64,000 bases of DNA, taken from contig NZ_ATVL01000006.1 of assembly GCF_000420705.1 (NCBI RefSeq), positions 124,001 to 188,000 on the forward strand, given 5' to 3'. The notes beneath the pieces are model-generated. The model did not search any database and was not told the DNA's origin. It worked only from the letters and a program-made list of their open reading frames with translations. Below, in pieces: positions 1 through 64,000 of this stretch. Made by a program: the position numbers and the translations under genes. Every line of letters begins with the position of its first letter. Positions within the stretch are counted from its first letter, which is position 1. Origin of the DNA: Hymenobacter norwichensis DSM 15439 (GTDB lineage Bacteria > Bacteroidota > Bacteroidia > Cytophagales > Hymenobacteraceae).

Positions 1-588
1 AACGAGTTGAACGTGAGCGACTATCTCCGGGTATCGTCGGAGTTCATCTATGGTTGGAAGCGCAGCCCCACGTTCTCATGGGGGGTAGGGGCACAGCTGG
101 GCTACACCTTCGGCCGACAGAGTATTTATCCGGCGGTGCTCTACAACCGCACCTTCAACTCGCGCTGGGGCCTGGAAGCTCTGTTTCCGGCCCGCGTATC
201 AGCCCGCTACAACGTGTCGCCGAAGTCCATCTTCACGGCTGGCTATACGGTTGATGGCTTCAACTACATCGTGAAGCTGAACACGCCGCTGGTGCGCCGT
301 ACCGCCGATGGTACGCCCGAGCCCAATATTAAGCCGTTGCGCACCTTAGAGCTACGCGAAACTGAAGTAAAACTCCGGGGCCGCTGGGAGCGGGAACTGT
401 ACGACTTTATTTGGCTGGGCGTAGAAGGCGGCTACCGCTACAACTATGCCTTCGATGCCTTCGATAAAACCAACAGCGACCGGCAGAAAATCATTGATAG
501 CCAGTTCGATTGGGCCCCCTACGCCAGCTTGGAAATATTCATTGTGCCCACTAAAGGCCTGTTGGGCATGTTTGGGGTGGGGCGCTAA
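1..588 (+). CDS. outer-membrane beta-barrel protein, C-terminal part (DUF6268-like)
   Basis: The reading frame is open from the first base, so the gene very probably begins before the window; the TTG at position 7 is unlikely to be the true start. The visible 195 residues are rich in alternating aromatic/polar strands (for example RVSARYNVSPKSIFTAGYTV and WLGVEGGYRYNY), with no internal hydrophobic helix. It ends in a short strand after the motif VPTKGLLGMFG. This is the pattern of an outer-membrane barrel of the DUF6268 kind found in Bacteroidota. Its function is unknown. It converges on ppk1, with a shared hairpin in the gap. Confidence 0.6.
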   Translation, partial: NELNVSDYLRVSSEFIYGWKRSPTFSWGVGAQLGYTFGRQSIYPAVLYNRTFNSRWGLEALFPARVSARYNVSPKSIFTAGYTVDGFNYIVKLNTPLVRRTADGTPEPNIKPLRTLELRETEVKLRGRWERELYDFIWLGVEGGYRYNYAFDAFDKTNSDRQKIIDSQFDWAPYASLEIFIVPTKGLLGMFGVGR

Positions 589-620
589 ACTGGCCTGCTG
601 AAAGCCAACCCTTATAAAAT

Positions 621-660
621 AATAGCGCCCACCCTGGTAACAACCGGGGCGGGCGCTATT
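621..660. terminator. bidirectional hairpin between the barrel gene and ppk1
   Basis: Ten-base perfect arms (621-630 AATAGCGCCC and 651-660 GGGCGCTATT) enclose a partly paired inner stem. The hairpin lies between two converging genes, so it can stop transcription from both sides. Confidence 0.6.
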
Positions 661-677
661 CTTATGCAGAAACTACG

Positions 678-2804
678 CTACTCCTTTTCTGCCAGCTTTT
701 TGGAACGCTTACGACCAAGCTTTTTCAGGTAAGCATAGGTGTCGGACTGGGCCCGGACTTGCGGCGCGTTGGGCGAGTCGGCTGACAAGAAGTTGTTCTG
801 CCAATCGCGGGACTTTACGTTGTCTTGGCGTTGCAGGTCGAGCAGATGGCGGACTTCCTTGCGTAGGTCGTCTTGCAGAATCGGGAAAGCCACTTCCACC
901 CGGCGGTCCAAGTTGCGCGCCATCCAGTCCGACGACGCCACGTAGATTTTCTCTTCGCCGCCGTTGCCGAACACGTACACGCGGGCGTGTTCCAGGTACC
1001 TATCCACGATGCCGCGCTGGCTGATGTTGCTGCTCTGGCCCGGAACGCCCGGTATTAGGCACGAAATGCCCCGAATCAGTAGTTCCACCCGCACGCCGGC
1101 CTCACTGGCTTCGTAGAGCTTCAGAATCATCCGGTCATCTTGCAAAGCATTCAGCTTCAGGATAATGTAAGCATCCTGCCCTTGTGCGGCCAGCTTTATT
1201 TCGTGGTCGATGAGGGCGTTGAGTTTCTCGCGCAACTCGAACGGCGCCACCAGCAGGTGCTGGAAGCTGCCGGTTTTGTCTTGCCGGTCGGAGAAGTAGC
1301 GGAACACTTCGGCCACTTCGCTGGTCAGGCGCGGGTCGGCAGTGAATAGGCCGTGGTCGGCGTAAATCTTGCTGGTATTCTCGTTGAAGTTGCCAGTGCT
1401 TAGGTAGGCGTAGAGATGGTTGTGGCCTTCTTCGGCCCGCGTAACCAAGGCCAGCTTGCTGTGCACTTTCAGTTCTGGAATACCATAAATGACGTTGGCG
1501 CCGGCCTTTTGCAGCTTCTCGGCCCAATACATATTGCTTTCCTCATCGAAGCGGGCCTTCAACTCCACCACCACCGTTACCTGCTTGCCGTGCTTCACAG
1601 CTTTCAGCAGCGCCTTAGCCACTTCACTCTTACTGGAAACCCGGTACAGCGTGATGCTGATGGCGCTAACCAGCGGGTCGTTGGCGGCTTCCAGCAGAAA
1701 GCGCGTCACGTAATCGAAGGGCTGGTAAGGCAGGTTCAGCAGATGGTCGCGCTCGGCAATGGCAGGCAGCATGGCGCCAGTGCGGGGCAGCGTGGGATGG
1801 GGCAGGGGCGTGTGTGCTTCGTACACCAAGTTGGTTAGTCCGAAGGTTGGGAAACCGAAAAAGTCGCGGAAGTTGTGGTAGCGGCTGCCTTCTACCAGTT
1901 CATCCTTGCCAATGCCGGTTTTGTGCATCAGGGCTTTCATGGCCTCTTTGGGCATGGTAGGGTCGTAGAGCAGGCGAGCGGGGTAGCCGGTTTCGCGCTT
2001 TTGCAGGCTGCTCTTAATTTTGGCCATCAGGTTGCCCGACACCTCTTCCTGAATGTCCAATTCGGCGTCGCGGGAAAGCTTAATGGCCTGCACCTGAATC
2101 TTGCCGAACTTCGGGAACAGCGTGTGCGCGCAGCACCGGATTACGTCATCGAGGAACATGACGTACTGCTCTTCGCCTTGGGCTGGCAACTGCACAAAGC
2201 GGCCACCGTGGCGCTTCACGGGTAGCTCCATCACCAGCATCCGCTCGGTATCAGCGGCGTGCTTTTTCTTTTTGGGGGCTTCCGTGGGCTCGGTCAGGTA
2301 GAAGGTTAGGTACACCGTCTGATCCTTCAAGAACAAATGGTGCAGGTTCTCGTCCAGAATTACCGGCGACAGTAGATCCTGGACGTGTTGCTCGAAATAT
2401 TGCTGTATCCACTGCCGTTGTTCATCGTTCAGGTCGTGCTCCGAAACCAGGTGGATGTGGTTTTCGCGCAAAGCGGGCAGCAAACTATTCCGGAACGTTT
2501 CGCCGAACTCCTGCTGCTGGCGGTGCACCTCTTCCAGCAACTGGCTGAGCTGCTGAGTGGGGTCTTCGCCGAGCTTGGCGCGGGTTTTCTTTTTCAGCTT
2601 CACTAACCGTCGCAGCGTGGCCACCCGGACTTTAAAATACTCGTCGAGGTTGCTGGAAAAAATAGCCATGAATTTCAGGCGCTCCAGCAGCGGCACGTCG
2701 GGGTTCTGGGCTTCCTGCAACACGCGGCGGTTGAAGGCTAGCCAGCTCAGTTCCCGGTTCAGGAGTACCGGTTTGGTAGCAACTTTTTTCTCGGTTTTTT
2801 CCAT
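678..2804 (-). CDS. ppk1: polyphosphate kinase 1
   Basis: Reversible synthesis of long-chain polyphosphate from ATP in the cytoplasm. The 708-residue length fits Ppk1. The N-terminal domain opens with NRELSWLAFNRRVLQEA and carries FMAIFSSNLDEYFKVRV, both diagnostic. The two phospholipase-D-like catalytic domains show the nucleotide-site arginine region (SAISITLYRVSSKSEVAKAL), the catalytic histidine context LKVHSKLALV and the block YLSTGNFNENTSKIYADHGL. The C-terminal region has LIRGISCLIPG and ASSDWMARNLDRRVEVAFPI, as expected. The tail ends in a lysine-rich stretch. A SixA-like phosphatase gene lies 107 bases upstream on the same strand, and the two may be co-transcribed. Confidence 0.97.
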   Translation of the reverse strand: MEKTEKKVATKPVLLNRELSWLAFNRRVLQEAQNPDVPLLERLKFMAIFSSNLDEYFKVRVATLRRLVKLKKKTRAKLGEDPTQQLSQLLEEVHRQQQEFGETFRNSLLPALRENHIHLVSEHDLNDEQRQWIQQYFEQHVQDLLSPVILDENLHHLFLKDQTVYLTFYLTEPTEAPKKKKHAADTERMLVMELPVKRHGGRFVQLPAQGEEQYVMFLDDVIRCCAHTLFPKFGKIQVQAIKLSRDAELDIQEEVSGNLMAKIKSSLQKRETGYPARLLYDPTMPKEAMKALMHKTGIGKDELVEGSRYHNFRDFFGFPTFGLTNLVYEAHTPLPHPTLPRTGAMLPAIAERDHLLNLPYQPFDYVTRFLLEAANDPLVSAISITLYRVSSKSEVAKALLKAVKHGKQVTVVVELKARFDEESNMYWAEKLQKAGANVIYGIPELKVHSKLALVTRAEEGHNHLYAYLSTGNFNENTSKIYADHGLFTADPRLTSEVAEVFRYFSDRQDKTGSFQHLLVAPFELREKLNALIDHEIKLAAQGQDAYIILKLNALQDDRMILKLYEASEAGVRVELLIRGISCLIPGVPGQSSNISQRGIVDRYLEHARVYVFGNGGEEKIYVASSDWMARNLDRRVEVAFPILQDDLRKEVRHLLDLQRQDNVKSRDWQNNFLSADSPNAPQVRAQSDTYAYLKKLGRKRSKKLAEKE

Positions 2805-2911
2805 GAGACGGTGGGCAGTTCAATGAAAGGAATGAAGCGAGGAAGGTAGAGTGCCTCGCCTCAGTTAACAGCGTAAGCCGCATAAAATGAAGCGCTTGCG
2901 TTGTATGATTC

Positions 2912-3409
2912 TTAGTGGTTGTCCTTGGGTCGGTCGAAGAAGTAGAACTCGGAGTTGGCTTGGTCTACGCCAGCCCATGTTTCGGTGTGGAAATGCAGGC
3001 ATACCACGCCGGCGGTGGGTAGCTCCTCGTTGATAGCCTCGGGCGAAAGCAAGGTCACAAACTCTGATATGGTGTTGTTGTGGCCTACCATCAGCACCGA
3101 TTGTGCCGTGTCGGGGCAGGAGCGCACCACTTCCAGCAGGGTAGGTACCTCGGCGTGGTAGATTTCGGGGCGCACCTCTATTCGCTCGTGCGGATAGTCC
3201 AACTCTTTGGCTACCAAGGCCGCAGTGGTCATGGCCCGTACCGCCCCCGACGAGATAATCAAATCCAGCTTGATGTTGCGTTTGGCCAGGGCCTGGCCCA
3301 TACGGGGAGCGTCGTCGCGGCCTCGGTCGTTGAGGGGGCGTTGCTCGTCGGTGAGGTCGTCGAAGCTCCAGCTGGATTTAGCGTGGCGCATCAGATATAA
3401 AGTTTTCAT
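2912..3409 (-). CDS. SixA-like histidine phosphatase
   Basis: A histidine-phosphatase-superfamily protein of 165 residues, the size of SixA, which dephosphorylates phosphohistidine proteins in enterobacteria. The start is set at the ATG giving MKTLYLMRHAKSSW, because the RHA(K) catalytic motif normally lies within the first ten residues; a longer frame adds an unrelated ten residues. The second catalytic histidine is in VLMVGHNNTISEF. The internal DAPRMGQALA and the late PTAGVVCL also match the family. It has no signal peptide, so it is cytoplasmic. It precedes ppk1 on the same strand. A role in polyphosphate or phosphorelay control is only inferred. Confidence 0.85.
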   Translation of the reverse strand: MKTLYLMRHAKSSWSFDDLTDEQRPLNDRGRDDAPRMGQALAKRNIKLDLIISSGAVRAMTTAALVAKELDYPHERIEVRPEIYHAEVPTLLEVVRSCPDTAQSVLMVGHNNTISEFVTLLSPEAINEELPTAGVVCLHFHTETWAGVDQANSEFYFFDRPKDNH

Positions 3410-3582
3410 GCGAACAAGGTGGGTATAACTTGGGAGCACGCCTCTTTACTACGTGGCTTGCAAAATGGTTATTGCCAAGCCCAAGCACAACAGGAAAATA
3501 ATGCTTCGGGCCGTGCCATGCAGTACTAACGATGCTTCGTATTGCGTTGATTATGAATTAATAAAATGAGATTCAGAAACTA

Positions 3583-3611
3583 GAAAAGCCTGCCGGAGTG
3601 GCAGGCTTTTC
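3583..3611 (-). terminator. intrinsic terminator after the M43 protease gene
   Basis: Twelve-base perfect arms (3583-3594 and 3600-3611, core AAAAGCCTGCC) with a five-base loop, downstream of the protease stop on the minus strand. The rest of 3410-3688 holds no open frame or RNA gene that I can recognise. Confidence 0.65.
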
Positions 3612-3688
3612 AACTGGTGAGTGGTACAATAGATTGGTTACGCAGAGCCGACGGTGCTGCAACACGCGCCGATTTTTACGTAAGTAAA

Positions 3689-4951
3689 CTATTCTTTCTG
3701 GAAACGTTGGCGAATTGTCTGTTGGCCATCAGAAATAACCACTTGGTAGAGCCCCTGTGGTAAGCCTGAAACAGCTACCTGTGACTTACCGTTGTAGCGG
3801 GCCTGCTTCATTTCGTACCCCAGCAAATCGTACACTTTCACGGTCCAGGTAGTGGCTTTTTCGGCGGGCAGCGTTACGTTCAAAGTTTGGGTAGCAGGGT
3901 TCGGGAATAGCTGAACTTCGGGCTTGGTGGTAGCCATTTGGCGCGGAGCGGTGCCGCCTAGCGAAGTAGCCAGCGAAGCGCGAGCTCCACCAGCCCCAAA
4001 TAGCGCATTCATACGAGTGCTTTGACCGGTCGAGAACATGTACATGCACGCGTCGTCGGTGTAGTCCATGTAGTTCATGCTCATGTCACCCTGGTTGTTG
4101 CACGTTACGTGAGGGAAGCTGGGGCAGCCATAGTTGGCGGTTTGCTGAGTAGGCGTGTCGCTCACCAGGTCGTTGCCGCAGCTGGCATCCCCCCAAATGT
4201 GGCGCAGATTCAGCCAGTGGCCCACTTCGTGGGTGGCAGTACGGCCTTTGTTGTAGGGAGCGGCCGAGCCGTTCGGCAACGAGGAGTACAGCACCACTAC
4301 GCCGTCGGTGCTGGCCGAGCCGCCTGGAAACTGAGCGTAACCCAACAGGCCTTGGCCCAAATTGCATACCCATAGATTCAGGTACGAGCTGGTGGGCCAA
4401 GCATTGGATCCGCCGCGCTTGGCGTTTTTCACGGCGTCATTGGAGCTCCACGACGTGGTTTTGGTGAGCGTGCGCACAATACCATTGCTAGGGTTGCCAT
4501 TCGGGTCGCGCTGGGCCAGTACAAACTGAATATTGGTATTAGCGGCTAATCCAGAAAAAGCCGATGGCACCAAGTTGGCATCGGAATTGAGCTTGGCGAA
4601 GTCTTTATTCAGTACGTCAATTTGCGCCTGCACTTGTGCAGTGGATACGTTTTCGGCAGCGGTCTTATATACCACATGCACTACCACCGGAATAGTAACC
4701 ACGCCAGCCGTGGTGCGGCTGGCTATGCTAGCCGGGTTGGCCTGGAATGTGTGGGTTTGCGCTTCAATAGTAGCCATACGCTTCGCCAACGAGGGGTCAG
4801 CGGCTAGCTGGGCCTGCAACACATCCATGGTAGCGCACTGGCGTCCGGGTATCGTAGGAGTTTTGCTGGAAGTCAAGCGGAGGTCTTGGGCCGAAGCGGC
4901 GGAGGCCATGCCTAAAATGGAAAGGGCAAGAGCGTAGAATTTTCCTTTCAT
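3689..4951 (-). CDS. secreted M43-family zinc metalloprotease with T9SS sorting domain
   Basis: A 420-residue exported protease. It has a cleavable signal peptide (residues 1-21, ending SAASA|Q) and a propeptide-like region. The metzincin zinc site is [11 protein letters not shown], near residue 247, with a Met-turn in MNYMDYTDD. Cysteines flank the active site (CGND, CPSF, CNNQ, DACMYM), as in pappalysin/cytophagalysin proteases. The last 80 residues form a type A T9SS tail: [12 protein letters not shown], then VYDLLGYE, then [13 protein letters not shown]. It is therefore predicted to cross the outer membrane by the type IX system and to be released or attached at the surface. It is monocistronic, with its own terminator. 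Confidence 0.93.
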
Positions 4952-5118
4952 GAGTAGGGCTGATTTGGTTTTGGTTGGTGGGGATAGTGTGGAAAGGATG
5001 AATGTATTGAAATTATGTTAACATTTAGTGTGTATAATTAAGATGTTTGTATAATATAGGAATGTATATATAAAGAATTTAGAAGGATAGCCGTCATTTA
5101 TGGTGGAGCAGAGGCATA

Positions 5119-5147
5119 AAAAAAGCTCTGGCAATTTGCCAGAGCTT
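5119..5147 (-). terminator. intrinsic terminator of hflX
   Basis: On the minus strand, thirteen-base perfect arms (5122-5134 and 5135-5147; core AAGCTCTGGCAA) are followed by a run of Ts. It lies 20 bases after the hflX stop. Confidence 0.8.
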
Positions 5148-5167
5148 TCAGGGTTGTTGGTTGGAAT

Positions 5168-6508
5168 CTAGGCTTCCACTGTGAAATTCATGCCGGAATT
5201 AGGGTAACGCTGGTAGTGTATCTCGGCTACATGCCGCGTAATCAGGGCCCGTAACTCGTCGATGTTTTCACGCTCCTGCGCTGAAATGAAGATAACCGGG
5301 TCATGTAGCTTGGCCATGTAAGTGGCTTGGAGCTGCTGAAGCGTAGGGCGCTGCGGGGCGTCTTCGTCTTCGTTCATACCCTCGAACCCAGCCTGCTTCT
5401 CCTCTTCAGTATCATGGCGGTACTGGTCTATCTTGTTGAAGACGAGTAGCATGGGCTTGTCGGCGGCCTCAATATCCTTGAGCGTTTCGTTTACTACCTC
5501 AATTTGGTCCTCGAAGCTGGGGTGCGAAATATCCACCACGTGCACCAGCAAATCGGCCTCCCTTATTTCGTCGAGCGTACTCTTAAAGCTCTCGATGAGG
5601 CGAGTAGGCAGCTTGCGGATAAATCCTACGGTATCGGACAGCAGAAACGGCACATTGTCGAACGAAATCTTACGCACCGTAGAATCAACGGTGGCGAAAA
5701 GCTTGTTCTCGGCAAACACGTCGGAGCGGCTCAGCAGGTTCATGATGGTGCTTTTGCCCACGTTGGTGTAGCCCACCAGCGCCACCCGCACAATGCCGCC
5801 CCGCGACTTGCGCTGGGTATGGCTCTGCTTGTCGAAGTCCTTGAGCTTTTCTTTGAGTAAGGCTATCCGGTCGCGCACCACGCGCCGGTCGGTCTCAATT
5901 TCCGTTTCCCCCGGTCCGCGCTGGCTCACGCCCCCGCCACGCTGCTTATCTAAGTGGCTCCAGAGGCCCGTTAGGCGAGGCAGCAAATACTGGTACTGCG
6001 CCAGCTCCACCTGCGCCCGTGCCGTAGCCGACTTGGCCCGCGTGGCAAAGATATCGATGATGAGCAGGGAACGGTCCACGATTTTCACTTCCAACTCGGC
6101 TTCCAGATTGCGCAGCTGCGAAGGCGAAAGGTCGTCATCGAAAATGACCACCGTAATGCCTTTGTGCCGTACGTAAGCCTTGATTTCGGCCAGCTTGCCT
6201 TCGCCCACAAACGTGCGGATGTCGGGCTTGTCGAGGCGCTGTACGAAGCGGTGCTGCACGTCTACGCCGGCCGTTTCAGCCAGAAAAGCCAGCTCGTCGA
6301 GGTATTCCTGGGTGCGGGCGTCGGCTTGGCGTTTATCGGGTACGGCTACCAGCACGGCAGTTTCGCGCTGCACGGCGGTATCGTAGGTGGCGTCTTTATT
6401 GCCCTTGGCCAGCAAGCGGCCTACCCGACCAGGTATGTTATCGGTGGCGCCGGGGTGGCGGGTACTATTGGTATGCTGGCGGCCGCCAGCGTTGGATTTC
6501 TTGGCCAT
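5168..6508 (-). CDS. hflX: ribosome-associated GTPase HflX
   Basis: GTPase that binds and splits stalled 70S ribosomes. The start is placed at the ATG giving MAKKSNAGGR (446 residues); the frame extends 28 residues further upstream with an unlikely composition. The HflX N-terminal domain (about residues 60-190) contains TFVGEGKLAEIKAYV and FDDDLSPSQLRNLE. The linker has QLAQYQYLLPRLTGLW and the diagnostic GGGVSQRGPGETEIETDRR. The G domain shows G1 GYTNVGKST, G3 DTVGF and G4 NKID. A basic, asparagine/glycine-rich N-terminal tail precedes the domain. A terminator follows. Confidence 0.96.
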   Translation of the reverse strand: MAKKSNAGGRQHTNSTRHPGATDNIPGRVGRLLAKGNKDATYDTAVQRETAVLVAVPDKRQADARTQEYLDELAFLAETAGVDVQHRFVQRLDKPDIRTFVGEGKLAEIKAYVRHKGITVVIFDDDLSPSQLRNLEAELEVKIVDRSLLIIDIFATRAKSATARAQVELAQYQYLLPRLTGLWSHLDKQRGGGVSQRGPGETEIETDRRVVRDRIALLKEKLKDFDKQSHTQRKSRGGIVRVALVGYTNVGKSTIMNLLSRSDVFAENKLFATVDSTVRKISFDNVPFLLSDTVGFIRKLPTRLIESFKSTLDEIREADLLVHVVDISHPSFEDQIEVVNETLKDIEAADKPMLLVFNKIDQYRHDTEEEKQAGFEGMNEDEDAPQRPTLQQLQATYMAKLHDPVIFISAQERENIDELRALITRHVAEIHYQRYPNSGMNFTVEA

Positions 6509-6602
6509 GTAAAGGAAAGAGTGGGTTGGGAAGGGAGAGAATAACGAATAAAAACAGTTTTCTATATAATAAGGTTCGGATGGGTCGAGCAATGCTAACA
6601 GA

Positions 6603-7376
6603 TTACTTGAGGGTCAGAGAATACGCCACTACGGCCTGAATCTGCCCGGGCGTGAGCTGGTCTTTGAAGCCAGGCATCTTGCCCAGGCCCTGCGTTACCA
6701 TGTACACGCGGCCGGTGGTATTGAGGTTGCTTTTGCTGAGGTCGTGGGCACCATTTAAACCAAGGCGGCCGTCGGAGCCGTGGCATACGGCGCAGTTCTT
6801 CGTGAACAGCACTTTGCCTTCTGTCAGGGCCACATCTACTTCAGGCTCAGCCGGTGGTGAGGCCTGTGCGGCACTAGCCGACGCGGCTGCCAGCGCCGCT
6901 GCTTCGGCCTCGGAAATTCCGGCTGGGTCGGTGGTCAGGGTGTCAACGGGTGGGGCGGCGTCGGGCGTGGCAACGGCTTCGGGCAGGCCAGGGGCGGCTA
7001 GGCTGCCTACGGGCCGGGTAGGGCGCCGAAGCGTCAGGCTGCCGGTTTCGGCTAGGCCATATACATACAAGAAGCCTAGTAGCGTAAGGGCCACGCCCGG
7101 CTTGTACTGGCGGCGCATGGCGGCAATGGCCAGCGGCAGTAGCACCAGCACCAAACCTAGCTTAGTCCAGAGCCAGCCGGGTATAGCGCCAGGGTAGGTA
7201 GCTAGCAGCCAGCCCCCCGTAACCAAAATTAGGAAGCCTAGCAGAGAATCGACCACGCGGGTGCGGGCGCGCAGAGTGCGCAGAGCTTCCTGGCGGTTCA
7301 GGAACAGCAGCGCGGCTTTAACGGCAAAAAACAGCAGAAAGGCCAGTATAACCAGCACATGCAGGCGGAGAAGCAA
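6603..7376 (-). CDS. membrane-anchored c-type cytochrome (SirB2-like N-terminus)
   Basis: A 257-residue protein with two parts. Residues 1-120 hold four hydrophobic segments (VLVILAFLLFFAVKAALLFL, LLGFLILVTGGWLLA, LGLVLVLLPLAIA, VALTLLGFLYVYGLA), resembling the SirB family of small membrane proteins. An alanine/proline-rich linker (about 125-180) follows. The tail is a single-haem cytochrome c domain with CAVCH as the haem-attachment site and KMPGF supplying the axial methionine. It probably carries electrons on the outer face of the inner membrane. The start is TTG, downstream of a perfect -7 element. The fusion makes it a tethered carrier rather than a soluble cytochrome. Confidence 0.75.
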   Translation of the reverse strand: MLLRLHVLVILAFLLFFAVKAALLFLNRQEALRTLRARTRVVDSLLGFLILVTGGWLLATYPGAIPGWLWTKLGLVLVLLPLAIAAMRRQYKPGVALTLLGFLYVYGLAETGSLTLRRPTRPVGSLAAPGLPEAVATPDAAPPVDTLTTDPAGISEAEAAALAAASASAAQASPPAEPEVDVALTEGKVLFTKNCAVCHGSDGRLGLNGAHDLSKSNLNTTGRVYMVTQGLGKMPGFKDQLTPGQIQAVVAYSLTLK

Positions 7377-7423
7377 AGGGGAGGTATATGAAAAGGTGAA
7401 GAGTGGATTCGCGTTTCAGTAAA

Positions 7424-7431
7424 CAAAGGTA
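7424..7431 (-). promoter_or_regulatory. -7 promoter element of the cytochrome gene
   Basis: On the minus strand this reads TACCTTTG, a perfect match to the Bacteroidota TAnnTTTG element. It would give a leader of about 40 bases before the TTG start at 7376. No clear -33 TTG at the usual spacing was seen. Confidence 0.5.
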
Positions 7432-7556
7432 AGGCTGGAAAAAACGGGTGGCGCGGTGAAATATTCTGTCTTGACAGACTCTCGCCCAGCAACTTTTTAA
7501 CTGCGCAACCCGCTGCACCCTGCCGCGCGTAACCGGGCGGGGCCTGTTTGCCTGCC

Positions 7557-7564
7557 TATCTTTG
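7557..7564 (+). promoter_or_regulatory. -7 promoter element of the glycosyltransferase/rfbC unit
   Basis: TATCTTTG is a perfect TAnnTTTG element 53 bases before the GTG start at 7618. Initiation about 7 bases downstream would put the 8-bp-period array at 7577-7608 inside the mRNA leader. Confidence 0.5.
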
Positions 7565-7576
7565 TTCCCGGAACAG

Positions 7577-7608
7577 CAACTCACCATTTCACCACTTCAC
7601 AATTTCAC
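7577..7608 (+). repeat. tandem array of a degenerate 8-bp word (four units)
   Basis: Four consecutive octamers: CAACTCAC, CATTTCAC, CACTTCAC, AATTTCAC. TCAC recurs exactly every 8 bases, ending at 7584, 7592, 7600 and 7608. The array stops 9 bases before the GTG start of the glycosyltransferase and probably lies in its 5' leader. A closely similar array in the opposite orientation is at 47796-47835. Confidence 0.7.
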
Positions 7609-7617
7609 CTTCTGCCC

Positions 7618-8736
7618 GTGCGCGTTGCCATTGTAATCAACACTTCCTGGAACATCTGGAATTTTCGGCGCAGCCTGGTAACTGCCTTGCAGGCCGCCGG
7701 CCATGAGGTGCTGGCTATTGCGCCCCCCGATGGGTATTCTGAGCGGCTGGAAACCGAGCTGGGCTGCCGCTACGTGCCCATCCTGATGGAAAACAAAGGC
7801 ACCAACCCCATCAAAGATGCGCAGCTGACCCGCCGTTTCTACAACATCTACCGGCGTGAGCGGCCGGATGTAGTGCTGCACTACACCATCAAGCCCAACA
7901 TTTACGGAGCATTAGCAGCCCGGCTGGCAGGTATTCCCAGCGTGAACAATGTGTCGGGCTTAGGTACAGTATTCATTGTGAAGAACTTCGTGAGCCGGGT
8001 GGCCCTGCAGCTCTACCGCTACGCCTTCCGTTTCCCGCGCAAAGTGTTTTTTCAGAACGCCGACGACCGGGCGCTGTTTCTGGAACACAGCCTGGTGCGT
8101 GCCCAAATTACCGACGTGCTGCCCGGTTCCGGCGTGGACGTGCGCCGGTTCCGACCCGCTGCCGAGTTTCGACGCCAAGAGCCGTTTGTGTTCCTCATGA
8201 TTGCGCGGGTGCTCTACGAGAAAGGCGTGGAAGAATATTTCCAGGCGGCCCGCCTAGTGCGCGAAGCTGTGCCCGGTACCCGCGTGCAGCTGCTGGGTGG
8301 CATTGATGAAAGCGGGGGCGTGGGCGTGAAGCGGGCGGTGTTTGAGCAGTGGCTAACCGCCGGCCACATCGAGTACCTGGGCACCACCGACGACGTAGCC
8401 GCCTACATCCGCGAGGCCGACTGCGTAGTGCTGCCCTCCTACCGTGAAGGCACGCCCAAAACCTTGCTCGAAGCCGCCGCCATGGGCAAGCCTATCGTCA
8501 CGACCGACGTGCCCGGCTGCCGCGAAACTGTGGTAGATGGCCAGAATGGTTTTCTCTGCGAAGTGCGCAACGGAACTGATTTAGCCGAGAAAATGCTGCG
8601 TATCCTGGCCCTGCCCGCGGCCGAGCTGCACGCCATGGGCCAAGCCGGCCGCCAGCTAGCCGAAACCAAATTCGACGAGCAGATTGTGCTGGACAAGTAC
8701 CTGCGCGAAGTGGCCGCCGTGCAAAAAGGTAATTAG
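7618..8736 (+). CDS. family 4 glycosyltransferase
   Basis: Retaining GT-B glycosyltransferase, 372 residues, with no membrane segment. The N-terminal domain has INTSWNIWNFRRSL, then HYTIKPNIYGALAARLAGIP and the VSGLGTVF motif typical of surface-sugar GT4 enzymes that act on lipid-linked or capsule sugars. The C-terminal domain binds the nucleotide sugar: FLMIARVLYEKGVEEYF, then VLPSYREGTPKTLLEAAAMG, the conserved E(x7)E motif, and GCRETVVDGQNGFLC. The start is a GTG just after the octamer array. rfbC lies 69 bases downstream on the same strand. The pair is probably one unit for surface polysaccharide made with dTDP-sugar. The exact donor and acceptor are unknown. Confidence 0.9.
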   Translation: MRVAIVINTSWNIWNFRRSLVTALQAAGHEVLAIAPPDGYSERLETELGCRYVPILMENKGTNPIKDAQLTRRFYNIYRRERPDVVLHYTIKPNIYGALAARLAGIPSVNNVSGLGTVFIVKNFVSRVALQLYRYAFRFPRKVFFQNADDRALFLEHSLVRAQITDVLPGSGVDVRRFRPAAEFRRQEPFVFLMIARVLYEKGVEEYFQAARLVREAVPGTRVQLLGGIDESGGVGVKRAVFEQWLTAGHIEYLGTTDDVAAYIREADCVVLPSYREGTPKTLLEAAAMGKPIVTTDVPGCRETVVDGQNGFLCEVRNGTDLAEKMLRILALPAAELHAMGQAGRQLAETKFDEQIVLDKYLREVAAVQKGN

Positions 8737-8805
8737 GCGGGTGCCTCATCCTGCGTAACTTGCCCCTCTGAACCAGCCAACCTTAACCAGCAATATATTT
8801 TCCGC

Positions 8806-9348
8806 ATGGAAATCAAGCAACATGCCTTAGCCGGTGTCGTGGAGTTTATCCCTCGCGTTTTTGGCGATGCCCGCGGGGCGTTTTTCGAGTCGTTTAGTGC
8901 CCGGGTGATGGAGGAAGCTGGTGTGCGGGAAAACTGGGTACAAGACAACCAGTCGCGCTCCGATAAGGGGGTATTGCGCGGCCTGCACTTTCAGCGCCCG
9001 CCCCACGCGCAAGCTAAGCTGGTGCGTGTAGCTCAAGGACGCGCCCTCGACGTCATTGTGGATTTGCGCCGCGACTCGGCTACTTACGGCCAGCACGTGC
9101 AGGTGGAGCTGGACGCGCAGCGCTACAATATGCTGTACGTGCCCGTCGGTTTTGCACATGGCTTTGTGGCCCTCGAAGACGACACGCTGTTTCTCTATAA
9201 GTGCTCCGGCTACTACCAGCCCAGCGCCGAGGGCGGCATCCTCTGGAACGACCCTGGCCTCAACATCAACTGGGGCATCGACAACCCCAAAGTGTCCGAT
9301 AAAGACCAAATCTTGCCCGTGCTAGAAGGCTTCGAGAGTCCTTTCTAG
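8806..9348 (+). CDS. rfbC: dTDP-4-dehydrorhamnose 3,5-epimerase
   Basis: Epimerises C3 and C5 of dTDP-4-keto-6-deoxyglucose in dTDP-L-rhamnose synthesis. The length of 180 residues is normal. The motifs are all present: PRVFGDARGAFFESF, WVQDNQSRSDKGVLRGLHFQ (with the catalytic histidine), VRVAQGRALDVIVDLRRDS, MLYVPVGFAHGFVALEDD and YKCSGYYQPSAEGGILWNDP. No rfbA, rfbB or rfbD lies nearby, so the rest of the pathway must be encoded elsewhere. It follows a glycosyltransferase gene and ends at a very strong palindrome. Confidence 0.96.
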   Translation: MEIKQHALAGVVEFIPRVFGDARGAFFESFSARVMEEAGVRENWVQDNQSRSDKGVLRGLHFQRPPHAQAKLVRVAQGRALDVIVDLRRDSATYGQHVQVELDAQRYNMLYVPVGFAHGFVALEDDTLFLYKCSGYYQPSAEGGILWNDPGLNINWGIDNPKVSDKDQILPVLEGFESPF

Positions 9349-9363
9349 ACCACGGCTTTTGTT

Positions 9364-9419
9364 AACGCATAAAATGAGAACAGGCTGCCAAGTGGCAGCC
9401 TGTTCTCATTTTATGCGTT
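9364..9419. terminator. 27-bp perfect palindrome between rfbC and murF
   Basis: Arms 9364-9390 and 9393-9419 are perfectly complementary over 27 bases with a 2-base centre (inner core GGCTGCCA). It sits between converging genes and would act as a bidirectional terminator. The stem is two to three times longer than an ordinary intrinsic terminator, with no mismatch. Confidence 0.8.
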
Positions 9420-9463
9420 TGGTGTGTTATGTGCACGGTTTACAAACCAATAATCGTCACCGA

Positions 9464-9503
9464 AATCCGTACAATCCGGCGAATCTGCAAAATCCGTGAT
9501 TCA
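9464..9503. repeat. tandem array of a degenerate 9-bp word
   Basis: AATCC-type words recur every 9 bases: AATCCGTAC at 9464, AATCCGGCG at 9473, AATCTGCAA at 9482, AATCCGTGA at 9491. A decayed fifth copy overlaps the murF stop codon (9501-9503 on the minus strand). Confidence 0.65.
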
Positions 9504-10808
9504 GACGAGGGGGAGCAAGGTTTCTAGGCCCATGCCGCGGGAGCCTTTGATGAGGATTTGCTGGCCTTGCAACGCCTGAGTTTGCAGCCAGTCGGCGGCT
9601 TCGGCTTTGGTGGTGAAATAGTGCGCGGTACCACCAAGAACGGCATGCGCCAGGCGCATTTCTGGGCCAACCAGCACTGCTGTGCCAAACGGCAAATCGG
9701 CCAATAGGCGGCCTAGCTCGGTGTGTTCGTGTTGGCTCTCGTCGCCCAGTTCGAACATGTCGCCCAAAACCACCACCTTCTGGTCGTTGCTGGTGCCGGG
9801 GCGGGCCGCGAAGCTACGTAGCGCTGCTGCCATGCTGCTGGGGTTGGCGTTGTAGGCATCCAGAATCACTTCATTGCGGCCGGTTTGCACCAACTGGGAG
9901 CGGTTGTTGGTGGGCGCATACGCGGCTAGCGCAGCAGCAATATCGGCAGTAGAAACCCCAAAATGCTGCCCCACAGCGGCGGCGGCGGCTAGGTTTGGGA
10001 AGTTGTAGTCGCCGGTAATCTGGGCCTTCACCAGCGTACCATCAGCTAGGCGCAGGCTGATGTTAGGCGTAGCCCCTACGAACGTAGCGGGGTAGGTATC
10101 GGTGGGGGCGGGGTAGCTGACGCGCTGCGGCACCGCTTCCGCTAGGGCGGGCAGCCGGGCATCCAGCGTATTCACGAAGGCTGTGCCGCCCGCTGCTGCC
10201 AGAAACTGGAACAATTCGGCTTTGCCCTTGGCAATGCCTTCCTGCCCGCCAAAGCCTTCGAGGTGAGCCTTCCCGATGTTGGTAATCAGGCCGTGGGTGG
10301 GTTCGGCAATGGCGCTGAGCAGCGCAATTTCGCCCTGATGGTTGGCGCCCATTTCCACAATAGCCAGCTCGTGGTCAGTGGGTTGGATGCTGAGCAGCGT
10401 GAGGGGCACGCCAATGTGGTTGTTGAGGTTGCCGCGGGTGTACTGCACCCGAAAACGCCGGCTCAGGACGCTGTTAACAAGTTCTTTAGTGGTGGTTTTG
10501 CCGTTCGAACCGGTAATGGCCAGCACCGGGATAGTGAGTTGCCGGCGGTGATGGCGCGCTAAGTCTTGAAGAGTCAGCAGCGGGTCGGGGGCGTAGGTGT
10601 AGCGGGCAGGGTCGGTGGCGGCCAGGGCGGCATCGTCCACTACGGCGTGGCGAGCTCCTTGCGCCAGCGCCGGGGCGGCAAAGTCGGCCCCGCGAAAAGA
10701 CGGGCCGTTCAAGGCAAAAAACAGCGTGTTGGTCTGCGGCTGCCGCGAATCGGTGCTGACGGACGCACAGGCGCGAAACTGGTCGTAGAGGGCCGCTATG
10801 TCTTGCAT
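9501..10808 (-). CDS. murF: UDP-MurNAc-tripeptide:D-Ala-D-Ala ligase
   Basis: Adds D-Ala-D-Ala to the UDP-MurNAc tripeptide in the last cytoplasmic step of peptidoglycan precursor synthesis. It is 435 residues long, as usual. The N-terminal substrate domain has STDSRQPQTNTLFFALNGP. The ATP-binding P-loop is ITGSNGKTTTKELV, followed by the Mur-ligase blocks TRGNLNNHIGVPLTLL, EMGANHQGEI and ITNIGKAHLEGFGG. The C-terminal ligase domain has ILDAYNANPSSMAAAL and LGDMFELGDES. Unusually it is isolated from other mur genes. It is divergent from the VCBS gene, with a gap of about 50 bases. Confidence 0.96.
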   Translation of the reverse strand: MQDIAALYDQFRACASVSTDSRQPQTNTLFFALNGPSFRGADFAAPALAQGARHAVVDDAALAATDPARYTYAPDPLLTLQDLARHHRRQLTIPVLAITGSNGKTTTKELVNSVLSRRFRVQYTRGNLNNHIGVPLTLLSIQPTDHELAIVEMGANHQGEIALLSAIAEPTHGLITNIGKAHLEGFGGQEGIAKGKAELFQFLAAAGGTAFVNTLDARLPALAEAVPQRVSYPAPTDTYPATFVGATPNISLRLADGTLVKAQITGDYNFPNLAAAAAVGQHFGVSTADIAAALAAYAPTNNRSQLVQTGRNEVILDAYNANPSSMAAALRSFAARPGTSNDQKVVVLGDMFELGDESQHEHTELGRLLADLPFGTAVLVGPEMRLAHAVLGGTAHYFTTKAEAADWLQTQALQGQQILIKGSRGMGLETLLPLV

Positions 10809-10860
10809 GATGTTTGTGGTAACTTAGAGATAAATTCTTGTGTTCTACCGAAAAGCAACG

Positions 10861-13146
10861 ATGCCTTCTATGATTTCACGTTTCCTATTCACTTGCGCTT
10901 TGCTAGGCTGCTACGTAGGTACGCACTCGGCCGTGGCACAATCCACGGCATTCGGCTTCGAGCTTCGGTCGGTGGCAAAAGTAGTGCAAGGCACCGATAC
11001 CCTGCGCCATGCCTGGGCCGGTGGCCTCGACTCGCCGCAGTTTTCCAACATCGACCTCAACGCCGACGGGCAGCAAGATTTATTTGTTTACGACCGGCGC
11101 ACCCGGCGGGTGCTCACTTACCTCAATGCAGCCAATCCGGCGGGTGGCCGGCAGTGGCAGTACGCCCCCGACTACGAAGTACTGTTTCCGGCGGGCATGC
11201 ACAGTTGGGCGCTGCTACGCGACTACGACTGCGACGGCCGCCCCGACCTATTTACCAGTGGCAACAGTGAAGTGGATATTCAGGTGTACCGCAACGTGGC
11301 TGGGCCCAACGGCCGGCCCACGTTTACGCTGGTGAACCCGCTGGTGTCAGCCATGGTAGGACCCAACCTTGTCAACATCAATACGGGTAGTCATCTACCT
11401 GCTATTGAAGACGTGAATGGGGACGGAAAGCTGGACATCCTGATTTATAATTGGGATAATCTGCGCTTCATCGACTACTATCAGAACACTAGTACTGCCT
11501 GCGGGGGACTGCAATTCCGGCTGGTTTCCAGTTCGTGGGGCGATATCCAGTCGTGCCTGCTCACGTGCGGTTCGTACGACATCAACACCACGGCACTGTG
11601 CCGCCCTACGGGTACGCTGCACAGCTCGGGCAGCAACCTGACTGTACTGGACCTGGACGGCGACGGGGATAAAGACGTGCTAGTAGGCCGCGACTTTTGC
11701 ACGCAACTGACTTCGCTCACCAACCGCGGAACCAACGCTCAGGAGGCATTTACGAATGCCGACATCAGCAACACCTTCCCGGCTGGGACAACGCCCATAC
11801 GGGTGCCCAATTTTGCTACCGGCTACCACGTTGATGTCAATTTTGATGGCCGCCGCGACCTGCTAGTGGCGCCTGCCGTGTACGACAACCTCGATACCAT
11901 TGAAACCCGCCGCTCGGTGTGGTTCTATGAAAATGCGGGTACGGGTGCGGCCACCAATTTCCAGTTCCGGCAGAACGATTTCCTCCAGCGTGACATGATT
12001 GAAGCCAGCTCGCTGGCCAGCACCACGTTTCTGGATGTAGATGGCGACGGACTAAAAGACATGCTGGTGGCCGGCACCCGCCACGATGTAGGCACCCTGT
12101 TTGCGGCCTCGCTGGCGTACTACCGCAACGTGGGCACCCTCAGTCGCCCTGTGTATAGCCTCGTCACCAACAACTACCTGAACCTGTCCGCCAAGAAGTA
12201 CGCCCGCATCCAGCCCATAGCCGTCGACCTGAACCGTGACGGGGCCCTGGATTTGGCATTTACCTGCTTCGAAACCTACGGCCGGGGCGCTTACCTAGGG
12301 TTCTTTCTGAACCAAGCGGCAGCTGGGGCGCCAGTTAGCTTCAACACCACCACGGTACGCACCATCAGTAACCTGCCGAACAGCCAATATGATATGGCGG
12401 CCTTCTTCGATGTAGACAACGATGGGTACGTAGACTTGCTCTACAGCACCAATTCCAACCGTATCGACCTGCCCGCCGGCCAAAGCCTGCGCTATTACCG
12501 CAACAACGGCAGCAGCAACCTGGAAACGGCCTTCGTGATAACCAATTCCGACTACGGCCAGATTCGGACGGCTACCAACACTCGGCCCAGCAACCTGTGC
12601 CCCGTAGTGGCCGACTTCGATGGGGACGGGGCGCCCGACTTGCTGACTGTGGATATCAGCGGCCAGATCCGCATGTTCGGCAACATCCGGGCGCAGAGCG
12701 GCGTGTTCCTGGACCGCACCAGCTTGTTTTACAACACGCTGCTAGGTACTTATAACGACGGCCAACTAGGTATCCGTGACCAGAACCACACCAGCCTAGC
12801 CGCCGCCGATGTGAACGGGGATGGCGTGCCCGAGCTGTTCATTGGCATGGAAAGCGGCGGCGTACTGGCGGCAGCCACTCGCAACCGAGTGCTAAGCACC
12901 CGCGGAGCCGCCCAAAGCCTGGCTCTCTCGCTGTACCCGAACCCAGCTACTACCAGTGCCACCGTGGCCGCCCCGCGCCCCGTGCGCCTCACCCTCTTCG
13001 ACCTCACTGGCCGTGTGGTACGCACCATAGCAACGCCCGCCCGCCAGCACGAGTTGGATTTGCGCGGACTGGCCTCAGGCCTCTACATCGTCCGTTGCGA
13101 AACCACCGACGGCCAGCTAGGCGTGCAACGGCTGGAAGTGAAGTAA
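10861..13146 (+). CDS. secreted VCBS/FG-GAP repeat protein with T9SS sorting domain
   Basis: About 761 residues. The ATG at 10861 is preferred; the frame stays open to a GTG at 10840, and a further ATG at 10870 gives MISRFLFTC. The signal peptide ends near AVAQ. The body is a beta-propeller of VCBS/FG-GAP repeats, each with a calcium-binding DxDxDG loop: DLNADGQQD, DVNGDGKLD, DLDGDGDKD, DVDGDGLKD, DVDNDGYVD, DFDGDGAPD and DVNGDGVPE. The C-terminus is a type A T9SS domain: LYPNPATTSATV, LFDLTGRVVR and LDLRGLASGLYIVR. It should be surface-exposed or released, and calcium-stabilised. No catalytic domain is seen; adhesion is possible. Confidence 0.92.
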   Translation: MPSMISRFLFTCALLGCYVGTHSAVAQSTAFGFELRSVAKVVQGTDTLRHAWAGGLDSPQFSNIDLNADGQQDLFVYDRRTRRVLTYLNAANPAGGRQWQYAPDYEVLFPAGMHSWALLRDYDCDGRPDLFTSGNSEVDIQVYRNVAGPNGRPTFTLVNPLVSAMVGPNLVNINTGSHLPAIEDVNGDGKLDILIYNWDNLRFIDYYQNTSTACGGLQFRLVSSSWGDIQSCLLTCGSYDINTTALCRPTGTLHSSGSNLTVLDLDGDGDKDVLVGRDFCTQLTSLTNRGTNAQEAFTNADISNTFPAGTTPIRVPNFATGYHVDVNFDGRRDLLVAPAVYDNLDTIETRRSVWFYENAGTGAATNFQFRQNDFLQRDMIEASSLASTTFLDVDGDGLKDMLVAGTRHDVGTLFAASLAYYRNVGTLSRPVYSLVTNNYLNLSAKKYARIQPIAVDLNRDGALDLAFTCFETYGRGAYLGFFLNQAAAGAPVSFNTTTVRTISNLPNSQYDMAAFFDVDNDGYVDLLYSTNSNRIDLPAGQSLRYYRNNGSSNLETAFVITNSDYGQIRTATNTRPSNLCPVVADFDGDGAPDLLTVDISGQIRMFGNIRAQSGVFLDRTSLFYNTLLGTYNDGQLGIRDQNHTSLAAADVNGDGVPELFIGMESGGVLAAATRNRVLSTRGAAQSLALSLYPNPATTSATVAAPRPVRLTLFDLTGRVVRTIATPARQHELDLRGLASGLYIVRCETTDGQLGVQRLEVK

Positions 13147-13147
13147 A

Positions 13148-13219
13148 AGTGACTTAGTAAGCTAGTGCAAGGGGGAGTTGAATGTTCAACTCCCCCTTGC
13201 ACTAGCTTACTAAGTCACT
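13148..13219. terminator. 35-bp perfect palindrome between the VCBS gene and the omega-amidase gene
   Basis: Arms 13148-13182 and 13185-13219 match perfectly over 35 bases, with only a 2-base centre. The right arm covers two of the three bases of the omega-amidase stop codon (13218-13220 on the minus strand). The left arm starts one base after the VCBS stop. The arm has an 8-base rhythm: AGTGACTT, AGTAAGCT, AGTGCAAG. It would act as a bidirectional terminator. Confidence 0.8.
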
Positions 13220-14000
13220 ATTTCGTGAGCTCGAAGGAGTCGGCGTCGTGCAGGGCGGGGAAACGCTCCCGGAATGCCACCAAGTCGGCGTAGCGGAGGG
13301 AGCGGGTGATGCCGGTTTCCTGGTTGCCCACTTCCACCAAATACTCGCCGCGCATATCCAGCAAGGCCGAGTCGCCGGAATAGGCGAGGCTGTTGCCATC
13401 GATACCCACGCAGTTCACGCCCATGGTGTACGCTACGTTTTCAATGGCGCGGGCACGTAGCAGCGTCATCCAGGCGGTGCGGCGGGCGGCGGGCCAGTTG
13501 GCTACGTATAGCAGCAGGTCGTAGGGTTCGGTGGCAGAGTTGCGGCTCCATACCGGGAAGCGCAAATCGTAGCATACAAAAGGGCAGATACGCCAACCGC
13601 GCCATTCCTCTATTAGGCGCTCGGTGCCAGCGGTGTAGGTGTGCTGCTCGTTGGCCATCGTGAACAGATGGCGCTTGTTGTAATAGCTCAGGCGGCCGTC
13701 GGGCCGCACCCACAGCAGGCGGTTATAGTAGCGCCCGTCTTCTTTGATGATGATACTACCCGTAATTACGGCATTGCGGGCGGTTGCCAGCTCTTGCAGC
13801 CACGTCACCGTAGGGCCATCCATGGGCTCAGCTAATTTGGCGGCGTCCATGCTGAAGCCAGTAGTGAACATTTCGGGCAGCACAATCAAATCGGGCGCCA
13901 GGGAAATTTCGTCGATATGTCGTTGCAGTTCGGCTCGGTTGGCCGCCGGATTGTGCCACTGCAAGGAGGCCTGCACGAAGGATACAGTTAGGTCAGACAC
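13218..14000 (-). CDS. omega-amidase, nitrilase superfamily (YafV-type)
   Basis: Hydrolyses alpha-ketoglutaramate and alpha-ketosuccinamate to the keto acid and ammonia. It is 260 residues long. The nitrilase Glu-Lys-Cys triad is visible: Glu in IVLPEMFTTGFSMD, Lys in YYNKRHLFTMANE, and Cys in FVCYDLRFPVWSRN. The phrases MDGPTVTWLQELA and YDLLLYVANWPAARRTAW are characteristic of the YafV/omega-amidase branch. The start is GTG. The next gene upstream on the same strand encodes a YbdL-type aminotransferase. Together they form the known glutamine/methionine transaminase-omega-amidase pair. Confidence 0.9.
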   Translation of the reverse strand: MSDLTVSFVQASLQWHNPAANRAELQRHIDEISLAPDLIVLPEMFTTGFSMDAAKLAEPMDGPTVTWLQELATARNAVITGSIIIKEDGRYYNRLLWVRPDGRLSYYNKRHLFTMANEQHTYTAGTERLIEEWRGWRICPFVCYDLRFPVWSRNSATEPYDLLLYVANWPAARRTAWMTLLRARAIENVAYTMGVNCVGIDGNSLAYSGDSALLDMRGEYLVEVGNQETGITRSLRYADLVAFRERFPALHDADSFELTK

Positions 14001-14204
14001 AAGGGTAGGGCAATAGGGAGTAGGAGAAGAGCAGTATTTCTATCAAGAAATATAAGACGGTTGGCAACACAAAAGAGTTATGCTAGCCTAAAATAATTTC
14101 AGATAGAAAGGCAGGGGATATAGCCTGAATAAGTGCCAAACGCCCCAAGGGTACTTGCTGAAAACAGCTTGGGTATAAGTGCTAGATTCACTGAGTGCTA
14201 GCCT

Positions 14205-15365
14205 CTACAAAGTCTTCAGTTGTTCGGCGGCGGCACGGAGCGTGGCCTCCTGCTTAGCAAAGCAGAAGCGGACCAGGCCTTCGTCGTGGCCGTTGTGGTA
14301 AAACGCCGACACGGGCACCACGGCCACGCCGGCTTCGCGAGTGAGACGTTGGGCAAACACTACATCGGGCTCGGTGGAAATACGGGCGTAGCGGGCCAGC
14401 TGGAAGTAGCCGCCGGGCACGGGTAGCAGCTCGAAGCGCGACTCGGCCAGCAACTCCCGGAATAGGTCGCGCTTGGGCTGGTAGAAGGCAGGTAGCTGCT
14501 GGTCGTGGGTAGGGTCGGCCTCCAGCGCATCGGCCAGGGCATGCTGAGTGGGCGTGCTCACGGCAAACGTAAGGAACTGATGCACCCGGCGTACCTCGGC
14601 GGTAAGAGCTAGCGGCGCTACGCAGTAGCCCATTTTCCAGCCGGTAGCGTGGTAGGTTTTCCCGAACGACGACAGCACGAAAGCCCGTTCCCGCAACGCC
14701 GGCTGTTGTAGTACGCTGCAATGCGGCTGCCCATCAAACACCATGTGCTCGTACACTTCGTCGCTGAGCACCAGTACGTTGGTGTTAGCTAATATTTCGG
14801 CCAAGGTATCGAGGTCGGAGGCGGAAAGTACGGCACCGCTGGGGTTGTGCGGCGAGTTAAGCATGATGAGGCGAGTGCGGGGCGTGAGGGCGGCGCGTAC
14901 CCGGTCCCAGTCGGGGCGGAAGGTGGGGGCCGGTAGGGGTACGTACACAGGCACGCCGCCTTGCAGCCGGATGGCCGGGCCGTAGAGGTCGTAGGCCGGC
15001 TCCAGTACCAGCACCTCGTCGCCGGGGTGCACTACGGCGGCCAGCACGGCGTACAGCGCTTCGGTGGCGCCGCAGGTTACAGTTATTTCGGTGGCTGGGT
15101 CAGGGGCGGGCACGCCGTACACGCGGGTGGTTTTGGCGGCAATGGCTTCGCGCAGGCGCGGCAGGCCGGGCATAGGTGCGTACTGGTGGTGGCCGGCGGT
15201 GCGGGCGTGGTGGGCTAGCGCCTCCTGCAGCGCCAGCGGCGGGTCGTAATCAGGAAAGCCCTGAGCTAGGTTGATGGCGCCGCACTCCTGGGCCAGCTGC
15301 GTCATCACCGAGAAAATGCTGGTGCCCACATCGGGCAGCTTGGAAACTAGAGGAGGCAGGGCCAT
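14205..15365 (-). CDS. PLP-dependent methionine/glutamine aminotransferase (YbdL/KAT-like)
   Basis: Class I fold-type I aminotransferase, 386 residues. Diagnostic blocks are AQECGAINLAQGFPDYDPP, VTCGATEALYAVLAAVVHPG, MLNSPHNPSGAVL, VLVLSDEVYEHMVFDG (the PLP-ring aspartate and tyrosine) and the Schiff-base lysine in LSSFGKTYHATGWKMGYC. The C-terminal arginine is in LVRFCFAKQE. The AQGFPD signature places it with YbdL and the kynurenine/glutamine transaminase K group, which use glutamine or methionine as donor. The omega-amidase downstream would remove the keto-amide product. The 204-base gap between them shows no obvious terminator. Confidence 0.9.
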   Translation of the reverse strand: MALPPLVSKLPDVGTSIFSVMTQLAQECGAINLAQGFPDYDPPLALQEALAHHARTAGHHQYAPMPGLPRLREAIAAKTTRVYGVPAPDPATEITVTCGATEALYAVLAAVVHPGDEVLVLEPAYDLYGPAIRLQGGVPVYVPLPAPTFRPDWDRVRAALTPRTRLIMLNSPHNPSGAVLSASDLDTLAEILANTNVLVLSDEVYEHMVFDGQPHCSVLQQPALRERAFVLSSFGKTYHATGWKMGYCVAPLALTAEVRRVHQFLTFAVSTPTQHALADALEADPTHDQQLPAFYQPKRDLFRELLAESRFELLPVPGGYFQLARYARISTEPDVVFAQRLTREAGVAVVPVSAFYHNGHDEGLVRFCFAKQEATLRAAAEQLKTL

Positions 15366-15432
15366 GCGGAAAGTCGGGAGGTGGAACAGACGCCCAAAAT
15401 ACGCTGCGGTACCGGAAAGTTCCGGCGCCCGC

Positions 15433-18400
15433 CTACCCGGCTGTGGCCTCTGCTACCGGCAAATACACCCGGAACGTGCTGCCTTCGCCCACCGTGCTAT
15501 CCACTTCCACGCGGCCGCCGTGGCCCTTGGCAATTCGATTAACAATGTACAGGCCCATGCCCGAGCCTTCTACATGGTCGTGGAAGCGGCGGAACAACTG
15601 AAACAGCTGAGTGCCAAACCGCGCCAAATCAATGCCGATGCCATTGTCTTGTACTGTCAATACTAAGTTGTTGGCTTGCATGCTGCTGCTGACCTGAATG
15701 CAGGGTGGCCGGCCGGGAGCAGCGTATTTGAGGGCGTTGCTAAGTAAGTTGTAGAGGATGCTTTGCAGGCTGGGCCGCACAAACGTAACCACCGGAGCAG
15801 CCTCGAAACTAGTGCTGACGGTGGCCCCAGTGGCCGTGAGCTGCTCCTGAATACTGAGCAGCACTTCCGCTGTTAAGGCATCCAAGGCTACTTGCTCAGT
15901 GGGTACGTAGTGGCGCTGCTTCTGCACCTGCACCAACTCCGAGAGGTCGTTGATGGTGGCGTAAATTTGTTGCAAAGCACGCTCGAACATGGCCACCAGT
16001 TGCACCGCTTCCGGGTCGCGAAACTGAGTGGTGCGCCGGAGTTCCTCGAAGATGCCGGCCATATTGTTGATGGGCTGGCGCAAATCGTGGGAGGTGGTGT
16101 ACACGAAGTTGTCGAGGCTTTCGTTGCTGCGCAGTAATTCAGCGTTCTGGTCTTGCAGCAGTTCCCGTAGTTCGCGCTCCTCATGCACATCGGTTATGGT
16201 ACTGTACCAGCGAATTACGCGGCCGGTGGCGTCGGTTTCGGGTACGCCGCGGCTTAGCTGCCAGCGGTACTGCCCATCGTGGCGGCGCAACCGAAACTCG
16301 TAGCCCCAACTGCGGCCCTGGGTTAGCGCCGCCCGAAATTCTTCATGCAGCTCAGATGCATCATGAGGGTGCAGCACGCCCTGCCAGATGGCGTTGCCAC
16401 TCACGGTAGCGGGGTCTTGTCCGGTGTAAGCGTACCACTGTGGGCTCACGTAGAGCGGCTGGCCAGCTTCGTCGTTGATAAAGGTCATCACCGGCAACGA
16501 CTCGGTCATGAGGCGCAGCTGCTCGTCTCGGCGCCTAATTTGGGCTTGCAGCGCTTCGGATTTCCGGCGGTTGCGCACCTGCTCGGTCACATCGAGCACG
16601 AGCACCAGCACGGCCTTCACCTGCTGCTGCTCGTTGCGCAGGGGTTGGTAGGTGAACGTAACGTGGCGCTGCCGCAGGGTCGTTGTGCCGGGCTGGCGGA
16701 AACCAAGCAAAACTTCCGTACCCGACCAAGTTTCGCCGGACTGATACACTTTATCGAGCAGCGCCACAAAGCCTTGGTCCTCCAGCTCAGGCAGCAAATC
16801 GGCAATGCGCTGGCCCAGTTCAATATGCGCGCCTACTAGTTCGGCGTAGCGCTGGTTGAAAAACGTAAGGCGGTGCTCGGGGCCGGTAAGCGTGGCAATG
16901 GCAGCGGGGGCCTCACTCAGGATTTCCAGCAGCTGCCGGTCTTTTTCCTCTAGCCGGTGCTGGGCCTGCCGCTTGTCGTTGATATCAGTATTGGTGCCTA
17001 CCCAACGCAGAATCCGGCCATCGGGCCGCCGGATGGCTTCGGCGCGAGCCAGAAACCAGCGGTACTGCCCCCGCTGGTTGCGCCAGCGGTGCTCGGCCTC
17101 GAAGCGCGTGCCCTGAGTTAGGGCAGCGTGCCAGCGCGCCTGGGTGGTGGGCAAGTCGTCGGGGTGGATGAACTTCTCCCAGCCCCAGTCCTGCAACTGC
17201 TCGAAGGTGCCGCCTGTGAAATCGTACCAGCGCTGGTTGTAGTAAGTCACACCACCGTCGGGCTTCGACACCCAAGCCATGGCGGGCAGCCCTTCCAGCG
17301 CCTGCCGGAACTCTTGGTCTTGCTGCCGGATTTCTTCCAGCAGACCGGCGGCTTGCTGCTTGGCCTGCACCTGCTCAGTCACATCAATACCGAACACCAA
17401 AATGCCCTGCGTGTGGCCTTTGTCATCAAGTAAAGGCTGAAACACCCCGTTGAAAAACCACTGCTGCCGTTCCATTGCAGGGTCGGGTGACTGGAATGGT
17501 ATTTCATGCAGCACAAACGGCTCCCCGGTGCGGTACACGTCATCAACGAGGGCAATAAAGCCCTGCTCCACCAATTCGGGCGCGGCCTGTGCAGCAGGTA
17601 GCCCAATGCGGGCCTGCCCCCGAAACAGCTGCTGCCCCCGTTCGTTTACGTAGCTATACACGTGGTTGGGGCCAGTGAGCGTGGCAATGTAGGCGGGTAC
17701 CTGGCTCAGAATCTGTTGTAACTGCTGGTCTTTTTCTTCGAATAGCTGGCGGGTACGCTTCTGGTCATCAATGTCGGTGCTGGTGCCAAACCAGCGCACA
17801 ATGTGGCCGTTAGCATCGCGCTGGGGCAGGGCCTGGCTCAGAAACCACCGAAACGAACCATCCTGCGCTCGAAAGCGGTGCTCAATTTCGTACGGTTCGC
17901 CGGTGCTGAGAGAGTGGCGCCAGTGGGTGCGTACTTGCTGCTGGTCGTCGGGGTGGGTCATGGAGCGCCACAAACCCGGAATGTCCGCAGCAGCCAACGA
18001 CTGGCCGGTGTAGGCCATCCAGCGGGCACTGAAATACTGGTAGCGGCCGGCGGCATTAGTTACCCACACCAGCTGCGGAATCAAATCGGCCAGAAATAGA
18101 AACTGCTCTTGTTCCGGCGTTGGACGGGGCGCTTCCGCTACGGTAGCTAACTGGGTTTCCTGGAGCTGGCAAAGCAAATAACGCACTGGCGACCCAGCTT
18201 CGGGGCTGGCTGGTACCGGTGTGAGCGTGAGGCGTACTCCTCGTAATGCTGGCGTTGGGGTTGGCGCGGCGAGCTGGGGCAGATGGGCTTCCAGCTGGTG
18301 GGGTTGCCCAGTGGCTAGGGCCGCTGCAACGGCGGCGTTCCAGGCAATAGGGCCGCCCTCAAACTCCAGCAGTTCAGTAGCTGGCTGGCCCGTTATTGAT

Positions 18401-18528
18401 TCAGTGCGACCGATAAGCGCTTGTGCTGCCGTATTAGCTGCAACTACCAGTTGGGTGTGCGGAGCTAAGGCCAGACTAGGAGTGGGTAATGCATCAAAAA
18501 GCAGCTGAAAATCAGGCGAATCGGTCAT
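15433..18528 (-). CDS. six-PAS sensor histidine kinase
   Basis: Soluble sensor kinase of 1031 residues. The start is placed at MTDSPDFQLLFDALP, because upstream residues in the frame lack PAS character and a promoter-like element lies at 18572. PAS domains begin at about residues 10, 149, 279, 416, 543 and 679. The HisKA phosphoacceptor is in YTTSHDLRQPINN (about 812). The ATPase domain has the N box NLLSNALKYA, the G1 box QDNGIGIDL, and GSGMGLYIVNRIAKGHGG. There is no transmembrane segment or signal peptide, and no receiver domain or cognate regulator next to it. Domains 2/4/6 and 3/5 resemble each other, suggesting duplication of a two-PAS unit. Confidence 0.92.
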   Translation of the reverse strand: MTDSPDFQLLFDALPTPSLALAPHTQLVVAANTAAQALIGRTESITGQPATELLEFEGGPIAWNAAVAAALATGQPHQLEAHLPQLAAPTPTPALRGVRLTLTPVPASPEAGSPVRYLLCQLQETQLATVAEAPRPTPEQEQFLFLADLIPQLVWVTNAAGRYQYFSARWMAYTGQSLAAADIPGLWRSMTHPDDQQQVRTHWRHSLSTGEPYEIEHRFRAQDGSFRWFLSQALPQRDANGHIVRWFGTSTDIDDQKRTRQLFEEKDQQLQQILSQVPAYIATLTGPNHVYSYVNERGQQLFRGQARIGLPAAQAAPELVEQGFIALVDDVYRTGEPFVLHEIPFQSPDPAMERQQWFFNGVFQPLLDDKGHTQGILVFGIDVTEQVQAKQQAAGLLEEIRQQDQEFRQALEGLPAMAWVSKPDGGVTYYNQRWYDFTGGTFEQLQDWGWEKFIHPDDLPTTQARWHAALTQGTRFEAEHRWRNQRGQYRWFLARAEAIRRPDGRILRWVGTNTDINDKRQAQHRLEEKDRQLLEILSEAPAAIATLTGPEHRLTFFNQRYAELVGAHIELGQRIADLLPELEDQGFVALLDKVYQSGETWSGTEVLLGFRQPGTTTLRQRHVTFTYQPLRNEQQQVKAVLVLVLDVTEQVRNRRKSEALQAQIRRRDEQLRLMTESLPVMTFINDEAGQPLYVSPQWYAYTGQDPATVSGNAIWQGVLHPHDASELHEEFRAALTQGRSWGYEFRLRRHDGQYRWQLSRGVPETDATGRVIRWYSTITDVHEERELRELLQDQNAELLRSNESLDNFVYTTSHDLRQPINNMAGIFEELRRTTQFRDPEAVQLVAMFERALQQIYATINDLSELVQVQKQRHYVPTEQVALDALTAEVLLSIQEQLTATGATVSTSFEAAPVVTFVRPSLQSILYNLLSNALKYAAPGRPPCIQVSSSMQANNLVLTVQDNGIGIDLARFGTQLFQLFRRFHDHVEGSGMGLYIVNRIAKGHGGRVEVDSTVGEGSTFRVYLPVAEATAG

Positions 18529-18571
18529 GATGCGGTGCGCTCGGGGTAACATGTGCCCCCGGCATTTACCC

Positions 18572-18579
18572 CCAAGGTA
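18572..18579 (-). promoter_or_regulatory. possible -7 element of the six-PAS kinase
   Basis: The minus strand reads TACCTTGG, seven of eight matches to TAnnTTTG, 44 bases before the chosen start. It supports starting translation at 18528 rather than 18600. Confidence 0.3.
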
Positions 18580-18662
18580 AGCGGCTGACCGCAACTTCAC
18601 TAACTGATTTACTTAGCTGTGAAAGTCACTGCTGGCTAGTGTCGAGGTTCGAAAAAGCACAA

Positions 18663-18709
18663 CGCCCACCAAGAGCCGATTCCTAGCAAGAATCAACTTC
18701 TGGTGGGCG
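18663..18709 (-). terminator. hairpin downstream of msrA
   Basis: Outer arms CGCCCACCA (18663-18671) and TGGTGGGCG (18701-18709) pair perfectly. An inner stem GATTC/GAATC adds stability. It lies just after the msrA stop on the minus strand. Confidence 0.6.
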
Positions 18710-18732
18710 CTGGATGGTGAGTTGCTGAACTG

Positions 18733-19413
18733 TTACAGCGGGTTTTTAAGCAGTTGCGGATACGCTTTCCGGAACTTCATAATCTTGGGAGTGGATACCG
18801 ACTGCACGTAGGGGTTTTCGGGGTGGATGCGGTAGTAGCCCTGATGGTAGTTTTCGGCGGGCCAGAACTTGCTGAACGGCAGCACCTGCGTTACAATAGG
18901 GTTAGCGTAGTGTTTAGACGCATTAACCTGCTTGATGGTGGCTTCTATCTGCTGCTTTTCTGCGGGAGTGCGGTAAAACGCAATGGAGCGGTACTGCGTG
19001 CCAGCATCAGGGCCTTGGCGGTTGAGGGTAGTAGGGTCATGGCCAGCCAGGAAAAACACGTCGAGCAACTGTTGAAAGCTAACCTGCTTGGCATCGTAAT
19101 ACACTTCGATGCTTTCGGCGTGGCTGGTTTGGCCGCTGCCTACCTGCTCGTAGGTAGGGTTGGCCTCCTTGCCACCGGAGTAGCCCGACACCACGTATTT
19201 CACACCTTTCACCTCTTCAAATATTTCTTCGGTGCACCAGAAGCAGCCGCCCGCAAACGTGGCTACTGCCAGGCCCTGTGCTTGGGTGGCCGTGGGCATA
19301 CCGCCTGCGGTGGAGCGTGAAAGAGTTTGGGCATCGGCGGGGCGCTGTTGGCCGCACGCCACGGTGAGCAGCAGCAAGCCAAACAAATAAGACTTCAATT
19401 TCAAAAACGACAT
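18733..19413 (-). CDS. msrA: peptide-methionine (S)-S-oxide reductase, lipoprotein
   Basis: Reduces methionine-S-sulfoxide in damaged proteins. The 226 residues begin with a lipoprotein signal (LLLLTVAC, lipobox cysteine about residue 20), so it should be anchored in the envelope rather than cytoplasmic. The MsrA core has the catalytic motif GGCFWCTEEIFEEVKGV and then GYSGGKEANPTYEQVGSGQTSHAE. It continues with FFLAGHDPTTLNRQGPDAGTQYRS and FWPAENYHQGYYRIHP. There is no MsrB domain. The recycling cysteines expected near the C-terminus are not obvious, so recycling may differ from E. coli MsrA. Confidence 0.95.
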   Translation of the reverse strand: MSFLKLKSYLFGLLLLTVACGQQRPADAQTLSRSTAGGMPTATQAQGLAVATFAGGCFWCTEEIFEEVKGVKYVVSGYSGGKEANPTYEQVGSGQTSHAESIEVYYDAKQVSFQQLLDVFFLAGHDPTTLNRQGPDAGTQYRSIAFYRTPAEKQQIEATIKQVNASKHYANPIVTQVLPFSKFWPAENYHQGYYRIHPENPYVQSVSTPKIMKFRKAYPQLLKNPL

Positions 19414-19680
19414 TGGAATGGTAAAGAAGCAAGTGAAAAACGATGAGGAATGTACGAAACTGTTCAGGTATCGGACGTGCTACGCAACAATCTGCCAGGA
19501 TACTCTTGTTCCTTGCCCGAGGAGGTATTGAAGATGTATTATGGCAGTTGCTTGGGCGAGGTTCAAGCCAATTAGTATCGGATTATTCGGCGGACATCAG
19601 GCGGTGCAGCATTGGAATATTACCGTAAACTCTTTCTTACAGTAATCGTAATTATTATATAATTCTACTTATTATTGGTT

Positions 19681-19935
19681 ATGTCAAAATTTAGGCCGCT
19701 TCCACTCTCGCCGGGCGCTTCTCTCGCCAATCCTTTAGTCCGCGAACAACTAGCCGCCTGGATGAAGGATTTTCATCGGGAGCAAGTGGCTGAGGCGGGC
19801 AGCACTGAAATGCTACGGGTGTACTGCCAGGCTTTGCACAACTGGATCCTCAACCCAACCACCGACGCCCACCACATCGAAATACTGATTGACGAAATTT
19901 GCCATACCGCTCAGCTAGACGACCTGGAAAACTAG
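19681..19935 (+). CDS. hypothetical protein, 84 residues
   Basis: A small acidic protein that I do not recognise. It starts at the ATG at 19681 (two codons of open frame precede it). It looks helical (REQLAAWMKDFHREQVAEAG, then MLRVYCQALHNWI, then HHIEILIDEICHTAQLDDLEN), with no signal peptide or membrane segment. The codon use resembles its neighbours, and no overlapping competitor is credible, so it is probably real. It stands alone, with about 140 bases on to the DUF2141 gene. The DNA upstream (19414-19680) holds only a doubtful 61-codon frame. Confidence 0.55.
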   Translation: MSKFRPLPLSPGASLANPLVREQLAAWMKDFHREQVAEAGSTEMLRVYCQALHNWILNPTTDAHHIEILIDEICHTAQLDDLEN

Positions 19936-20075
19936 CTTTTACTGCGAAAAAGAGCCCTGAGCTGCGTGCAGCATTCCGGCGATAAAGCTATATTGGCTTT
20001 TTATTGTGCTGGCACTTTTACCGGCGCGGCGCAGTTAAGCCCTTACTCCTTTCGACCTAGCACGGCATTCTGCTC

Positions 20076-20531
20076 ATGAACATACTACAGCGCACTTTTC
20101 TGATGGCCGCTGGTAGCGCCCTACTAGCCACCCCGGCCCTGGCCGCCGGCGACAATCCTACGGGTACTTCTTCGGTCACGGTGGTAGTATCGGCACTGGC
20201 CTCCACCAGTTCCGTAGTGAAGCTGTATTTCTACAATGTGCGCGACAAGTTTTTGCAGCACGGCGGCTATGCGTTTATGCGGGTGATTCAGCCGGGCGGG
20301 CAGCAGCAGATTACGCTACCCATCACGCTACCCAACGGCGAGTGGGCCGTGGCTATTACCCAGGATATCAACAACAACGACAAGCTGGACAAGAACTTTG
20401 TGGGCATCCCGACCGAGCCTTACGCCTTTTCCAACAACGTGCGCCCCACCCTGGCCGCCCCCGATTTCAACGAGTGCAAGTTTGTAGTGAACGGGCCGGG
20501 CAAGGTGGTTAACATCGTGCTGAAGAAGTAA
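20076..20531 (+). CDS. DUF2141-family exported protein
   Basis: A 151-residue protein with a signal peptide (MNILQRTFLMAAGSALLATP, cleaved near ALAA). The mature domain is a small beta-sandwich with the DUF2141 signatures: VKLYFYNVRDKFLQHGGYAF, LPNGEWAVAITQDINNNDKL, and GIPTEPYAFSNNVRPTLAAP followed by a DFNECKFVV strand. Family members are periplasmic or outer-membrane-facing proteins of unknown function, common in Bacteroidota. A strong terminator follows, separating it from the downstream metallopeptidase-like gene. Confidence 0.88.
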   Translation: MNILQRTFLMAAGSALLATPALAAGDNPTGTSSVTVVVSALASTSSVVKLYFYNVRDKFLQHGGYAFMRVIQPGGQQQITLPITLPNGEWAVAITQDINNNDKLDKNFVGIPTEPYAFSNNVRPTLAAPDFNECKFVVNGPGKVVNIVLKK

Positions 20532-20550
20532 CCGACCTGCCAAAGCTAGC

Positions 20551-20585
20551 AGCCCGCCCCGCACCCCGTGGGGCGGGCTTTATTT
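20551..20585 (+). terminator. intrinsic terminator after the DUF2141 gene
   Basis: AGCCCGCCCC (20551-20560) pairs with GGGGCGGGCT (20570-20579), followed by TTATTTT. A classic GC-rich stem and T-rich tail. Confidence 0.85.
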
Positions 20586-20627
20586 TGGGCGGGGTTTTCA
20601 GTTTCTTGCGGGCTGTCTGTTCTTTCT

Positions 20628-23525
20628 ATGCGCAAGTTTCTGCTGGCTGCTTCGGCGGCCCTGATGTTGGGAGCGGCGGGCCACGCCCAAACCCTCCCGG
20701 TCCTCGACCAAAACCCGCCTTCGTTGCGCTGGCAGCAGGTGCGCACGCCCCACTTTCGGGTGCTGTATCCGGCGGGGTTTGAGGCGGCGGCTCAGCGCAC
20801 TGCCCAACAGTTAGAGCAGGTGCACGAGCCAGGCGCGGCCACGCTGGGGGTGCGCCCCCGCCCCATTGCGGTGGTACTCCAGACTCGCACCAGCGTCAGC
20901 AACGGCTTCGTAACGTTTCTGCCCCGGCATGCCGAGTTTTTTGCCACTCCCGAGCAAGGTATGGGCCTGGGTACCGTGGATTGGCTGAACCAGCTGGTGG
21001 TGCACGAGTACCGCCACGTTGGGCAGTTCGAGAAGGGGCGCTACGGCATTGGGCGGGTGCTGGGGCCGCTGCTGGGGGATGGGGCACTGGGCGTGGCGGC
21101 CGTAGGCATACCGCAGTGGTTTTTTGAGGGCGACGCCGTGGGTACCGAAACAGCTCTTACCCGCAGTGGCCGGGGCCGGATTCCGTCGTTCGGGGTAGGC
21201 ATGCGCGCCAACCGGCTGGCCAACCTGCGCTTCAACTACCAGAAAGCCAACAACGGCTCCCTGCGCGACTATGTGCCCAACTGGTACGTGCTGGGCTATT
21301 ACTTGACCTCCTACGCCAAAACGCACTACGGCCCCGGCATCTGGGACCGGGTGCTAACGGGCTACAACCGGTTTCCGTTCTACCCGTTTTCGTTTTCCAA
21401 CCACCTGCGCCGCTCCACTGGTTTGCGCGTCGAGCAGCTCTATGCCCGCACGATGGCCGACCTAGATTCGACGTGGCAGGCGCAGCAGCGGGAACTGCAA
21501 CCTACCGCTGCACGCGAGCTAACCGGGCAGTACCAAGGCCGGGTGTTCACCGAGTACCAGTACCCCCAATATCTCACCGACAGCACCGTAGTGGCCCTCA
21601 AGTCCGGCCTCGGCGACATTGCGCAGTTCGTGGTGCTGTCTACCACCACCGGTCGGGAGCAGAAGCTGTATGTGCCCGGCCCGCTGAACCTGCCGGAAAT
21701 GCTGGCCGTGAGCGGTAGCAAGCTACTGTGGCCCGAGTACCGGTTTGATGCGCGCTGGGGGCAGCGGGTATATAGTGAGCTGAAAGTGCTGAATACCAGT
21801 ACCGGTGAAGTCAAGCGCCTGGGGCAGCGCCACCGCTACCCCGCCGCTAGCCTCTCGCCGGATGGCAGCCGGGTGGTGGCTTTTGAAACCGATTCCAGCT
21901 ACCATCATGCCTTGTCGGTACTCGATGCTGGTACTGGTGCCGTACTTACCACCCTGCCCAACCCCCAGAACAACTTCTACGCCCAACCCCGCTGGACGCC
22001 CGACGGGCAGCAACTAGTGGCGGTGGCGTTGAAGCCGGGCGGCAAAACCATCGAGTTGCTGAACCCCGCAACCGGCGCGGCCCGCGCCCTGCTGCCCGTC
22101 GCCAACGTCAACCTCTCCAACCCGCAGCCCTGGCGCGACTATGTGCTCTATAACTCGCCGCAGTCGGGTATTGATAACGTATACGCCGTGCATGTAACCA
22201 CCGGGGCTACTTACCAGGTAACCTCCCGGCCGTTGGGCGCCTATCACGCCGCGCCGTCGCCGGATGGTAAGCGGCTGGTGTTCCACGACTACCGGGCCAC
22301 CGGGGCACGCATAGTGGAAATGCCGCTGAATCCGGCCATCTGGCAGCCCGTGCCGCCGGCTACCAGCGCGGCTTCGGGGCCGTATGCCGAGGCGCTGGCC
22401 GCGCAGGAGCCCGGCGCGGCCCGCATGGTGCCGCTGCTGGCCGCCGCTACCACTCCTGCTGATACCACGCGCCGCTACCCTACGCAGCCGTATTCGGTGC
22501 TGCGCAACGCCTTCAATGTGTTCAGTTGGGGCGTGGTGCAAAGCCCGGCCGGCAACGCAGTGAGTATGGGCGTCAGGTCGCAGGATGTGCTGAGTACTAC
22601 GCAAGCCATTGCCGGGGCCAGCTACGACCAGACGGAACGTACGGCGGCGGCGTTTGGCGGCTTCAGCTACCAGGGACAGTATCCGGTTTTCGATGCCGAC
22701 ATCACCTACGGCGGCCGTAACGCGGCCCGCTACATCGACCGGCTTCGGAACCAGGCGCTGGATAGTTTGCGGCGTGACCAGTGGCGCTATGCCCGCCTCA
22801 CGGCGGGTGTGCGGCTGCCGCTCACCCTCACCCGCTCGAAATACCTGGAAGCCCTCACGCTGAGCAGCTACTACCTGCACGAGCGGGTGTACGACTACGA
22901 TTTGCCGACGCGCTTCCGCTCCGAGCCCGGTCCTGATTTGCCGGTGCACGCCCTGCAAACCACGCTTAGCTACGTGCGCCAGCTACGCCTGAGTGCCCGC
23001 GACGTGGCGCCGCGCTGGGGCGGCTCTTTGCTGCTGACTTCCCGCCTTACGCCCTTCGGTACCAACCTGCAAGCCCGGCAATGGGCGGGACAGGGCAGCG
23101 TATTTCTGCCGGGCATTGGCAAGCATCACGCCCTCCGGCTGCGGGCCGGCTACCAGTGGCAGCAGCAGCGGCAGTACCAGTTTGCGGCGGCCGTGTCGTT
23201 TCCAAGGGGCGAAGGCTACGTGAGCTTCGACAGGCTGCGCGCCGCTTCCCTGGATTACTACCTGCCGCTGGCCTACACGCACTGGAGTGTGGGGCGCTGG
23301 CTATACGTGCAGCGTCTGCGAGCCAATGGGTTTCTGGATGTAGCCCAGGGCCGCAGCGTGGGTGTGTCCGGTGCGCGCAATTACCGCAACGTCGGCCTCG
23401 ATACGTCGGTGCTGTTCAACGTGCTGCGCCTACGCACGCCCCTGGAAGCCGGCGTGCGGGTGGTACTCGATACTTATACTCAGCAACTGATAGTGGAGCC
23501 GTTGGCGTTCAGTATTCGGCTGTAG
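20628..23525 (+). CDS. exported metallopeptidase-like / beta-propeller / outer-membrane barrel protein
   Basis: A 965-residue protein starting at MRKFLLAASAALMLGAAGHA, a clear signal peptide; 20 upstream codons in frame are ignored. Residues about 30-300 resemble a gluzincin-type peptidase: HEYRH with the preceding WLNQLVV, and a downstream acidic ligand candidate in PQWFFEGDAVGTET. Residues about 320-600 contain TolB/WD40-like repeats (YPAASLSPDGSRVVAFETD, PRWTPDGQQLVAV, HAAPSPDGKRLVFHD). The final 350 residues are strand-rich and aromatic like an outer-membrane barrel. I infer an outer-membrane protein with a peptidase and a propeller on one face. The substrate is unknown. Confidence 0.75.
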   Translation: MRKFLLAASAALMLGAAGHAQTLPVLDQNPPSLRWQQVRTPHFRVLYPAGFEAAAQRTAQQLEQVHEPGAATLGVRPRPIAVVLQTRTSVSNGFVTFLPRHAEFFATPEQGMGLGTVDWLNQLVVHEYRHVGQFEKGRYGIGRVLGPLLGDGALGVAAVGIPQWFFEGDAVGTETALTRSGRGRIPSFGVGMRANRLANLRFNYQKANNGSLRDYVPNWYVLGYYLTSYAKTHYGPGIWDRVLTGYNRFPFYPFSFSNHLRRSTGLRVEQLYARTMADLDSTWQAQQRELQPTAARELTGQYQGRVFTEYQYPQYLTDSTVVALKSGLGDIAQFVVLSTTTGREQKLYVPGPLNLPEMLAVSGSKLLWPEYRFDARWGQRVYSELKVLNTSTGEVKRLGQRHRYPAASLSPDGSRVVAFETDSSYHHALSVLDAGTGAVLTTLPNPQNNFYAQPRWTPDGQQLVAVALKPGGKTIELLNPATGAARALLPVANVNLSNPQPWRDYVLYNSPQSGIDNVYAVHVTTGATYQVTSRPLGAYHAAPSPDGKRLVFHDYRATGARIVEMPLNPAIWQPVPPATSAASGPYAEALAAQEPGAARMVPLLAAATTPADTTRRYPTQPYSVLRNAFNVFSWGVVQSPAGNAVSMGVRSQDVLSTTQAIAGASYDQTERTAAAFGGFSYQGQYPVFDADITYGGRNAARYIDRLRNQALDSLRRDQWRYARLTAGVRLPLTLTRSKYLEALTLSSYYLHERVYDYDLPTRFRSEPGPDLPVHALQTTLSYVRQLRLSARDVAPRWGGSLLLTSRLTPFGTNLQARQWAGQGSVFLPGIGKHHALRLRAGYQWQQQRQYQFAAAVSFPRGEGYVSFDRLRAASLDYYLPLAYTHWSVGRWLYVQRLRANGFLDVAQGRSVGVSGARNYRNVGLDTSVLFNVLRLRTPLEAGVRVVLDTYTQQLIVEPLAFSIRL

Positions 23526-23867
23526 TCTGCTCCGTTGGCAGATCGTGTTAGAAAGTCCCTTAACAAGCAAGGTAAATACTGTCGTCATCGTAGTATATCA
23601 TGATAATTGCTGATTATGAAGTAATTATAAAGTCAGGTTGTGGGCTATTCTGTAGCGTCAGTTACTTGGCTGGTAGTGGAAGTTTCTTTACCCTTGCGTG
23701 ATTACCTCTGCTTCTGTAATCGTCCGCATGCATTTGGGCACCACCGCCTAAGACGCCCCAGCTTTTTTACTTTTGCGGCTGTATTTTGTGTGCCCACTAC
23801 TGCCGTTTTGGTAGCCAGTAGCGCCATGTATTCAGGGGTTTTGTTGTACTTCTCTTCCTGCGCGATT
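23526..23867 (+). other. 342-base gap with a possible promoter
   Basis: No credible gene. TACTTTTG at 23768-23775 is a perfect TAnnTTTG element and would transcribe the lipoprotein gene with a leader of about 85 bases. An open frame runs through part of the gap in the lipoprotein's frame, but its composition is not protein-like. Confidence 0.4.
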
Positions 23868-24383
23868 ATGAACCAATTCCTCACCGGTCTATTACTGTTC
23901 GCGCTGCTTGTGGCTACCGTTTCCTGCAAGAAAGACGAGATAGACGTGCTACCCAAAGCCACAGCCAAAGGAAAAAACACCTTTGGCTGCCTCATAGATG
24001 GTAAAGCTTTTCTGCCAAAGAAGTCTGACGGAAGTATTTTTCAGTTGACGCGAGATGAACCATTATTTACTTGGTATGTAAAACGCACATTCGATGTCTT
24101 AGCTACTGGAGGTGGGCAACGTGTCTTTATCCGGCTACCGAATACTATTCGAGCGGGCACGTACACTTTAGCTGATGCCCGGCCTGATGCTGCATACGGC
24201 AGTTGCCTAGTAGGTTCATTAGAATATTATACAACCAGCAGCTTAGCTAGTCAAGTTATTATCAGCCGTTTCGATACGGCAGCTAAAATTGCAGCCGGTA
24301 CCTTCGAGTTTACAGCCCGTAACTATCAAAGTGGTAAAACGGTCACCATCACTGAGGGCCGTTTTGATGTTCGCTTAAACTAG
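23868..24383 (+). CDS. DUF6252-like lipoprotein
   Basis: A 171-residue lipoprotein. The start is at MNQFLTGLLLFALLVATVSC, giving a compact signal with the lipobox cysteine at residue 20; the open frame upstream has no such signal. The mature part begins KKDEIDVLPKATAKGKNTFG, followed by the phrase CLIDGKAFLPKK. This 'NTFGCLIDGKxFxP' opening is typical of small Bacteroidota lipoproteins annotated DUF6252. It looks all-beta. Function is unknown. It has a lower GC content than its neighbours. Confidence 0.7.
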   Translation: MNQFLTGLLLFALLVATVSCKKDEIDVLPKATAKGKNTFGCLIDGKAFLPKKSDGSIFQLTRDEPLFTWYVKRTFDVLATGGGQRVFIRLPNTIRAGTYTLADARPDAAYGSCLVGSLEYYTTSSLASQVIISRFDTAAKIAAGTFEFTARNYQSGKTVTITEGRFDVRLN

Positions 24384-24601
24384 AATGCAAACACAAGTAA
24401 GTAAGGTCATGAGCCTACTGGTGTTTGCTCATGGCCCTGGGTGAAATTTGCGTTACATCCCATGTCTAGCATAGATTAGGTTGCCCATAAAAGCTAGTTG
24501 TCGGGGGAAAGCATGTATTGGTCGATTGAGTAAGATGAATGCTGGTATAGGGAGCAAAATTCAGGTATTGAATCAGCAACCCTATTAGCCCATCTGTTCT
24601 C

Positions 24602-25306
24602 ATGGAAAGAAAGCACTTCCTCAAAAGCCTGTTGGTAGGCGCTATGTCGGCCCCGGCGGTGCTGGCCGCCTGCGGCAAAGACGACGAAGCTGTAACCCCC
24701 GATACCGACGCCTCGGGCTCGGGTAGCTGCGCCGTGGCCCCCACTGAAACGGAAGGCCCGTTCCCCACCAAAGCACCGGCCAGCTACGTGCGCAGCAACA
24801 TCGTGGACGGTAAAACCGGTCACCCGATGACGGTGAAAATCACCATCAAAAACGCCAGCAACAGCTGCGCCGTGCTATCGGGGGCGCTAGTGGACATCTG
24901 GCATTGTGATGCCGAGGGCAACTACTCCGAGTACGGCGGCACCGGCATGCAGACTACCAACTACCAGAGCGTGCACTTTCTGCGCGGCCGCCAGATTACC
25001 GACGCCAACGGGCTCGTGACGTTCACCAGCATCTTCCCCGGCTGGTACTCAGGCCGCGCCACCCACATTCACGTGCATATCTACAGCGCCAGCGGTACCT
25101 CGCTCAAAGTCACCCAGATTGCCTTCCCCGAAGGTGCTGGCTCGGCCGTGGCCGCCGTGAATGGCTATGGTAAAGGCCTGAGCGGCTACACCTCCAACGC
25201 CTCCGACAACGTGTTCAGCGACGGGGTAAGCCTAGAACTGGCCTCCGTTACGGGCAGCACTGCTGCCGGGTTTGAGCTGGCTATTACGCTGAATGTGGCT
25301 GTGTAA
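24602..25306 (+). CDS. intradiol ring-cleavage dioxygenase-like lipoprotein
   Basis: A 234-residue protein related to protocatechuate 3,4-dioxygenase. The N-terminus MERKHFLKSLLVGAMSAPAV ends at a lipobox (VLAAC), so it should be membrane-tethered. The dioxygenase core shows ETEGPFPTKAPASYVRSNI, LVDIWHCDAEGNYSEYGG and FTSIFPGWYSGRATHIHVHI. The two tyrosines and two histidines expected as Fe(III) ligands are therefore available. The secreted location and the lack of other aromatic-degradation genes argue against a standard catabolic role. A pirin-like gene follows 100 bases later on the same strand. Confidence 0.88.
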   Translation: MERKHFLKSLLVGAMSAPAVLAACGKDDEAVTPDTDASGSGSCAVAPTETEGPFPTKAPASYVRSNIVDGKTGHPMTVKITIKNASNSCAVLSGALVDIWHCDAEGNYSEYGGTGMQTTNYQSVHFLRGRQITDANGLVTFTSIFPGWYSGRATHIHVHIYSASGTSLKVTQIAFPEGAGSAVAAVNGYGKGLSGYTSNASDNVFSDGVSLELASVTGSTAAGFELAITLNVAV

Positions 25307-25406
25307 ATTGCTGGTAGTGAATGAGTAGAAAGGCATGGGTGGTACATCGTTGCTTGGTCCTGCTACTCTCTACTCAATACTTGCTGCCCCTACTGACTCC
25401 TATCCT

Positions 25407-26111
25407 ATGATCAAGCAAACACCGGGGAAAATATTTTTGGCCGACCAGCGGGGGCTCACCGAAACCAGTCGGTTCCGGCGCTACAGTACGTTCAATTTTG
25501 GAAGCTATGCACACGAACACAAAGCAGCTTTCGGGCGGTTGCAGGCTGTGAACGAAGAAACGCTGGGCGGCGGCCAGCACCTTGCGTTTCGTGCCGACCA
25601 GGCTACGCACCTGCTGCTGATTCCGGTAACCGGTGAGCTGCTGGTAAGCGTGCCCGCTCAGCAGGATGTAGTAGTGGAAGTGGAAAACATGCACCTGCTG
25701 ACCGTGCCGGCCGGCACGACTATCAGCCTGCGCAACCCGTACGCCACCGAGTTGGTGACGTTCTTGCACCTCTGGGTGCAGCCCGATGCGCCGGTAACCA
25801 TTATCGGCAGCCAGCAATATGCCTTCAGCCTAGCCAGCGCCGGCGGACAGCTCACGGCCGCAACGGCTCCGCTGTCGGCGGCGCCTCTGCCTTTTTCTGT
25901 GTATCTGGGCCGGTTTGCCGGGCGCCAGGAAATCATGTACGACCTGTCGCCAGAGGCCTCGTTTTTCGCCTATGTGCTGGCCGGTGCCTTTGAAGCAGAA
26001 GGCCGACTGCTACACGAAAAAGACAGCCTGGCCCTCTGGGAAACCGAAACAGTGGAGCTAGAAGCCCTCAGCAACAACGCCCTGCTGCTGGTGCTGGAAC
26101 TGAAGGCGTAA
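25407..26111 (+). CDS. pirin-like bicupin protein
   Basis: A 234-residue cytoplasmic protein, starting at MIKQTPGKIFLADQRGLTET. The opening RRYSTFNFGSYAHEHKAAFG, followed by LQAVNEETLGGGQ, parallels the pirin/YhaK opening (usually a TFSF phrase, then LRVxNDD). The core has two cupin-like beta segments, about residues 60-120 and 150-230. The usual pirin metal histidines are largely missing, as in the YhaK-like divergent group. It could be a quercetinase-like dioxygenase relative or a redox sensor. Its place behind an intradiol-dioxygenase-like gene suggests co-expression. A 17-bp hairpin follows. Confidence 0.65.
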   Translation: MIKQTPGKIFLADQRGLTETSRFRRYSTFNFGSYAHEHKAAFGRLQAVNEETLGGGQHLAFRADQATHLLLIPVTGELLVSVPAQQDVVVEVENMHLLTVPAGTTISLRNPYATELVTFLHLWVQPDAPVTIIGSQQYAFSLASAGGQLTAATAPLSAAPLPFSVYLGRFAGRQEIMYDLSPEASFFAYVLAGAFEAEGRLLHEKDSLALWETETVELEALSNNALLLVLELKA

Positions 26112-26126
26112 ACAGAAATTGAAAGA

Positions 26127-26164
26127 ACGATGCAGAGACGCCATATTTGGTGTCTCTGCATCGT
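26127..26164. terminator. 17-bp hairpin between the pirin-like gene and the LytTR gene
   Basis: Arms 26127-26143 and 26148-26164 pair over 17 bases with one G-T wobble and a 4-base loop, then AAAAAG. It lies between converging genes. Confidence 0.75.
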
Positions 26165-26182
26165 AAAAAGACAAGCAAATAC

Positions 26183-26941
26183 TTATTTCCAGCGGCTGAC
26201 AAACTGGTCGAAGGCTTCGCGGTAACTGTCGCTGACGGGGATGGTTTCGGTACCGATGTGCACTGTGCCCCGCCCAATGGCCACAATGTGCCCCAGCCCC
26301 ACAATGTAGGAACGGTGAATGCGCATAAACTGGCGGGCTGGTAGCTTTTCTTCCAGAGCCTTTAGGCTGGTGAGTGAGAGTAGCGGCTTGGGCTCGTTGC
26401 GGCGATACACTTTCACGTAGTCTTTGAGCCCTTCCACGTACAGAATGTCGTTGAAAGGCACGCGCACGAGTTGATATTCCACTTTTAGGTAGAGGTAATC
26501 CTCGGCTGGCTCAGCAGGAACCGTAGGCGCGGGCGGTGTGGCGGGTGCCGTGGGTTGCTGGGTTAGTTCGGCGTAAGATTTGGCCTTGTTGGCGACGCGC
26601 AGAAAATCATCATAGGAAAACGGCTTCAACAGATAATCAAGAGCATCTACCTTATAGCCATCTAGTGCATACTGGTTGAAGGCTGTGGTGAATACCACGC
26701 GCGGGCCGCCACCCGGCCCTTTGTCCAGCAGTTTTGCCAACTCCAGCCCGTTGAGGTCAGGCATTTGAATATCCAGAAAGATCAGGTCGATGGGCTCGGT
26801 TAGCTGCTGCAACCCGCGCAAGGCCGCCACTGCGCTGCCATAGCTGGCTACTAGCCGCAAAAACGGAGTCTGCTCGATGAAGCGCCCTACCAGTTTCAGG
26901 GCCAATGGTTCGTCATCGACGGTAATGCAATTGAGCGTCAT
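26183..26941 (-). CDS. LytTR-family response regulator
   Basis: A 252-residue transcriptional regulator. The receiver domain (1-125) has the acidic pair in ITVDDEPLALKLV, the phospho-aspartate in LIFLDIQMPDLNG, and the switch lysine in ALDYLLKPFSYDDF. A threonine/proline-rich linker follows. The LytTR DNA-binding domain (about 150-250) reads YQLVRVPFNDILYVEGLKDY, then LPARQFMRIHRSYIVGLGHI. It overlaps the upstream kinase gene by 4 bases (ATGA), so the two are translationally coupled. Confidence 0.95.
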   Translation of the reverse strand: MTLNCITVDDEPLALKLVGRFIEQTPFLRLVASYGSAVAALRGLQQLTEPIDLIFLDIQMPDLNGLELAKLLDKGPGGGPRVVFTTAFNQYALDGYKVDALDYLLKPFSYDDFLRVANKAKSYAELTQQPTAPATPPAPTVPAEPAEDYLYLKVEYQLVRVPFNDILYVEGLKDYVKVYRRNEPKPLLSLTSLKALEEKLPARQFMRIHRSYIVGLGHIVAIGRGTVHIGTETIPVSDSYREAFDQFVSRWK

Positions 26942-28068
26942 GCTTGCAGAGTTAAAGTGAGGTGCACGTAGTATTCGTGAGTCGGCGCGTTTTCGGTTAC
27001 GGTAAGCGTGTGGCGTTCGGGGTAAAGCAGTTCTAGGCGCCGCCGGGTGTTCGTCAGCCCGATGCCGTGGTTTTCATCCAAAGCCAGAGGCCGCTCCGCA
27101 AACAAGGAATTACGCACGACTACGTCCAGCGTATGCGGGGTAGGCTGCTGCACCGTGATATGAATGTAGCTTGGTGCCAGCGCGCTAACCCCGTGCTTGA
27201 AGGCGTTTTCTACGAAGGTGAGTAGCAGCATTGGGGCAATGGGAGCATCGTGAAGGGAAGTAGGCGTATCGTACACCACCTGCACGTTGTCGGTGAGGCG
27301 CAGCTGCATTAGGTCGATGTAATCACGCAGGAATTGTAGCTCCTGGCTAAGCGGAGCAGTGCCAGCCTGGGTGTCGTAGAGCACGTAGCGCATCATGCGC
27401 GAAAGGCGCAAAATGGCTTCCCGGGCTTGGTCACCGTCGAGCAGTGTGAGGGAATAGATGTTGTTGAGCGTGTTAAAGAAAAAATGCGGGTTGATTTGCG
27501 CTTTCAGCCATGCTAGCTCCGTTGTCAGCTTTTCCTGTTCCAAGGCCTGCCTGATTTGCGCGTCGCGCTGCCCGCGTTGCACGGCCGCTACGCTGGTGCT
27601 CAAACCCAGGACCAGCAGGATAGAGAACATTACGGCGGGGTTCACCCACAGATTGTGCTGCTGGCGCATCATACGTCGGGGAGGCTGCGTGGCCGAACGG
27701 GGGCGCTTGTTGAACGGCGCCGCTGCCGCGCCTTGGAATTGGGGCCGAAAAAACGGTGGACCTACGCCGTAATGCTTCTCCAATGCACGCTGTGCCTGCC
27801 GATGCGGCACCGCTACAGCCAGCACCAGCACCAGTAGAAACAGCGCATAGCTTACCCAGCGCCGCCCATACAACAAGTGCGGTACGGCCCACTGTGCATT
27901 CAAATAGAACACCCCCAGCGAAGCCGCAAACAAGCTGCCTTGCAACAAGTAGAACGGCACATCGGGCAGTTGGCTATCGGGCTGTACCGCCACCAAAAAA
28001 CCCACCAGCAGCCAGATAACGACGTGCAGTAAAATAGGCTGGGCTTGGCGGGAAGTAAAAAGTGGCAT
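26938..28068 (-). CDS. LytS-like sensor histidine kinase
   Basis: Sensor partner of the LytTR regulator that follows. The start is at the ATG giving MPLFTSRQAQPILLHVVIWL (376 residues). A nine-codon upstream extension would overlap a perfect -7 element at 28093-28100, so it is not used. Four membrane segments span about residues 11-175. The His_kinase domain has the LytS phosphoacceptor block KAQINPHFFFNTLNNIYSL. The ATPase part has PMLLLTFVENAFKHGVSA and HGIGLTNTRRRLELLYPE. It has no periplasmic domain of any size, so the signal is probably sensed in the membrane. Confidence 0.93.
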   Translation of the reverse strand: MPLFTSRQAQPILLHVVIWLLVGFLVAVQPDSQLPDVPFYLLQGSLFAASLGVFYLNAQWAVPHLLYGRRWVSYALFLLVLVLAVAVPHRQAQRALEKHYGVGPPFFRPQFQGAAAAPFNKRPRSATQPPRRMMRQQHNLWVNPAVMFSILLVLGLSTSVAAVQRGQRDAQIRQALEQEKLTTELAWLKAQINPHFFFNTLNNIYSLTLLDGDQAREAILRLSRMMRYVLYDTQAGTAPLSQELQFLRDYIDLMQLRLTDNVQVVYDTPTSLHDAPIAPMLLLTFVENAFKHGVSALAPSYIHITVQQPTPHTLDVVVRNSLFAERPLALDENHGIGLTNTRRRLELLYPERHTLTVTENAPTHEYYVHLTLTLQA

Positions 28069-28092
28069 AGCGCGCAGAAACAAGGGTTGCTT

Positions 28093-28100
28093 CAAAGGTA
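28093..28100 (-). promoter_or_regulatory. -7 promoter element that fixes the LytS-like start
   Basis: The minus strand reads TACCTTTG, a perfect TAnnTTTG. Initiation around 28086 leaves an 18-base leader to the ATG at 28068 and excludes the upstream ATG at 28095. Confidence 0.5.
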
Positions 28101-28216
28101 GTGGCGCAGCAACCCGGCGACCCCGCGCAATCGGCCAAACCGACAGAAGATTATACCACCGCCGATATTACGCCGTTCGGTGGGCCTGGTTCAGGTGCCT
28201 TCCTTTTTTTCAGCCA

Positions 28217-28702
28217 CTACGATTTGCGGAAAGGGTGATGCCCTAAGGCTAGCCGCTCAGCTAGCTCCACCGCCCGGCGGGCCCGGGTTTCCGGCTGCTT
28301 CGCCGACGCTACGTGCCGCGCCATAGCCCGGCGGTGGCTGGCTGAGCGGTGCTGAAAAGCTACTTCGGCCTCGGGCCAAGCTGCCAGGGCTTCCGCTAGT
28401 TCTTCGGGCAGGTCCACTACGTCTGGCTGCGGGTCGGGCGTGAGGATAACCGTTACGAGTTGCCCTAGTTGCGCGCCAGCGTTACGGCACAAGTCTTTGT
28501 TGAGCATCAGATAGCGCCCGCCACCGGGCAGTGGTAGCAGACCTAACCGTACCGGAAAGCCATTTATTGCGCCTATCATTCGCTTGGCAGCCTTTCCACC
28601 CAAGGCCGCTACTATCAGTGGCGGGACTACCACAATTTGGGTAGGCATAAAGCTAGGGCCGCCCGGTTCCAGCAGCGCCTGAAAGGTTTGAGAATCAGAC
28701 AT
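28217..28702 (-). CDS. YdeI/OmpD-associated family protein with DUF1905 domain
   Basis: A 161-residue cytoplasmic protein. The N-terminal DUF1905 half contains PTQIVVVPPLIVAALGGKAA, then KRMIGAINGFPVRLGLLPL and YLMLNKDLCRNAGAQLGQLV. The C-terminal half matches the YdeI/OmpD-associated signature: LPEELAEALAAWPEAEVAFQ followed by SHRRAMARHVASAKQPETRA. Members of the family are widespread, and their biochemical role is not established. It is divergent from the orphan LytTR regulator. Confidence 0.85.
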   Translation of the reverse strand: MSDSQTFQALLEPGGPSFMPTQIVVVPPLIVAALGGKAAKRMIGAINGFPVRLGLLPLPGGGRYLMLNKDLCRNAGAQLGQLVTVILTPDPQPDVVDLPEELAEALAAWPEAEVAFQHRSASHRRAMARHVASAKQPETRARRAVELAERLALGHHPFRKS

Positions 28703-28871
28703 ACCAAGAGGATAAGGGTAAGCCGGAATTTAAAAGTGCCACCGAAATCAACCTTGTAAAACTAAGCTGGTTACTCTTGCCGTATGGTATAACAGAGTAC
28801 TCCAGCAAACAACGCTTATATTTCGCTGAATAAGCTACATATTTCGGCCTTTTCTCACATCCTGCTATTCT

Positions 28872-29606
28872 ATGTCCAATCCCGGCGCACTCACATGCTT
28901 GGTCATCGACGATGACACGATGAACCGGCTCACGCTGGAGCATTATATCGGTCTAACGGAGTCATTGCAATTGGTGGCCTCTCTGAGCGATGGTGCCCAA
29001 GGGCTCAACTTCTTCCGGGCTGGCAACAAAGTGGATCTGCTGTTTCTGGATGTTGAAATGCCCAACCTCAGTGGTCTGGAATTGCTGCGCGTCCTTCCCG
29101 ACCCGCCCGAAGTAATTCTGGCTACTTCTTACGAGCATTTCGCCGTTGATGCCTTTGCTCTGCGCGTAACGGATTATTTGGTGAAGCCCTTCGATTACGC
29201 TCGGTTCAGCCAAGCTGTACAGCGCGTACTGGAGCGTCGCCCCACGTCTACTATCCAGCCCGCCGCTCCCACTGCGCCCACTGCGCCGCCTTCGTCCGAC
29301 GTGTTTGTGAAGGTAAACAACCGCATGGTTCGCCTCAACTTCGACGAGGTATTGTACATCGAGGCCCTCTCGGATTACGTTACCATCGTCACCACCAAGC
29401 AGAAGCACATTGTGTACACCACGCTCAAGTCGTTTGCGGCTCGCCTGTCCTTCGACCATTTCGTGCGGGTGCACCGCTCCTACATTCTGAACATGAAGCA
29501 GGTGGAATCCATTGAAGACAATACCGCTCGTTTGCCTGGTGGCCACCAAATTCCCATTGGAGTTTCGTACCAAGAGGCCTTTTTCAAAAACCTGAACCGT
29601 TTTTAA
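28872..29606 (+). CDS. LytTR-family response regulator, no adjacent kinase on the same strand
   Basis: A 244-residue regulator. The receiver domain has VIDDDTMNRLTLEHYIG, the phospho-aspartate in LLFLDVEMPNLSGLELL, and RVTDYLVKPFDYARFSQA. The linker is proline/alanine/threonine-rich. The LytTR domain (about 145-244) reads NRMVRLNFDEVLYIEALSDY and FDHFVRVHRSYILNMKQVES. No LytS-like kinase is beside it. The nearest kinase is the converging hybrid kinase, which carries its own receiver and Hpt domains and so could act as a phosphodonor. That link is an inference. Confidence 0.93.
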   Translation: MSNPGALTCLVIDDDTMNRLTLEHYIGLTESLQLVASLSDGAQGLNFFRAGNKVDLLFLDVEMPNLSGLELLRVLPDPPEVILATSYEHFAVDAFALRVTDYLVKPFDYARFSQAVQRVLERRPTSTIQPAAPTAPTAPPSSDVFVKVNNRMVRLNFDEVLYIEALSDYVTIVTTKQKHIVYTTLKSFAARLSFDHFVRVHRSYILNMKQVESIEDNTARLPGGHQIPIGVSYQEAFFKNLNRF

Positions 29607-29656
29607 GTCGGTATTGATTTTCTTACTTGTTATTGAGAGTTGGTCGTCAGTTAACC

Positions 29657-29703
29657 TTAAAAAGAAGTAGCGCGAAACTCAGTTTCGCGCTACTTCTTTT
29701 TAA
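29657..29703. terminator. 23-bp perfect palindrome between the orphan LytTR gene and the hybrid kinase
   Basis: Arms 29657-29679 and 29681-29703 pair perfectly around one base (core GTAGCGCGAAACT). The right arm contains the whole stop codon of the hybrid kinase (29700-29702 on the minus strand). Confidence 0.8.
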
Positions 29704-32156
29704 CCTACTGTCTGTTGAAGAGACGTGCATACGCGTTTCAGCAGGTTGCCTAGGTTTTGAGCAGCTACCTGGCGTGCTTCGGGGGCGGTAGCAGGATCTT
29801 CCAGCACCAGCAAATACTCGAAGGCGGTGGTAATCTGGAACAGCTTCAGAGTGGATTTCAACTTGTGAGCCAGTGTGGTCAGGGCCAACCAATCTTTGGT
29901 AGCAGCGGCAGTTTGCAGGTCGTTGGCAGCTACCGGTACCTCGGCCAGAAACACCTCTATCATGCGGCGCATAAACTCTTGGTTGCCGTGCGCATTGCGC
30001 TCCAGCTGGCTCAGATCGAAAAGTGGGGCGACTAGTTCGGTTGGCCCCGACGTAGGGGTTGCCGCGGCAGTTGCCGGTACAGCCGTAGGCAGGTGGTTGG
30101 TGACGGGAAAGAGTTGAGCTACCAATTTCTGATACAGGTCGGTTTCTTCGAAAGGTTTGGTCAGGCAGTCGTTCATACCTGCTTGTAAGTACCGCTCTCG
30201 GTCGGCGCGGAAAGCATTGGCCGTGAGAGCAATAATGGGTATGCTGGCCCGGGCGGGGTCGGTGCTTTGCCGGATGGCCTCGGTTACTTCCAGCCCACTC
30301 ATGCCCGGCATCTGAATGTCCATCAGCACAGCATCGTAGGTACGAGCCTGGAACAAAGCCAGTGCGTTGGGGCCATTTACGGCGCTGTCCACGGCAATGC
30401 CCCAGTTTTTGAGGATGAGCGTGGTAAGCTGCCGATTCACAGCGCTGTCCTCGGCCAGTAGCACCCGGGCTCCTTGCAGGCGTTGGTAATCAGGTAGGGG
30501 AGGGGTGGGAGCTATCTGCTGGTCGGTGGCTTTAGGTAGCGTAAGCGTAAAAGTAAACCATGAGCCCTGCTTTGGGATGCTGGAAAGTTCCAGTTTACCG
30601 CCTAGTTGCTCCACTAAGCTCCGGCTGATGGCCAGACCCAGCCCAGTCCCACCGAAGCGGCGCGTCGTATCGGTATAGGCTTGGGTGAAGTTCTCAAAAA
30701 TCTGCTGCTGCTTTTCCACCGGAATGCCGATGCCCGTGTCGCGCACCCAGAAACAGATGGTAACGGCCTCGGGCGTGTCAGAGAGTACGTCGGCACCTAG
30801 CGTAACGCTGCCGTGCTCCGTGAACTTGATGGCGTTGCTAAGTAAATTCAGCAGTACTTGGTTGAGCCGGTACGGGTCACTCACCACTACGGGCTCAGGC
30901 AATACCAGCGGCTGAATATCAAACGTCAAGCCTTTCTCGGCGGCCCGATAGGCTAAAGTTTGGGCGGCCGTTCGCACGGATTTGCCGAGGTCGAAAGCAA
31001 TCTGTTCTAGTTCAAGCTTGCCAGCCGAAATCTTCGCCATATCTAACACATCATTAAGCACTGCCAGCAAATTACGGCCAGATGCCAATATAGTGTCAAG
31101 GTATTGTCGCTGCTGGGCATCAAGCGGGGTCTTGGCCAGCAGGCCCGCCATGCCCAATACGCCGTTCATGGGCGTCCTGATTTCATGGCTCATGTTGGCC
31201 AGAAAATTTTCCTTGGCCAAGGCATTAGCCTCTGCTTCCTGTTTGGCGCGGTGCAATTCGCGTTCTGCCTGTACTCGTTCGGTGATATCTTGCCCGTAGG
31301 CTACCACGTAGGGCTCTTGGCCGGGCTCATCCACCCGGAAATTGTTGAACAGCACGTAATGACGGTCGTTTTGTTGGTTCACTATCTTCATTACCCCTTG
31401 GCTGTGCTTACTGGTGCTGATTTCGGCGAGGTACTGTTGCACTTCGCTTTGTAGAGCGTGCGGCACGGCCTGGGTGAGGTGGGCTCCCACAATAGCCGAA
31501 GCCGGCAGCCCCATCAGCTCCTCCACCGCTGGGTTCACCGTCAGCATCCGCCCCTGTAAGTCGTGGGTGCCAATCAGGGCCTGAGTATGCGCCAGCAAAT
31601 CACGGTAGCGCTTTTCGCTTTGTTCCAGCGTATCGCGCGCGGTCTTGACCTCCGTGATGTCGGTGGCAATAGTAAGTACATGCGTGGTGCCATTAGGCTG
31701 CGGCAACGGTAGCTTATTCAACTTAAACCACAGCACCTGTCCATCGGCCAGCGCATAAGCGCTTTCTTGCGCCACGGCTTGCTGCTGGTTAAGCACTGCG
31801 TGATAAGCAACTTCCCAGTCGGGTAATTCCAGGGGTGCAGTTAAGTCGAGGTGTAGCGGCGTGACAGCGTGGTGGCTGCGTTCGGCCAACTCATCGAAGG
31901 CGCGGTTACGGAAAATCAGCTGGCCCTGCGCATCGCGCACGTACATAACGTGGGGGCTGGTATCCATCACTTGTCGAATGAGGGCCTGCCGGGCGTCATC
32001 ATCGTTGGTATAGCCTGTGCAGTTACGCGCTTGAAGCTGTTGTTCGCGCTGGCGGGATGCTGCCAACTCCCGCCGTAGCTCAGCTACCTGCAACTCGGCA
32101 GCGGACTGTCCTGGTTGATGGGTGAAAAGCGGGAGAGAAAAAGCAGCTGATTTCAT
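29700..32156 (-). CDS. PAS-PAS hybrid histidine kinase with receiver and Hpt domains
   Basis: An 818-residue soluble phosphorelay protein. The start is at MKSAAFSLPLFTHQPG; the open frame extends 57 codons upstream past a promoter-like element and is not used. A short coiled coil (about 20-50) is followed by PAS domains at about 60-180 and 190-310. HisKA is NFLANMSHEIRTPMNGVLG, and the ATPase domain has NLLSNAIKFTEHGSV and FGGTGLGLAISRSLVEQLGG. The receiver reads VLLAEDSAVNRQL and DAVLMDIQMPGMSGLEVT. A C-terminal Hpt domain has its histidine in TTLAHKLKSTLKLF. All four phosphorelay modules are in one chain, so it can pass phosphate to a separate regulator. Confidence 0.94.
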   Translation of the reverse strand: MKSAAFSLPLFTHQPGQSAAELQVAELRRELAASRQREQQLQARNCTGYTNDDDARQALIRQVMDTSPHVMYVRDAQGQLIFRNRAFDELAERSHHAVTPLHLDLTAPLELPDWEVAYHAVLNQQQAVAQESAYALADGQVLWFKLNKLPLPQPNGTTHVLTIATDITEVKTARDTLEQSEKRYRDLLAHTQALIGTHDLQGRMLTVNPAVEELMGLPASAIVGAHLTQAVPHALQSEVQQYLAEISTSKHSQGVMKIVNQQNDRHYVLFNNFRVDEPGQEPYVVAYGQDITERVQAERELHRAKQEAEANALAKENFLANMSHEIRTPMNGVLGMAGLLAKTPLDAQQRQYLDTILASGRNLLAVLNDVLDMAKISAGKLELEQIAFDLGKSVRTAAQTLAYRAAEKGLTFDIQPLVLPEPVVVSDPYRLNQVLLNLLSNAIKFTEHGSVTLGADVLSDTPEAVTICFWVRDTGIGIPVEKQQQIFENFTQAYTDTTRRFGGTGLGLAISRSLVEQLGGKLELSSIPKQGSWFTFTLTLPKATDQQIAPTPPLPDYQRLQGARVLLAEDSAVNRQLTTLILKNWGIAVDSAVNGPNALALFQARTYDAVLMDIQMPGMSGLEVTEAIRQSTDPARASIPIIALTANAFRADRERYLQAGMNDCLTKPFEETDLYQKLVAQLFPVTNHLPTAVPATAAATPTSGPTELVAPLFDLSQLERNAHGNQEFMRRMIEVFLAEVPVAANDLQTAAATKDWLALTTLAHKLKSTLKLFQITTAFEYLLVLEDPATAPEARQVAAQNLGNLLKRVCTSLQQTVG

Positions 32157-32508
32157 ACGGTATAATGGTCCCGGCGCGGTATATGGCCTCACTAAGGTAC
32201 GGGTAGGCCTCTTGCTAGCTAACTGCCCTAGCTGAACTGCGCGGTCCAGCCGCCAAGTACCCCAACTCACTCGGCCAGTACCACCCGTTGATAGATGATA
32301 AATTTCAACATTCTGTATTAAGTGCAATAAGTGAAATATGGGTTGCGCTAAACACTACTCGGATCGAATTAGCCTTTCGAACCTAAAATACTTGATAAGG
32401 CAACAGAAGAGGGAACGAGTTACGTTGTACTCAATGCCAGCCCAATGATGCTGGCAAAGCCGCCTGATTCTTTACCTTAGTGCCACTTCCTTTCTTTGCC
32501 AGCCGCGT
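32157..32508. promoter_or_regulatory. 352-base divergent promoter region between the hybrid kinase and moxR
   Basis: No gene. TACCTTAG occurs on the minus strand at 32192-32199, 36 bases before the kinase start. It occurs again on the plus strand at 32473-32480, 29 bases before moxR. Each matches TAnnTTTG at seven of eight positions. The same variant facing both ways suggests a divergent promoter pair. Confidence 0.4.
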
Positions 32509-33492
32509 ATGCTTCCGCTTACTCCCGATTCCACTCCCGATTATCAGCTGAAAATCAAGCAAATTTTCGCCGAAGTAGGCAAGGTAGTGGTAGGCCAGCA
32601 GTACATGATAGGCCGGCTGCTGATTGGCTTGTTTACGGGTGGCCACGTGCTGCTAGAAGGCGTGCCGGGGCTAGCCAAAACCCTTACAATCAGTACGCTT
32701 TCCAAGGTGCTACATCTTGATTTTCAGCGCGTGCAGTTCACTCCTGATCTGCTACCGTCTGATTTGGTGGGCACCATGATTTACAATCAGAACCAGTCGG
32801 TATTCGAGGTGAAGAAAGGCCCCATCTTCGCCAACCTGGTGCTGGCCGATGAAATCAACCGTTCCCCGGCCAAAGTGCAAAGCGCTTTGCTGGAAGCCAT
32901 GCAGGAAAAACAGGTAACTATTGGCGAAACTACATATCCGTTGGACTTGCCGTTTCTGGTGCTGGCCACCCAAAACCCCGTGGAGCAGGAGGGTACCTAC
33001 CCGCTGCCCGAAGCGCAGGTAGACCGGTTTATGATGAAAGTATTTGTGGATTACCTCAAGAAAACCGACGAGCTGGAAGTGATGCGCCGTATGGCCAACA
33101 TGAGTTACGTGGGCGAAGTAAATCCCATCCTGACCAAAGAAGATATCTTTGGCATCCGGCAGCAAATCAACCAAGTACAGATTTCAGAAACGCTAGAAAA
33201 GTATATCATCGAGCTGGTATTTGCTACTCGTAAACCCGCCGACTACGACTTAGCCGAGTTTCAGCAGTATGTGCAGTTTGGGGTGAGCCCACGGGCCAGT
33301 ATTGCCCTGCACCGGGCCGCCAAAGCTGTGGCTTATTTCGATGAACGGGACTACGTGCTACCTGAAGATATAAAGGACGTAGCTGCTGATGTGCTCAACC
33401 ACCGCATTCTGCTCACTTATGAGGCCGAGGCAGACGGAATCCGGACCCAGGATTTGATAGAGGCTATTCTAGGTAAAGTGCCTATTAGCTAA
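32509..33492 (+). CDS. MoxR-family AAA+ ATPase
   Basis: Chaperone-like ATPase, 327 residues. Walker A is LLEGVPGLAKTLTIS and Walker B is LVLADEINRSPAKVQSALLE. Sensor 1 is FLVLATQNPVEQEGTYPLPE and the arginine finger region is AQVDRFMMKVFVDYL. The C-terminal lid has FGVSPRASIALHRAAKAVAY and DIKDVAADVLNHRILLTYEA. MoxR genes in Bacteroidota usually lead an operon with DUF58 and von Willebrand-factor-A proteins. Here no such gene follows; the next gene converges after 29 bases, so this copy has lost or never had its partners. Confidence 0.93.
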   Translation: MLPLTPDSTPDYQLKIKQIFAEVGKVVVGQQYMIGRLLIGLFTGGHVLLEGVPGLAKTLTISTLSKVLHLDFQRVQFTPDLLPSDLVGTMIYNQNQSVFEVKKGPIFANLVLADEINRSPAKVQSALLEAMQEKQVTIGETTYPLDLPFLVLATQNPVEQEGTYPLPEAQVDRFMMKVFVDYLKKTDELEVMRRMANMSYVGEVNPILTKEDIFGIRQQINQVQISETLEKYIIELVFATRKPADYDLAEFQQYVQFGVSPRASIALHRAAKAVAYFDERDYVLPEDIKDVAADVLNHRILLTYEAEADGIRTQDLIEAILGKVPIS

Positions 33493-33521
33493 GAGGTTAT
33501 ACTGGTAAAATGTGTTTTAAG

Positions 33522-33818
33522 CTACTTAGCTGTAGGAGCTAGAACTAATAGGTGGAAGGCTGTTGGCTGAAACAGTGGCACAGGGCCGTCGGATTTGCTA
33601 GGGGCAGCAGGTGGGGTGATATGGTGCAGCAGCATCGTGCTGGCTGGTAGCTGCCGAAGCCGCGTGCTAGCAGGATTATGTGCTGTCAGCCTGCCCACAA
33701 TGAGCAGCGAAAATAGAAAGGCAGTGAGTAGCCACAACTCGATGGAACGGGCACGGCCTGATGAAACGGGTTGAACTGGTAAAGGGAGTTGGGTAGTAGC
33801 GTGTAGCGAGACAGACAT
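33522..33818 (-). CDS. small hypothetical single-span membrane protein
   Basis: A 98-residue frame that I do not recognise. It has one hydrophobic segment (LWLLTAFLFSLLIVGRLTA, about 28-46) and a threonine/proline-rich tail. It lies between moxR and the ECF sigma/anti-sigma pair and is on the same strand as the latter, about 220 bases downstream of the anti-sigma gene. It could belong to the sigma-factor regulon. The DNA between 33819 and 34040 is AT-rich and shows no gene. Confidence 0.45.
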   Translation of the reverse strand: MSVSLHATTQLPLPVQPVSSGRARSIELWLLTAFLFSLLIVGRLTAHNPASTRLRQLPASTMLLHHITPPAAPSKSDGPVPLFQPTAFHLLVLAPTAK

Positions 33819-34040
33819 AGCGTTAGTATCAAGGCCTTCAGCACAAGGTGTTAGCAGGTAAAACGTGACTTAACCATCAGGTTCAAGCGCGCTCTTGCCC
33901 AGACAGAAGTAAGAGTAAAAAGGCTGCTATGTGTTGATTGAAAAGTGAATAATTAATAGTTGGGTAACACGGAGTGATAGTGTAAGTAATTAGTATCTAA
34001 TGTTTTAATTTAATATAAAAACTGCGCTTTTCTCTTATTG

Positions 34041-34805
34041 CTACGAGGCAGGCTGGCCAGACCGATGCTTATTAAATAAGTGCTGCCAGTGCTTGGTAAT
34101 GGAGGTGCGAATGCGCCGCAGGCGGCCACCGCGCTCCTCAAGTCGGTGTTTTGGCGTTCGGTATTCGGGGCGCCACTCGCGCAAGCTTTGCTTTGGGGCA
34201 GCACTAGTATAGAGTGGTGATGTTGTGCCAGCTGTATCCTGTAGCGGCGTAGCAATAGCAGTTGATGAAGTGACACTGGTGGCACTCTTTTCAGCAACTG
34301 TAGTGCTTGCTGCCGATTCGAGAGGCGTAGTAGGCATCACGGCAGCCGCTAGTACCATCGAATCAGTTAGCGGAGACAAGGGAGTTGCCTGCGCATTTGG
34401 GCTAGTAGCCGATGCTGGTACGGGCCGCACACGTTTGGCAACGGGTCTGTTTGCCTTTACTTGAACACGGATAGCATTGCTGCGCAGCGGAGTCTGTTCG
34501 GAAGTGTATGCTAATGGAACAGGGGCGGGCAGGGGTTTGGATTGAACAGCCGTTTCAGTAGTTATGGTTGGTTGCGGCTCTTGAGTTAGCTTAGTGGGGT
34601 GTGGCAACAGCCAGCCAACAGCTATGCCCACCAGCCCTACTGCTGGTAAAAGCAGGGCAAGAGGTACGGTTCGGGGCGGGCCAGGCATGGCCGACAGCTG
34701 ACTCTCAATACCACCCCAGATATGGCCGGAAGGTGGTAGGTCATAGTCGCTGAATGTGTCGCGCAACGACTGGTCTAGCCGGTCGTCTTCGGGTTCCTGC
34801 ATCAT
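34041..34805 (-). CDS. putative anti-sigma factor, single-span membrane protein
   Basis: A 254-residue protein. The cytoplasmic N-terminus reads DDRLDQSLRDTFSDYDLPPS followed by HIWGGIESQL, the form seen in Bacteroidota proteins encoded directly after ECF sigma genes. One transmembrane helix follows (VPLALLLPAVGLVGIAVGWL, about 45-65). A long serine/threonine/alanine-rich periplasmic region and a basic C-terminus complete it. It overlaps the sigma gene by 4 bases, so they are translationally coupled. The anti-sigma role rests on position and the N-terminal pattern. Confidence 0.7.
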   Translation of the reverse strand: MMQEPEDDRLDQSLRDTFSDYDLPPSGHIWGGIESQLSAMPGPPRTVPLALLLPAVGLVGIAVGWLLPHPTKLTQEPQPTITTETAVQSKPLPAPVPLAYTSEQTPLRSNAIRVQVKANRPVAKRVRPVPASATSPNAQATPLSPLTDSMVLAAAVMPTTPLESAASTTVAEKSATSVTSSTAIATPLQDTAGTTSPLYTSAAPKQSLREWRPEYRTPKHRLEERGGRLRRIRTSITKHWQHLFNKHRSGQPAS

Positions 34806-35362
34806 AATCGGATGTAGTTGTTCTGTTGTAGATAAAGGTGTTGCAATTGCTTTCGGGCTTTACTGAGTTGAGCTTTGGAAGTGCTTTCCTGTATATTCAA
34901 TAGTTCACTTATCTCGCGATGAGAGTAGCCATCTACGGCATACAGCATAAGTATAAGGCGGCAGCCATCCGGCAGTTTTTCCATCAGAGCCAGTACTTCT
35001 GCCACGTTCAACCGGTCGAAAGCCGAGGAATCAGTAGCCGGCGGGTCGGGTATATCGTCGAGCGTAGCGCCTTGCGTTTGCCGACGGAGCCGGCCGCTTT
35101 GCCAATGGTTGATGGCCGTTGTTACAACTATGCGCCGAATCCAGCCTTCGAGGGTGCCCTCGGCCCGAAACTCGGTTAGGTGAGTGAAAACTTTCACGAA
35201 GGCATCCTGCAGAATGTCTTCGGCTTCGGGAAGGGTACGGGCGTACCGCCGTGCCACTCCCAGCATCCGGCCGGCATACCGGGCGTACAAGGCCCGTTGA
35301 GCAGCTGGTTCGCGGCGGGCGCAACGGGCAAGCAGAGCGTCGAGTTCAGAAGAGGCCGGCAT
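34802..35362 (-). CDS. ECF sigma factor (RNA polymerase sigma-70 family)
   Basis: A 186-residue sigma factor. The start is at the ATG giving MPASSELDALLARCARREPA; a GTG five codons upstream is possible. Region 2 contains LYARYAGRMLGVARRYARTL, then EAEDILQDAFVKVFTHLTEF and GTLEGWIRRIVVTTAINHW. Region 4 contains MEKLPDGCRLILMLYAVDGY followed by SHREISELLNIQESTSKAQL. It has only regions 2 and 4, as in ECF factors. The downstream overlapping gene is its likely anti-sigma factor. Confidence 0.94.
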   Translation of the reverse strand: MPASSELDALLARCARREPAAQRALYARYAGRMLGVARRYARTLPEAEDILQDAFVKVFTHLTEFRAEGTLEGWIRRIVVTTAINHWQSGRLRRQTQGATLDDIPDPPATDSSAFDRLNVAEVLALMEKLPDGCRLILMLYAVDGYSHREISELLNIQESTSKAQLSKARKQLQHLYLQQNNYIRL

Positions 35363-35572
35363 GCTGGATAGTTTCACGCCCCGAAGCGGGTTGCATTAGG
35401 CAGACAAGTGGTAGCGCCAAAAGGCTGCTGTGGGGTGCAAATTTTTATTTGAGAGGTGCCAGGACTATGAGGTAGCTGATTATAAGGGGCGTCCTTACGG
35501 CAATTATAAGCTAGGCTACAGCTGACACCACTAGCAATAGGAGGGTGAAGTTCTAAATCCCATGCACACGCG

Positions 35573-35580
35573 TAGCTTTG
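35573..35580 (+). promoter_or_regulatory. -7 promoter element of the methyltransferase gene
   Basis: TAGCTTTG is a perfect TAnnTTTG. Initiation near 35587 leaves a leader of only 13-19 bases before the TTG codons at 35600 and 35606, which supports a TTG start. Confidence 0.5.
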
Positions 35581-35599
35581 CAGAGTCGTCTTTAAGCTC

Positions 35600-36418
35600 T
35601 TGGTATTGTCTCGTATTTCCAAAACCCTGCGTGGCTTAGCCAGCCTAGTGCGTAACCCCTGGCTGCTCAACAACGTGCTAGCCACCGACGAGGCGGCTTG
35701 GCAACGGCGAGTAGCCCGCCACGCCGCCCGCAACCTGACGGCACAAGGGCTCCCGGCAGTACCACTTACCCATTTCCTTTCGCCCGCCGACCACACCGTG
35801 CGGCCATTTGCCTTTCGGGATGGGGGCTCCCTGCCCACCGATTTGCTGCTGCTCCGGGCTTTAGCGCGTCAAGTGTCAGCATGCCGCTATTTCGAGATTG
35901 GAACGTGGCGCGGCGAGAGTGCCGCCAACGTAGCAGAAGTGGCCGAGTCGGTACACACGCTCAACCTGTCGGCGGAGGAAATGCGCCAGCTAAAGCTGAG
36001 TGAGCGGTACATCGAACTGCATGGGTTTTTTTCGCGGCCATTGCCCAATGTGGTACACCTACATGGTAACTCCGCCACGTTTGATTTCGCCAGCCTGGGG
36101 CATTTCGACGTGGTATTTATTGATGGCGACCATCGGTACGAAGCCGTGCAAACCGATACGCGCCGTGTGTTCGAGCACTTGGTAGGGCCGAATACGGTGG
36201 TAGTGTGGCATGATGCCAGCCGCCAGCCCGCGCAGCCACGCTGGGAGGTGCTGGCCGGTATTCTGGATGGATTGCCTGCTACTGCTACCGGCCAATTGGT
36301 GCAGGTGGCCAACACCCTATGCGCGCTGTACTCGCCGGTGGTCTTGCCTACCTATACGCCTAACTTGCTCACGGATCCAGTGCCGTATTTCGAGCTTACA
36401 GTACAGGTGAAACCCTAG
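35600..36418 (+). CDS. class I SAM-dependent methyltransferase
   Basis: A 272-residue methyltransferase of the Methyltransf_24 kind. The SAM-binding motif I is YFEIGTWRGESAANVAEVA, followed by VHTLNLSAEEM. The acidic motif is DVVFIDGDHRYEAVQTDTRR, and VVWHDASRQPAQPRW follows. The group acts on sugars or small metabolites, often within surface-polysaccharide loci, which fits the converging flippase and glycosyltransferase genes. It starts at TTG and ends by sharing a CTAG with the flippase stop. Confidence 0.85.
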   Translation: MVLSRISKTLRGLASLVRNPWLLNNVLATDEAAWQRRVARHAARNLTAQGLPAVPLTHFLSPADHTVRPFAFRDGGSLPTDLLLLRALARQVSACRYFEIGTWRGESAANVAEVAESVHTLNLSAEEMRQLKLSERYIELHGFFSRPLPNVVHLHGNSATFDFASLGHFDVVFIDGDHRYEAVQTDTRRVFEHLVGPNTVVVWHDASRQPAQPRWEVLAGILDGLPATATGQLVQVANTLCALYSPVVLPTYTPNLLTDPVPYFELTVQVKP

Positions 36419-37686
36419 CTATGTAGGCGTTGCCGGACCAATGACCAAGCATGCGCGGCATCCGCAGGGCCCGGTAGAAAAGACCACGGCGCCGCCCCTG
36501 TGGCACGATGGAAATGGTAGAGTAGAAAAGCCGTGGACACCGTGTATGACAACGTACTGGCTACAGCTGCGCCTTGAATACCGAAGCGCGGAATTAGCAA
36601 CGAGCACGCTATTATGGTCATTAGTAAGCCCAGTACCGAAGCTGTATTGTTGATGCGGTACTGCGCCAGACCGGCAAAGTAGCTGCTGCACAAAATCTGG
36701 AAAGCCATAATGATGCTACCAGGAGCCAGCAGCAAAATAACCGGCCGCGCCGCCCCAAATTCGGGGCCAAACACCGCCGCTAATACCGCCGGGGGTAGCA
36801 GCGCCAGCACGCCAACGGCCCCAATCGTGCTCAGCACCGTAAGCCGTGATACGCGCATTGCCGACGCAATAGAAGCAGCTGCCTTGCCAGCATGTATCAA
36901 ATCAACATATTGCACCAATGCTGTGCTGCGCGGAATCAGCCAGATGGCCTCCGTTAGCGCCACGCCTACCGACAGGATACCTACTGCCCGGGCATCAGCA
37001 AAATGCGCCACGAAGTAGTAGCTGAGCCGGTAATTAGCGAAGGCCAAAATATTGGAAAAATGCGCCCCTCGGCTGTGGCGGGCCAGTTCCCGAACGGTAG
37101 CCCGTAGGCGTCGGCCGCCGCGCCGCCTACGGTCGGGCTGCCTCCATAGTGGGCGCAAGCTCAACAGCAACGGTACACTATAGGCCAAGTAGCTAGCATA
37201 GTAATACACAGGAACCACGCGCTGGTTGAGAACAGCAAAAGCTAGCAGCAAGCCACCGGCCAGTAAGGCTACTTGTCCGGCTGCCAAGCGGTTATAGGCC
37301 GCTTCCTGGCGGCGCCCAAGCAGTAACGACGTATTTATTGATAGAAAAGCCTGCAATAAAGCTAATGCCAGCAGATGGCCGAGGTAGCTAAGCGGCACTT
37401 CGCGCACCAAGGCTACCGCTCCCGTGCCCATCAGGCAAACCACTGTGGCCCAGCCATAAGCAGGTAGCAGTAGGTGCCATAAATTGCGGCGCGGAGCCAG
37501 GTAGATGAGAGAGGAGCCGCCCAGCAAGCCAATAAACAAAAGCAACGCCGCGCAGTCTGTCACGAACAAGCTCACGGCCCCGCGCCCGGCCGCTCCTAAG
37601 TAGCGCGCCGTCAGCCACACCACCGCAAAGCTCAGCAAGGCTGTGGCTAGGCGGGTTATGAAATTGCGTAAAATCCGATGAACCAT
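36415..37686 (-). CDS. polysaccharide flippase (MOP superfamily)
   Basis: A 423-residue integral membrane protein with about 12 hydrophobic segments, in the Wzx/oligosaccharide-flippase class that moves lipid-linked sugar units across the inner membrane. The first segment and loop (TRLATALLSFAVVWLTARYL then GAAGRGAVSLFVTD) match this class. The central sequence VGVALTEAIWLIPRSTALVQ followed by Y and the late AVFGPEFGAARPVILLLAPG are also typical. It lies 22 bases after the glycosyltransferase gene on the same strand, so they are one operon. Confidence 0.85.
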   Translation of the reverse strand: MVHRILRNFITRLATALLSFAVVWLTARYLGAAGRGAVSLFVTDCAALLLFIGLLGGSSLIYLAPRRNLWHLLLPAYGWATVVCLMGTGAVALVREVPLSYLGHLLALALLQAFLSINTSLLLGRRQEAAYNRLAAGQVALLAGGLLLAFAVLNQRVVPVYYYASYLAYSVPLLLSLRPLWRQPDRRRRGGRRLRATVRELARHSRGAHFSNILAFANYRLSYYFVAHFADARAVGILSVGVALTEAIWLIPRSTALVQYVDLIHAGKAAASIASAMRVSRLTVLSTIGAVGVLALLPPAVLAAVFGPEFGAARPVILLLAPGSIIMAFQILCSSYFAGLAQYRINNTASVLGLLMTIIACSLLIPRFGIQGAAVASTLSYTVSTAFLLYHFHRATGAAPWSFLPGPADAAHAWSLVRQRLHS

Positions 37687-37708
37687 AAAAACCAGGCGGA
37701 ATAAACCG

Positions 37709-38917
37709 CTAAGATGCGGCGACTACGCCAGAACCGGTGGCATGCACCAATAGGATGGAGCGGTATAAAGCAGCAAAGCGCTGTCCTACTTGCGTGTAAC
37801 TACACCGTGCCTCGGCATCGGCGTGCAACGTAGCCGCCTTAAAAACATAAGTGCCGCTTAACACAGCTTCTAGGGCGTGGGTCAGCGCAGCTTCATCATC
37901 GGGGAGGATTAGCAGCCCAAAGGTACCATCGGGTTCAAATAGTTCAGGCACCCCCCCCGTAGCTGGCCCTACTACCGGGCAGCCCGTAGACCGGGCTTCC
38001 AAGAACACGCACCCAAACGTTTCGGCTCGGCTGAATGATACCAAGGCTGTTGCCTGCTGCATCTCCCGCGCCACTTCCTCGTGTGGTAGCTTACCCAGAA
38101 ACGTGACTGTGTTGTTGGTTAGCAGACCCAGTTCATTGGCTAGTTGCCGCAGTTTAGCTTCGTCGGGGCCGTAGCCAGCCACCCGCAGCCGCAGGGTTGG
38201 CCACCGATGCCGCAACTGGGCAAACACCCGCAGTACGCCCGATATGTTTTTTACCTCGTCATGAAATGCCGAGACGACCAACAACTGCCCAGAGCTGCGT
38301 GCTACTGGTGCTAGAGAAAACAGTTCGGTGTCAACCACATTGGCAATAACTTCAGAGCGAGGAGCCAAGAAGCCCAACTGCTGCATAGCCGCGCGTAATC
38401 CTTCCGACACTGTGTGAAGTGCTGCCGCGTGCTGCACCACCCAGCGTGTCAGCCACCGCCGCAGCCACCCAATGCTGTGGGCTCGCGCAGGTAGATATAG
38501 CGTCCAGTGTTCGGTTATTATATAAGGTATACCCTGCGTCAGCTTCAGCCACCAGGCAAATAGCCCGGTCCGGAGCAGTACATGCACGTGCACCAGTTGC
38601 GGCGGACTACCCCAATGGCGCATAAATTGTTGGTAGCCTCGTGCCAGGCACCAGAAATACAAAACGAGCTTCAATAGCTTATCCAATGGCTTCAGCCCCG
38701 TTGGCTGAGCGCGGTAATAATAGCGCAGTATAGGTACTCGGGCCGTAAGGTCGGCTTCGCACTCTATCAGGCGAGGTAAGGGGCCGCGCGCTACGGTGGC
38801 AAACAGCACAGCCGTTTCAGCGTGCAACGCAATAGCCGTTACGTGCCGCGCTACAAAGTCGCCGTCCTGGTCGTCGTAGCGGTGAGGGTACCACTTAGGC
38901 AAGTGCAGAACGCGCAT
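37709..38917 (-). CDS. family 4 glycosyltransferase
   Basis: GT-B retaining glycosyltransferase of 402 residues. The N-terminal domain opens VLHLPKWYPHRYDDQDGDFV and has LVHVHVLLRTGLFAWWLKLT and YIITEHWTLYLPARA. The C-terminal nucleotide-sugar domain has LLVVSAFHDEVKNISGVLRV, VTFLGKLPHEEVAREM, and the E(x7)E pair in SFSRAETFGCVFLEARSTGC. It ends with a basic tail. It leads an operon with the flippase, preceded by a perfect -7 element. The sugar is unknown. Confidence 0.9.
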   Translation of the reverse strand: MRVLHLPKWYPHRYDDQDGDFVARHVTAIALHAETAVLFATVARGPLPRLIECEADLTARVPILRYYYRAQPTGLKPLDKLLKLVLYFWCLARGYQQFMRHWGSPPQLVHVHVLLRTGLFAWWLKLTQGIPYIITEHWTLYLPARAHSIGWLRRWLTRWVVQHAAALHTVSEGLRAAMQQLGFLAPRSEVIANVVDTELFSLAPVARSSGQLLVVSAFHDEVKNISGVLRVFAQLRHRWPTLRLRVAGYGPDEAKLRQLANELGLLTNNTVTFLGKLPHEEVAREMQQATALVSFSRAETFGCVFLEARSTGCPVVGPATGGVPELFEPDGTFGLLILPDDEAALTHALEAVLSGTYVFKAATLHADAEARCSYTQVGQRFAALYRSILLVHATGSGVVAAS

Positions 38918-38955
38918 GTATATATAAGGTATAAGGCAGCGTGGCGGAACTGCCT

Positions 38956-38963
38956 CAAAGGTA
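38956..38963 (-). promoter_or_regulatory. -7 promoter element of the glycosyltransferase/flippase operon
   Basis: The minus strand reads TACCTTTG, a perfect TAnnTTTG, 38 bases before the ATG at 38917. Confidence 0.5.
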
Positions 38964-39145
38964 GCAGCAAGCGAAGTAGTTAGGCGGTTGAGAGTGGCTG
39001 GTAGTAGCTAGCTGACACTTGTATTAATCTTTTAACATGTATGAACATGGCTCTACGGGCTGGAAACCGCCGTTTACGATTTGGTAATATTGGGGATACA
39101 ATGAGGTAACGCTGGAACAGGAGCTTTGCGGCATAATTCAAGCCC

Positions 39146-42028
39146 ATGAACCTGATTCTTACTCGTTTTCTGACTTTTCTGCTGCTGCTGCTAGGTAGCA
39201 GCGCCGCCACCTGGGCCCAGACCGGCACCATTAAGGGTACCGTGAAAGATGCCACTACGCAGGAGCCTATTATCGGAGCCAGCGTGGGCGTGCCGGGCAC
39301 TTCCATCGGAGCCGCCACCGACCTCGATGGCAACTTCACGCTCAACAAAGTACCGGTAGCTACCTACTCGCTGGTAATCAACTCGGTATCTTACTCCACC
39401 AAAACCATTCCGGGCCTGCAAGTGGAGTCGGGCAAGGTGGTAGTGGTGAACACCCAACTGAACAGCTCCTCGGCGGCCCTTGGCGAAGTGGTGGTAACGG
39501 CGCAACGCCGCACCAACACCGAGGTAGCCGTTATTTCGGAAGTGCGCAATGCACAGTTGGTAGCCGTGGGCGTATCGAGCGAGCAGATTGTAAAGTCGCA
39601 GGACCGCGACGCCGCCCAGATTGCGCGCCGCGTGCCAGGCGTGAGTATCCAGGACAACCGCTTTGTGTTGGTACGTGGTTTGGTGCAGCGCTACAATGCC
39701 GTGATGCTGAACGACGTGCTGACGCCCAGCTCAGAAGTAGATACGCGGGCCTTCGCCTTTGACATGATTCCGAGCAGCGTTATCGACCGGATGATGATTT
39801 TCAAGTCGGGTTCGGCTGAGCTGCCCGGCGACTTTGCCGGCGGGGTAATCAAGGTGTACACCAAGCGTGCTCCCGAAGAGAACTTCACTTCTTTCGGCGT
39901 GCAGGGCGGCTACCGCAACGGCACTACGTTCAAAGACGTGCAGAAGTACGAAGGCGGTAAGTACGACTGGCTGGGTTTCGACAGCGGCAAGCGTACCATC
40001 CCCGACAACTGGCCCGGCAAAATCGACCGTAGCCTTCCTCTTACGCTACAGGCCGCTTACGGTCGCCAACTGCCCAACAACTGGGCAGTGCGTTCGGCAA
40101 AAGCTGCTCCCGATTTGCGGCTTTCTTTCAGCCTGGGCCGTCGTTTCGAGCTAGGCGAAAAGCAAGTAGGTACGCTTACCAGCCTCAACTACGGCAATTA
40201 CAACGTAGCTACCACGCCTAACTTAACTTTCTACGCGCTGGGAGCCGATCGTAGCGCTACTAACGCCGAATACAAAGACCAGGCTTATAACAATGAAGTG
40301 CGCTTAGGCGTGGTGCAAAACTTCTGGCTGCGCTTGAACAGCCGCAGCACGCTGGAGTTCAAGAACTTGTTCAATCAGCTTGGCGCTGCCGAAACGGTAG
40401 TGCGTGAGGGGCAAGACAAGGTGGCTACCAACGATGTTCGTTCTTACTCAGAGCGGTTCGAGAGCCGCAGCATCTACTCAGGTCAGCTGATAGGCAACCA
40501 CGAGTTGGCCAACGACAAAACCACCATCAACTGGGTAGGTGGCTTCGCTTATACTCACCGCACCGAGCCCGATTGGCGCCGGGTACGCTACCTGCGCCCC
40601 TTAGGCGGCCTTGAAAGCGACGGTTCACCGGCGTCTTATGGGGTGGCTACCGGTCCTCAACCCGTGTTGACAGAAGCTTCGCGCTATTTCTCCAAGCTCA
40701 ACGAGCGGGTGGAATCGGCGGCCCTGAACGTAGTGCACCAATTCACGACGGATTCTACCAATAAAGAAGGTGGTATCAAGCTGAAGGCTGGCCTTTATGC
40801 CGAGCGCAAAGACCGGGACTTCTCGGCTCGCTGGTTTGGCTACACCAACGTGGGCAACACCGGTGCTACCGGTAGCGGCACCCGCCTGCAACCCGTAGAC
40901 CAAGTGTTTAGCAACCAGAACCTGACCGGCCAGAATGGTGGCTTTGCGCTGCAAGAAGGTACCGACCCCAACGACGTGTACGATGCCAATAACACGCTGG
41001 CGGCCGGCTATGCTAGCCTCACCCTGCCACTTGGCAAGTTTACGGGGGTAGCAGGTTTCCGGGGTGAATACAACGACCAGGTAGTAAACAACCAGTTCCG
41101 CGGTGGCGGCACGGTGCGAGGTGGCCAGCGCCTGTTTAGCCCGCTGCCTTCCTTGAACCTCTCGTACAACCTAACCGACAAGATGTTGGTGCGTGCGGCT
41201 TATGCTTCAACCATCAACCGGCCCGAGTTCCGGGAGCTTTCCACCTTCCGTTTCTATGACTTCAACCTGAATGCCGATGTGCAAGGCAACGCTTCTCTGA
41301 AAACAGCTAAGGTTCAGAACCTCGACCTGCGCTGGGAAATGTACCCTTCTACGGGTGAGCAAATCACGCTGGGCGGTTTCTACAAGCACTTCAACGACCC
41401 CATCGAAACCTTCATGAATAGTTCGGTAGGCGGGGCCAACGTGTTGGGCTATTCTAGCGTGAACACCCAGTCGGCTACTAGCTACGGCGTAGAAGCTGAG
41501 GTACGGAAGTCGTTGGCTGGTATATCAGCTTCGCGGTGGTTGGAGCGCCTGTCATTCGTTGGTAATTTCTCCTACATCTACAGCCGTGTACAACTAGGAG
41601 ACTATTTGATGATTCCGGATGCCAGTGGCCAAGTGAAATCCACCTACGTAGGTGACACGCAAATTCAGCGTCGCCCCTTACAGGGGCAGTCTCCTTACCT
41701 CATCAACCTGGGTGCTTACTACAACGACGACGAGCGGGGTACGCAGCTGAGCGTGCTTTATAACGTGGTAGGTCCGCGCATTTTCGCGGTAGGCAACGTG
41801 GACAACCCTACTCTGTTTGAAGTACCCCGCAACGTGCTCGACTTGGTGCTGACCAAGCGCCTAACTAAACACTGGGAATTGCGCGCTGCCTGGCAAGACA
41901 TCTTCAACCAGCCCGTGCAGTTGGTGCAGGACTTGGACCGCAACGGTAAATATTCGAGTAACGACGGTGCCTACCGTTCGTTCCGCCGGGGCTCCAGCAC
42001 CACGCTGGGCCTGAATTTCAACTGGTAA
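39146..42028 (+). CDS. TonB-dependent outer-membrane receptor with N-terminal carboxypeptidase-regulatory domain
   Basis: A 960-residue receptor. A signal peptide (1-25, ending TWAQ) leads into a CarboxypepD_reg-like domain (TIKGTVKDATTQEPIIGASV). The plug domain (about 120-240) has QIARRVPGVSIQDNRFVLVR and then GLVQRYNAVMLNDVLTPSSE. A 22-strand barrel follows, with the C-terminal LRAAWQDIFNQPVQLVQDLD and a terminal aromatic strand GLNFNW. It imports an unknown substrate using TonB energy. No SusD-like lipoprotein follows; the partner is a beta-helix lipoprotein 47 bases downstream, which may do the capturing. Confidence 0.94.
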   Translation: MNLILTRFLTFLLLLLGSSAATWAQTGTIKGTVKDATTQEPIIGASVGVPGTSIGAATDLDGNFTLNKVPVATYSLVINSVSYSTKTIPGLQVESGKVVVVNTQLNSSSAALGEVVVTAQRRTNTEVAVISEVRNAQLVAVGVSSEQIVKSQDRDAAQIARRVPGVSIQDNRFVLVRGLVQRYNAVMLNDVLTPSSEVDTRAFAFDMIPSSVIDRMMIFKSGSAELPGDFAGGVIKVYTKRAPEENFTSFGVQGGYRNGTTFKDVQKYEGGKYDWLGFDSGKRTIPDNWPGKIDRSLPLTLQAAYGRQLPNNWAVRSAKAAPDLRLSFSLGRRFELGEKQVGTLTSLNYGNYNVATTPNLTFYALGADRSATNAEYKDQAYNNEVRLGVVQNFWLRLNSRSTLEFKNLFNQLGAAETVVREGQDKVATNDVRSYSERFESRSIYSGQLIGNHELANDKTTINWVGGFAYTHRTEPDWRRVRYLRPLGGLESDGSPASYGVATGPQPVLTEASRYFSKLNERVESAALNVVHQFTTDSTNKEGGIKLKAGLYAERKDRDFSARWFGYTNVGNTGATGSGTRLQPVDQVFSNQNLTGQNGGFALQEGTDPNDVYDANNTLAAGYASLTLPLGKFTGVAGFRGEYNDQVVNNQFRGGGTVRGGQRLFSPLPSLNLSYNLTDKMLVRAAYASTINRPEFRELSTFRFYDFNLNADVQGNASLKTAKVQNLDLRWEMYPSTGEQITLGGFYKHFNDPIETFMNSSVGGANVLGYSSVNTQSATSYGVEAEVRKSLAGISASRWLERLSFVGNFSYIYSRVQLGDYLMIPDASGQVKSTYVGDTQIQRRPLQGQSPYLINLGAYYNDDERGTQLSVLYNVVGPRIFAVGNVDNPTLFEVPRNVLDLVLTKRLTKHWELRAAWQDIFNQPVQLVQDLDRNGKYSSNDGAYRSFRRGSSTTLGLNFNW

Positions 42029-42075
42029 TAGCAGCCGTTGGCTCCTCTATTGTTTCATTCACCCAAATCCCTTTT

Positions 42076-43518
42076 ATGAAACGCTTTCCGAAAATGTTGC
42101 TGTTGGCTATGCTGGCTTTAGCCAGTGCTTCGTCGCTCAGCAGCTGTGAGGACAACAACGACAATGCACCTTCCACACAAGACCCCAGCGGCCCCACCGA
42201 TAGTGCCGGCCGTGTGATTCTGGAGGGCGAGATTACCACTAGCCGCACGTTGCGCGCCAACGAGAAATATCTGCTGAAAGGCTTTGTGTACGTAACGAAC
42301 GGTACCACCCTCACTATCGAGCCTGGCACTAAAATTTTTGGCGACCAGACCACAAAAGGGGCCCTGATTGTTGAGCGCGGTGCCAAAATTATTGCCGAAG
42401 GCACCCAGTCGAACCCCATTGTTTTCACGTCGGCCAAGGCGCCTGGCACCCGCAACTACGGCGACTGGGGCGGGCTCGTGCTGGTGGGTAGTGCGCCCAT
42501 CAACCGGTCACTCAGCACCGAAATGGAAGGTGGTATCCGCGGTAATTTCGGTGGTACCAATAATGCCGATAACTCGGGTAGCCTGAAATACGTGCGCATC
42601 GAGTTTGCCGGTATTCCGCTCTCAACCACGGCTAACAGCGAAATCAACGGCCTGACTATGTACGGCGTAGGTTCAGGCACCCAAATCGACTACGTGCAGG
42701 TGTCTTACTCGGGCGACGATTCTTTCGAGTGGTTCGGCGGTACCGTAAATGCCAAGCACCTTATTGCTTACCGTGGCTTCGACGACGATTTCGACACAGA
42801 TTTCGGCTTCACCGGCAAAGTGCAGTACGGCCTTTCCCTACGCGACCCACAATTTGCTGACCAGTCCGCTTCTAACGGCTTTGAGTCGGACAACTTCAAC
42901 CCCGGTACTCCTGCTACCGGCGACAATGCTGGCTTACCTCTTACAGCACCCGTATTCAGCAATATGAGCGTGTTCGTGACAGCCGGTGCGCCGCCCACTA
43001 CGCAGGCGTCGGGTAGCGGTGTGTACCAATCGGCTATGCACCTGCGCCGCAATACGGCTATCAGCATCTACAACTCTGTATTCGTGGGCTACCCTGAAGG
43101 TCTGCGCCTTGATGGCACCTCAACTTGGTCGAACGTACAGGGGAACAACAATGCCCAGCTGGACCTGCGCGGTGTAACTATTGCCAACTGCAACACGCCG
43201 CTACGGGCCGCTAATAACACGGGCAGCGGTGCCTTCACCGATGCTGATGTGCAAACGTGGTTTAACGGCTCTGGCAAAAACAACCAAGTAGTAGCTAGCA
43301 CTGGTCTGATGGCGCTAGGCCTAAATGCCAACTCGTTTAACCTCAATGGTCCAGCTTTCATTCTCCAGAGTGGCTCACCGTTGCTGACGGGTGCTATTTT
43401 CACCGGTAAAGCAGCCGACTCTTTCTTCACCAACGGTACATATCGTGGTGCTTTCAATGGCTCTGACAACTGGACTCAGGGCTGGGCCAACTTCGATCCA
43501 CAGAACGCAGCTTATTAG
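42076..43518 (+). CDS. beta-helix lipoprotein partnered with the TonB receptor
   Basis: A 480-residue lipoprotein with its lipobox at residue 24 (SSLSSC). The mature protein is a right-handed parallel beta-helix-like fold. Strand ladders such as GTTLTIEPGTKIFGDQTTKG then ALIVERGAKIIAEG, and SLKYVRIEFAGIPLS, recur, and the end reads WTQGWANFDPQN. Homologues with this tail occur beside TonB receptors in Bacteroidota. They are sometimes mislabelled as transporters, but there is no membrane helix here. It is probably a surface-exposed binding partner of the receptor just upstream. Confidence 0.8.
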   Translation: MKRFPKMLLLAMLALASASSLSSCEDNNDNAPSTQDPSGPTDSAGRVILEGEITTSRTLRANEKYLLKGFVYVTNGTTLTIEPGTKIFGDQTTKGALIVERGAKIIAEGTQSNPIVFTSAKAPGTRNYGDWGGLVLVGSAPINRSLSTEMEGGIRGNFGGTNNADNSGSLKYVRIEFAGIPLSTTANSEINGLTMYGVGSGTQIDYVQVSYSGDDSFEWFGGTVNAKHLIAYRGFDDDFDTDFGFTGKVQYGLSLRDPQFADQSASNGFESDNFNPGTPATGDNAGLPLTAPVFSNMSVFVTAGAPPTTQASGSGVYQSAMHLRRNTAISIYNSVFVGYPEGLRLDGTSTWSNVQGNNNAQLDLRGVTIANCNTPLRAANNTGSGAFTDADVQTWFNGSGKNNQVVASTGLMALGLNANSFNLNGPAFILQSGSPLLTGAIFTGKAADSFFTNGTYRGAFNGSDNWTQGWANFDPQNAAY

Positions 43519-43555
43519 TGCTTGTAATTACATAATCGTATCTGCTATTGTTAAG

Positions 43556-43583
43556 AAAGCCGGAGCTTAGGTTCCGGCTTTTT
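43556..43583 (+). terminator. intrinsic terminator after the beta-helix lipoprotein
   Basis: AAGCCGGA (from 43557) pairs with TCCGGCTT (from 43573) with an 8-base loop, followed by TTTT. Confidence 0.8.
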
Positions 43584-43678
43584 GCGTTTCATCCAGTACC
43601 AATTTGCCTTCTCCACTGCCAGCCTTGGCTCTGCAACTATCCAGTACTTTTGCTGAATACCTTTTTCTCCTTTCCTGT

Positions 43679-44581
43679 ATGCTTCAATCCATGACTGGGT
43701 ACGGTGTTGCCCACCGCGACGCCACCCTTTATTCCGCCAATGTCGAGGTGAAATCCTTGAACTCGAAAACCCTGGATTTAACGTTGCGGCTGCCGCGCTT
43801 TCTGCAGGACAAAGAGCTGGAAATTCGCAACCTAGTAGCCAAAAGCCTGGTGCGTGGCAAGGTGAATCTGAACTTTGACTTCACTCGGGTGCGGTCTACT
43901 AGCACGCAAGGCGGTATAGTAAATCAAGCTGCTTTGGCTGCCGCGTATCAGGAGCTAACGGAGTTGAGTAGGCGTACTGGAGCTACGTTGGAGCAGCTCA
44001 CAGCTATTGCTAGGGCACTACCTGGCAGTCTGCGCCTGCCAATGGAAGGCTTAGCGCAACCCGAGCAGGAAGATGATACCGCAATAGAGTGGGAGGAACT
44101 ATTACCGCTGGTGCAGCAAGCGTTGGATCGTGTAAATGAATTTCGGCGGACGGAAGGCCAAGCGCTAACCACCGAAATTTTGGGTTACCTCGATAATATT
44201 CGGATTCAGCTGGCCGAAATAGAACGCCACGACCCTAATAGGGTAGAGCAGGTGCGCGAACGGCTGCGTGCCCACCTCGCCGACTTAGCGAGTAGTGAGC
44301 AATTCAATCAAAATAGGTTCGAACAAGAACTAATCTACTATATAGAAAAGCTGGATATCGCCGAGGAAAAAGTGCGTTTGATCAGTCATTTGCACTATTT
44401 CACCGAAACTGCATATTTGCCAGAGCCTACTGGAAAGAAATTAGCCTTTATTTCGCAGGAAATTGGTCGAGAAATCAATACAATCGGATCCAAAGCGAAT
44501 GACTCTATTGTACAACACCTAGTAGTAGGTATGAAAGAGGAACTGGAAAAAATAAAGGAACAAATCAATAATATACTTTAA
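43679..44581 (+). CDS. yicC: YicC-family endoribonuclease-like protein
   Basis: A 300-residue protein. The start is at MLQSMTGYGVAHRD; an ATG-proximal MTGYG is the family hallmark, and 25 upstream codons are ignored. YicC_N contains VEVKSLNSKTLDLTLRLPRF. The DUF1732 C-terminal part has KLDIAEEKVRLISHLHYFTE, then KKLAFISQEIGREINTIGSK and DSIVQHLVVGMKEELEKIKE. Members act in RNA processing or decay. In many Bacteroidota gmk follows yicC; here it does not. The last 300 bases of the gene are noticeably more AT-rich than the window average. Confidence 0.94.
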   Translation: MLQSMTGYGVAHRDATLYSANVEVKSLNSKTLDLTLRLPRFLQDKELEIRNLVAKSLVRGKVNLNFDFTRVRSTSTQGGIVNQAALAAAYQELTELSRRTGATLEQLTAIARALPGSLRLPMEGLAQPEQEDDTAIEWEELLPLVQQALDRVNEFRRTEGQALTTEILGYLDNIRIQLAEIERHDPNRVEQVRERLRAHLADLASSEQFNQNRFEQELIYYIEKLDIAEEKVRLISHLHYFTETAYLPEPTGKKLAFISQEIGREINTIGSKANDSIVQHLVVGMKEELEKIKEQINNIL

Positions 44582-44898
44582 GTGCAATTAAACGCAAAAA
44601 GTATATATGTATAATTTTTTCAAGTAAGTATATGGCTCAGGTAGACGTGAATGGTTTGCTATTTTTATGCTATAACTTATGGTGTGAAGTTGTGATAAAA
44701 CTTATAGTGTCATGAATAGCGCTTATAAAGTGTTTTAAAGGTGTTTTTAAATGTGCCATTGACTTGTTCGAAATTTATTTATCTAATATTTCTTGCTAAC
44801 AGAAATTTCATTCGTAAATTGTGTTATCCAAACAGAGTAGCAGTTGAATACTTGAAAGGATCTACCATTTGACATTCATCTTTTTTCACTCAATGATT
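44582..44898. other. 317-base AT-rich gap
   Basis: I see no open frame, RNA gene or convincing promoter. The strong AT-richness contrasts with the GC-rich surroundings and continues into both neighbouring gene ends. Confidence 0.5.
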
Positions 44899-45444
44899 AT
44901 GAAAAAAGTATTACTTTTTCCGATTACGTTTTGCCTCACCCTTTTGTTGGCGGCATTTCGACCCTATGCCGAAGTTGAACTCATCAAAAAGCGCGTTCTA
45001 AGTGAGCGGGTGGAAATTCTTATCCCCAAGGGATTTGAAGTGATGAGCGAACAGCAGATGGATTTCAACTATGCTCGTGCTCAAAGCCGTCCTAGCGTGA
45101 TATACACGAACAGTAAGGAAGCCAGCTTGGCTTTCACTTACACGGATAACACGGCTGATCAGGATATGATTGATATCTACGCCAACAACTTCTATAAGAC
45201 CTACTCCAAGCAGTTCAAAGAAGCTAAGTGGTTTGGAAACGGTGTAAAAGAAATCAGCGGCCGTAAAGTGGGCTACCTCGAATTGATGAAACCTGAACTT
45301 GGCCACGAAGTATATCAGTTAATTTTCTTCACTGATGTGGAAGGCAAGTTGCTGATGTGCACGTTCACTTGCGCCGACCGCCAGAAGCCGGAGTGGGAAA
45401 CAGTTGCCAAGCAGATCATGTCTTCGGTGAAGACCAACGAGTAG
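44899..45444 (+). CDS. exported PsbP/DcrB-like hypothetical protein
   Basis: A 181-residue protein. The start is at MKKVLLFPITFCLTLLLAAF, a signal sequence; ten in-frame codons upstream are ignored. The mature part alternates strands and helices: KRVLSERVEILIPKGFEVMS, then SLAFTYTDNTADQDMIDIYA, then GRKVGYLELMKPEL, with a closing W-x-T-VAKQIMSSVK helix. This is the Mog1/PsbP-like layout of DcrB-type envelope proteins. Sequence evidence for that fold is only suggestive, and I do not assign a function. It converges on the M28 gene. Confidence 0.65.
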   Translation: MKKVLLFPITFCLTLLLAAFRPYAEVELIKKRVLSERVEILIPKGFEVMSEQQMDFNYARAQSRPSVIYTNSKEASLAFTYTDNTADQDMIDIYANNFYKTYSKQFKEAKWFGNGVKEISGRKVGYLELMKPELGHEVYQLIFFTDVEGKLLMCTFTCADRQKPEWETVAKQIMSSVKTNE

Positions 45445-45573
45445 AAGCCACAAGCAGGTATTATATTCCTGCCTCAGCAACCGAAAAGCCTTGCCGAAAC
45501 CAAGTACCTGCTGTGGTACTGGTTTCGGCAAGGCTTTTCGGTTATGTATCGGGTTGTTAGTAGTGGCTTCTAC
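45441..45573. terminator. nested inverted repeats spanning both converging stop codons
   Basis: The inner hairpin has arms 45479-45501 and 45521-45543 (23 bases, perfect), continued by a 6-base stem after a one-base bulge and a 6-base loop. An outer 10-base repeat (45441-45450 and 45564-45573, GTAGAAGCCA) contains the plus-strand stop (45442-45444) and the minus-strand stop (45570-45572). A bidirectional terminator is likely. Confidence 0.7.
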
Positions 45574-46898
45574 TTCACTGTAGGTTGCGCCTGAAGCGCA
45601 TCCAGAAAGCTGCGAAGCAGCGTGAAGATATTGGCGAAGGCAGTGAGCGGCAGAGTTGCGGCGCGGTCGTGTACATCGTGGTAAGCGGTTATACCACCAC
45701 GGGTATATAGGAAGAACGCCGGTACGCCGTACTCCGAAAATGGGTAATGGTCAGAATTAGCGGCCTTGCCTCGGGCCGCCAAGCCTTTCAGCGCGTGTTG
45801 CGCCTCATTGAGGCGTTGCAGCAATTGAAACTGTACCGGCAGTTCCCGACCATTCACTACAGTGGCGCCCTCATCGCCAGTACCCAGCAAGTCGAGGTTC
45901 AGAAGGAAGCGGATGCGACTCAATGGTACCAATGGATGCTCTACGAAGTAACGGGAACCCACTAAGCCAGCTTCTTCGGCGCCAAATGCCAGAAAAACTA
46001 CGGAATACGCAAGCCTGTTTTTTGGCTGAGTGTAGTATGCAGCTAGCTCCAGCAACATGGCAGTGCCGCTGGCATTATCATTCGCTCCTGGGAAATAGGT
46101 GCTGCTGCCCATCTGGCCCAGGTGGTCGTAGTGGGCCGTAACTACCAAGAACGAATCGGGTTGAATCTGACCAGGAATGTAACCGACGATGTTCTGGGTT
46201 GGGTAATGAAGCTTCAATATAGCGTCCACCCTGATAATAAGGTTGGGCGTTGTGTCCTGCCAACGGTCGGCGAGCAGTTGCAGGCGAATCTGGGGGCTTT
46301 GCTCGGCGCTAAGAGACGCAGTGAGTTTTCGCTCCACTAGCGTAACGCGAGCGGCGGCACTATTTAGAGAGTTGCGAAGACTGTCGTCGGGAAAAGTAGG
46401 TGCCTCGAGGCGGGCCAAGTGGCGAGCGTGTATCACCACTGGTTGGCCATCTAGCTTACGTGCTAGCCACCGACGACGAGCGGCTACATTGCTGAAGGTC
46501 AGCGTATCGAATACTACAGCGGAACCTACTACATATCCACCCCCAGAGTTGGGCTCGGCAATAAAGTCGATGCCAGGCTTGAATAGGCGACTAACGCCTG
46601 ACGAACTGCTGGGGCTTGCTTGCATTTGCAGCCGTCCGGGAAATGTATTGATGTCGAGCGAAAAAGGCTGCGTGTAGTCAGGCGCCAGCGGCTGTAGACC
46701 AAGCTGTTTGAAGCGGCGGCGCAGATACGTAGCGGCGCGCAACTCTCCTTGCTGTACGTAGCCTCGCCCGTGCATGGCTGGAGCAGTAAGGTCTTGGATG
46801 GTTTGCCGGACTCGTGGCATATCCTGCGCAAAAGCCGAAGCAGATGCCAGTAGATACATCGGTGCCGCCCACAACCACTTCCGTCCTAGCCCAAGCAT
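45570..46898 (-). CDS. exported M28-family metallopeptidase
   Basis: A 442-residue aminopeptidase-like enzyme with a signal peptide (1-24, ending SAFAQ). The M28 di-zinc ligands are visible: histidine in VVTAHYDHLGQM, bridging aspartate in PGANDNASGTAMLLELA, catalytic glutamate pair in LAFGAEEAGLVGSRYF, aspartate in LNLDLLGTGDEG, and histidine in NSDHYPFSEYGVPAFFLYTR. A protease-associated-like insert lies between about 100 and 220. It should act in the periplasm on peptides. It lies 24 bases after the VanZ gene, so gcvH-vanZ-M28 form one minus-strand unit. Confidence 0.93.
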   Translation of the reverse strand: MLGLGRKWLWAAPMYLLASASAFAQDMPRVRQTIQDLTAPAMHGRGYVQQGELRAATYLRRRFKQLGLQPLAPDYTQPFSLDINTFPGRLQMQASPSSSSGVSRLFKPGIDFIAEPNSGGGYVVGSAVVFDTLTFSNVAARRRWLARKLDGQPVVIHARHLARLEAPTFPDDSLRNSLNSAAARVTLVERKLTASLSAEQSPQIRLQLLADRWQDTTPNLIIRVDAILKLHYPTQNIVGYIPGQIQPDSFLVVTAHYDHLGQMGSSTYFPGANDNASGTAMLLELAAYYTQPKNRLAYSVVFLAFGAEEAGLVGSRYFVEHPLVPLSRIRFLLNLDLLGTGDEGATVVNGRELPVQFQLLQRLNEAQHALKGLAARGKAANSDHYPFSEYGVPAFFLYTRGGITAYHDVHDRAATLPLTAFANIFTLLRSFLDALQAQPTVK

Positions 46899-46922
46899 AA
46901 TGAGGTATTAGGGTAGGCAATC

Positions 46923-47339
46923 TTACTCCCACCAACGGCGGGTAGCGTAGCCCAGCAGTAAGCCAACCACAACCCCTAGCGCGTCGCTGATGCCGTCAGA
47001 CCATTCGCCGTGCCGGCCCAGGTTCATGGTCATTTGCAGCACTTCAATTAATAGGCCGAAGGCAGTGCCACCTAGTAATACTGCTAAGTAACCCCACCGC
47101 CGTAGCTGCGACCAGGTTTGCTGCCGGCGCACTGAAAAAACAGTGAGTGCCGCTAACACCACAAACACGAAAGCATGCGCGGCTGTGTCGAAGGATATCA
47201 ACTCCCACGGCGGTAGCTCGGGCATATCCTGCGCCGGCGTCAGGGTCAGGACTAATACTACAGCCGCCCACGCTAGGGGCAGCCCCACAAGGGGCCGGCG
47301 CCGAGGCGTGGGCGGAGCAGTTGCTAGCAAAGAGGCCAC
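46923..47339 (-). CDS. VanZ-family membrane protein
   Basis: A 138-residue protein with four hydrophobic segments (PLAWAAVVLVLTLTPAQ, TAAHAFVFVVLAALTVFSV, WGYLAVLLGGTAFGLLIEVL, ALGVVVGLLLGYA). The VanZ signature is present: FDTAAHAFVF, the EVLQ segment, and GEWSDGISDALG. VanZ in glycopeptide-resistance operons lowers teicoplanin susceptibility, but these stand-alone copies have no proven role. The start is GTG, 12 bases after gcvH. The gcvH-vanZ order next to sprA is familiar in Bacteroidota. Confidence 0.88.
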   Translation of the reverse strand: MASLLATAPPTPRRRPLVGLPLAWAAVVLVLTLTPAQDMPELPPWELISFDTAAHAFVFVVLAALTVFSVRRQQTWSQLRRWGYLAVLLGGTAFGLLIEVLQMTMNLGRHGEWSDGISDALGVVVGLLLGYATRRWWE

Positions 47340-47351
47340 TGGAACGAAGAA

Positions 47352-47732
47352 TTACGCGCCTACCAGTTCACCATACGCTTCGGCCGACAGTAAGCCTTCC
47401 AGCTCGGCGGGGTTGGCAATTGAGATTTTTACCATCCAACCATCGCCATACGGATCGGCATTCACGGCCTCGGGAGTGCCATCGAGGTGGCTATTGATTT
47501 CCAGAACCGTACCCGAAATAGGGCTGAACAGGTCAGAAACAGTTTTCACGGCTTCAACGGTGCCAAACACCTCATCCTGCGCAATTTCTTTGTCGAGCGT
47601 GTCAATGTCCACATACACGATGTCGCCGAGTTCCTTTTGGGCGTGGTCGGTGATGCCGATATAGGCAACGTCACCTTCAACGCGGACCCATTCGTGCTCT
47701 TTGGTGTACTTGAGGTTTGCGGGCAGATTCAT
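47352..47732 (-). CDS. gcvH: glycine cleavage system H protein
   Basis: Lipoyl carrier that shuttles the aminomethyl group of glycine between the P, T and L proteins. The start is at [20 protein letters not shown] (126 residues, normal length). The lipoyl domain has [20 protein letters not shown], and the lipoylation lysine is in [13 protein letters not shown]. The C-terminal phrases are EVNSHL-like ([20 protein letters not shown]) and then WMVKI. It leads the gcvH-vanZ-M28 unit and is preceded by its own -7 element. Confidence 0.96.
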
Positions 47733-47777
47733 GGAATGCTGGTTTGAAAGAGGGATGACCGCACAGGCGCGGTAGCC

Positions 47778-47785
47778 CAAAAGTA
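47778..47785 (-). promoter_or_regulatory. -7 promoter element of the gcvH operon
   Basis: The minus strand reads TACTTTTG, a perfect TAnnTTTG, 45 bases before the gcvH ATG. It lies between the palindrome that follows sprA and gcvH, which suggests that gcvH is transcribed separately from sprA. Confidence 0.5.
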
Positions 47786-47795
47786 CGGGGAAGTA

Positions 47796-47835
47796 ATGAA
47801 GCCGTGAAATAGTGAGGTAGTGAAATGGCGAGTTT
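47796..47835 (-). repeat. tandem array of a degenerate 8-bp word (five units)
   Basis: On the plus strand: ATGAAGCC, GTGAAATA, GTGAGGTA, GTGAAATG, GCGAGTTT, with the (G)TGA start recurring at 47796, 47804, 47812, 47820 and 47828. Its reverse strand contains CATTTCAC and TATTTCAC units nearly identical to the array at 7577-7608. The last three units lie in the left arm of the palindrome at 47813-47895. Confidence 0.7.
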
Positions 47836-47895
47836 GATGTTCTGTTGGTGCTACTCGCACAAGTCGAACATCAAACTCGCCATTTCACTGCCTCA
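47813..47895 (-). terminator. 30-bp inverted repeat after sprA
   Basis: Arms 47813-47842 and 47866-47895 pair over 30 bases with a single G-T wobble and a 23-base loop. It lies 3 bases after the sprA stop on the minus strand, and is the likely sprA terminator. Confidence 0.75.
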
Positions 47896-47898
47896 TCT

Positions 47899-50800
47899 TT
47901 ATTGCGACAAGCTGTAGCGCAACTGAATACCGCCCTCCGTGGTGGAGTTCTTGTAAGAATTTTCTACCCGCGGCTGGGTGATATTTTTAGTGAAGAAGAA
48001 TTGCAGATTCAGGCGCTGGTTCAGCACGTAGTCAACGGTAGGCCGAAGCTGAACCTGCTTGGTGCCGTTGGTAGCAATACCGTTCTGGCGACCGATGCTA
48101 GGCGTTACGCGAGTGTCAGGGGAGCCATCGGGCAGGAAGGCTGGGTCTACCGCATCCTCAATCGTGCGCTGAATAGTAACGTTGTCACGGATGCTTAAGT
48201 CGAGGCGGGCCGTTAGCTCGTTTTTCAGAATCTTCTGTTCGCCCCCAATTCGGAAGGGTAGCTTAAGCCGGTTGGTGGCATAGCCAAACCCAATAACCAT
48301 TTCCTGCGTGTGCAATTCCGTTACCTGCGCGTTGGTGGTATTAAGCGCCACGGCCCGCTCGGTCCGCAGTTCCAGGTTGCCGGTAATCTTTTCCAGGGTC
48401 TGGAACCGAATTCCAATTAGCGGCGTGAGGCGTTCGGCAATGCTCACCTGCCCCAGCACGTAGTACGGAATGTACTGGCCGGTGGCATTGATGATAGAGC
48501 TTAGCCCATTGGGCTCGGCGGTGTAAGCGGAAGCCGTTGTGTAGCTGGCTACGTTATACACCGACGAGTACGCGTGCGTTAAGGCAATAGAGCGGAAGTA
48601 TTTCTTCACGAATGGCAGCTCGGCCAAGCCATTGTACTGAATGTTCCAGTTTGGGATGGGGAGCTGGGCAAAGGGGTTGAACTTTTTGGCCCGGTACCCA
48701 TCCGACGACTTGCCTTTATACGCATCCAGGAAAGCCGGTATCAGCACATCTTGCGAGTTGTAGCCGTACAGCCCCAAAGGCGACGTAGTGGGGCCAGCTG
48801 CCGACGACACAGTTTCCTGTAAGCGCTGCTGCACAAACTCACGGTTTTTTCTGAACCGGTCGAACGCCTTCGAGAAAGTGCCTTTCTCCGACAAGTCGCC
48901 GAACAAGGTTTGGATGGTAACAACCGAGGTGCTGAACGAGCCCGACCCCAGCGGGTTGCTGGGCGTAGGCACTGCGCCCGGTATGGGCAGCAAATCGGTT
49001 TCGTTTACTATCGTGCGGTAAAACACTTCCCGGTTGCGCACCAGCTGCCGCCGGCTTTCCACCTGAATGTTGAAGTCGCGGAAAGGCTCCAGGGCCGTGC
49101 GCAATACCAAGTTTTCGGTGAGTAGGGCGCTGAGCGGCGTGTTCAACAGGTCGCTACGCTGGGTGTACCAGCCGTTTTCGCTGGCTCGCGCATAGAGATT
49201 GTTCAGGTCATACTGCCGGCCCAGCAAGAACGGTACGCCGGGCGCATTCCAGTCGGAGTTGAGACCGAAGAATCGGGTGCCAGGCAAGTAGCCGGGTAGC
49301 AACGTGCCGTTGCTGCGGGTGTAAGTGAAATTCAGGGAACGAGCCGTCATAAGAGAGCGAAGCACGGCTTTCAGTAAACGCAGCTCTGGTCCTTTTGCGG
49401 TATCCACTGCTGCCGTCTGGTCTGCGTTGGGGCTGCCAAGTGCGGCTGGGCCTTTGTTGGGGGCTTTGCCAGGAGGTGGGGCGTTATTGATAATGTTGAG
49501 GAAGCGCACCTTGTTGTAGAGCTTCACCAAGTCAATTCGGCCGTTGGCACTCAATTCCCCGTTATTCTGGATAGTGTTGCCGAGCCTGACCTCTACGGTG
49601 CTATCCGGATAAGCTGGCCCGATGGGAGCCCGCAACGCCGTGGAGGCCGCCTGCCAAGTGTAGTTGGCGGCGTAGCGCGCATCCGCCGATAGCCAGTCAG
49701 TAAGCGGGAACTTGTCGAGGGGTAGGCGGTAGGTGAGGGCTACCGTTTGGTTGAAGTTGGTGGTACGACCGCCGCGCAGCAGGTTATTGCGCAACTGCTC
49801 CCGGTTGGCTCGTGCCTCCGGCGAGTCGTCGATGGAGCTGCCAATGCCTTCGTCTATTACCGAGCGGTTGTTGGCCGTATAGTCGAACGTGAGGCCCTTG
49901 GTGAGAGCCCACTGCATGTCGTAGATGCGGTTGAAGTAGAACGACTTCTGGAACACGCCCGGAATACCCAGTGTGGACGGTACCGTGCCGGGTTCCAAGA
50001 CCCGCTGCAAGAAACGCTCGTTGTAGCGCCGGTCAATATCGGCTCGGAACGAGAAGCGTGAGGGTAGCGGCGTGAAGTTCACCTCCTGCAAAAACTTCAG
50101 GTACGGCGAGTCCAGCGACTTCACTCGGGCCAGGGGCGTGTAGTTCTTGGGCGTGGTCTGGTAGATGTAGGCTACGGCCCCGGTATAGGTGCGGGTGTAG
50201 TCCCGGTCGGTATTGATGTCGGTATGGGTACGCTCGGTATAAGAGTAGCTGAGCGCCACGTTCTCGATGTCGTAGGGCTTGGGTTTGCGTTCGGTGTTGG
50301 TGCGTTCCTTGCGCACGTTCAGCACACTGATACTGCGGCTATTGGTTTGGTCGATAACTTCTTTGCGATACGCGGCTTGGGCTTCCGCATCGATAGTATT
50401 ATCGTCCCTCCTGAATTTTTGCAGGCTTTGCCGCAGCTCCGTATCAGGGTCGAGGGGGTCGTACTTGGGCGAGCGGCTCTCGTGGCCAGCCTGAATCAGT
50501 ACCGGTACGCGCAAGCCTAGCTTCTCAGGGAAGAACTTTTCCACCGCTACCGTGGCATTCACGTCGCCGCGCTTAATATCATCGAGGGAGCGTTGGGAAA
50601 GCTTGTCTTGTAACCCTCCGAAACCTACTGATGTGAAGCTGCCTGTGGCCGTAATATTGGCTATATCGGCTAGCTTGGTATTGAAGCGGGCCGTAGCCGC
50701 CCAGCCAGTTTCCCGGTCGAAGTCGAACACACGCAGCTCGTCCGCCCACAAACACATTGATTTGGATTGCAAGTCGTTGGCTGGGTTGAATACGCCAATC

Positions 50801-53800
50801 ATAGCCCCCTGCACCGCGCTGATGTCGGGGTTGCCGAGAACCGTAATGCTAGAACCGTCGGGGAAGGTTTTCACGAAAGGAACGGCGTACGATACGTTCA
50901 GTTGGTTGCGCTCGGCTTTAGCGTCAATAAAGCGCTGCAACTCAATATCTACGCGGTTGGCCAGCGGCCATACCTCGTCGGCCGTAACGTTGCTTCCACT
51001 CGTTGGACGGGTAACCACCAGCGGTAGGCGGTATTCGTAGTAGTTCTGGTTGTAGTCGGTGCCGAGGCGGATGAAAGCCTGTACTTCGTTGTCGCGCAGC
51101 CGGTCGTCTTCGCTCTGGGCGTGCAGAAACAAGCGCAGCCGCTTGTAGCGCACCAAATTCAGGTTCAGGTTTTTGTAGGCAGCCTGCCCGAAGCCGTCGC
51201 GCAGGTCTTCCACGCACAGCCGCAGGCTTTGTTCGTTCTGCTGGCGGTTTACGGTGCTGGAGCCGTATTCTTTGTCGCGCTGAATGCCTGGCGGTACCAC
51301 GTACCGCACGGCCCCAGCCGCTGCCGCGTCGCTGCCTCCGTTTTCTTCCACGCCTACCGTGCTGATGTTGAAAGCCGCAGCGGCGTCGCCGCAGTTCACG
51401 CACGGAATGTTCGGGTCGGAAATGGGGCCTAGGTAGCGGCGCCACTGGTTGGCAACGAACTGGGGCTGCACTAGGCGCAATACCACTGGCTGCTCCCATT
51501 CGGTGAGCACCATGCGCAAAAACCGAATCGATTTGAAGTTAGGCAACGAGCCGTTAGGAGGGCTCTGAATGCGGGTAGGAGTCCGGATAGGAATGCGGAA
51601 CTGGTACCACGAAACCTGCTCATTGCTGATGGTCCGCGTCACTTTGTCTACCACGAAGTTGCTGCCCACCGCAAGCTGGTCTTTTTTCAGATTCAGCTCG
51701 TATTCGAAGTAGCTTTCGGTTTCGGAAATAACGTTGTCCCGGTTCAGGTCTTCCTTATCGGGGAAAGCCGTGGAGCTGAGCTGGCTGTTCTCGCGGGAGT
51801 TGCCTTCCATGCCGTTGTAGTTCTTGTAGCGGCCCAGAATGTTCACGTTGTTCTGGTCGTAGAACGGGTCGAGGTGGTGGCGGAAGTTGTCACCCGATGG
51901 GTCATCGCCGAAGGCCGCCGAGAAAAAGGCTTGCTCTTCGGTGTCATCCAAACCATCTAGGCCAATATCCTGCCGAGCCCGGCCAGCGCTGTTGAAGGCG
52001 TCAGTTAGGAACTGCTGGCGGGTTACACGCCCCCACGGGGTTGGACGGGTAGTTTGGTTAGGATTGCCCGGATCGATCGGGTCGGTAGGCAAGCCATTTT
52101 CGAACTCGTACTGGTTGTTGTCGCTCAACACGTCTTCCGATATCGAGCCCAGGTTGATGAGTAGCTTGCCGCCAGTCGTGTTGTTTGCTGGTGGCGGGCT
52201 TGAAGGGTCACGGCTGGAATCATCTATTCGGCCATTCTCACCTTCGATGAACGGGTCCAGCATCCAGAACTCCAGATACTCAACGTTGGCGTTATCGAAG
52301 TCAGTGTCGAAGGTGATTTCGCGCGAAACAGCCCCGTAATTTTGCCGCGCTTCTTGAACGCTAGGGAACCGACCACTGGCGGCTATAGGGTTGTAGTTGT
52401 ACTGGCCCCGTTCGGCAGGGTAGTACGCCAAGTCAAACGGATACTCGAAACCATTGCCGGAGGTACCTACGTCACGGTTCGGGAAAATCTCGTCGCGCAG
52501 TACGCCCCGGATGTAGTGGTTTTTTACTTCCCCGATGTTGTTGGGTTTGTTGGGGCCGTTGGTGTAATAAGTCTGGTCGATAGAGTACCAGGCCAGCTTA
52601 CCGCGCCGGAAGGCTGAGGTAACGTTGTTGGCATTGAAGTTAGTGAATGAGCGGGGCGTGGCCCCTAGCCGCCAGGCTACCGCCGAGTTTAGGCCGCCTA
52701 GCGTGTAAGGCGTGCGCGCATTCTCAAAGTCGTCCAGATACGACACACCGTTTTCCCCGTTGCCCAGCTGCGACCTACCGGGCAGTAATTGCGCAAACTC
52801 GCCACTAAAGGCCACCGACGAGGGCTCCTTGGTGTTGATGAACGGCAGCATATCCAGGTACTTGGTGAGGGCACGCGAGTCGCGGCGCATGTTCACGTCG
52901 AAGCCGTAAATGGTGTTGTTGCCGGGCTCGTCACCGATGTTGACGCGGTTGATGCCGGGCGCCTGGTTTTCGCGTAAGTGCAGCACCGTGGCTCCGAAAT
53001 TGATATCGGGGTTGAGGCGGTAGTCCATCCGCACACCGAGTAGCTTGCGCGGCTGTACCTGCACCAAAGCGTTTTTCTCGAACTCCACCCGTAGCTCGTT
53101 GGCCGAGTTCAAGTACGCCGGGTTCAGGATTTTAACAATGGACTGGTCGTAGAACACCTGGTAGTCGCGGCCTTCTTCCAGCAGCACCGAGCCGGCGCGT
53201 ACCCGCACCGACCCCTGCGCAATGCCTAGGCCAGGCAAGCTTATTTCGTTGGTAGCCGTGGCCTGGAACCGGCCCCGCAGCACAAACTTGTCTTTTTCGG
53301 TGCGCTGCTGCGCGTCGCTCTGCACTTGGTTGTACAGCTCCTGGTACACGTATTTGTTGATCAGCGCATCCTCGGAGCCTTCTACAAAGCGGGTGCGTAG
53401 GTAGCTACCGAACGGCTCTACCACCGGGAAGATGATTTTGCCTAGCTCCGGGTCGATGGTGATGCCCGGAAAGAAGTCGAAGTTGCCGTCGGGGTTCTGG
53501 TCGTTGTTGGGGTTTACGTTGTCGAGGTTGAATACCTCCACCAGCGGCCGGTTGATTATCTGCTGCCCCTCTTTCAGCGAAATTTGGTCAACCCCAGTTA
53601 CGTCGTCTTTGTAAATGATTTGGAGCTGGAAGTTGTCCCGGTTGAGCTGCGAGGCATTCAACGGGTACACGTTCTTCATCATCAAATCCCAGGTGGGCAG
53701 GTTACCCGTCAGCAGGTTGGGGTTGTTGGTAGCTGGGTTGGGGTTGTTCTGGGGTGTGTTGATGGTCAGATCATTCTGCTGCACTAGCTGCACGCCCGGG

Positions 53801-55419
53801 TTGGTGGCCTTCAGCATCTTCATGAAGATAACCTGGTCCTGCCCCACGGTGCCATAATCATCCACTAGCTCTCCTACTTTATAGGTGCGGCCGTTGTAGA
53901 TGTATTCGTAGCTCACACTCAGCACCTGCTCGGGTAGCAGCGGCGTATTCAGCGAGAGGTAGCCCAACTGCGCATTAAAGGTGTATTCACGCGCATCGAG
54001 CTTGCGAGCCCGCACGTGCTCATAGTCCAAGTTCTTGCTCAGCGGCTGTAGTGGCAGCGTATTGAGGTAGTTATCCACTGTTAGCTCGCCGCGGGCGGCA
54101 GCGCCACCGTTCAGAACAGCCTGAAACTCCTGGTTGCTGGCATTAGAAGCCGTGCTATTCGTGCCCGACCCTAAGAAGGCTCGCCGATACACGCGCCGCG
54201 GTTCGCCCAAGTCCATGAGGGCTACTACGTTGCGTAGGTTGTCACTCTGGCGGTTGTCGTTGGTGATGTACACCTCCACCCGCCGGATTTCCACCCCGCT
54301 CTGCACGGTAGGCAGATTGCGCAGGGCCTGATTGTACCGGTCGCGGAAGAATTGGCTCAGGAAAAAGTGCCGGTCCCGTTCGTACTGGCTGGCTTTAATT
54401 TCAAATTGCCGACCCTGGGCCCCGTTTTGCACCCGTACCTCGTCAGCCTGGCCCCGTAGGGTACTGGCTACCGCCGTCACGGCCATACGCCCGAATTGCA
54501 ACTGGGTTTTCACCCCGAACAGGTTTTGCCCGCCCTGAATCAGAGAGTTGTTGAGCGGCAAGCTTACGTTGCCGAGGTCAATCTTGCGGATGATATCGGT
54601 ATCGAAGCCCGTATAGTCGAGCTTCATGTTGTTTTCGAAGTCGAAGGCGGCCTTGGTGTCGTAGTTGAACGTGAGGCGCACTTTCTCCCCAATCTGCCCG
54701 GTTAGGTTCAGGTTCAGGTTCTGGTCGTACTGGAAGTCGCCGATGCGCTGCTGCCGTAGCGTCAGAGTTGGGTTTTTGTTGACGCTGTAGCGGGCACCCA
54801 TGCGCAGTGTAACCGCGCCAGCCGGCCGAATATCCACGTAGCTGCCCCCAAAAATCCGGTCGGCCATGGGGCCAAGGTAAATTTTCGGGATAACCCGGCG
54901 GGTGGCGGCGGTATTTTCGTCGCCGGTTACGCCGCCCGCCGAACGATTTCGGAAGTAGTCTCGTATAGCCTGACGTTGCTGCCATTCCGAATAATCTCGA
55001 AAACTCATGCGGCTAGGGTCCCGGAAGTCAAGCTCCTGCCCAATTCGCTCCTGAATATCGAAATACTCTAGGCTGTCATCGGGAGAAACTTGCTGCGTGA
55101 TGTTGGAGGGTAGCCCCAGAATGAGGGGGGACCGACGGCGCTGCGGCGACAAAGGCGTGCCAGCCCGGTCGGCGGGTGCCACCTTGGGCCGACGACTGGA
55201 ACGGTAACGGCTGGTGTCGGGCAAAACAACCCGGGGCGTGTCGGGCGCTGGCATTAGCCAAGGCAGTTGGCCCTGGGCTTTTTTGCCGGGTAGCCAAGAA
55301 CTCCACAGTTGCTGCAAGGCAAACGCGGAACTTCCCAACGACTCAGCCTGCGACCACCAAGCCAACAACGACGCAACCACAACCAAAGAGGCAGTGAGGG
55401 ACTTCTTACCGGAGTTCAA
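47899..55419 (-). CDS. sprA: SprA, outer-membrane translocon of the type IX secretion system
   Basis: Giant outer-membrane protein (2506 residues) that forms the type IX export channel and is needed for gliding in flavobacteria. The N-terminus is a TTG-started signal region (LTASLVVVASLLAWWSQA). Family blocks include RRVIPKIYLGPMADRIFGGS, then TLTLRQQRIGDFQYDQNLNL and NYDTKAAFDFENNMKLDYTG. Later come VAFSGEFAQLLPGRSQLGNG and a YLDDFENARTPYTLGG block. The C-terminal half continues with barrel strands up to LQFFFTKNITQPRVENSY. The gene order maeB-ruvA-sprA-gcvH-vanZ is the expected Bacteroidota neighbourhood. It would serve the two T9SS cargo proteins in this window. Confidence 0.96.
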   Translation of the reverse strand: MNSGKKSLTASLVVVASLLAWWSQAESLGSSAFALQQLWSSWLPGKKAQGQLPWLMPAPDTPRVVLPDTSRYRSSRRPKVAPADRAGTPLSPQRRRSPLILGLPSNITQQVSPDDSLEYFDIQERIGQELDFRDPSRMSFRDYSEWQQRQAIRDYFRNRSAGGVTGDENTAATRRVIPKIYLGPMADRIFGGSYVDIRPAGAVTLRMGARYSVNKNPTLTLRQQRIGDFQYDQNLNLNLTGQIGEKVRLTFNYDTKAAFDFENNMKLDYTGFDTDIIRKIDLGNVSLPLNNSLIQGGQNLFGVKTQLQFGRMAVTAVASTLRGQADEVRVQNGAQGRQFEIKASQYERDRHFFLSQFFRDRYNQALRNLPTVQSGVEIRRVEVYITNDNRQSDNLRNVVALMDLGEPRRVYRRAFLGSGTNSTASNASNQEFQAVLNGGAAARGELTVDNYLNTLPLQPLSKNLDYEHVRARKLDAREYTFNAQLGYLSLNTPLLPEQVLSVSYEYIYNGRTYKVGELVDDYGTVGQDQVIFMKMLKATNPGVQLVQQNDLTINTPQNNPNPATNNPNLLTGNLPTWDLMMKNVYPLNASQLNRDNFQLQIIYKDDVTGVDQISLKEGQQIINRPLVEVFNLDNVNPNNDQNPDGNFDFFPGITIDPELGKIIFPVVEPFGSYLRTRFVEGSEDALINKYVYQELYNQVQSDAQQRTEKDKFVLRGRFQATATNEISLPGLGIAQGSVRVRAGSVLLEEGRDYQVFYDQSIVKILNPAYLNSANELRVEFEKNALVQVQPRKLLGVRMDYRLNPDINFGATVLHLRENQAPGINRVNIGDEPGNNTIYGFDVNMRRDSRALTKYLDMLPFINTKEPSSVAFSGEFAQLLPGRSQLGNGENGVSYLDDFENARTPYTLGGLNSAVAWRLGATPRSFTNFNANNVTSAFRRGKLAWYSIDQTYYTNGPNKPNNIGEVKNHYIRGVLRDEIFPNRDVGTSGNGFEYPFDLAYYPAERGQYNYNPIAASGRFPSVQEARQNYGAVSREITFDTDFDNANVEYLEFWMLDPFIEGENGRIDDSSRDPSSPPPANNTTGGKLLINLGSISEDVLSDNNQYEFENGLPTDPIDPGNPNQTTRPTPWGRVTRQQFLTDAFNSAGRARQDIGLDGLDDTEEQAFFSAAFGDDPSGDNFRHHLDPFYDQNNVNILGRYKNYNGMEGNSRENSQLSSTAFPDKEDLNRDNVISETESYFEYELNLKKDQLAVGSNFVVDKVTRTISNEQVSWYQFRIPIRTPTRIQSPPNGSLPNFKSIRFLRMVLTEWEQPVVLRLVQPQFVANQWRRYLGPISDPNIPCVNCGDAAAAFNISTVGVEENGGSDAAAAGAVRYVVPPGIQRDKEYGSSTVNRQQNEQSLRLCVEDLRDGFGQAAYKNLNLNLVRYKRLRLFLHAQSEDDRLRDNEVQAFIRLGTDYNQNYYEYRLPLVVTRPTSGSNVTADEVWPLANRVDIELQRFIDAKAERNQLNVSYAVPFVKTFPDGSSITVLGNPDISAVQGAMIGVFNPANDLQSKSMCLWADELRVFDFDRETGWAATARFNTKLADIANITATGSFTSVGFGGLQDKLSQRSLDDIKRGDVNATVAVEKFFPEKLGLRVPVLIQAGHESRSPKYDPLDPDTELRQSLQKFRRDDNTIDAEAQAAYRKEVIDQTNSRSISVLNVRKERTNTERKPKPYDIENVALSYSYTERTHTDINTDRDYTRTYTGAVAYIYQTTPKNYTPLARVKSLDSPYLKFLQEVNFTPLPSRFSFRADIDRRYNERFLQRVLEPGTVPSTLGIPGVFQKSFYFNRIYDMQWALTKGLTFDYTANNRSVIDEGIGSSIDDSPEARANREQLRNNLLRGGRTTNFNQTVALTYRLPLDKFPLTDWLSADARYAANYTWQAASTALRAPIGPAYPDSTVEVRLGNTIQNNGELSANGRIDLVKLYNKVRFLNIINNAPPPGKAPNKGPAALGSPNADQTAAVDTAKGPELRLLKAVLRSLMTARSLNFTYTRSNGTLLPGYLPGTRFFGLNSDWNAPGVPFLLGRQYDLNNLYARASENGWYTQRSDLLNTPLSALLTENLVLRTALEPFRDFNIQVESRRQLVRNREVFYRTIVNETDLLPIPGAVPTPSNPLGSGSFSTSVVTIQTLFGDLSEKGTFSKAFDRFRKNREFVQQRLQETVSSAAGPTTSPLGLYGYNSQDVLIPAFLDAYKGKSSDGYRAKKFNPFAQLPIPNWNIQYNGLAELPFVKKYFRSIALTHAYSSVYNVASYTTASAYTAEPNGLSSIINATGQYIPYYVLGQVSIAERLTPLIGIRFQTLEKITGNLELRTERAVALNTTNAQVTELHTQEMVIGFGYATNRLKLPFRIGGEQKILKNELTARLDLSIRDNVTIQRTIEDAVDPAFLPDGSPDTRVTPSIGRQNGIATNGTKQVQLRPTVDYVLNQRLNLQFFFTKNITQPRVENSYKNSTTEGGIQLRYSLSQ

Positions 55420-55432
55420 GTGCTACAAATAA

Positions 55433-55440
55433 AAAAGATA
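55433..55440 (-). promoter_or_regulatory. possible -7 element of sprA
   Basis: The minus strand reads TATCTTTT, seven of eight matches to TAnnTTTG, 13 bases before the TTG start. The leader would be very short, so this is tentative. Confidence 0.25.
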
Positions 55441-55570
55441 CGGGTGGCGTATAGTCAGTAGCGAGACATAAGCACTGAGTGGAAAGAGTTGGTGCCAACA
55501 GTTTTAAACAAGGTAAGCAACACCTTCAATCTCCAGACTCACTACTTATGCCCTAGTGCTTAGGAAAACG

Positions 55571-56176
55571 CTAATTCGACTTAAGAGCAAACTTAATCAA
55601 TTCCTCCACGCTCAGGTCGTTACCGTGCTTATTCTGAATTTGATCCAGCGTTTTCTCGGCAGCCGACCGGGCAAAGCCCAGCGTTACTAAAGCCGACAAC
55701 GCTTCACTCCGATTCGTATTGTGTGCCCGCGCCAACGGAACGGTGTCAACCCCAGCCTTAGCCAGCAATTCATCTTTGCGCAGCCGGTCCTTCAGATCGA
55801 TGATAACGCGTTGTGCCGTTTTCGGGCCTACCCCTTTGATGCTCTGAATAGCCCGCACATCTTCGTTGATAATGGCGTGCCGGATTTCGCCTACGCTCAT
55901 GCTGCTCACCATTACAATGCCGGTGCCCGGCCCAATGCCCGACACCGAAATTAGGTGCAGAAACAGCGCCCGTTCGTTGGGGTCGAGAAAGCCGTAGAGC
56001 GTGTGCGCGTCTTCCTTGATGTGCTGAAACGTGTACAGCTTGGCTTTGTCGCCCTCGGTGGGCAGCTTGCTGTAGGTAGCCAGCGAAATCTTGATTTCGT
56101 ATCCCACGCCGTTCACGTCGAGAATGGCTTGGGCAGGGTCTTTATAGGCGAGCTTTCCTTCGATGTACGCAATCAT
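55571..56176 (-). CDS. ruvA: Holliday junction branch-migration protein RuvA
   Basis: Tetrameric DNA-binding subunit of RuvAB, which drives branch migration at Holliday junctions. The 201-residue length is normal. Domain I (OB-fold) opens MIAYIEGKLAYKDPAQAILD and has GVGYEIKISL and YTFQHIKEDAHTLYGF. Domain II has the two helix-hairpin-helix motifs: LHLISVSGIGPGTGIVM and VRAIQSIKGVGPKTAQRVI. Domain III (about 150-201) has ALVTLGFARSAAEKTLDQIQ. Here it lies between maeB and sprA. Confidence 0.97.
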   Translation of the reverse strand: MIAYIEGKLAYKDPAQAILDVNGVGYEIKISLATYSKLPTEGDKAKLYTFQHIKEDAHTLYGFLDPNERALFLHLISVSGIGPGTGIVMVSSMSVGEIRHAIINEDVRAIQSIKGVGPKTAQRVIIDLKDRLRKDELLAKAGVDTVPLARAHNTNRSEALSALVTLGFARSAAEKTLDQIQNKHGNDLSVEELIKFALKSN

Positions 56177-56206
56177 GGGAAGTAGTTGGGATGATAGGGT
56201 GCCAGT

Positions 56207-56243
56207 GAAAACGCCTTTGCAGGCGTTTTCTATCCCAAAAATA
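56207..56243 (-). terminator. maeB terminator hairpin with adjoining possible ruvA promoter
   Basis: GAAAACGCCT (56207-56216) pairs with AGGCGTTTTC (56221-56230) around TTGC. Directly beside it, the minus strand at 56236-56243 reads TATTTTTG, a perfect TAnnTTTG. Transcription of ruvA would start near or within the hairpin. Confidence 0.5.
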
Positions 56244-56283
56244 CTGGCATTTTTAACTAAATAAATTGGATGAGAGCAGCAGG

Positions 56284-58554
56284 CTACACGCCCGTAGCTT
56301 GCTGTGCATCCACTACGGCAATAGCCGCCATATTCACGATTTCGCGCACCGAAGCGCCAAGCTGCAAAATGTGCACTGGCTTGCGCATGCCCATGAGAAC
56401 CGGCCCAATTACCTCTGCCCCACCAATTTCCTGGAGCACTTTGTAAGCAATGTTGCCGCTAATCACATTCGGGAAAATAAGCGTGTTGGCCCCACCTTTC
56501 TCAGCCAGCACCGAAAACGGGTATTGCTCCCGTAGCAGCTGTGGGTTAAGAGCAGTGTTAGCCTGCATTTCGCCGTCCAGAATCAAATCAGGGTAGCGGG
56601 CTTTGGCTAGCTCGGTGGCCCGGCGGGCTTTGTCGGGGAGGGTGCCGGGGTTGGAGCCAAAGTTGGAGTAGCTGATAACGGCTACCCGCGGCTCGGTGTC
56701 GAAAAAGCGCACGGCCTGAGCCGTGAGGCCGATAATGTCCACCATTTCCTCAGCTGTGGGGTCAATGTTCACGGTGGTATCAGCGAAGAAAAACGGGCCT
56801 TTCTTGTGCTGGATGATGTACATCGAGGCTACCCGCTTCACGCCATCTTCCACCCCAATCACCTGCAACGAGGGCACGATGCTCTTGCTGTAGTCTTTGG
56901 TGAGGCCGGTAATAACGGCATCGGCGGCTCCGGTTTCCAGCATCATCGAACCGTAGTAGTTCCGCTCGCGCAGCAGGCGTTGGGATTCGTAAAGCGTGAG
57001 GCCCCGGCGCTGCCGCTTCCGGAACAGCATCTCGGCGTACTCGTTGCGCTGTTTGTCCTCGTCCAGAATGTTGATAATCTTGCAACCCGTCAAATCCAAG
57101 TTGTTGGCATCGGCAATGGTCTGAATCCGGTCGAGCGGGCCCAGCAGAATGGGCTTGGCAATGCCTTCGTCGTGCAGGATGGTGGCCGCCTTGAGAATCT
57201 TGTAGGTATCGGCCTCGGGGAAAACCACCCGCTTGGGGTTGGAGCGCGCCGCCGAGGTAATACGGTTCATTAGCTTCTGGTTCACGCCCAAACGGCCGCG
57301 CAGCTCGTCCTCGTAAGCTGTCCAGTCGGTAATCTGGATGCGGGCCACGCCGCTTTCCATGGCGGCGCGTGCTACGGCTGGGCTCACGGCCGTAATCAGG
57401 CGTGGGTCCAAGGGTTTCGGAATCAGGTAGGTGCGCCCGAAAGCCAGGGTGTTGTCGCCATATGCGCGGTTCACCATATCGGGTACGGGCTCTTTAGCCA
57501 GCTCAGCCAGTGCCTTCACGGCGGCCAACTTCATTTCCTCGTTGATTTCGGTGGCCCTCACGTCCAGCGCCCCCCGGAAAATGTAGGGGAAGCCCAACAC
57601 GTTATTCACCTGGTTGGGATGGTCGGAGCGGCCGGTCGCCATGATGATGTCGGGCCGGGTGGACATGGCCAGCTCATAGGCAATTTCCGGGTTTGGGTTG
57701 GCCAGCGCAAACACAATGGGGTTGTCGGCCATGGTCAGCAGCAGCTCAGCGGGCAGCACGTTGGCTGCCGACAAACCCAGGAACACGTCGGCACCCTGCA
57801 TAGCCTCGGCTACGGTGCTTACGCTGCGCTTGGTGGCAAACTGCATCTGCAACGGCGCCAGGTCGGTCCGCTTGCCGTTGATGACGCCGTCCTTGTCGAA
57901 CACCACTACATTTTCCAGCTTCAAGCCCAAGGCCAGATACAGCCGCAGGCACGACACCGCCGCGGCGCCCGCGCCACTCACCACTAGCTTGATTTCGTCG
58001 ATTTTCTTGCCTACCACTTCCAGCGCGTTCAGCAAGGCCGCCGACGTAATAATGGCCGTGCCGTGCTGGTCGTCGTGCATGAGCGGAATGTTCATCTGCT
58101 CGCGCAAGGCCGTCTCGATGCGGAAGCACTCGGGCGCCTTGATATCTTCGAGGTTGATGCCGCCGAACGTAGGCTCCAGCGCCTTCACAATGCGGATAAA
58201 CTCGTCGGGGTCGGTGGCGTCAATTTCAATGTCGAAGCAGTCAATACCGGCAAACTTCTTGAACAGTACGCCTTTACCTTCCATCACCGGCTTGCTGGCC
58301 TCGGGGCCAATGTTGCCCAAGCCCAGTACGGCCGTTCCGTTGCTAATAACCGCCACCAAGTTGCCTTTGGCGGTGTATTTATATACGTCGTCTTTGTTGT
58401 TGGCAATGGCGAGGCAGGGCTCCGCTACACCCGGCGAGTAAGCCAGCGCCAGATCGAGCTGGGTGCTGACGGGCTTGGTGGGTACCACCTCAATTTTGCC
58501 GGCAGGGCTTTGGGAATGGTAGTCTAGCGCGTCCTGTTTGTTGATTTTAAGCAT
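56284..58554 (-). CDS. maeB: NADP-dependent malic enzyme (with phosphotransacetylase-like domain)
   Basis: Converts malate to pyruvate and CO2 with reduction of NADP. The start is at MLKINKQDALDYHSQSPAGK (756 residues, the MaeB fusion size). The malic domain (1-425) has QLDLALAYSPGVAEPCLAI, GNLVAVISNGTAVLGLGNIG, MEGKGVLFKKFAGIDCFDIE and MHDDQHGTAIITSAALLNAL. The NAD-binding part has LVVSGAGAAAVSCLRLYLAL. Residues about 430-756 form the phosphate acetyl/butyryltransferase-like domain (NPKRVVFPEADTYKILKAAT; YGSMMLETGAADAVITGLTK), thought to be regulatory in MaeB. It is first in the minus-strand series maeB-ruvA-sprA. Confidence 0.96.
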   Translation of the reverse strand: MLKINKQDALDYHSQSPAGKIEVVPTKPVSTQLDLALAYSPGVAEPCLAIANNKDDVYKYTAKGNLVAVISNGTAVLGLGNIGPEASKPVMEGKGVLFKKFAGIDCFDIEIDATDPDEFIRIVKALEPTFGGINLEDIKAPECFRIETALREQMNIPLMHDDQHGTAIITSAALLNALEVVGKKIDEIKLVVSGAGAAAVSCLRLYLALGLKLENVVVFDKDGVINGKRTDLAPLQMQFATKRSVSTVAEAMQGADVFLGLSAANVLPAELLLTMADNPIVFALANPNPEIAYELAMSTRPDIIMATGRSDHPNQVNNVLGFPYIFRGALDVRATEINEEMKLAAVKALAELAKEPVPDMVNRAYGDNTLAFGRTYLIPKPLDPRLITAVSPAVARAAMESGVARIQITDWTAYEDELRGRLGVNQKLMNRITSAARSNPKRVVFPEADTYKILKAATILHDEGIAKPILLGPLDRIQTIADANNLDLTGCKIINILDEDKQRNEYAEMLFRKRQRRGLTLYESQRLLRERNYYGSMMLETGAADAVITGLTKDYSKSIVPSLQVIGVEDGVKRVASMYIIQHKKGPFFFADTTVNIDPTAEEMVDIIGLTAQAVRFFDTEPRVAVISYSNFGSNPGTLPDKARRATELAKARYPDLILDGEMQANTALNPQLLREQYPFSVLAEKGGANTLIFPNVISGNIAYKVLQEIGGAEVIGPVLMGMRKPVHILQLGASVREIVNMAAIAVVDAQQATGV

Positions 58555-59028
58555 GAGGAAGGGGATGGGGAAGATGCCGCTCGTGCGGCGCGGGTTAGGC
58601 AAGTTGGGGCGAAATCAGCCGGAATCAAAGCTGAGGCCACCGGATCAGCCGGTAAAGGCGCTTCGTATCGGTGGCCTGCTACTGCAGTGGTAGCCGCACC
58701 GGAAGAAAGCAGCCGCGGCATAAGGGCCAATCAGAACCGGCTGGTGCAAAACTTTGGCAATGCAAGGAGCACCGTTAGGCACCGTAAAGGTTTGCGCCGA
58801 CCAACGGCCGGATTTTCGCTTTGAGGCGGACCACAAACCAAGGTCCTGGCCCAACAGAGTTTCTGGTAGTCCTCCTACCTTGCACCCCCAACACTACAGG
58901 AGAGTACCCCGAATAGCAGTGCTCATTTTTACTGCCGGCTCACTCACCAGTAAGGCAAGCAACTGGCCTCCACCCACTGGGTAGCGTCTGGTTTACCTAT
59001 TCACACAGCATAGTAGCAAGCAATTCGT
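58555..59028. other. 474-base divergent gap between maeB and the first SDR gene
   Basis: No credible coding frame or RNA gene. It holds a small hairpin near maeB (GCCGC-TCGT-GCGGC at about 58577-58590) and an 8-base inverted repeat (58635-58642 and 58669-58676, GGCCACCG). No perfect TAnnTTTG was found for either gene. Confidence 0.5.
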
Positions 59029-59793
59029 ATGTTCAGTTTAGCTGGGAAGAAAGCAGTAATTACCGGCGGTGGCAGCGGCATCGGCAAGGCCATTGCCCTC
59101 ACATTTGCCCGGCAGGGGGCCGAGGTACACATTCTGGAGCTGAACGCCGAAGCCGGCGAGCAGGTAGTAGCGGAAATCAAGCAGGCAGGCAGCCAGGCGG
59201 CTACGCACGGCGCCGACATCAGCCAGCAAGCTGAGGTAGTGGCCGTGGTCAACCAGATTGGCCCGCTGGATATCTTGGTCAACAACGCGGGTATTGCGCA
59301 CGTGGGCAACGCGGAAAACACTTCCGAAGTGGACTTCGACCGGGTGTATAACGTGAATGTGAAAGGTGCTTACAATTGCCTGTACGCCGCGCTGCCGCAG
59401 ATGAAAGTCCGCGGCGGTGGTGTGATAGTGAATATGGCTTCCATTGCGGCGCACGTGGGCCTCACCGACCGGTTTGCGTATTCAATGAGCAAAGGTGCCA
59501 TCTTCGCCATGACGCTGTCGGTTGCGCGCGACTACCTGGCTGACAACATCCGGTGCAACAGCATTTCGCCGGCGCGGGTGCACACGCCGTTCGTAGACGG
59601 CTTCATTGCCAAAAACTACCAGGGGCAGGAGCAGGAAATCTTCGATAAACTCTCGCGCAGCCAGCCCATCGGCCGCATGGGTACCCCCGACGAGGTGGCC
59701 GCGCTGGCCTTGTACCTCTGCTCCGATGAAGCTGGCTTTGTAACCGGCTGCGACTACCCTCTGGATGGCGGCTTCATCAAGTTGAATAGTTAA
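59029..59793 (+). CDS. SDR oxidoreductase, probable 2-keto-3-deoxy-L-fuconate dehydrogenase
   Basis: Short-chain dehydrogenase of 254 residues with a complete active site. The NAD-binding glycines are in GGGSGIGKA (13-21), with NNAGIAHVG following. The catalytic residues are Ser138 (VNMAS), Tyr151 and Lys155 (RFAYSMSKGA). The C-terminus DEAGFVTGCDYPLDGGFIKL is standard. The sequence RCNSISPARVHTPFVDGFIA and the adjacent FAH-family hydrolase suggest the oxidation of 2-keto-3-deoxy-L-fuconate in the non-phosphorylating fucose route. FabG-like or another sugar-acid dehydrogenase remains possible. The last three codons and the stop lie in a 36-bp palindrome. Confidence 0.75.
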   Translation: MFSLAGKKAVITGGGSGIGKAIALTFARQGAEVHILELNAEAGEQVVAEIKQAGSQAATHGADISQQAEVVAVVNQIGPLDILVNNAGIAHVGNAENTSEVDFDRVYNVNVKGAYNCLYAALPQMKVRGGGVIVNMASIAAHVGLTDRFAYSMSKGAIFAMTLSVARDYLADNIRCNSISPARVHTPFVDGFIAKNYQGQEQEIFDKLSRSQPIGRMGTPDEVAALALYLCSDEAGFVTGCDYPLDGGFIKLNS

Positions 59794-59865
59794 ATGGCTG
59801 CTTGATGGGGGCATTGCTGACAGGCTAAGAGCAATGCCCCCATCAAGCAGCCATTTAACTATTCA
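59783..59865 (+). repeat. 36-bp perfect inverted repeat containing the end of the first SDR gene
   Basis: Arms 59783-59818 and 59830-59865 are perfect over 36 bases with an 11-base loop. The left arm includes the final codons and stop of the SDR gene (TAA 59791-59793). It lies between two genes on the same strand, so as RNA it would be a very strong terminator or attenuator before the hydrolase gene. Confidence 0.8.
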
Positions 59866-59896
59866 GCAATTCAAAAAATCAACCAGTCAACATTCA
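59863..59896 (+). repeat. 8-bp-period array before the hydrolase start
   Basis: TCA recurs at 59863, 59871, 59879 and 59887: units TCAGCAAT, TCAAAAAA, TCAACCAG, TCAACATT. The array directly precedes the ATG at 59896 and overlaps the end of the palindrome's right arm by three bases. Confidence 0.55.
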
Positions 59897-60753
59897 TGAA
59901 ATTAATTCGCTACGGCCAGCCCGGCCACGAGAAACCCGGTGTGATACTAAACGACCAGCAGCTGGACGTATCCGCTTTCGGAGAGGACTACAACGAGGCG
60001 TTTTTCGCTACCGACGGGCTGACCCGGCTGGCGGAGTATGTGCGCGCCAATACTGGCAAGTTGCCCGCTGTAGGTGCCAACGAGCGGCTGGGCGCGCCAG
60101 TAGCCCGGCCGTCCAAAATTGTGTGCGTGGGCTTGAACTACGCCGACCACGCCCGCGAAACCGGCGCCACGCCGCCGCCTGAGCCGGTGCTGTTCTTCAA
60201 ATCAACTACGGCGCTGGTAGGCCCCAACGACGACATCATCATCCCGAAAAATTCCGTTAAAACCGACTGGGAAGTGGAGCTGGCCGTGGTAATCGGCAAG
60301 CAGGCGTCGTATGTGGAAGAGGCGGACGCGCACGAGTACATTGCCGGCTACGCCCTGCACAATGACGTATCGGAGCGGGAGTTTCAGCTGGAGCGTAGTG
60401 GCACCTGGGACAAGGGCAAAGGCTGCGACACCTTCGCACCCATTGGGCCGTTTCTGGCTACTCCAGATGAAGTGGCCGACGTGGATAATCTGCGCCTATG
60501 GCTGAGCGTAAACGGTCAGAAAATGCAGGATGGCACCACCGCCAACCTGATTTTCCGGATTCCGTTCCTGGTTTCCTATATCAGCCAGTTCATGACCCTG
60601 CTGCCCGGCGACATTATTTCCACCGGTACACCAGCCGGGGTAGGGCTGGGGTTCAACCCGCCCGTGTATCTGAAGCCCGGTGACGTTGTAGAGCTGGGTA
60701 TTGACGGCCTGGGTACCTCCCGCCAAGAGCTACGCGCATATACCAAGCAGTAA
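59896..60753 (+). CDS. fumarylacetoacetate hydrolase family protein, probable 2,4-diketo-3-deoxy-L-fuconate hydrolase
   Basis: FAH-superfamily enzyme of 285 residues that cleaves carbon-carbon bonds of diketo acids with a divalent metal. Family blocks are IVCVGLNYADHARETGATPP, PVLFFKSTTALVGPNDDI and TDWEVELAVVIGKQASYVEE. The metal-ligand region continues with YALHNDVSEREFQLERSGTW then KGKGCDTFAPIGPFLAT. The tail has PGDIISTGTPAGVGLGFNPP. This subgroup is typically encoded beside 2-keto-3-deoxy-fuconate dehydrogenases, matching the upstream SDR. The product pair would be pyruvate and lactate, if the fucose assignment is right. Confidence 0.8.
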   Translation: MKLIRYGQPGHEKPGVILNDQQLDVSAFGEDYNEAFFATDGLTRLAEYVRANTGKLPAVGANERLGAPVARPSKIVCVGLNYADHARETGATPPPEPVLFFKSTTALVGPNDDIIIPKNSVKTDWEVELAVVIGKQASYVEEADAHEYIAGYALHNDVSEREFQLERSGTWDKGKGCDTFAPIGPFLATPDEVADVDNLRLWLSVNGQKMQDGTTANLIFRIPFLVSYISQFMTLLPGDIISTGTPAGVGLGFNPPVYLKPGDVVELGIDGLGTSRQELRAYTKQ

Positions 60754-60770
60754 AGTTTTGGCTATGCTTT

Positions 60771-60809
60771 CTCGTTACGTGGCCGGCGGCTTGCCGGCTG
60801 CGTAGCGAG
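60771..60809 (+). terminator. 17-bp hairpin between the hydrolase and the second SDR gene
   Basis: Arms 60771-60787 and 60793-60809 pair over 17 bases, with three G-T wobbles, around a 5-base loop. There is no T-run after it, so it may attenuate or protect mRNA rather than terminate. Confidence 0.5.
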
Positions 60810-60878
60810 TAAAAGCGTCTCCGTTTCTCATATTACCCTTACCGTTCAACTCTCGTCACGCATTTACTGGTTTTTAGT

Positions 60879-61667
60879 ATGGATTTGCAGCTACACAACA
60901 AGGTGATTATCGTAACTGGGGGCGCTAAGGGGATAGGCGAGGGTATTACGCGGGTACTGGCAGCAGAAGGTGCTATTCCGGTGATAGTAGGCCGCAACGC
61001 CACCGATAATACCGCGTTGGTGGCTTCAATTGAGGCAGCTGGTGGCCAAGCTGCTGCTGTAACAGCCGAACTCTCTGACCCTGCCGCCTGTGAGCGGGCG
61101 GTGCAGGAAGTGGTAGCGCAGTTCGGCCGGATTGAGGGATTGGTAAACAATGCCGGCGTAAACGACGGAGTAGGACTGGAGAGTGGTGACTATCACCGCT
61201 TTATTGCTAGTTTGCACCGCAATGTGGTGCATTATTATCTAATGGCCCATCATGCCCTACCGGAGCTGAAGAAGTCGAAGGGGGCTATTGTGAATATCAC
61301 CTCCAAAACGGCTGAAACCGGGCAGGGCAACACCTCAGCCTACGCCGCCGCCAATGGTGGGCGCAATGCCCTCACCCGAGAGTGGGCCGTGGAACTGCTC
61401 AAATACAGCATCCGGGTGAATGCCGTGATGGTGGCCGAATGCTGGACGCCCGCCTACGAAACCTGGATTGCCACCCTAGATCAGCCGGAAGAGAAGTTAC
61501 GCGAAATCACCAGCAAGATTCCGCTGGAAAACCGTATGACCACGGCCGAGGAAATAGCCAACACCACTGCTTTCCTACTGTCGGCGTGCAGCAGCCATAC
61601 CACCGGTCAAATCATCCATGTAGATGGCGGGTATGTGCACTTAGACCGAGCATTAGCCAATGCCTGA
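60879..61667 (+). CDS. SDR-family protein resembling L-fucose dehydrogenase, catalytic Lys replaced by Asn
   Basis: A 262-residue SDR. The cofactor motif is GGAKGIGEG, followed by NNAGVNDGVGL. Ser142 (NITSK) and Tyr155 are present, but the YxxxK lysine is Asn159 (SAYAAANGGRNALTREWAVE). The phrases KTAETGQGNTSAY, then YETWIATLDQPEEKL, and SSHTTGQIIHVDGGYVHLDR resemble Bacteroidota L-fucose-dehydrogenase-type SDRs. As the third gene of a same-strand cluster it could catalyse the first step of the pathway. The missing lysine means activity is uncertain. The lactonase, dehydratase and transporter genes are not here. Confidence 0.65.
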   Translation: MDLQLHNKVIIVTGGAKGIGEGITRVLAAEGAIPVIVGRNATDNTALVASIEAAGGQAAAVTAELSDPAACERAVQEVVAQFGRIEGLVNNAGVNDGVGLESGDYHRFIASLHRNVVHYYLMAHHALPELKKSKGAIVNITSKTAETGQGNTSAYAAANGGRNALTREWAVELLKYSIRVNAVMVAECWTPAYETWIATLDQPEEKLREITSKIPLENRMTTAEEIANTTAFLLSACSSHTTGQIIHVDGGYVHLDRALANA

Positions 61668-62141
61668 TACTTGTAAAAAGGCTAAAATCCAGAATGATAG
61701 ATAAGTGAATTTTACTACTTTGTAGAAATAGTAATACCACCTATAATATTGTAATGTACTGTATTGTAGTAACTTATATATCCGGGTGCAACCAACATTA
61801 TAGTGCAAGGCGACTTCTATCGGTCATTTAAGGATAGATGATAGGTTCATCAGCTATGGCAACCTCAGATCTGGTAATAATCTAGTGAGAAATATAAATT
61901 TTATATAACTGCATATTTCAGGGTAGCAGGACAGTATGCAAGCAACTAGCTGCTGACACATGATTTCGGTGATATCAGATGGCAATTATGCTATTTCCTG
62001 GATAGCTGGATAATACCAATTTTTACATTATATCAATATTCCTAAAAAAACTTGGACTAACGCTTTTGAAAATAGAAATTAGTCTGCTAATATTGTTGCA
62101 CTGAAATATAAAATTGTTTACTGAAAGTAATACTGCGAGTT
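61668..62141 (+). promoter_or_regulatory. 474-base AT-rich upstream region of the exosortase locus
   Basis: No coding frame or RNA gene. The composition drops sharply in GC compared with the genes on either side, over nearly the whole stretch. TATTGTTG at 62091-62098 (seven of eight to TAnnTTTG) is a weak candidate -7 element for the sugar transferase. The length and composition suggest a regulated promoter region or an acquired boundary. Confidence 0.4.
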
Positions 62142-62813
62142 ATGATCTCCGTACTACGCTTGAAGGAGGTTGAGGGAGTTGAAAGCATACATTATTCTCA
62201 ACAGTCTCCGGTAGTACTGGGGGCTTTTATACGCAAGCGCATATTTGACATTTTATTTGCTGGCTTAGTAGCGGTTTTCCTTTTGAGCTGGCTGGTACCT
62301 CTAATTGCTTTATGCATCAAGCTAGATTCACGAGGACCGGTGTTTTTCCGTCAGTTACGCACTGGCAAGCACGGTAAGCCCTTCTATTGTTTGAAGTTTC
62401 GCAGCATGCGCACCAGCGCCGACGCCGACCGCAAGCAAGCCAGCAAGCACGATAGCCGTATCACGCCGATAGGGGCCTTTCTGCGCAAAACTAGCCTTGA
62501 TGAACTGCCGCAGTTCTTTAATGTGCTGAAAGGTGAAATGTCAGTGGTTGGCCCTCGGCCGCACATGCTGCGGCATACCGAGGATTACGCTCGTATCATC
62601 GACAACTTCATGGACCGGCACCTGATTATGCCTGGAATTACCGGCCTGGCCCAGATATCAGGTTACCGGGGTGAAACCAAAGAAGTGCGCGCCATGGCCA
62701 ATCGGGTACGCGCTGATATTCAATACCTGCGTAACTGGTCGTTTTTTTTGGACCTCAAAATTGTGATGCTCACCGTATTACAAGTTTTCAAGCCTGACGA
62801 GCACACTTTTTAA
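62142..62813 (+). CDS. undecaprenyl-phosphate sugar phosphotransferase (bacterial sugar transferase family)
   Basis: A 223-residue short-form initiating sugar transferase (PF02397), which loads the first sugar-1-phosphate onto undecaprenyl phosphate. One membrane/re-entrant segment (about 30-54, ILFAGLVAVFLLSWLVPLIA) is followed by the catalytic blocks GPVFFRQLRTGKHGKPFYCL, then KFRSM, LRKTSLDELPQFFNVLKGEM, SVVGPRPHM and MPGITGLAQISGYRG. It ends with DLKIVMLTV. It lacks the N-terminal membrane domain of WcaJ. It stands directly before the PID-CTERM and exosortase genes, the usual pairing of exosortases with exopolysaccharide genes. Confidence 0.9.
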   Translation: MISVLRLKEVEGVESIHYSQQSPVVLGAFIRKRIFDILFAGLVAVFLLSWLVPLIALCIKLDSRGPVFFRQLRTGKHGKPFYCLKFRSMRTSADADRKQASKHDSRITPIGAFLRKTSLDELPQFFNVLKGEMSVVGPRPHMLRHTEDYARIIDNFMDRHLIMPGITGLAQISGYRGETKEVRAMANRVRADIQYLRNWSFFLDLKIVMLTVLQVFKPDEHTF

Positions 62814-62915
62814 GACTGTGCCTTTTGTAGGCTACTGTAGGCCTTGCTATTAGTTATAATCCGCTCTGAATTCGCCAATACCTGTTTTCTCTTTTCCATA
62901 TTTATCTCTCCCTTC

Positions 62916-63185
62916 ATGAAGTTTGTTTCCACGCTAGCCCGATTGGGTGCGGTCATGCTATTTGTATTGCAGGCCAACTTACCCGCTCACGCCCTTAACC
63001 CAATCTTCGAAATTCACGTGCATGGTCCTGGCTGCCAGCCTGGGTGCGGCTCTGGTAATAATCCAGCTCCTAGTCCTACTGGCGCTCCTATTGATGGTGG
63101 TGTTTCCTTGTTGCTAGCTGGCGGCGCGGCGTATGCTGTACGTCGTATTCGCAAGGGCAACAAACAGGCTTCTGCGGTTCAATAA
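62916..63185 (+). CDS. PID-CTERM sorting-signal protein (exosortase substrate)
   Basis: An 89-residue protein starting at MKFVSTLARLGAVMLFVLQA; 24 codons of open frame upstream are not used. The signal peptide ends at AHA (26). A short mature stretch contains His34, His36, Cys40 and Cys44. The C-terminal tripartite sorting signal has APID (57-60), a hydrophobic helix GGVSLLLAGGAAYAV (61-75) and the basic tail RRIRK (76-80). This fits the Bacteroidota PID-CTERM type. After both cuts only about 30 residues would remain. An exosortase gene follows directly, so this is the likely dedicated substrate. Confidence 0.8.
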   Translation: MKFVSTLARLGAVMLFVLQANLPAHALNPIFEIHVHGPGCQPGCGSGNNPAPSPTGAPIDGGVSLLLAGGAAYAVRRIRKGNKQASAVQ

Positions 63186-63191
63186 GTAGCA

Positions 63192-63234
63192 TGAGCGAGC
63201 AGGTGGTTGCTACCGCTTGCTCGCTCACCTTTTT
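63192..63234 (+). terminator. intrinsic terminator between the sorting-signal gene and the exosortase gene
   Basis: Arms 63192-63206 and 63213-63227 pair over 15 bases (two G-T wobbles), then CCTTTTTGC. An ATG at 63191 opens the longer exosortase frame but sits at the base of this stem, so the ATG at 63245 is the better start. The element should reduce read-through into the exosortase gene. Confidence 0.7.
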
Positions 63235-63244
63235 GCTTAACGCT

Positions 63245-63784
63245 ATGCCTACTTTGCATCCCCTGTTACGGTTTGCGCTTCTTTCTATTGGCTTCTATTT
63301 AGTGTGGTTTTTCGGTTATGAGCATTACCTCGCCATCGATGGGCGGCTGGATGACGTCCTGACCCACAATATTGCAGCCGTAAGCGCGGCCATTCTTCGC
63401 CTGTTGGGTTTCCCAGCTGCCGTATCACCAACCCAGGCCAACCTGATTTTGCTGGCCAACCAACCTACCGTATTCATTGGAGCCTACTGCGACGGGATGG
63501 TGCTATATGCGCTGTTCAGCGGCTTTGTACTGGCTTTTCCAGGTGGTGGCTGGCATAAGCTCTGGTTTGTGCCACTGGGTGTATTCCTGATTTACAGTGT
63601 CAATATCCTGCGGATTGTGGCCTTATGCCTGAATCATCAGTATTCGCACCAAACTGTTGATTTCAATCACCATTACACCTTTACCTTCATTGTGTACGGG
63701 TTTATTTTCCTGCTCTGGATTTGGTGGGCCACTCGGTTGGCTGCGCGCAATTCAACAAGTCCCGCGCAGCATGCTCATGCGTGA
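63245..63784 (+). CDS. exosortase family protein (XrtX-like)
   Basis: A 179-residue multispanning membrane protease/transpeptidase that cuts C-terminal sorting signals. The exosortase catalytic triad is visible: Cys82 in TVFIGAYCDGMVLYALFSGF, Arg123 in YSVNILRIVALCLN, and histidine 142/143 in VDFNHHYTFTFIVYG. Hydrophobic segments lie at about 9-25, 85-100, 107-130 and 146-165. The start is chosen at 63245, after a terminator hairpin; a start at 63191 would add 18 residues. The gene is preceded by its likely PID-CTERM substrate. Its stop overlaps the start of the next gene. Confidence 0.85.
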   Translation: MPTLHPLLRFALLSIGFYLVWFFGYEHYLAIDGRLDDVLTHNIAAVSAAILRLLGFPAAVSPTQANLILLANQPTVFIGAYCDGMVLYALFSGFVLAFPGGGWHKLWFVPLGVFLIYSVNILRIVALCLNHQYSHQTVDFNHHYTFTFIVYGFIFLLWIWWATRLAARNSTSPAQHAHA

Positions 63785-64000
63785 ATACCAACCAACTGCA
63801 ATGCCGCCGCTATCAGCTTCCTCTATCGATAGAAGCTGGTTGTGGCGCGGTGCGGGTAGCGTGGCCCTGGTAGCATTACTGCTGGTGGCTACTTTGTCTA
63901 ACGAAGCAGTTTACAGCGTGCTCGGAAATTTTTGGCAGCAAATATTCGAGCTGTTGGGCATCAAACAAACTGCTGCAGCCCCCGCCGCGGAAACCTCGGT
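63777..64000 (+). CDS. exosortase-associated membrane protein, N-terminal part (cut by the window end)
   Basis: The frame beginning ATG CGT GAA TAC at 63777 (or ATG at 63771, or 63801) is open to the last base. It overlaps the exosortase stop by 8 bases, which indicates translational coupling. The visible part starts MREYQPTAMPPLSASSIDRS, then shows one hydrophobic helix (GAGSVALVALLLVATL) and a second, weaker one before an alanine/proline-rich stretch. It probably corresponds to the membrane protein found beside XrtX-type exosortases. The function is unknown. Confidence 0.6.
   Translation, partial: MREYQPTAMPPLSASSIDRSWLWRGAGSVALVALLLVATLSNEAVYSVLGNFWQQIFELLGIKQTAAAPAAETS

Follow-up and report, generated by a model that had tools for sequence, protein, structure and literature searches.

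A PID-CTERM microprotein encoded beside exosortase X in Hymenobacter norwichensis carries a lineage-specific His/Cys cluster

In the PEP-CTERM/EpsH system, many proteins of ordinary size carry a signal peptide and a short motif followed by a helix and a basic tail, and PF02397 genes as well as other polysaccharide genes are found near the exosortase (PMC1569441). In Nostoc, cyanoexosortase B has a role in motility and biofilm (PMC12188702). XrtF of Flavobacterium johnsoniae, an exosortase of the Bacteroidota with an adjacent partner gene, is needed together with its associated protein for biofilm formation and surface colonisation (PMC10936215). The PEP-CTERM protein ZepA, which handles zinc in Anabaena, combines an exosortase-type tag with metal-ligand residues in a folded, conserved domain (PMC10957091). 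RemA and RemZ of F. johnsoniae are type A substrates of the type IX secretion system (T9SS), and RemA is a gliding adhesin (PMC10994853). A PID-CTERM tag, exosortase X (XrtX) and an XrtX-associated protein are covered by the curated families NF046080, NF046081 and NF046082; our literature search on PID-CTERM, XrtX, and exosortase together with Hymenobacter found no relevant report.

The window analysed here is a stretch of 64,000 nucleotides from H. norwichensis DSM 15439 (contig NZ_ATVL01000006.1, positions 124,001 to 188,000). At 62916-63185 on the forward strand it contains an open reading frame for a protein of 89 amino acids, while the opposite strand is interrupted by stops. The start at ATG 62916 is backed by the homologue in H. 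telluris BT186, the closest relative of the window (77% identity), which starts at the same position. The N-terminus, MKFVSTLARLGAVMLFVLQANLPAHA, is a predicted Sec signal peptide by charge, hydrophobicity and the AxA rule (residues 1-26, 62916-62993), with the cut between AHA and L. The predicted mature segment of 31 residues follows (residues 27-57, 62994-63086). After it comes PIDGGVSLLLAGGAAYAVRRIRK, then a short tail; this part comprises the PID-CTERM sorting tag, beginning in A57-P58-I59-D60, a hydrophobic helix and a basic tail (residues 58-89, 63087-63182). The tag matches NF046080 over residues 58-80 with 43.5 bits against a cut-off of 26 (E 2e-11). The motif is thus PID, in contrast to PEP in the PEP-CTERM/EpsH system, whereas signal peptide, motif, helix and tail are arranged alike. 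Since our signal-peptide cuts follow the simple AxA rule, a heuristic, and the exosortase cut is placed at or near the PID motif, the mature length of about 31 residues is approximate, and the lengths of single relatives could be wrong by several residues. A sequence-only reading of this DNA had proposed a cut after AHA at residue 26, the segment HVHGPGCQPGC and an APID motif at residues 57-60, and the translation together with the NF046080 match bears this out. No other protein encoded in the 6.0-Mb genome reaches the NF046080 cut-off, nor does any protein in the 14 control genomes.

The gene stands in an operon on the forward strand. Upstream lies the gene of a short-form polyprenyl-phosphate sugar transferase (62142-62813, 223 aa, PF02397 with 227.7 bits), and downstream that of XrtX (63245-63784, 179 aa), which scores 239.1 bits against the NF046081 cut-off of 170. 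The gene of the XrtX-associated membrane protein begins at 63771 and is cut by the window end at 64000, its own end corresponding to window position 64319; the whole protein scores 138.7 bits with NF046082. Tag, enzyme and associated protein are all above the curated cut-offs. XrtX contains C82, R123 and H142, which we take to be the residues named catalytic in exosortases and which are invariant in 40/40 sequences. It is distantly similar to XrtF (TIGR04128 83.3 bits, below the cut-off of 90) but is distinguished from it by its own NCBIfam family and by the PID-CTERM substrate encoded next to it. The AlphaFold model of XrtX is confident (pLDDT 91), and neither sequence nor fold comparison found a counterpart in the PDB. 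With the tag above its cut-off and XrtX encoded by the adjacent gene, the 89-residue protein is very probably an XrtX substrate, in line with the earlier proposal of an exosortase-type substrate.

Further upstream in the window are SDR, hydrolase and malic-enzyme genes, and an efflux operon follows downstream. A His/Cys-containing protein of 153 amino acids and a CusA-type efflux gene, encoded after the XrtX operon and beyond the window end (L075:6519-12737), are shared by the window genome and H. telluris, while all other fetched XrtX loci lack them. The whole XrtX operon is common to these two species.

Between the microprotein gene and XrtX we found a terminator-like hairpin of 16 bp followed by CCTTTTT (63192-63227; MFE -33.2 kcal/mol for 63183-63244, z -5.5). 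Elements of this type lie downstream of 45 of 171 PID genes, compared with 1.3% of shuffled sequences in which base composition alone was preserved. A strong hairpin of this kind with its T-run, placed directly after the substrate gene, suggests that more substrate than enzyme is made.

Among 200 genomes of the family, 106 have XrtX and 106 have PID-CTERM proteins, and both occur together in 103 (Fisher p 4e-49); the pattern reaches many families across the order. Up to 12 PID-CTERM copies are found per genome, far from XrtX. The 12 matches in a distant relative, G422 (L217-L222), include several with near-identical mature parts of 7-9 residues, e.g. QGAPPAT and QPSGPPAT. In G112, a second XrtX copy (L201:4962-5492, +) lacks the conserved Cys, PYNG replacing YCDG, although its score exceeds the XrtX cut-off; neither a PID gene nor an associated gene was found next to this copy. 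Two XrtX-like proteins of about 360 amino acids (L199:4461-5540, -; L200:4950-6023, +) are extended at the C-terminus by a further membrane part, which may stem from a fusion with the XrtX-associated protein, and no PID gene was found near them.

The copies distant from XrtX bear on the idea that the protein stays uncut and, as a small bitopic protein of the membrane, regulates either XrtX or the sugar transferase. Such a role would fit the common operon with XrtX, the tag and tail as the most constrained part of the protein (dN/dS 0.04), and relatives whose mature parts are as short as 7 residues. However, a signal peptide with an AxA site, combined with motif, helix and basic tail, is the layout of a sorted protein, up to 12 copies per genome lie far from XrtX, and the identical tag is present on two proteins of about 800 amino acids. 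We consider an uncut regulator unlikely.

The small size is a trait of the family. Measured from the predicted cut to the PID motif, the mature parts of 171 distinct PID-CTERM microproteins span 7-44 residues with a median of 18, a count which omits four outliers above 60 among the values listed, two of them artefacts of a wrongly assigned start or of joined frames, the other two genuine large proteins. The mature parts consist of 23% Pro and 22% Gly and begin with Gln in 149 of the 171. Nearly the whole family therefore agrees with the earlier view that the mature form is too small for a folded enzyme or adhesin. At 31 residues, the window segment is on the long side and differs from typical members also in its two His and two Cys. 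Compared with the many ordinary-sized proteins of the PEP-CTERM system, this genome thus offers a single substrate of about 31 residues.

Long reading frames behind some of the PID matches were considered as candidates for large substrates, and those examined proved mostly to be upstream read-through with a short real protein. Two large PID-tagged proteins of about 800 amino acids held up. One belongs to the MSEP-CTERM family (L204:3616-6000, -; TIGR04286, 695.7 bits), ends in a PID-CTERM tag and is a candidate for a rare large XrtX substrate; the other, at L205, is similar. Because these two bear the same tag, the substrates of XrtX probably include more than microproteins.

The His/Cys cluster HVHGPGCQPGC (residues 34-44, 63015-63047) is a different matter. 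Two Cys together with two His were found in 2 of the 171 microproteins, those of the window and of H. telluris (HIHGPNCKPGC), which rules the cluster out as a conserved feature of the family. Five microproteins have two Cys, and in the three besides this pair the arrangement is different. The peptide of H. crusticola contains four His but lacks Cys. The invariance of these residues among homologues, proposed earlier as a check, thus did not hold. Long, variable central segments lacking the cluster had been named as the outcome that would speak against the sequence-only reading; the segments are indeed variable and devoid of the cluster, but never long. Judged from these comparisons, the cluster is specific to the lineage and not a property of the family.

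A metal-binding tag, with HxH and CxPGC as ligands, could still be displayed at the surface by XrtX for the metal handling of this lineage. Both His and both Cys are shared by the window and H. telluris, which differ by a dS of about 1.3, and the mature segment has a dN/dS of 0.24. The efflux gene and the His/Cys protein behind the operon, confined to these two species in the fetched set, the four His of H. crusticola and the precedent of ZepA point in the same direction. On the other hand, at a segment identity of 64.5% all four ligands would be retained by chance in about one in six cases, the cluster is present in 2 of 171 relatives, and the efflux operon, about 200 bp away, may be an independent unit. 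Moreover, ZepA has a folded, conserved domain, while the window protein offers 31 residues with a lineage-specific cluster. The ligand residues are not conserved among the homologues, and we regard a metal-binding tag as improbable. Alternatively, the peptides might be cross-linked into a matrix unit through disulfides of the two Cys. The presence of two Cys in an exported peptide this short, and of CxxC in two further relatives, would agree with this, but 166 of the 171 microproteins have fewer than two Cys and no other feature of the locus indicates disulfide chemistry, so that we hold this to be very unlikely.

XrtX systems occur in two genomic settings. The PID genes of most Hymenobacteraceae lie directly after genes of T9SS type A cargos with a RemA/RemZ-like module. 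This module of about 400 amino acids was found in the same-strand gene immediately upstream of 79 of 133 PID genes with flanks, in loci that were gathered by a PID or XrtX match and not by their neighbours, and that include related species and overlapping sources. A T9SS type A tail is recognisable in 73 of the 79 upstream genes, and the median spacing between cargo and PID gene is 77 bp. Two-gene units of this kind occur at L212, L248, L297, L298 and about 75 other loci. The module matches F. johnsoniae RemZ and RemA with E about 1e-32, was not assigned to any named Pfam or NCBIfam family in the scanned proteins, and gives a confident model (pLDDT 91) without a PDB fold match at E <0.001. It is present in 103 of the 200 family genomes, where it co-occurs with PID-CTERM proteins (p 4e-24). 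The T9SS tail in general was considered as the partner, and the RemZ-like module was preferred, being present in 73 of 74 T9SS-tailed upstream proteins. That every RemZ-like cargo has a microprotein is ruled out: 13 genomes have the module without XrtX or PID. Among 40 hand-picked modules without a listed PID, 8 had a same-strand PID downstream and one more had it on the opposite strand (L358).

These gene orders and the co-occurrence might suggest that the microprotein of the window, too, serves a RemA/RemZ-like adhesin. However, at E 1e-10 the module is absent from the window genome and from H. telluris, and the gene upstream in the window encodes the sugar transferase instead of a T9SS cargo. 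The missing module largely refutes such a partnership for the window, and we consider it quite unlikely. It is even less likely, and indeed highly improbable, that the gene is a decaying, functionless remnant of the cargo-linked form. The window genome has a single substrate left, and damaged copies exist in relatives, with a frameshift in G112 and a degraded tag in G181. Against this, the open reading frame is intact, the microprotein gene is under purifying selection, XrtX retains all its catalytic residues and the whole operon is shared with H. telluris.

The second setting is of the exopolysaccharide type. Counting PF02397, Wza-like or Wzc-like genes within flanks reaching about 5-7 kb to each side of XrtX in 91 fetched genomes, we found such genes in 14 of 18 module-free genomes, the window genome included, compared with 2 of 73 genomes that have the module (p 3e-11, a descriptive value, as the contrast was noticed and tested on the same genomes). 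On the XrtX tree, the module-free exopolysaccharide genomes fall into at least two clades, one formed by the family genus g3 and G164 and one around the window; the setting label needs three changes, so that the number of independent cases is small. The peptides here tend towards greater length and a high content of Gly, Asn, Arg or His. Relatives in the clade of the window have Wzi, glycosyltransferase, FkbM and PF02397 genes beside XrtX. A PF02397 gene also precedes the PID gene in H. telluris and does so at two places in G181 (L198:3897-12777, +). There, the unit next to XrtX has a degraded tag (PIGGG), the intact one lies about 7 kb off, and Wzi-type and glycosyltransferase genes are located between them.

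Our preferred reading, to which we assign a probability of roughly 45%, is that the microprotein is the single dedicated substrate of XrtX in an exopolysaccharide-type setting and is joined to an acceptor that is probably glycan-linked. We infer that the precursor of 89 residues would enter the Sec pathway and be cut by signal peptidase after A26, while the C-terminal helix would anchor it in the inner membrane with the PID motif at the outer face. XrtX, through C82, R123 and H142, would cut at or near P58-I59-D60 and join the peptide of about 31 residues, rich in Gly and Pro and probably disordered, to the acceptor, most likely a lipid-linked glycan or an anchor tied to the polysaccharide begun by the neighbouring sugar transferase. 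The product, exposed on the cell surface or in the matrix, would act as a small decoration or linker and not as a folded protein, and the hairpin would keep the substrate above the enzyme. Among the three roles offered by the sequence-only reading, the anchor for a polysaccharide is the best supported, on circumstantial grounds: a sugar transferase gene next to XrtX or the PID gene recurs in the clade of the window, and a second clade has exopolysaccharide genes on the flanks of XrtX. Several points count against the preferred reading: the polysaccharide link of the window itself consists of one PF02397 gene, fuller sets being found beside XrtX in relatives only, the statistic on the settings rests on few clades, and the signal-peptide cut is heuristic. 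It is also conceivable, though we hold it to be doubtful, that XrtX is mainly a sortase for peptides of 7-44 residues that act, depending on the setting, with RemA/RemZ adhesins or with an exopolysaccharide or lipid carrier. Peptides paired gene by gene with RemA/RemZ-type adhesins might then help to retain or present them.

The attachment partner of exosortases has been described as an unidentified compound (PMC7468200). With a natural substrate of about 31 residues, and down to 7 in relatives, the product would be within reach of direct mass spectrometry, and the acceptor could thereby be identified. Exosortase sorting and type IX secretion are surface-sorting systems of the Bacteroidota that are usually studied separately. 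Our literature search found no report of PID-CTERM microproteins paired with RemA/RemZ-like type IX cargos, and their gene-by-gene pairing suggests a link between the two systems.
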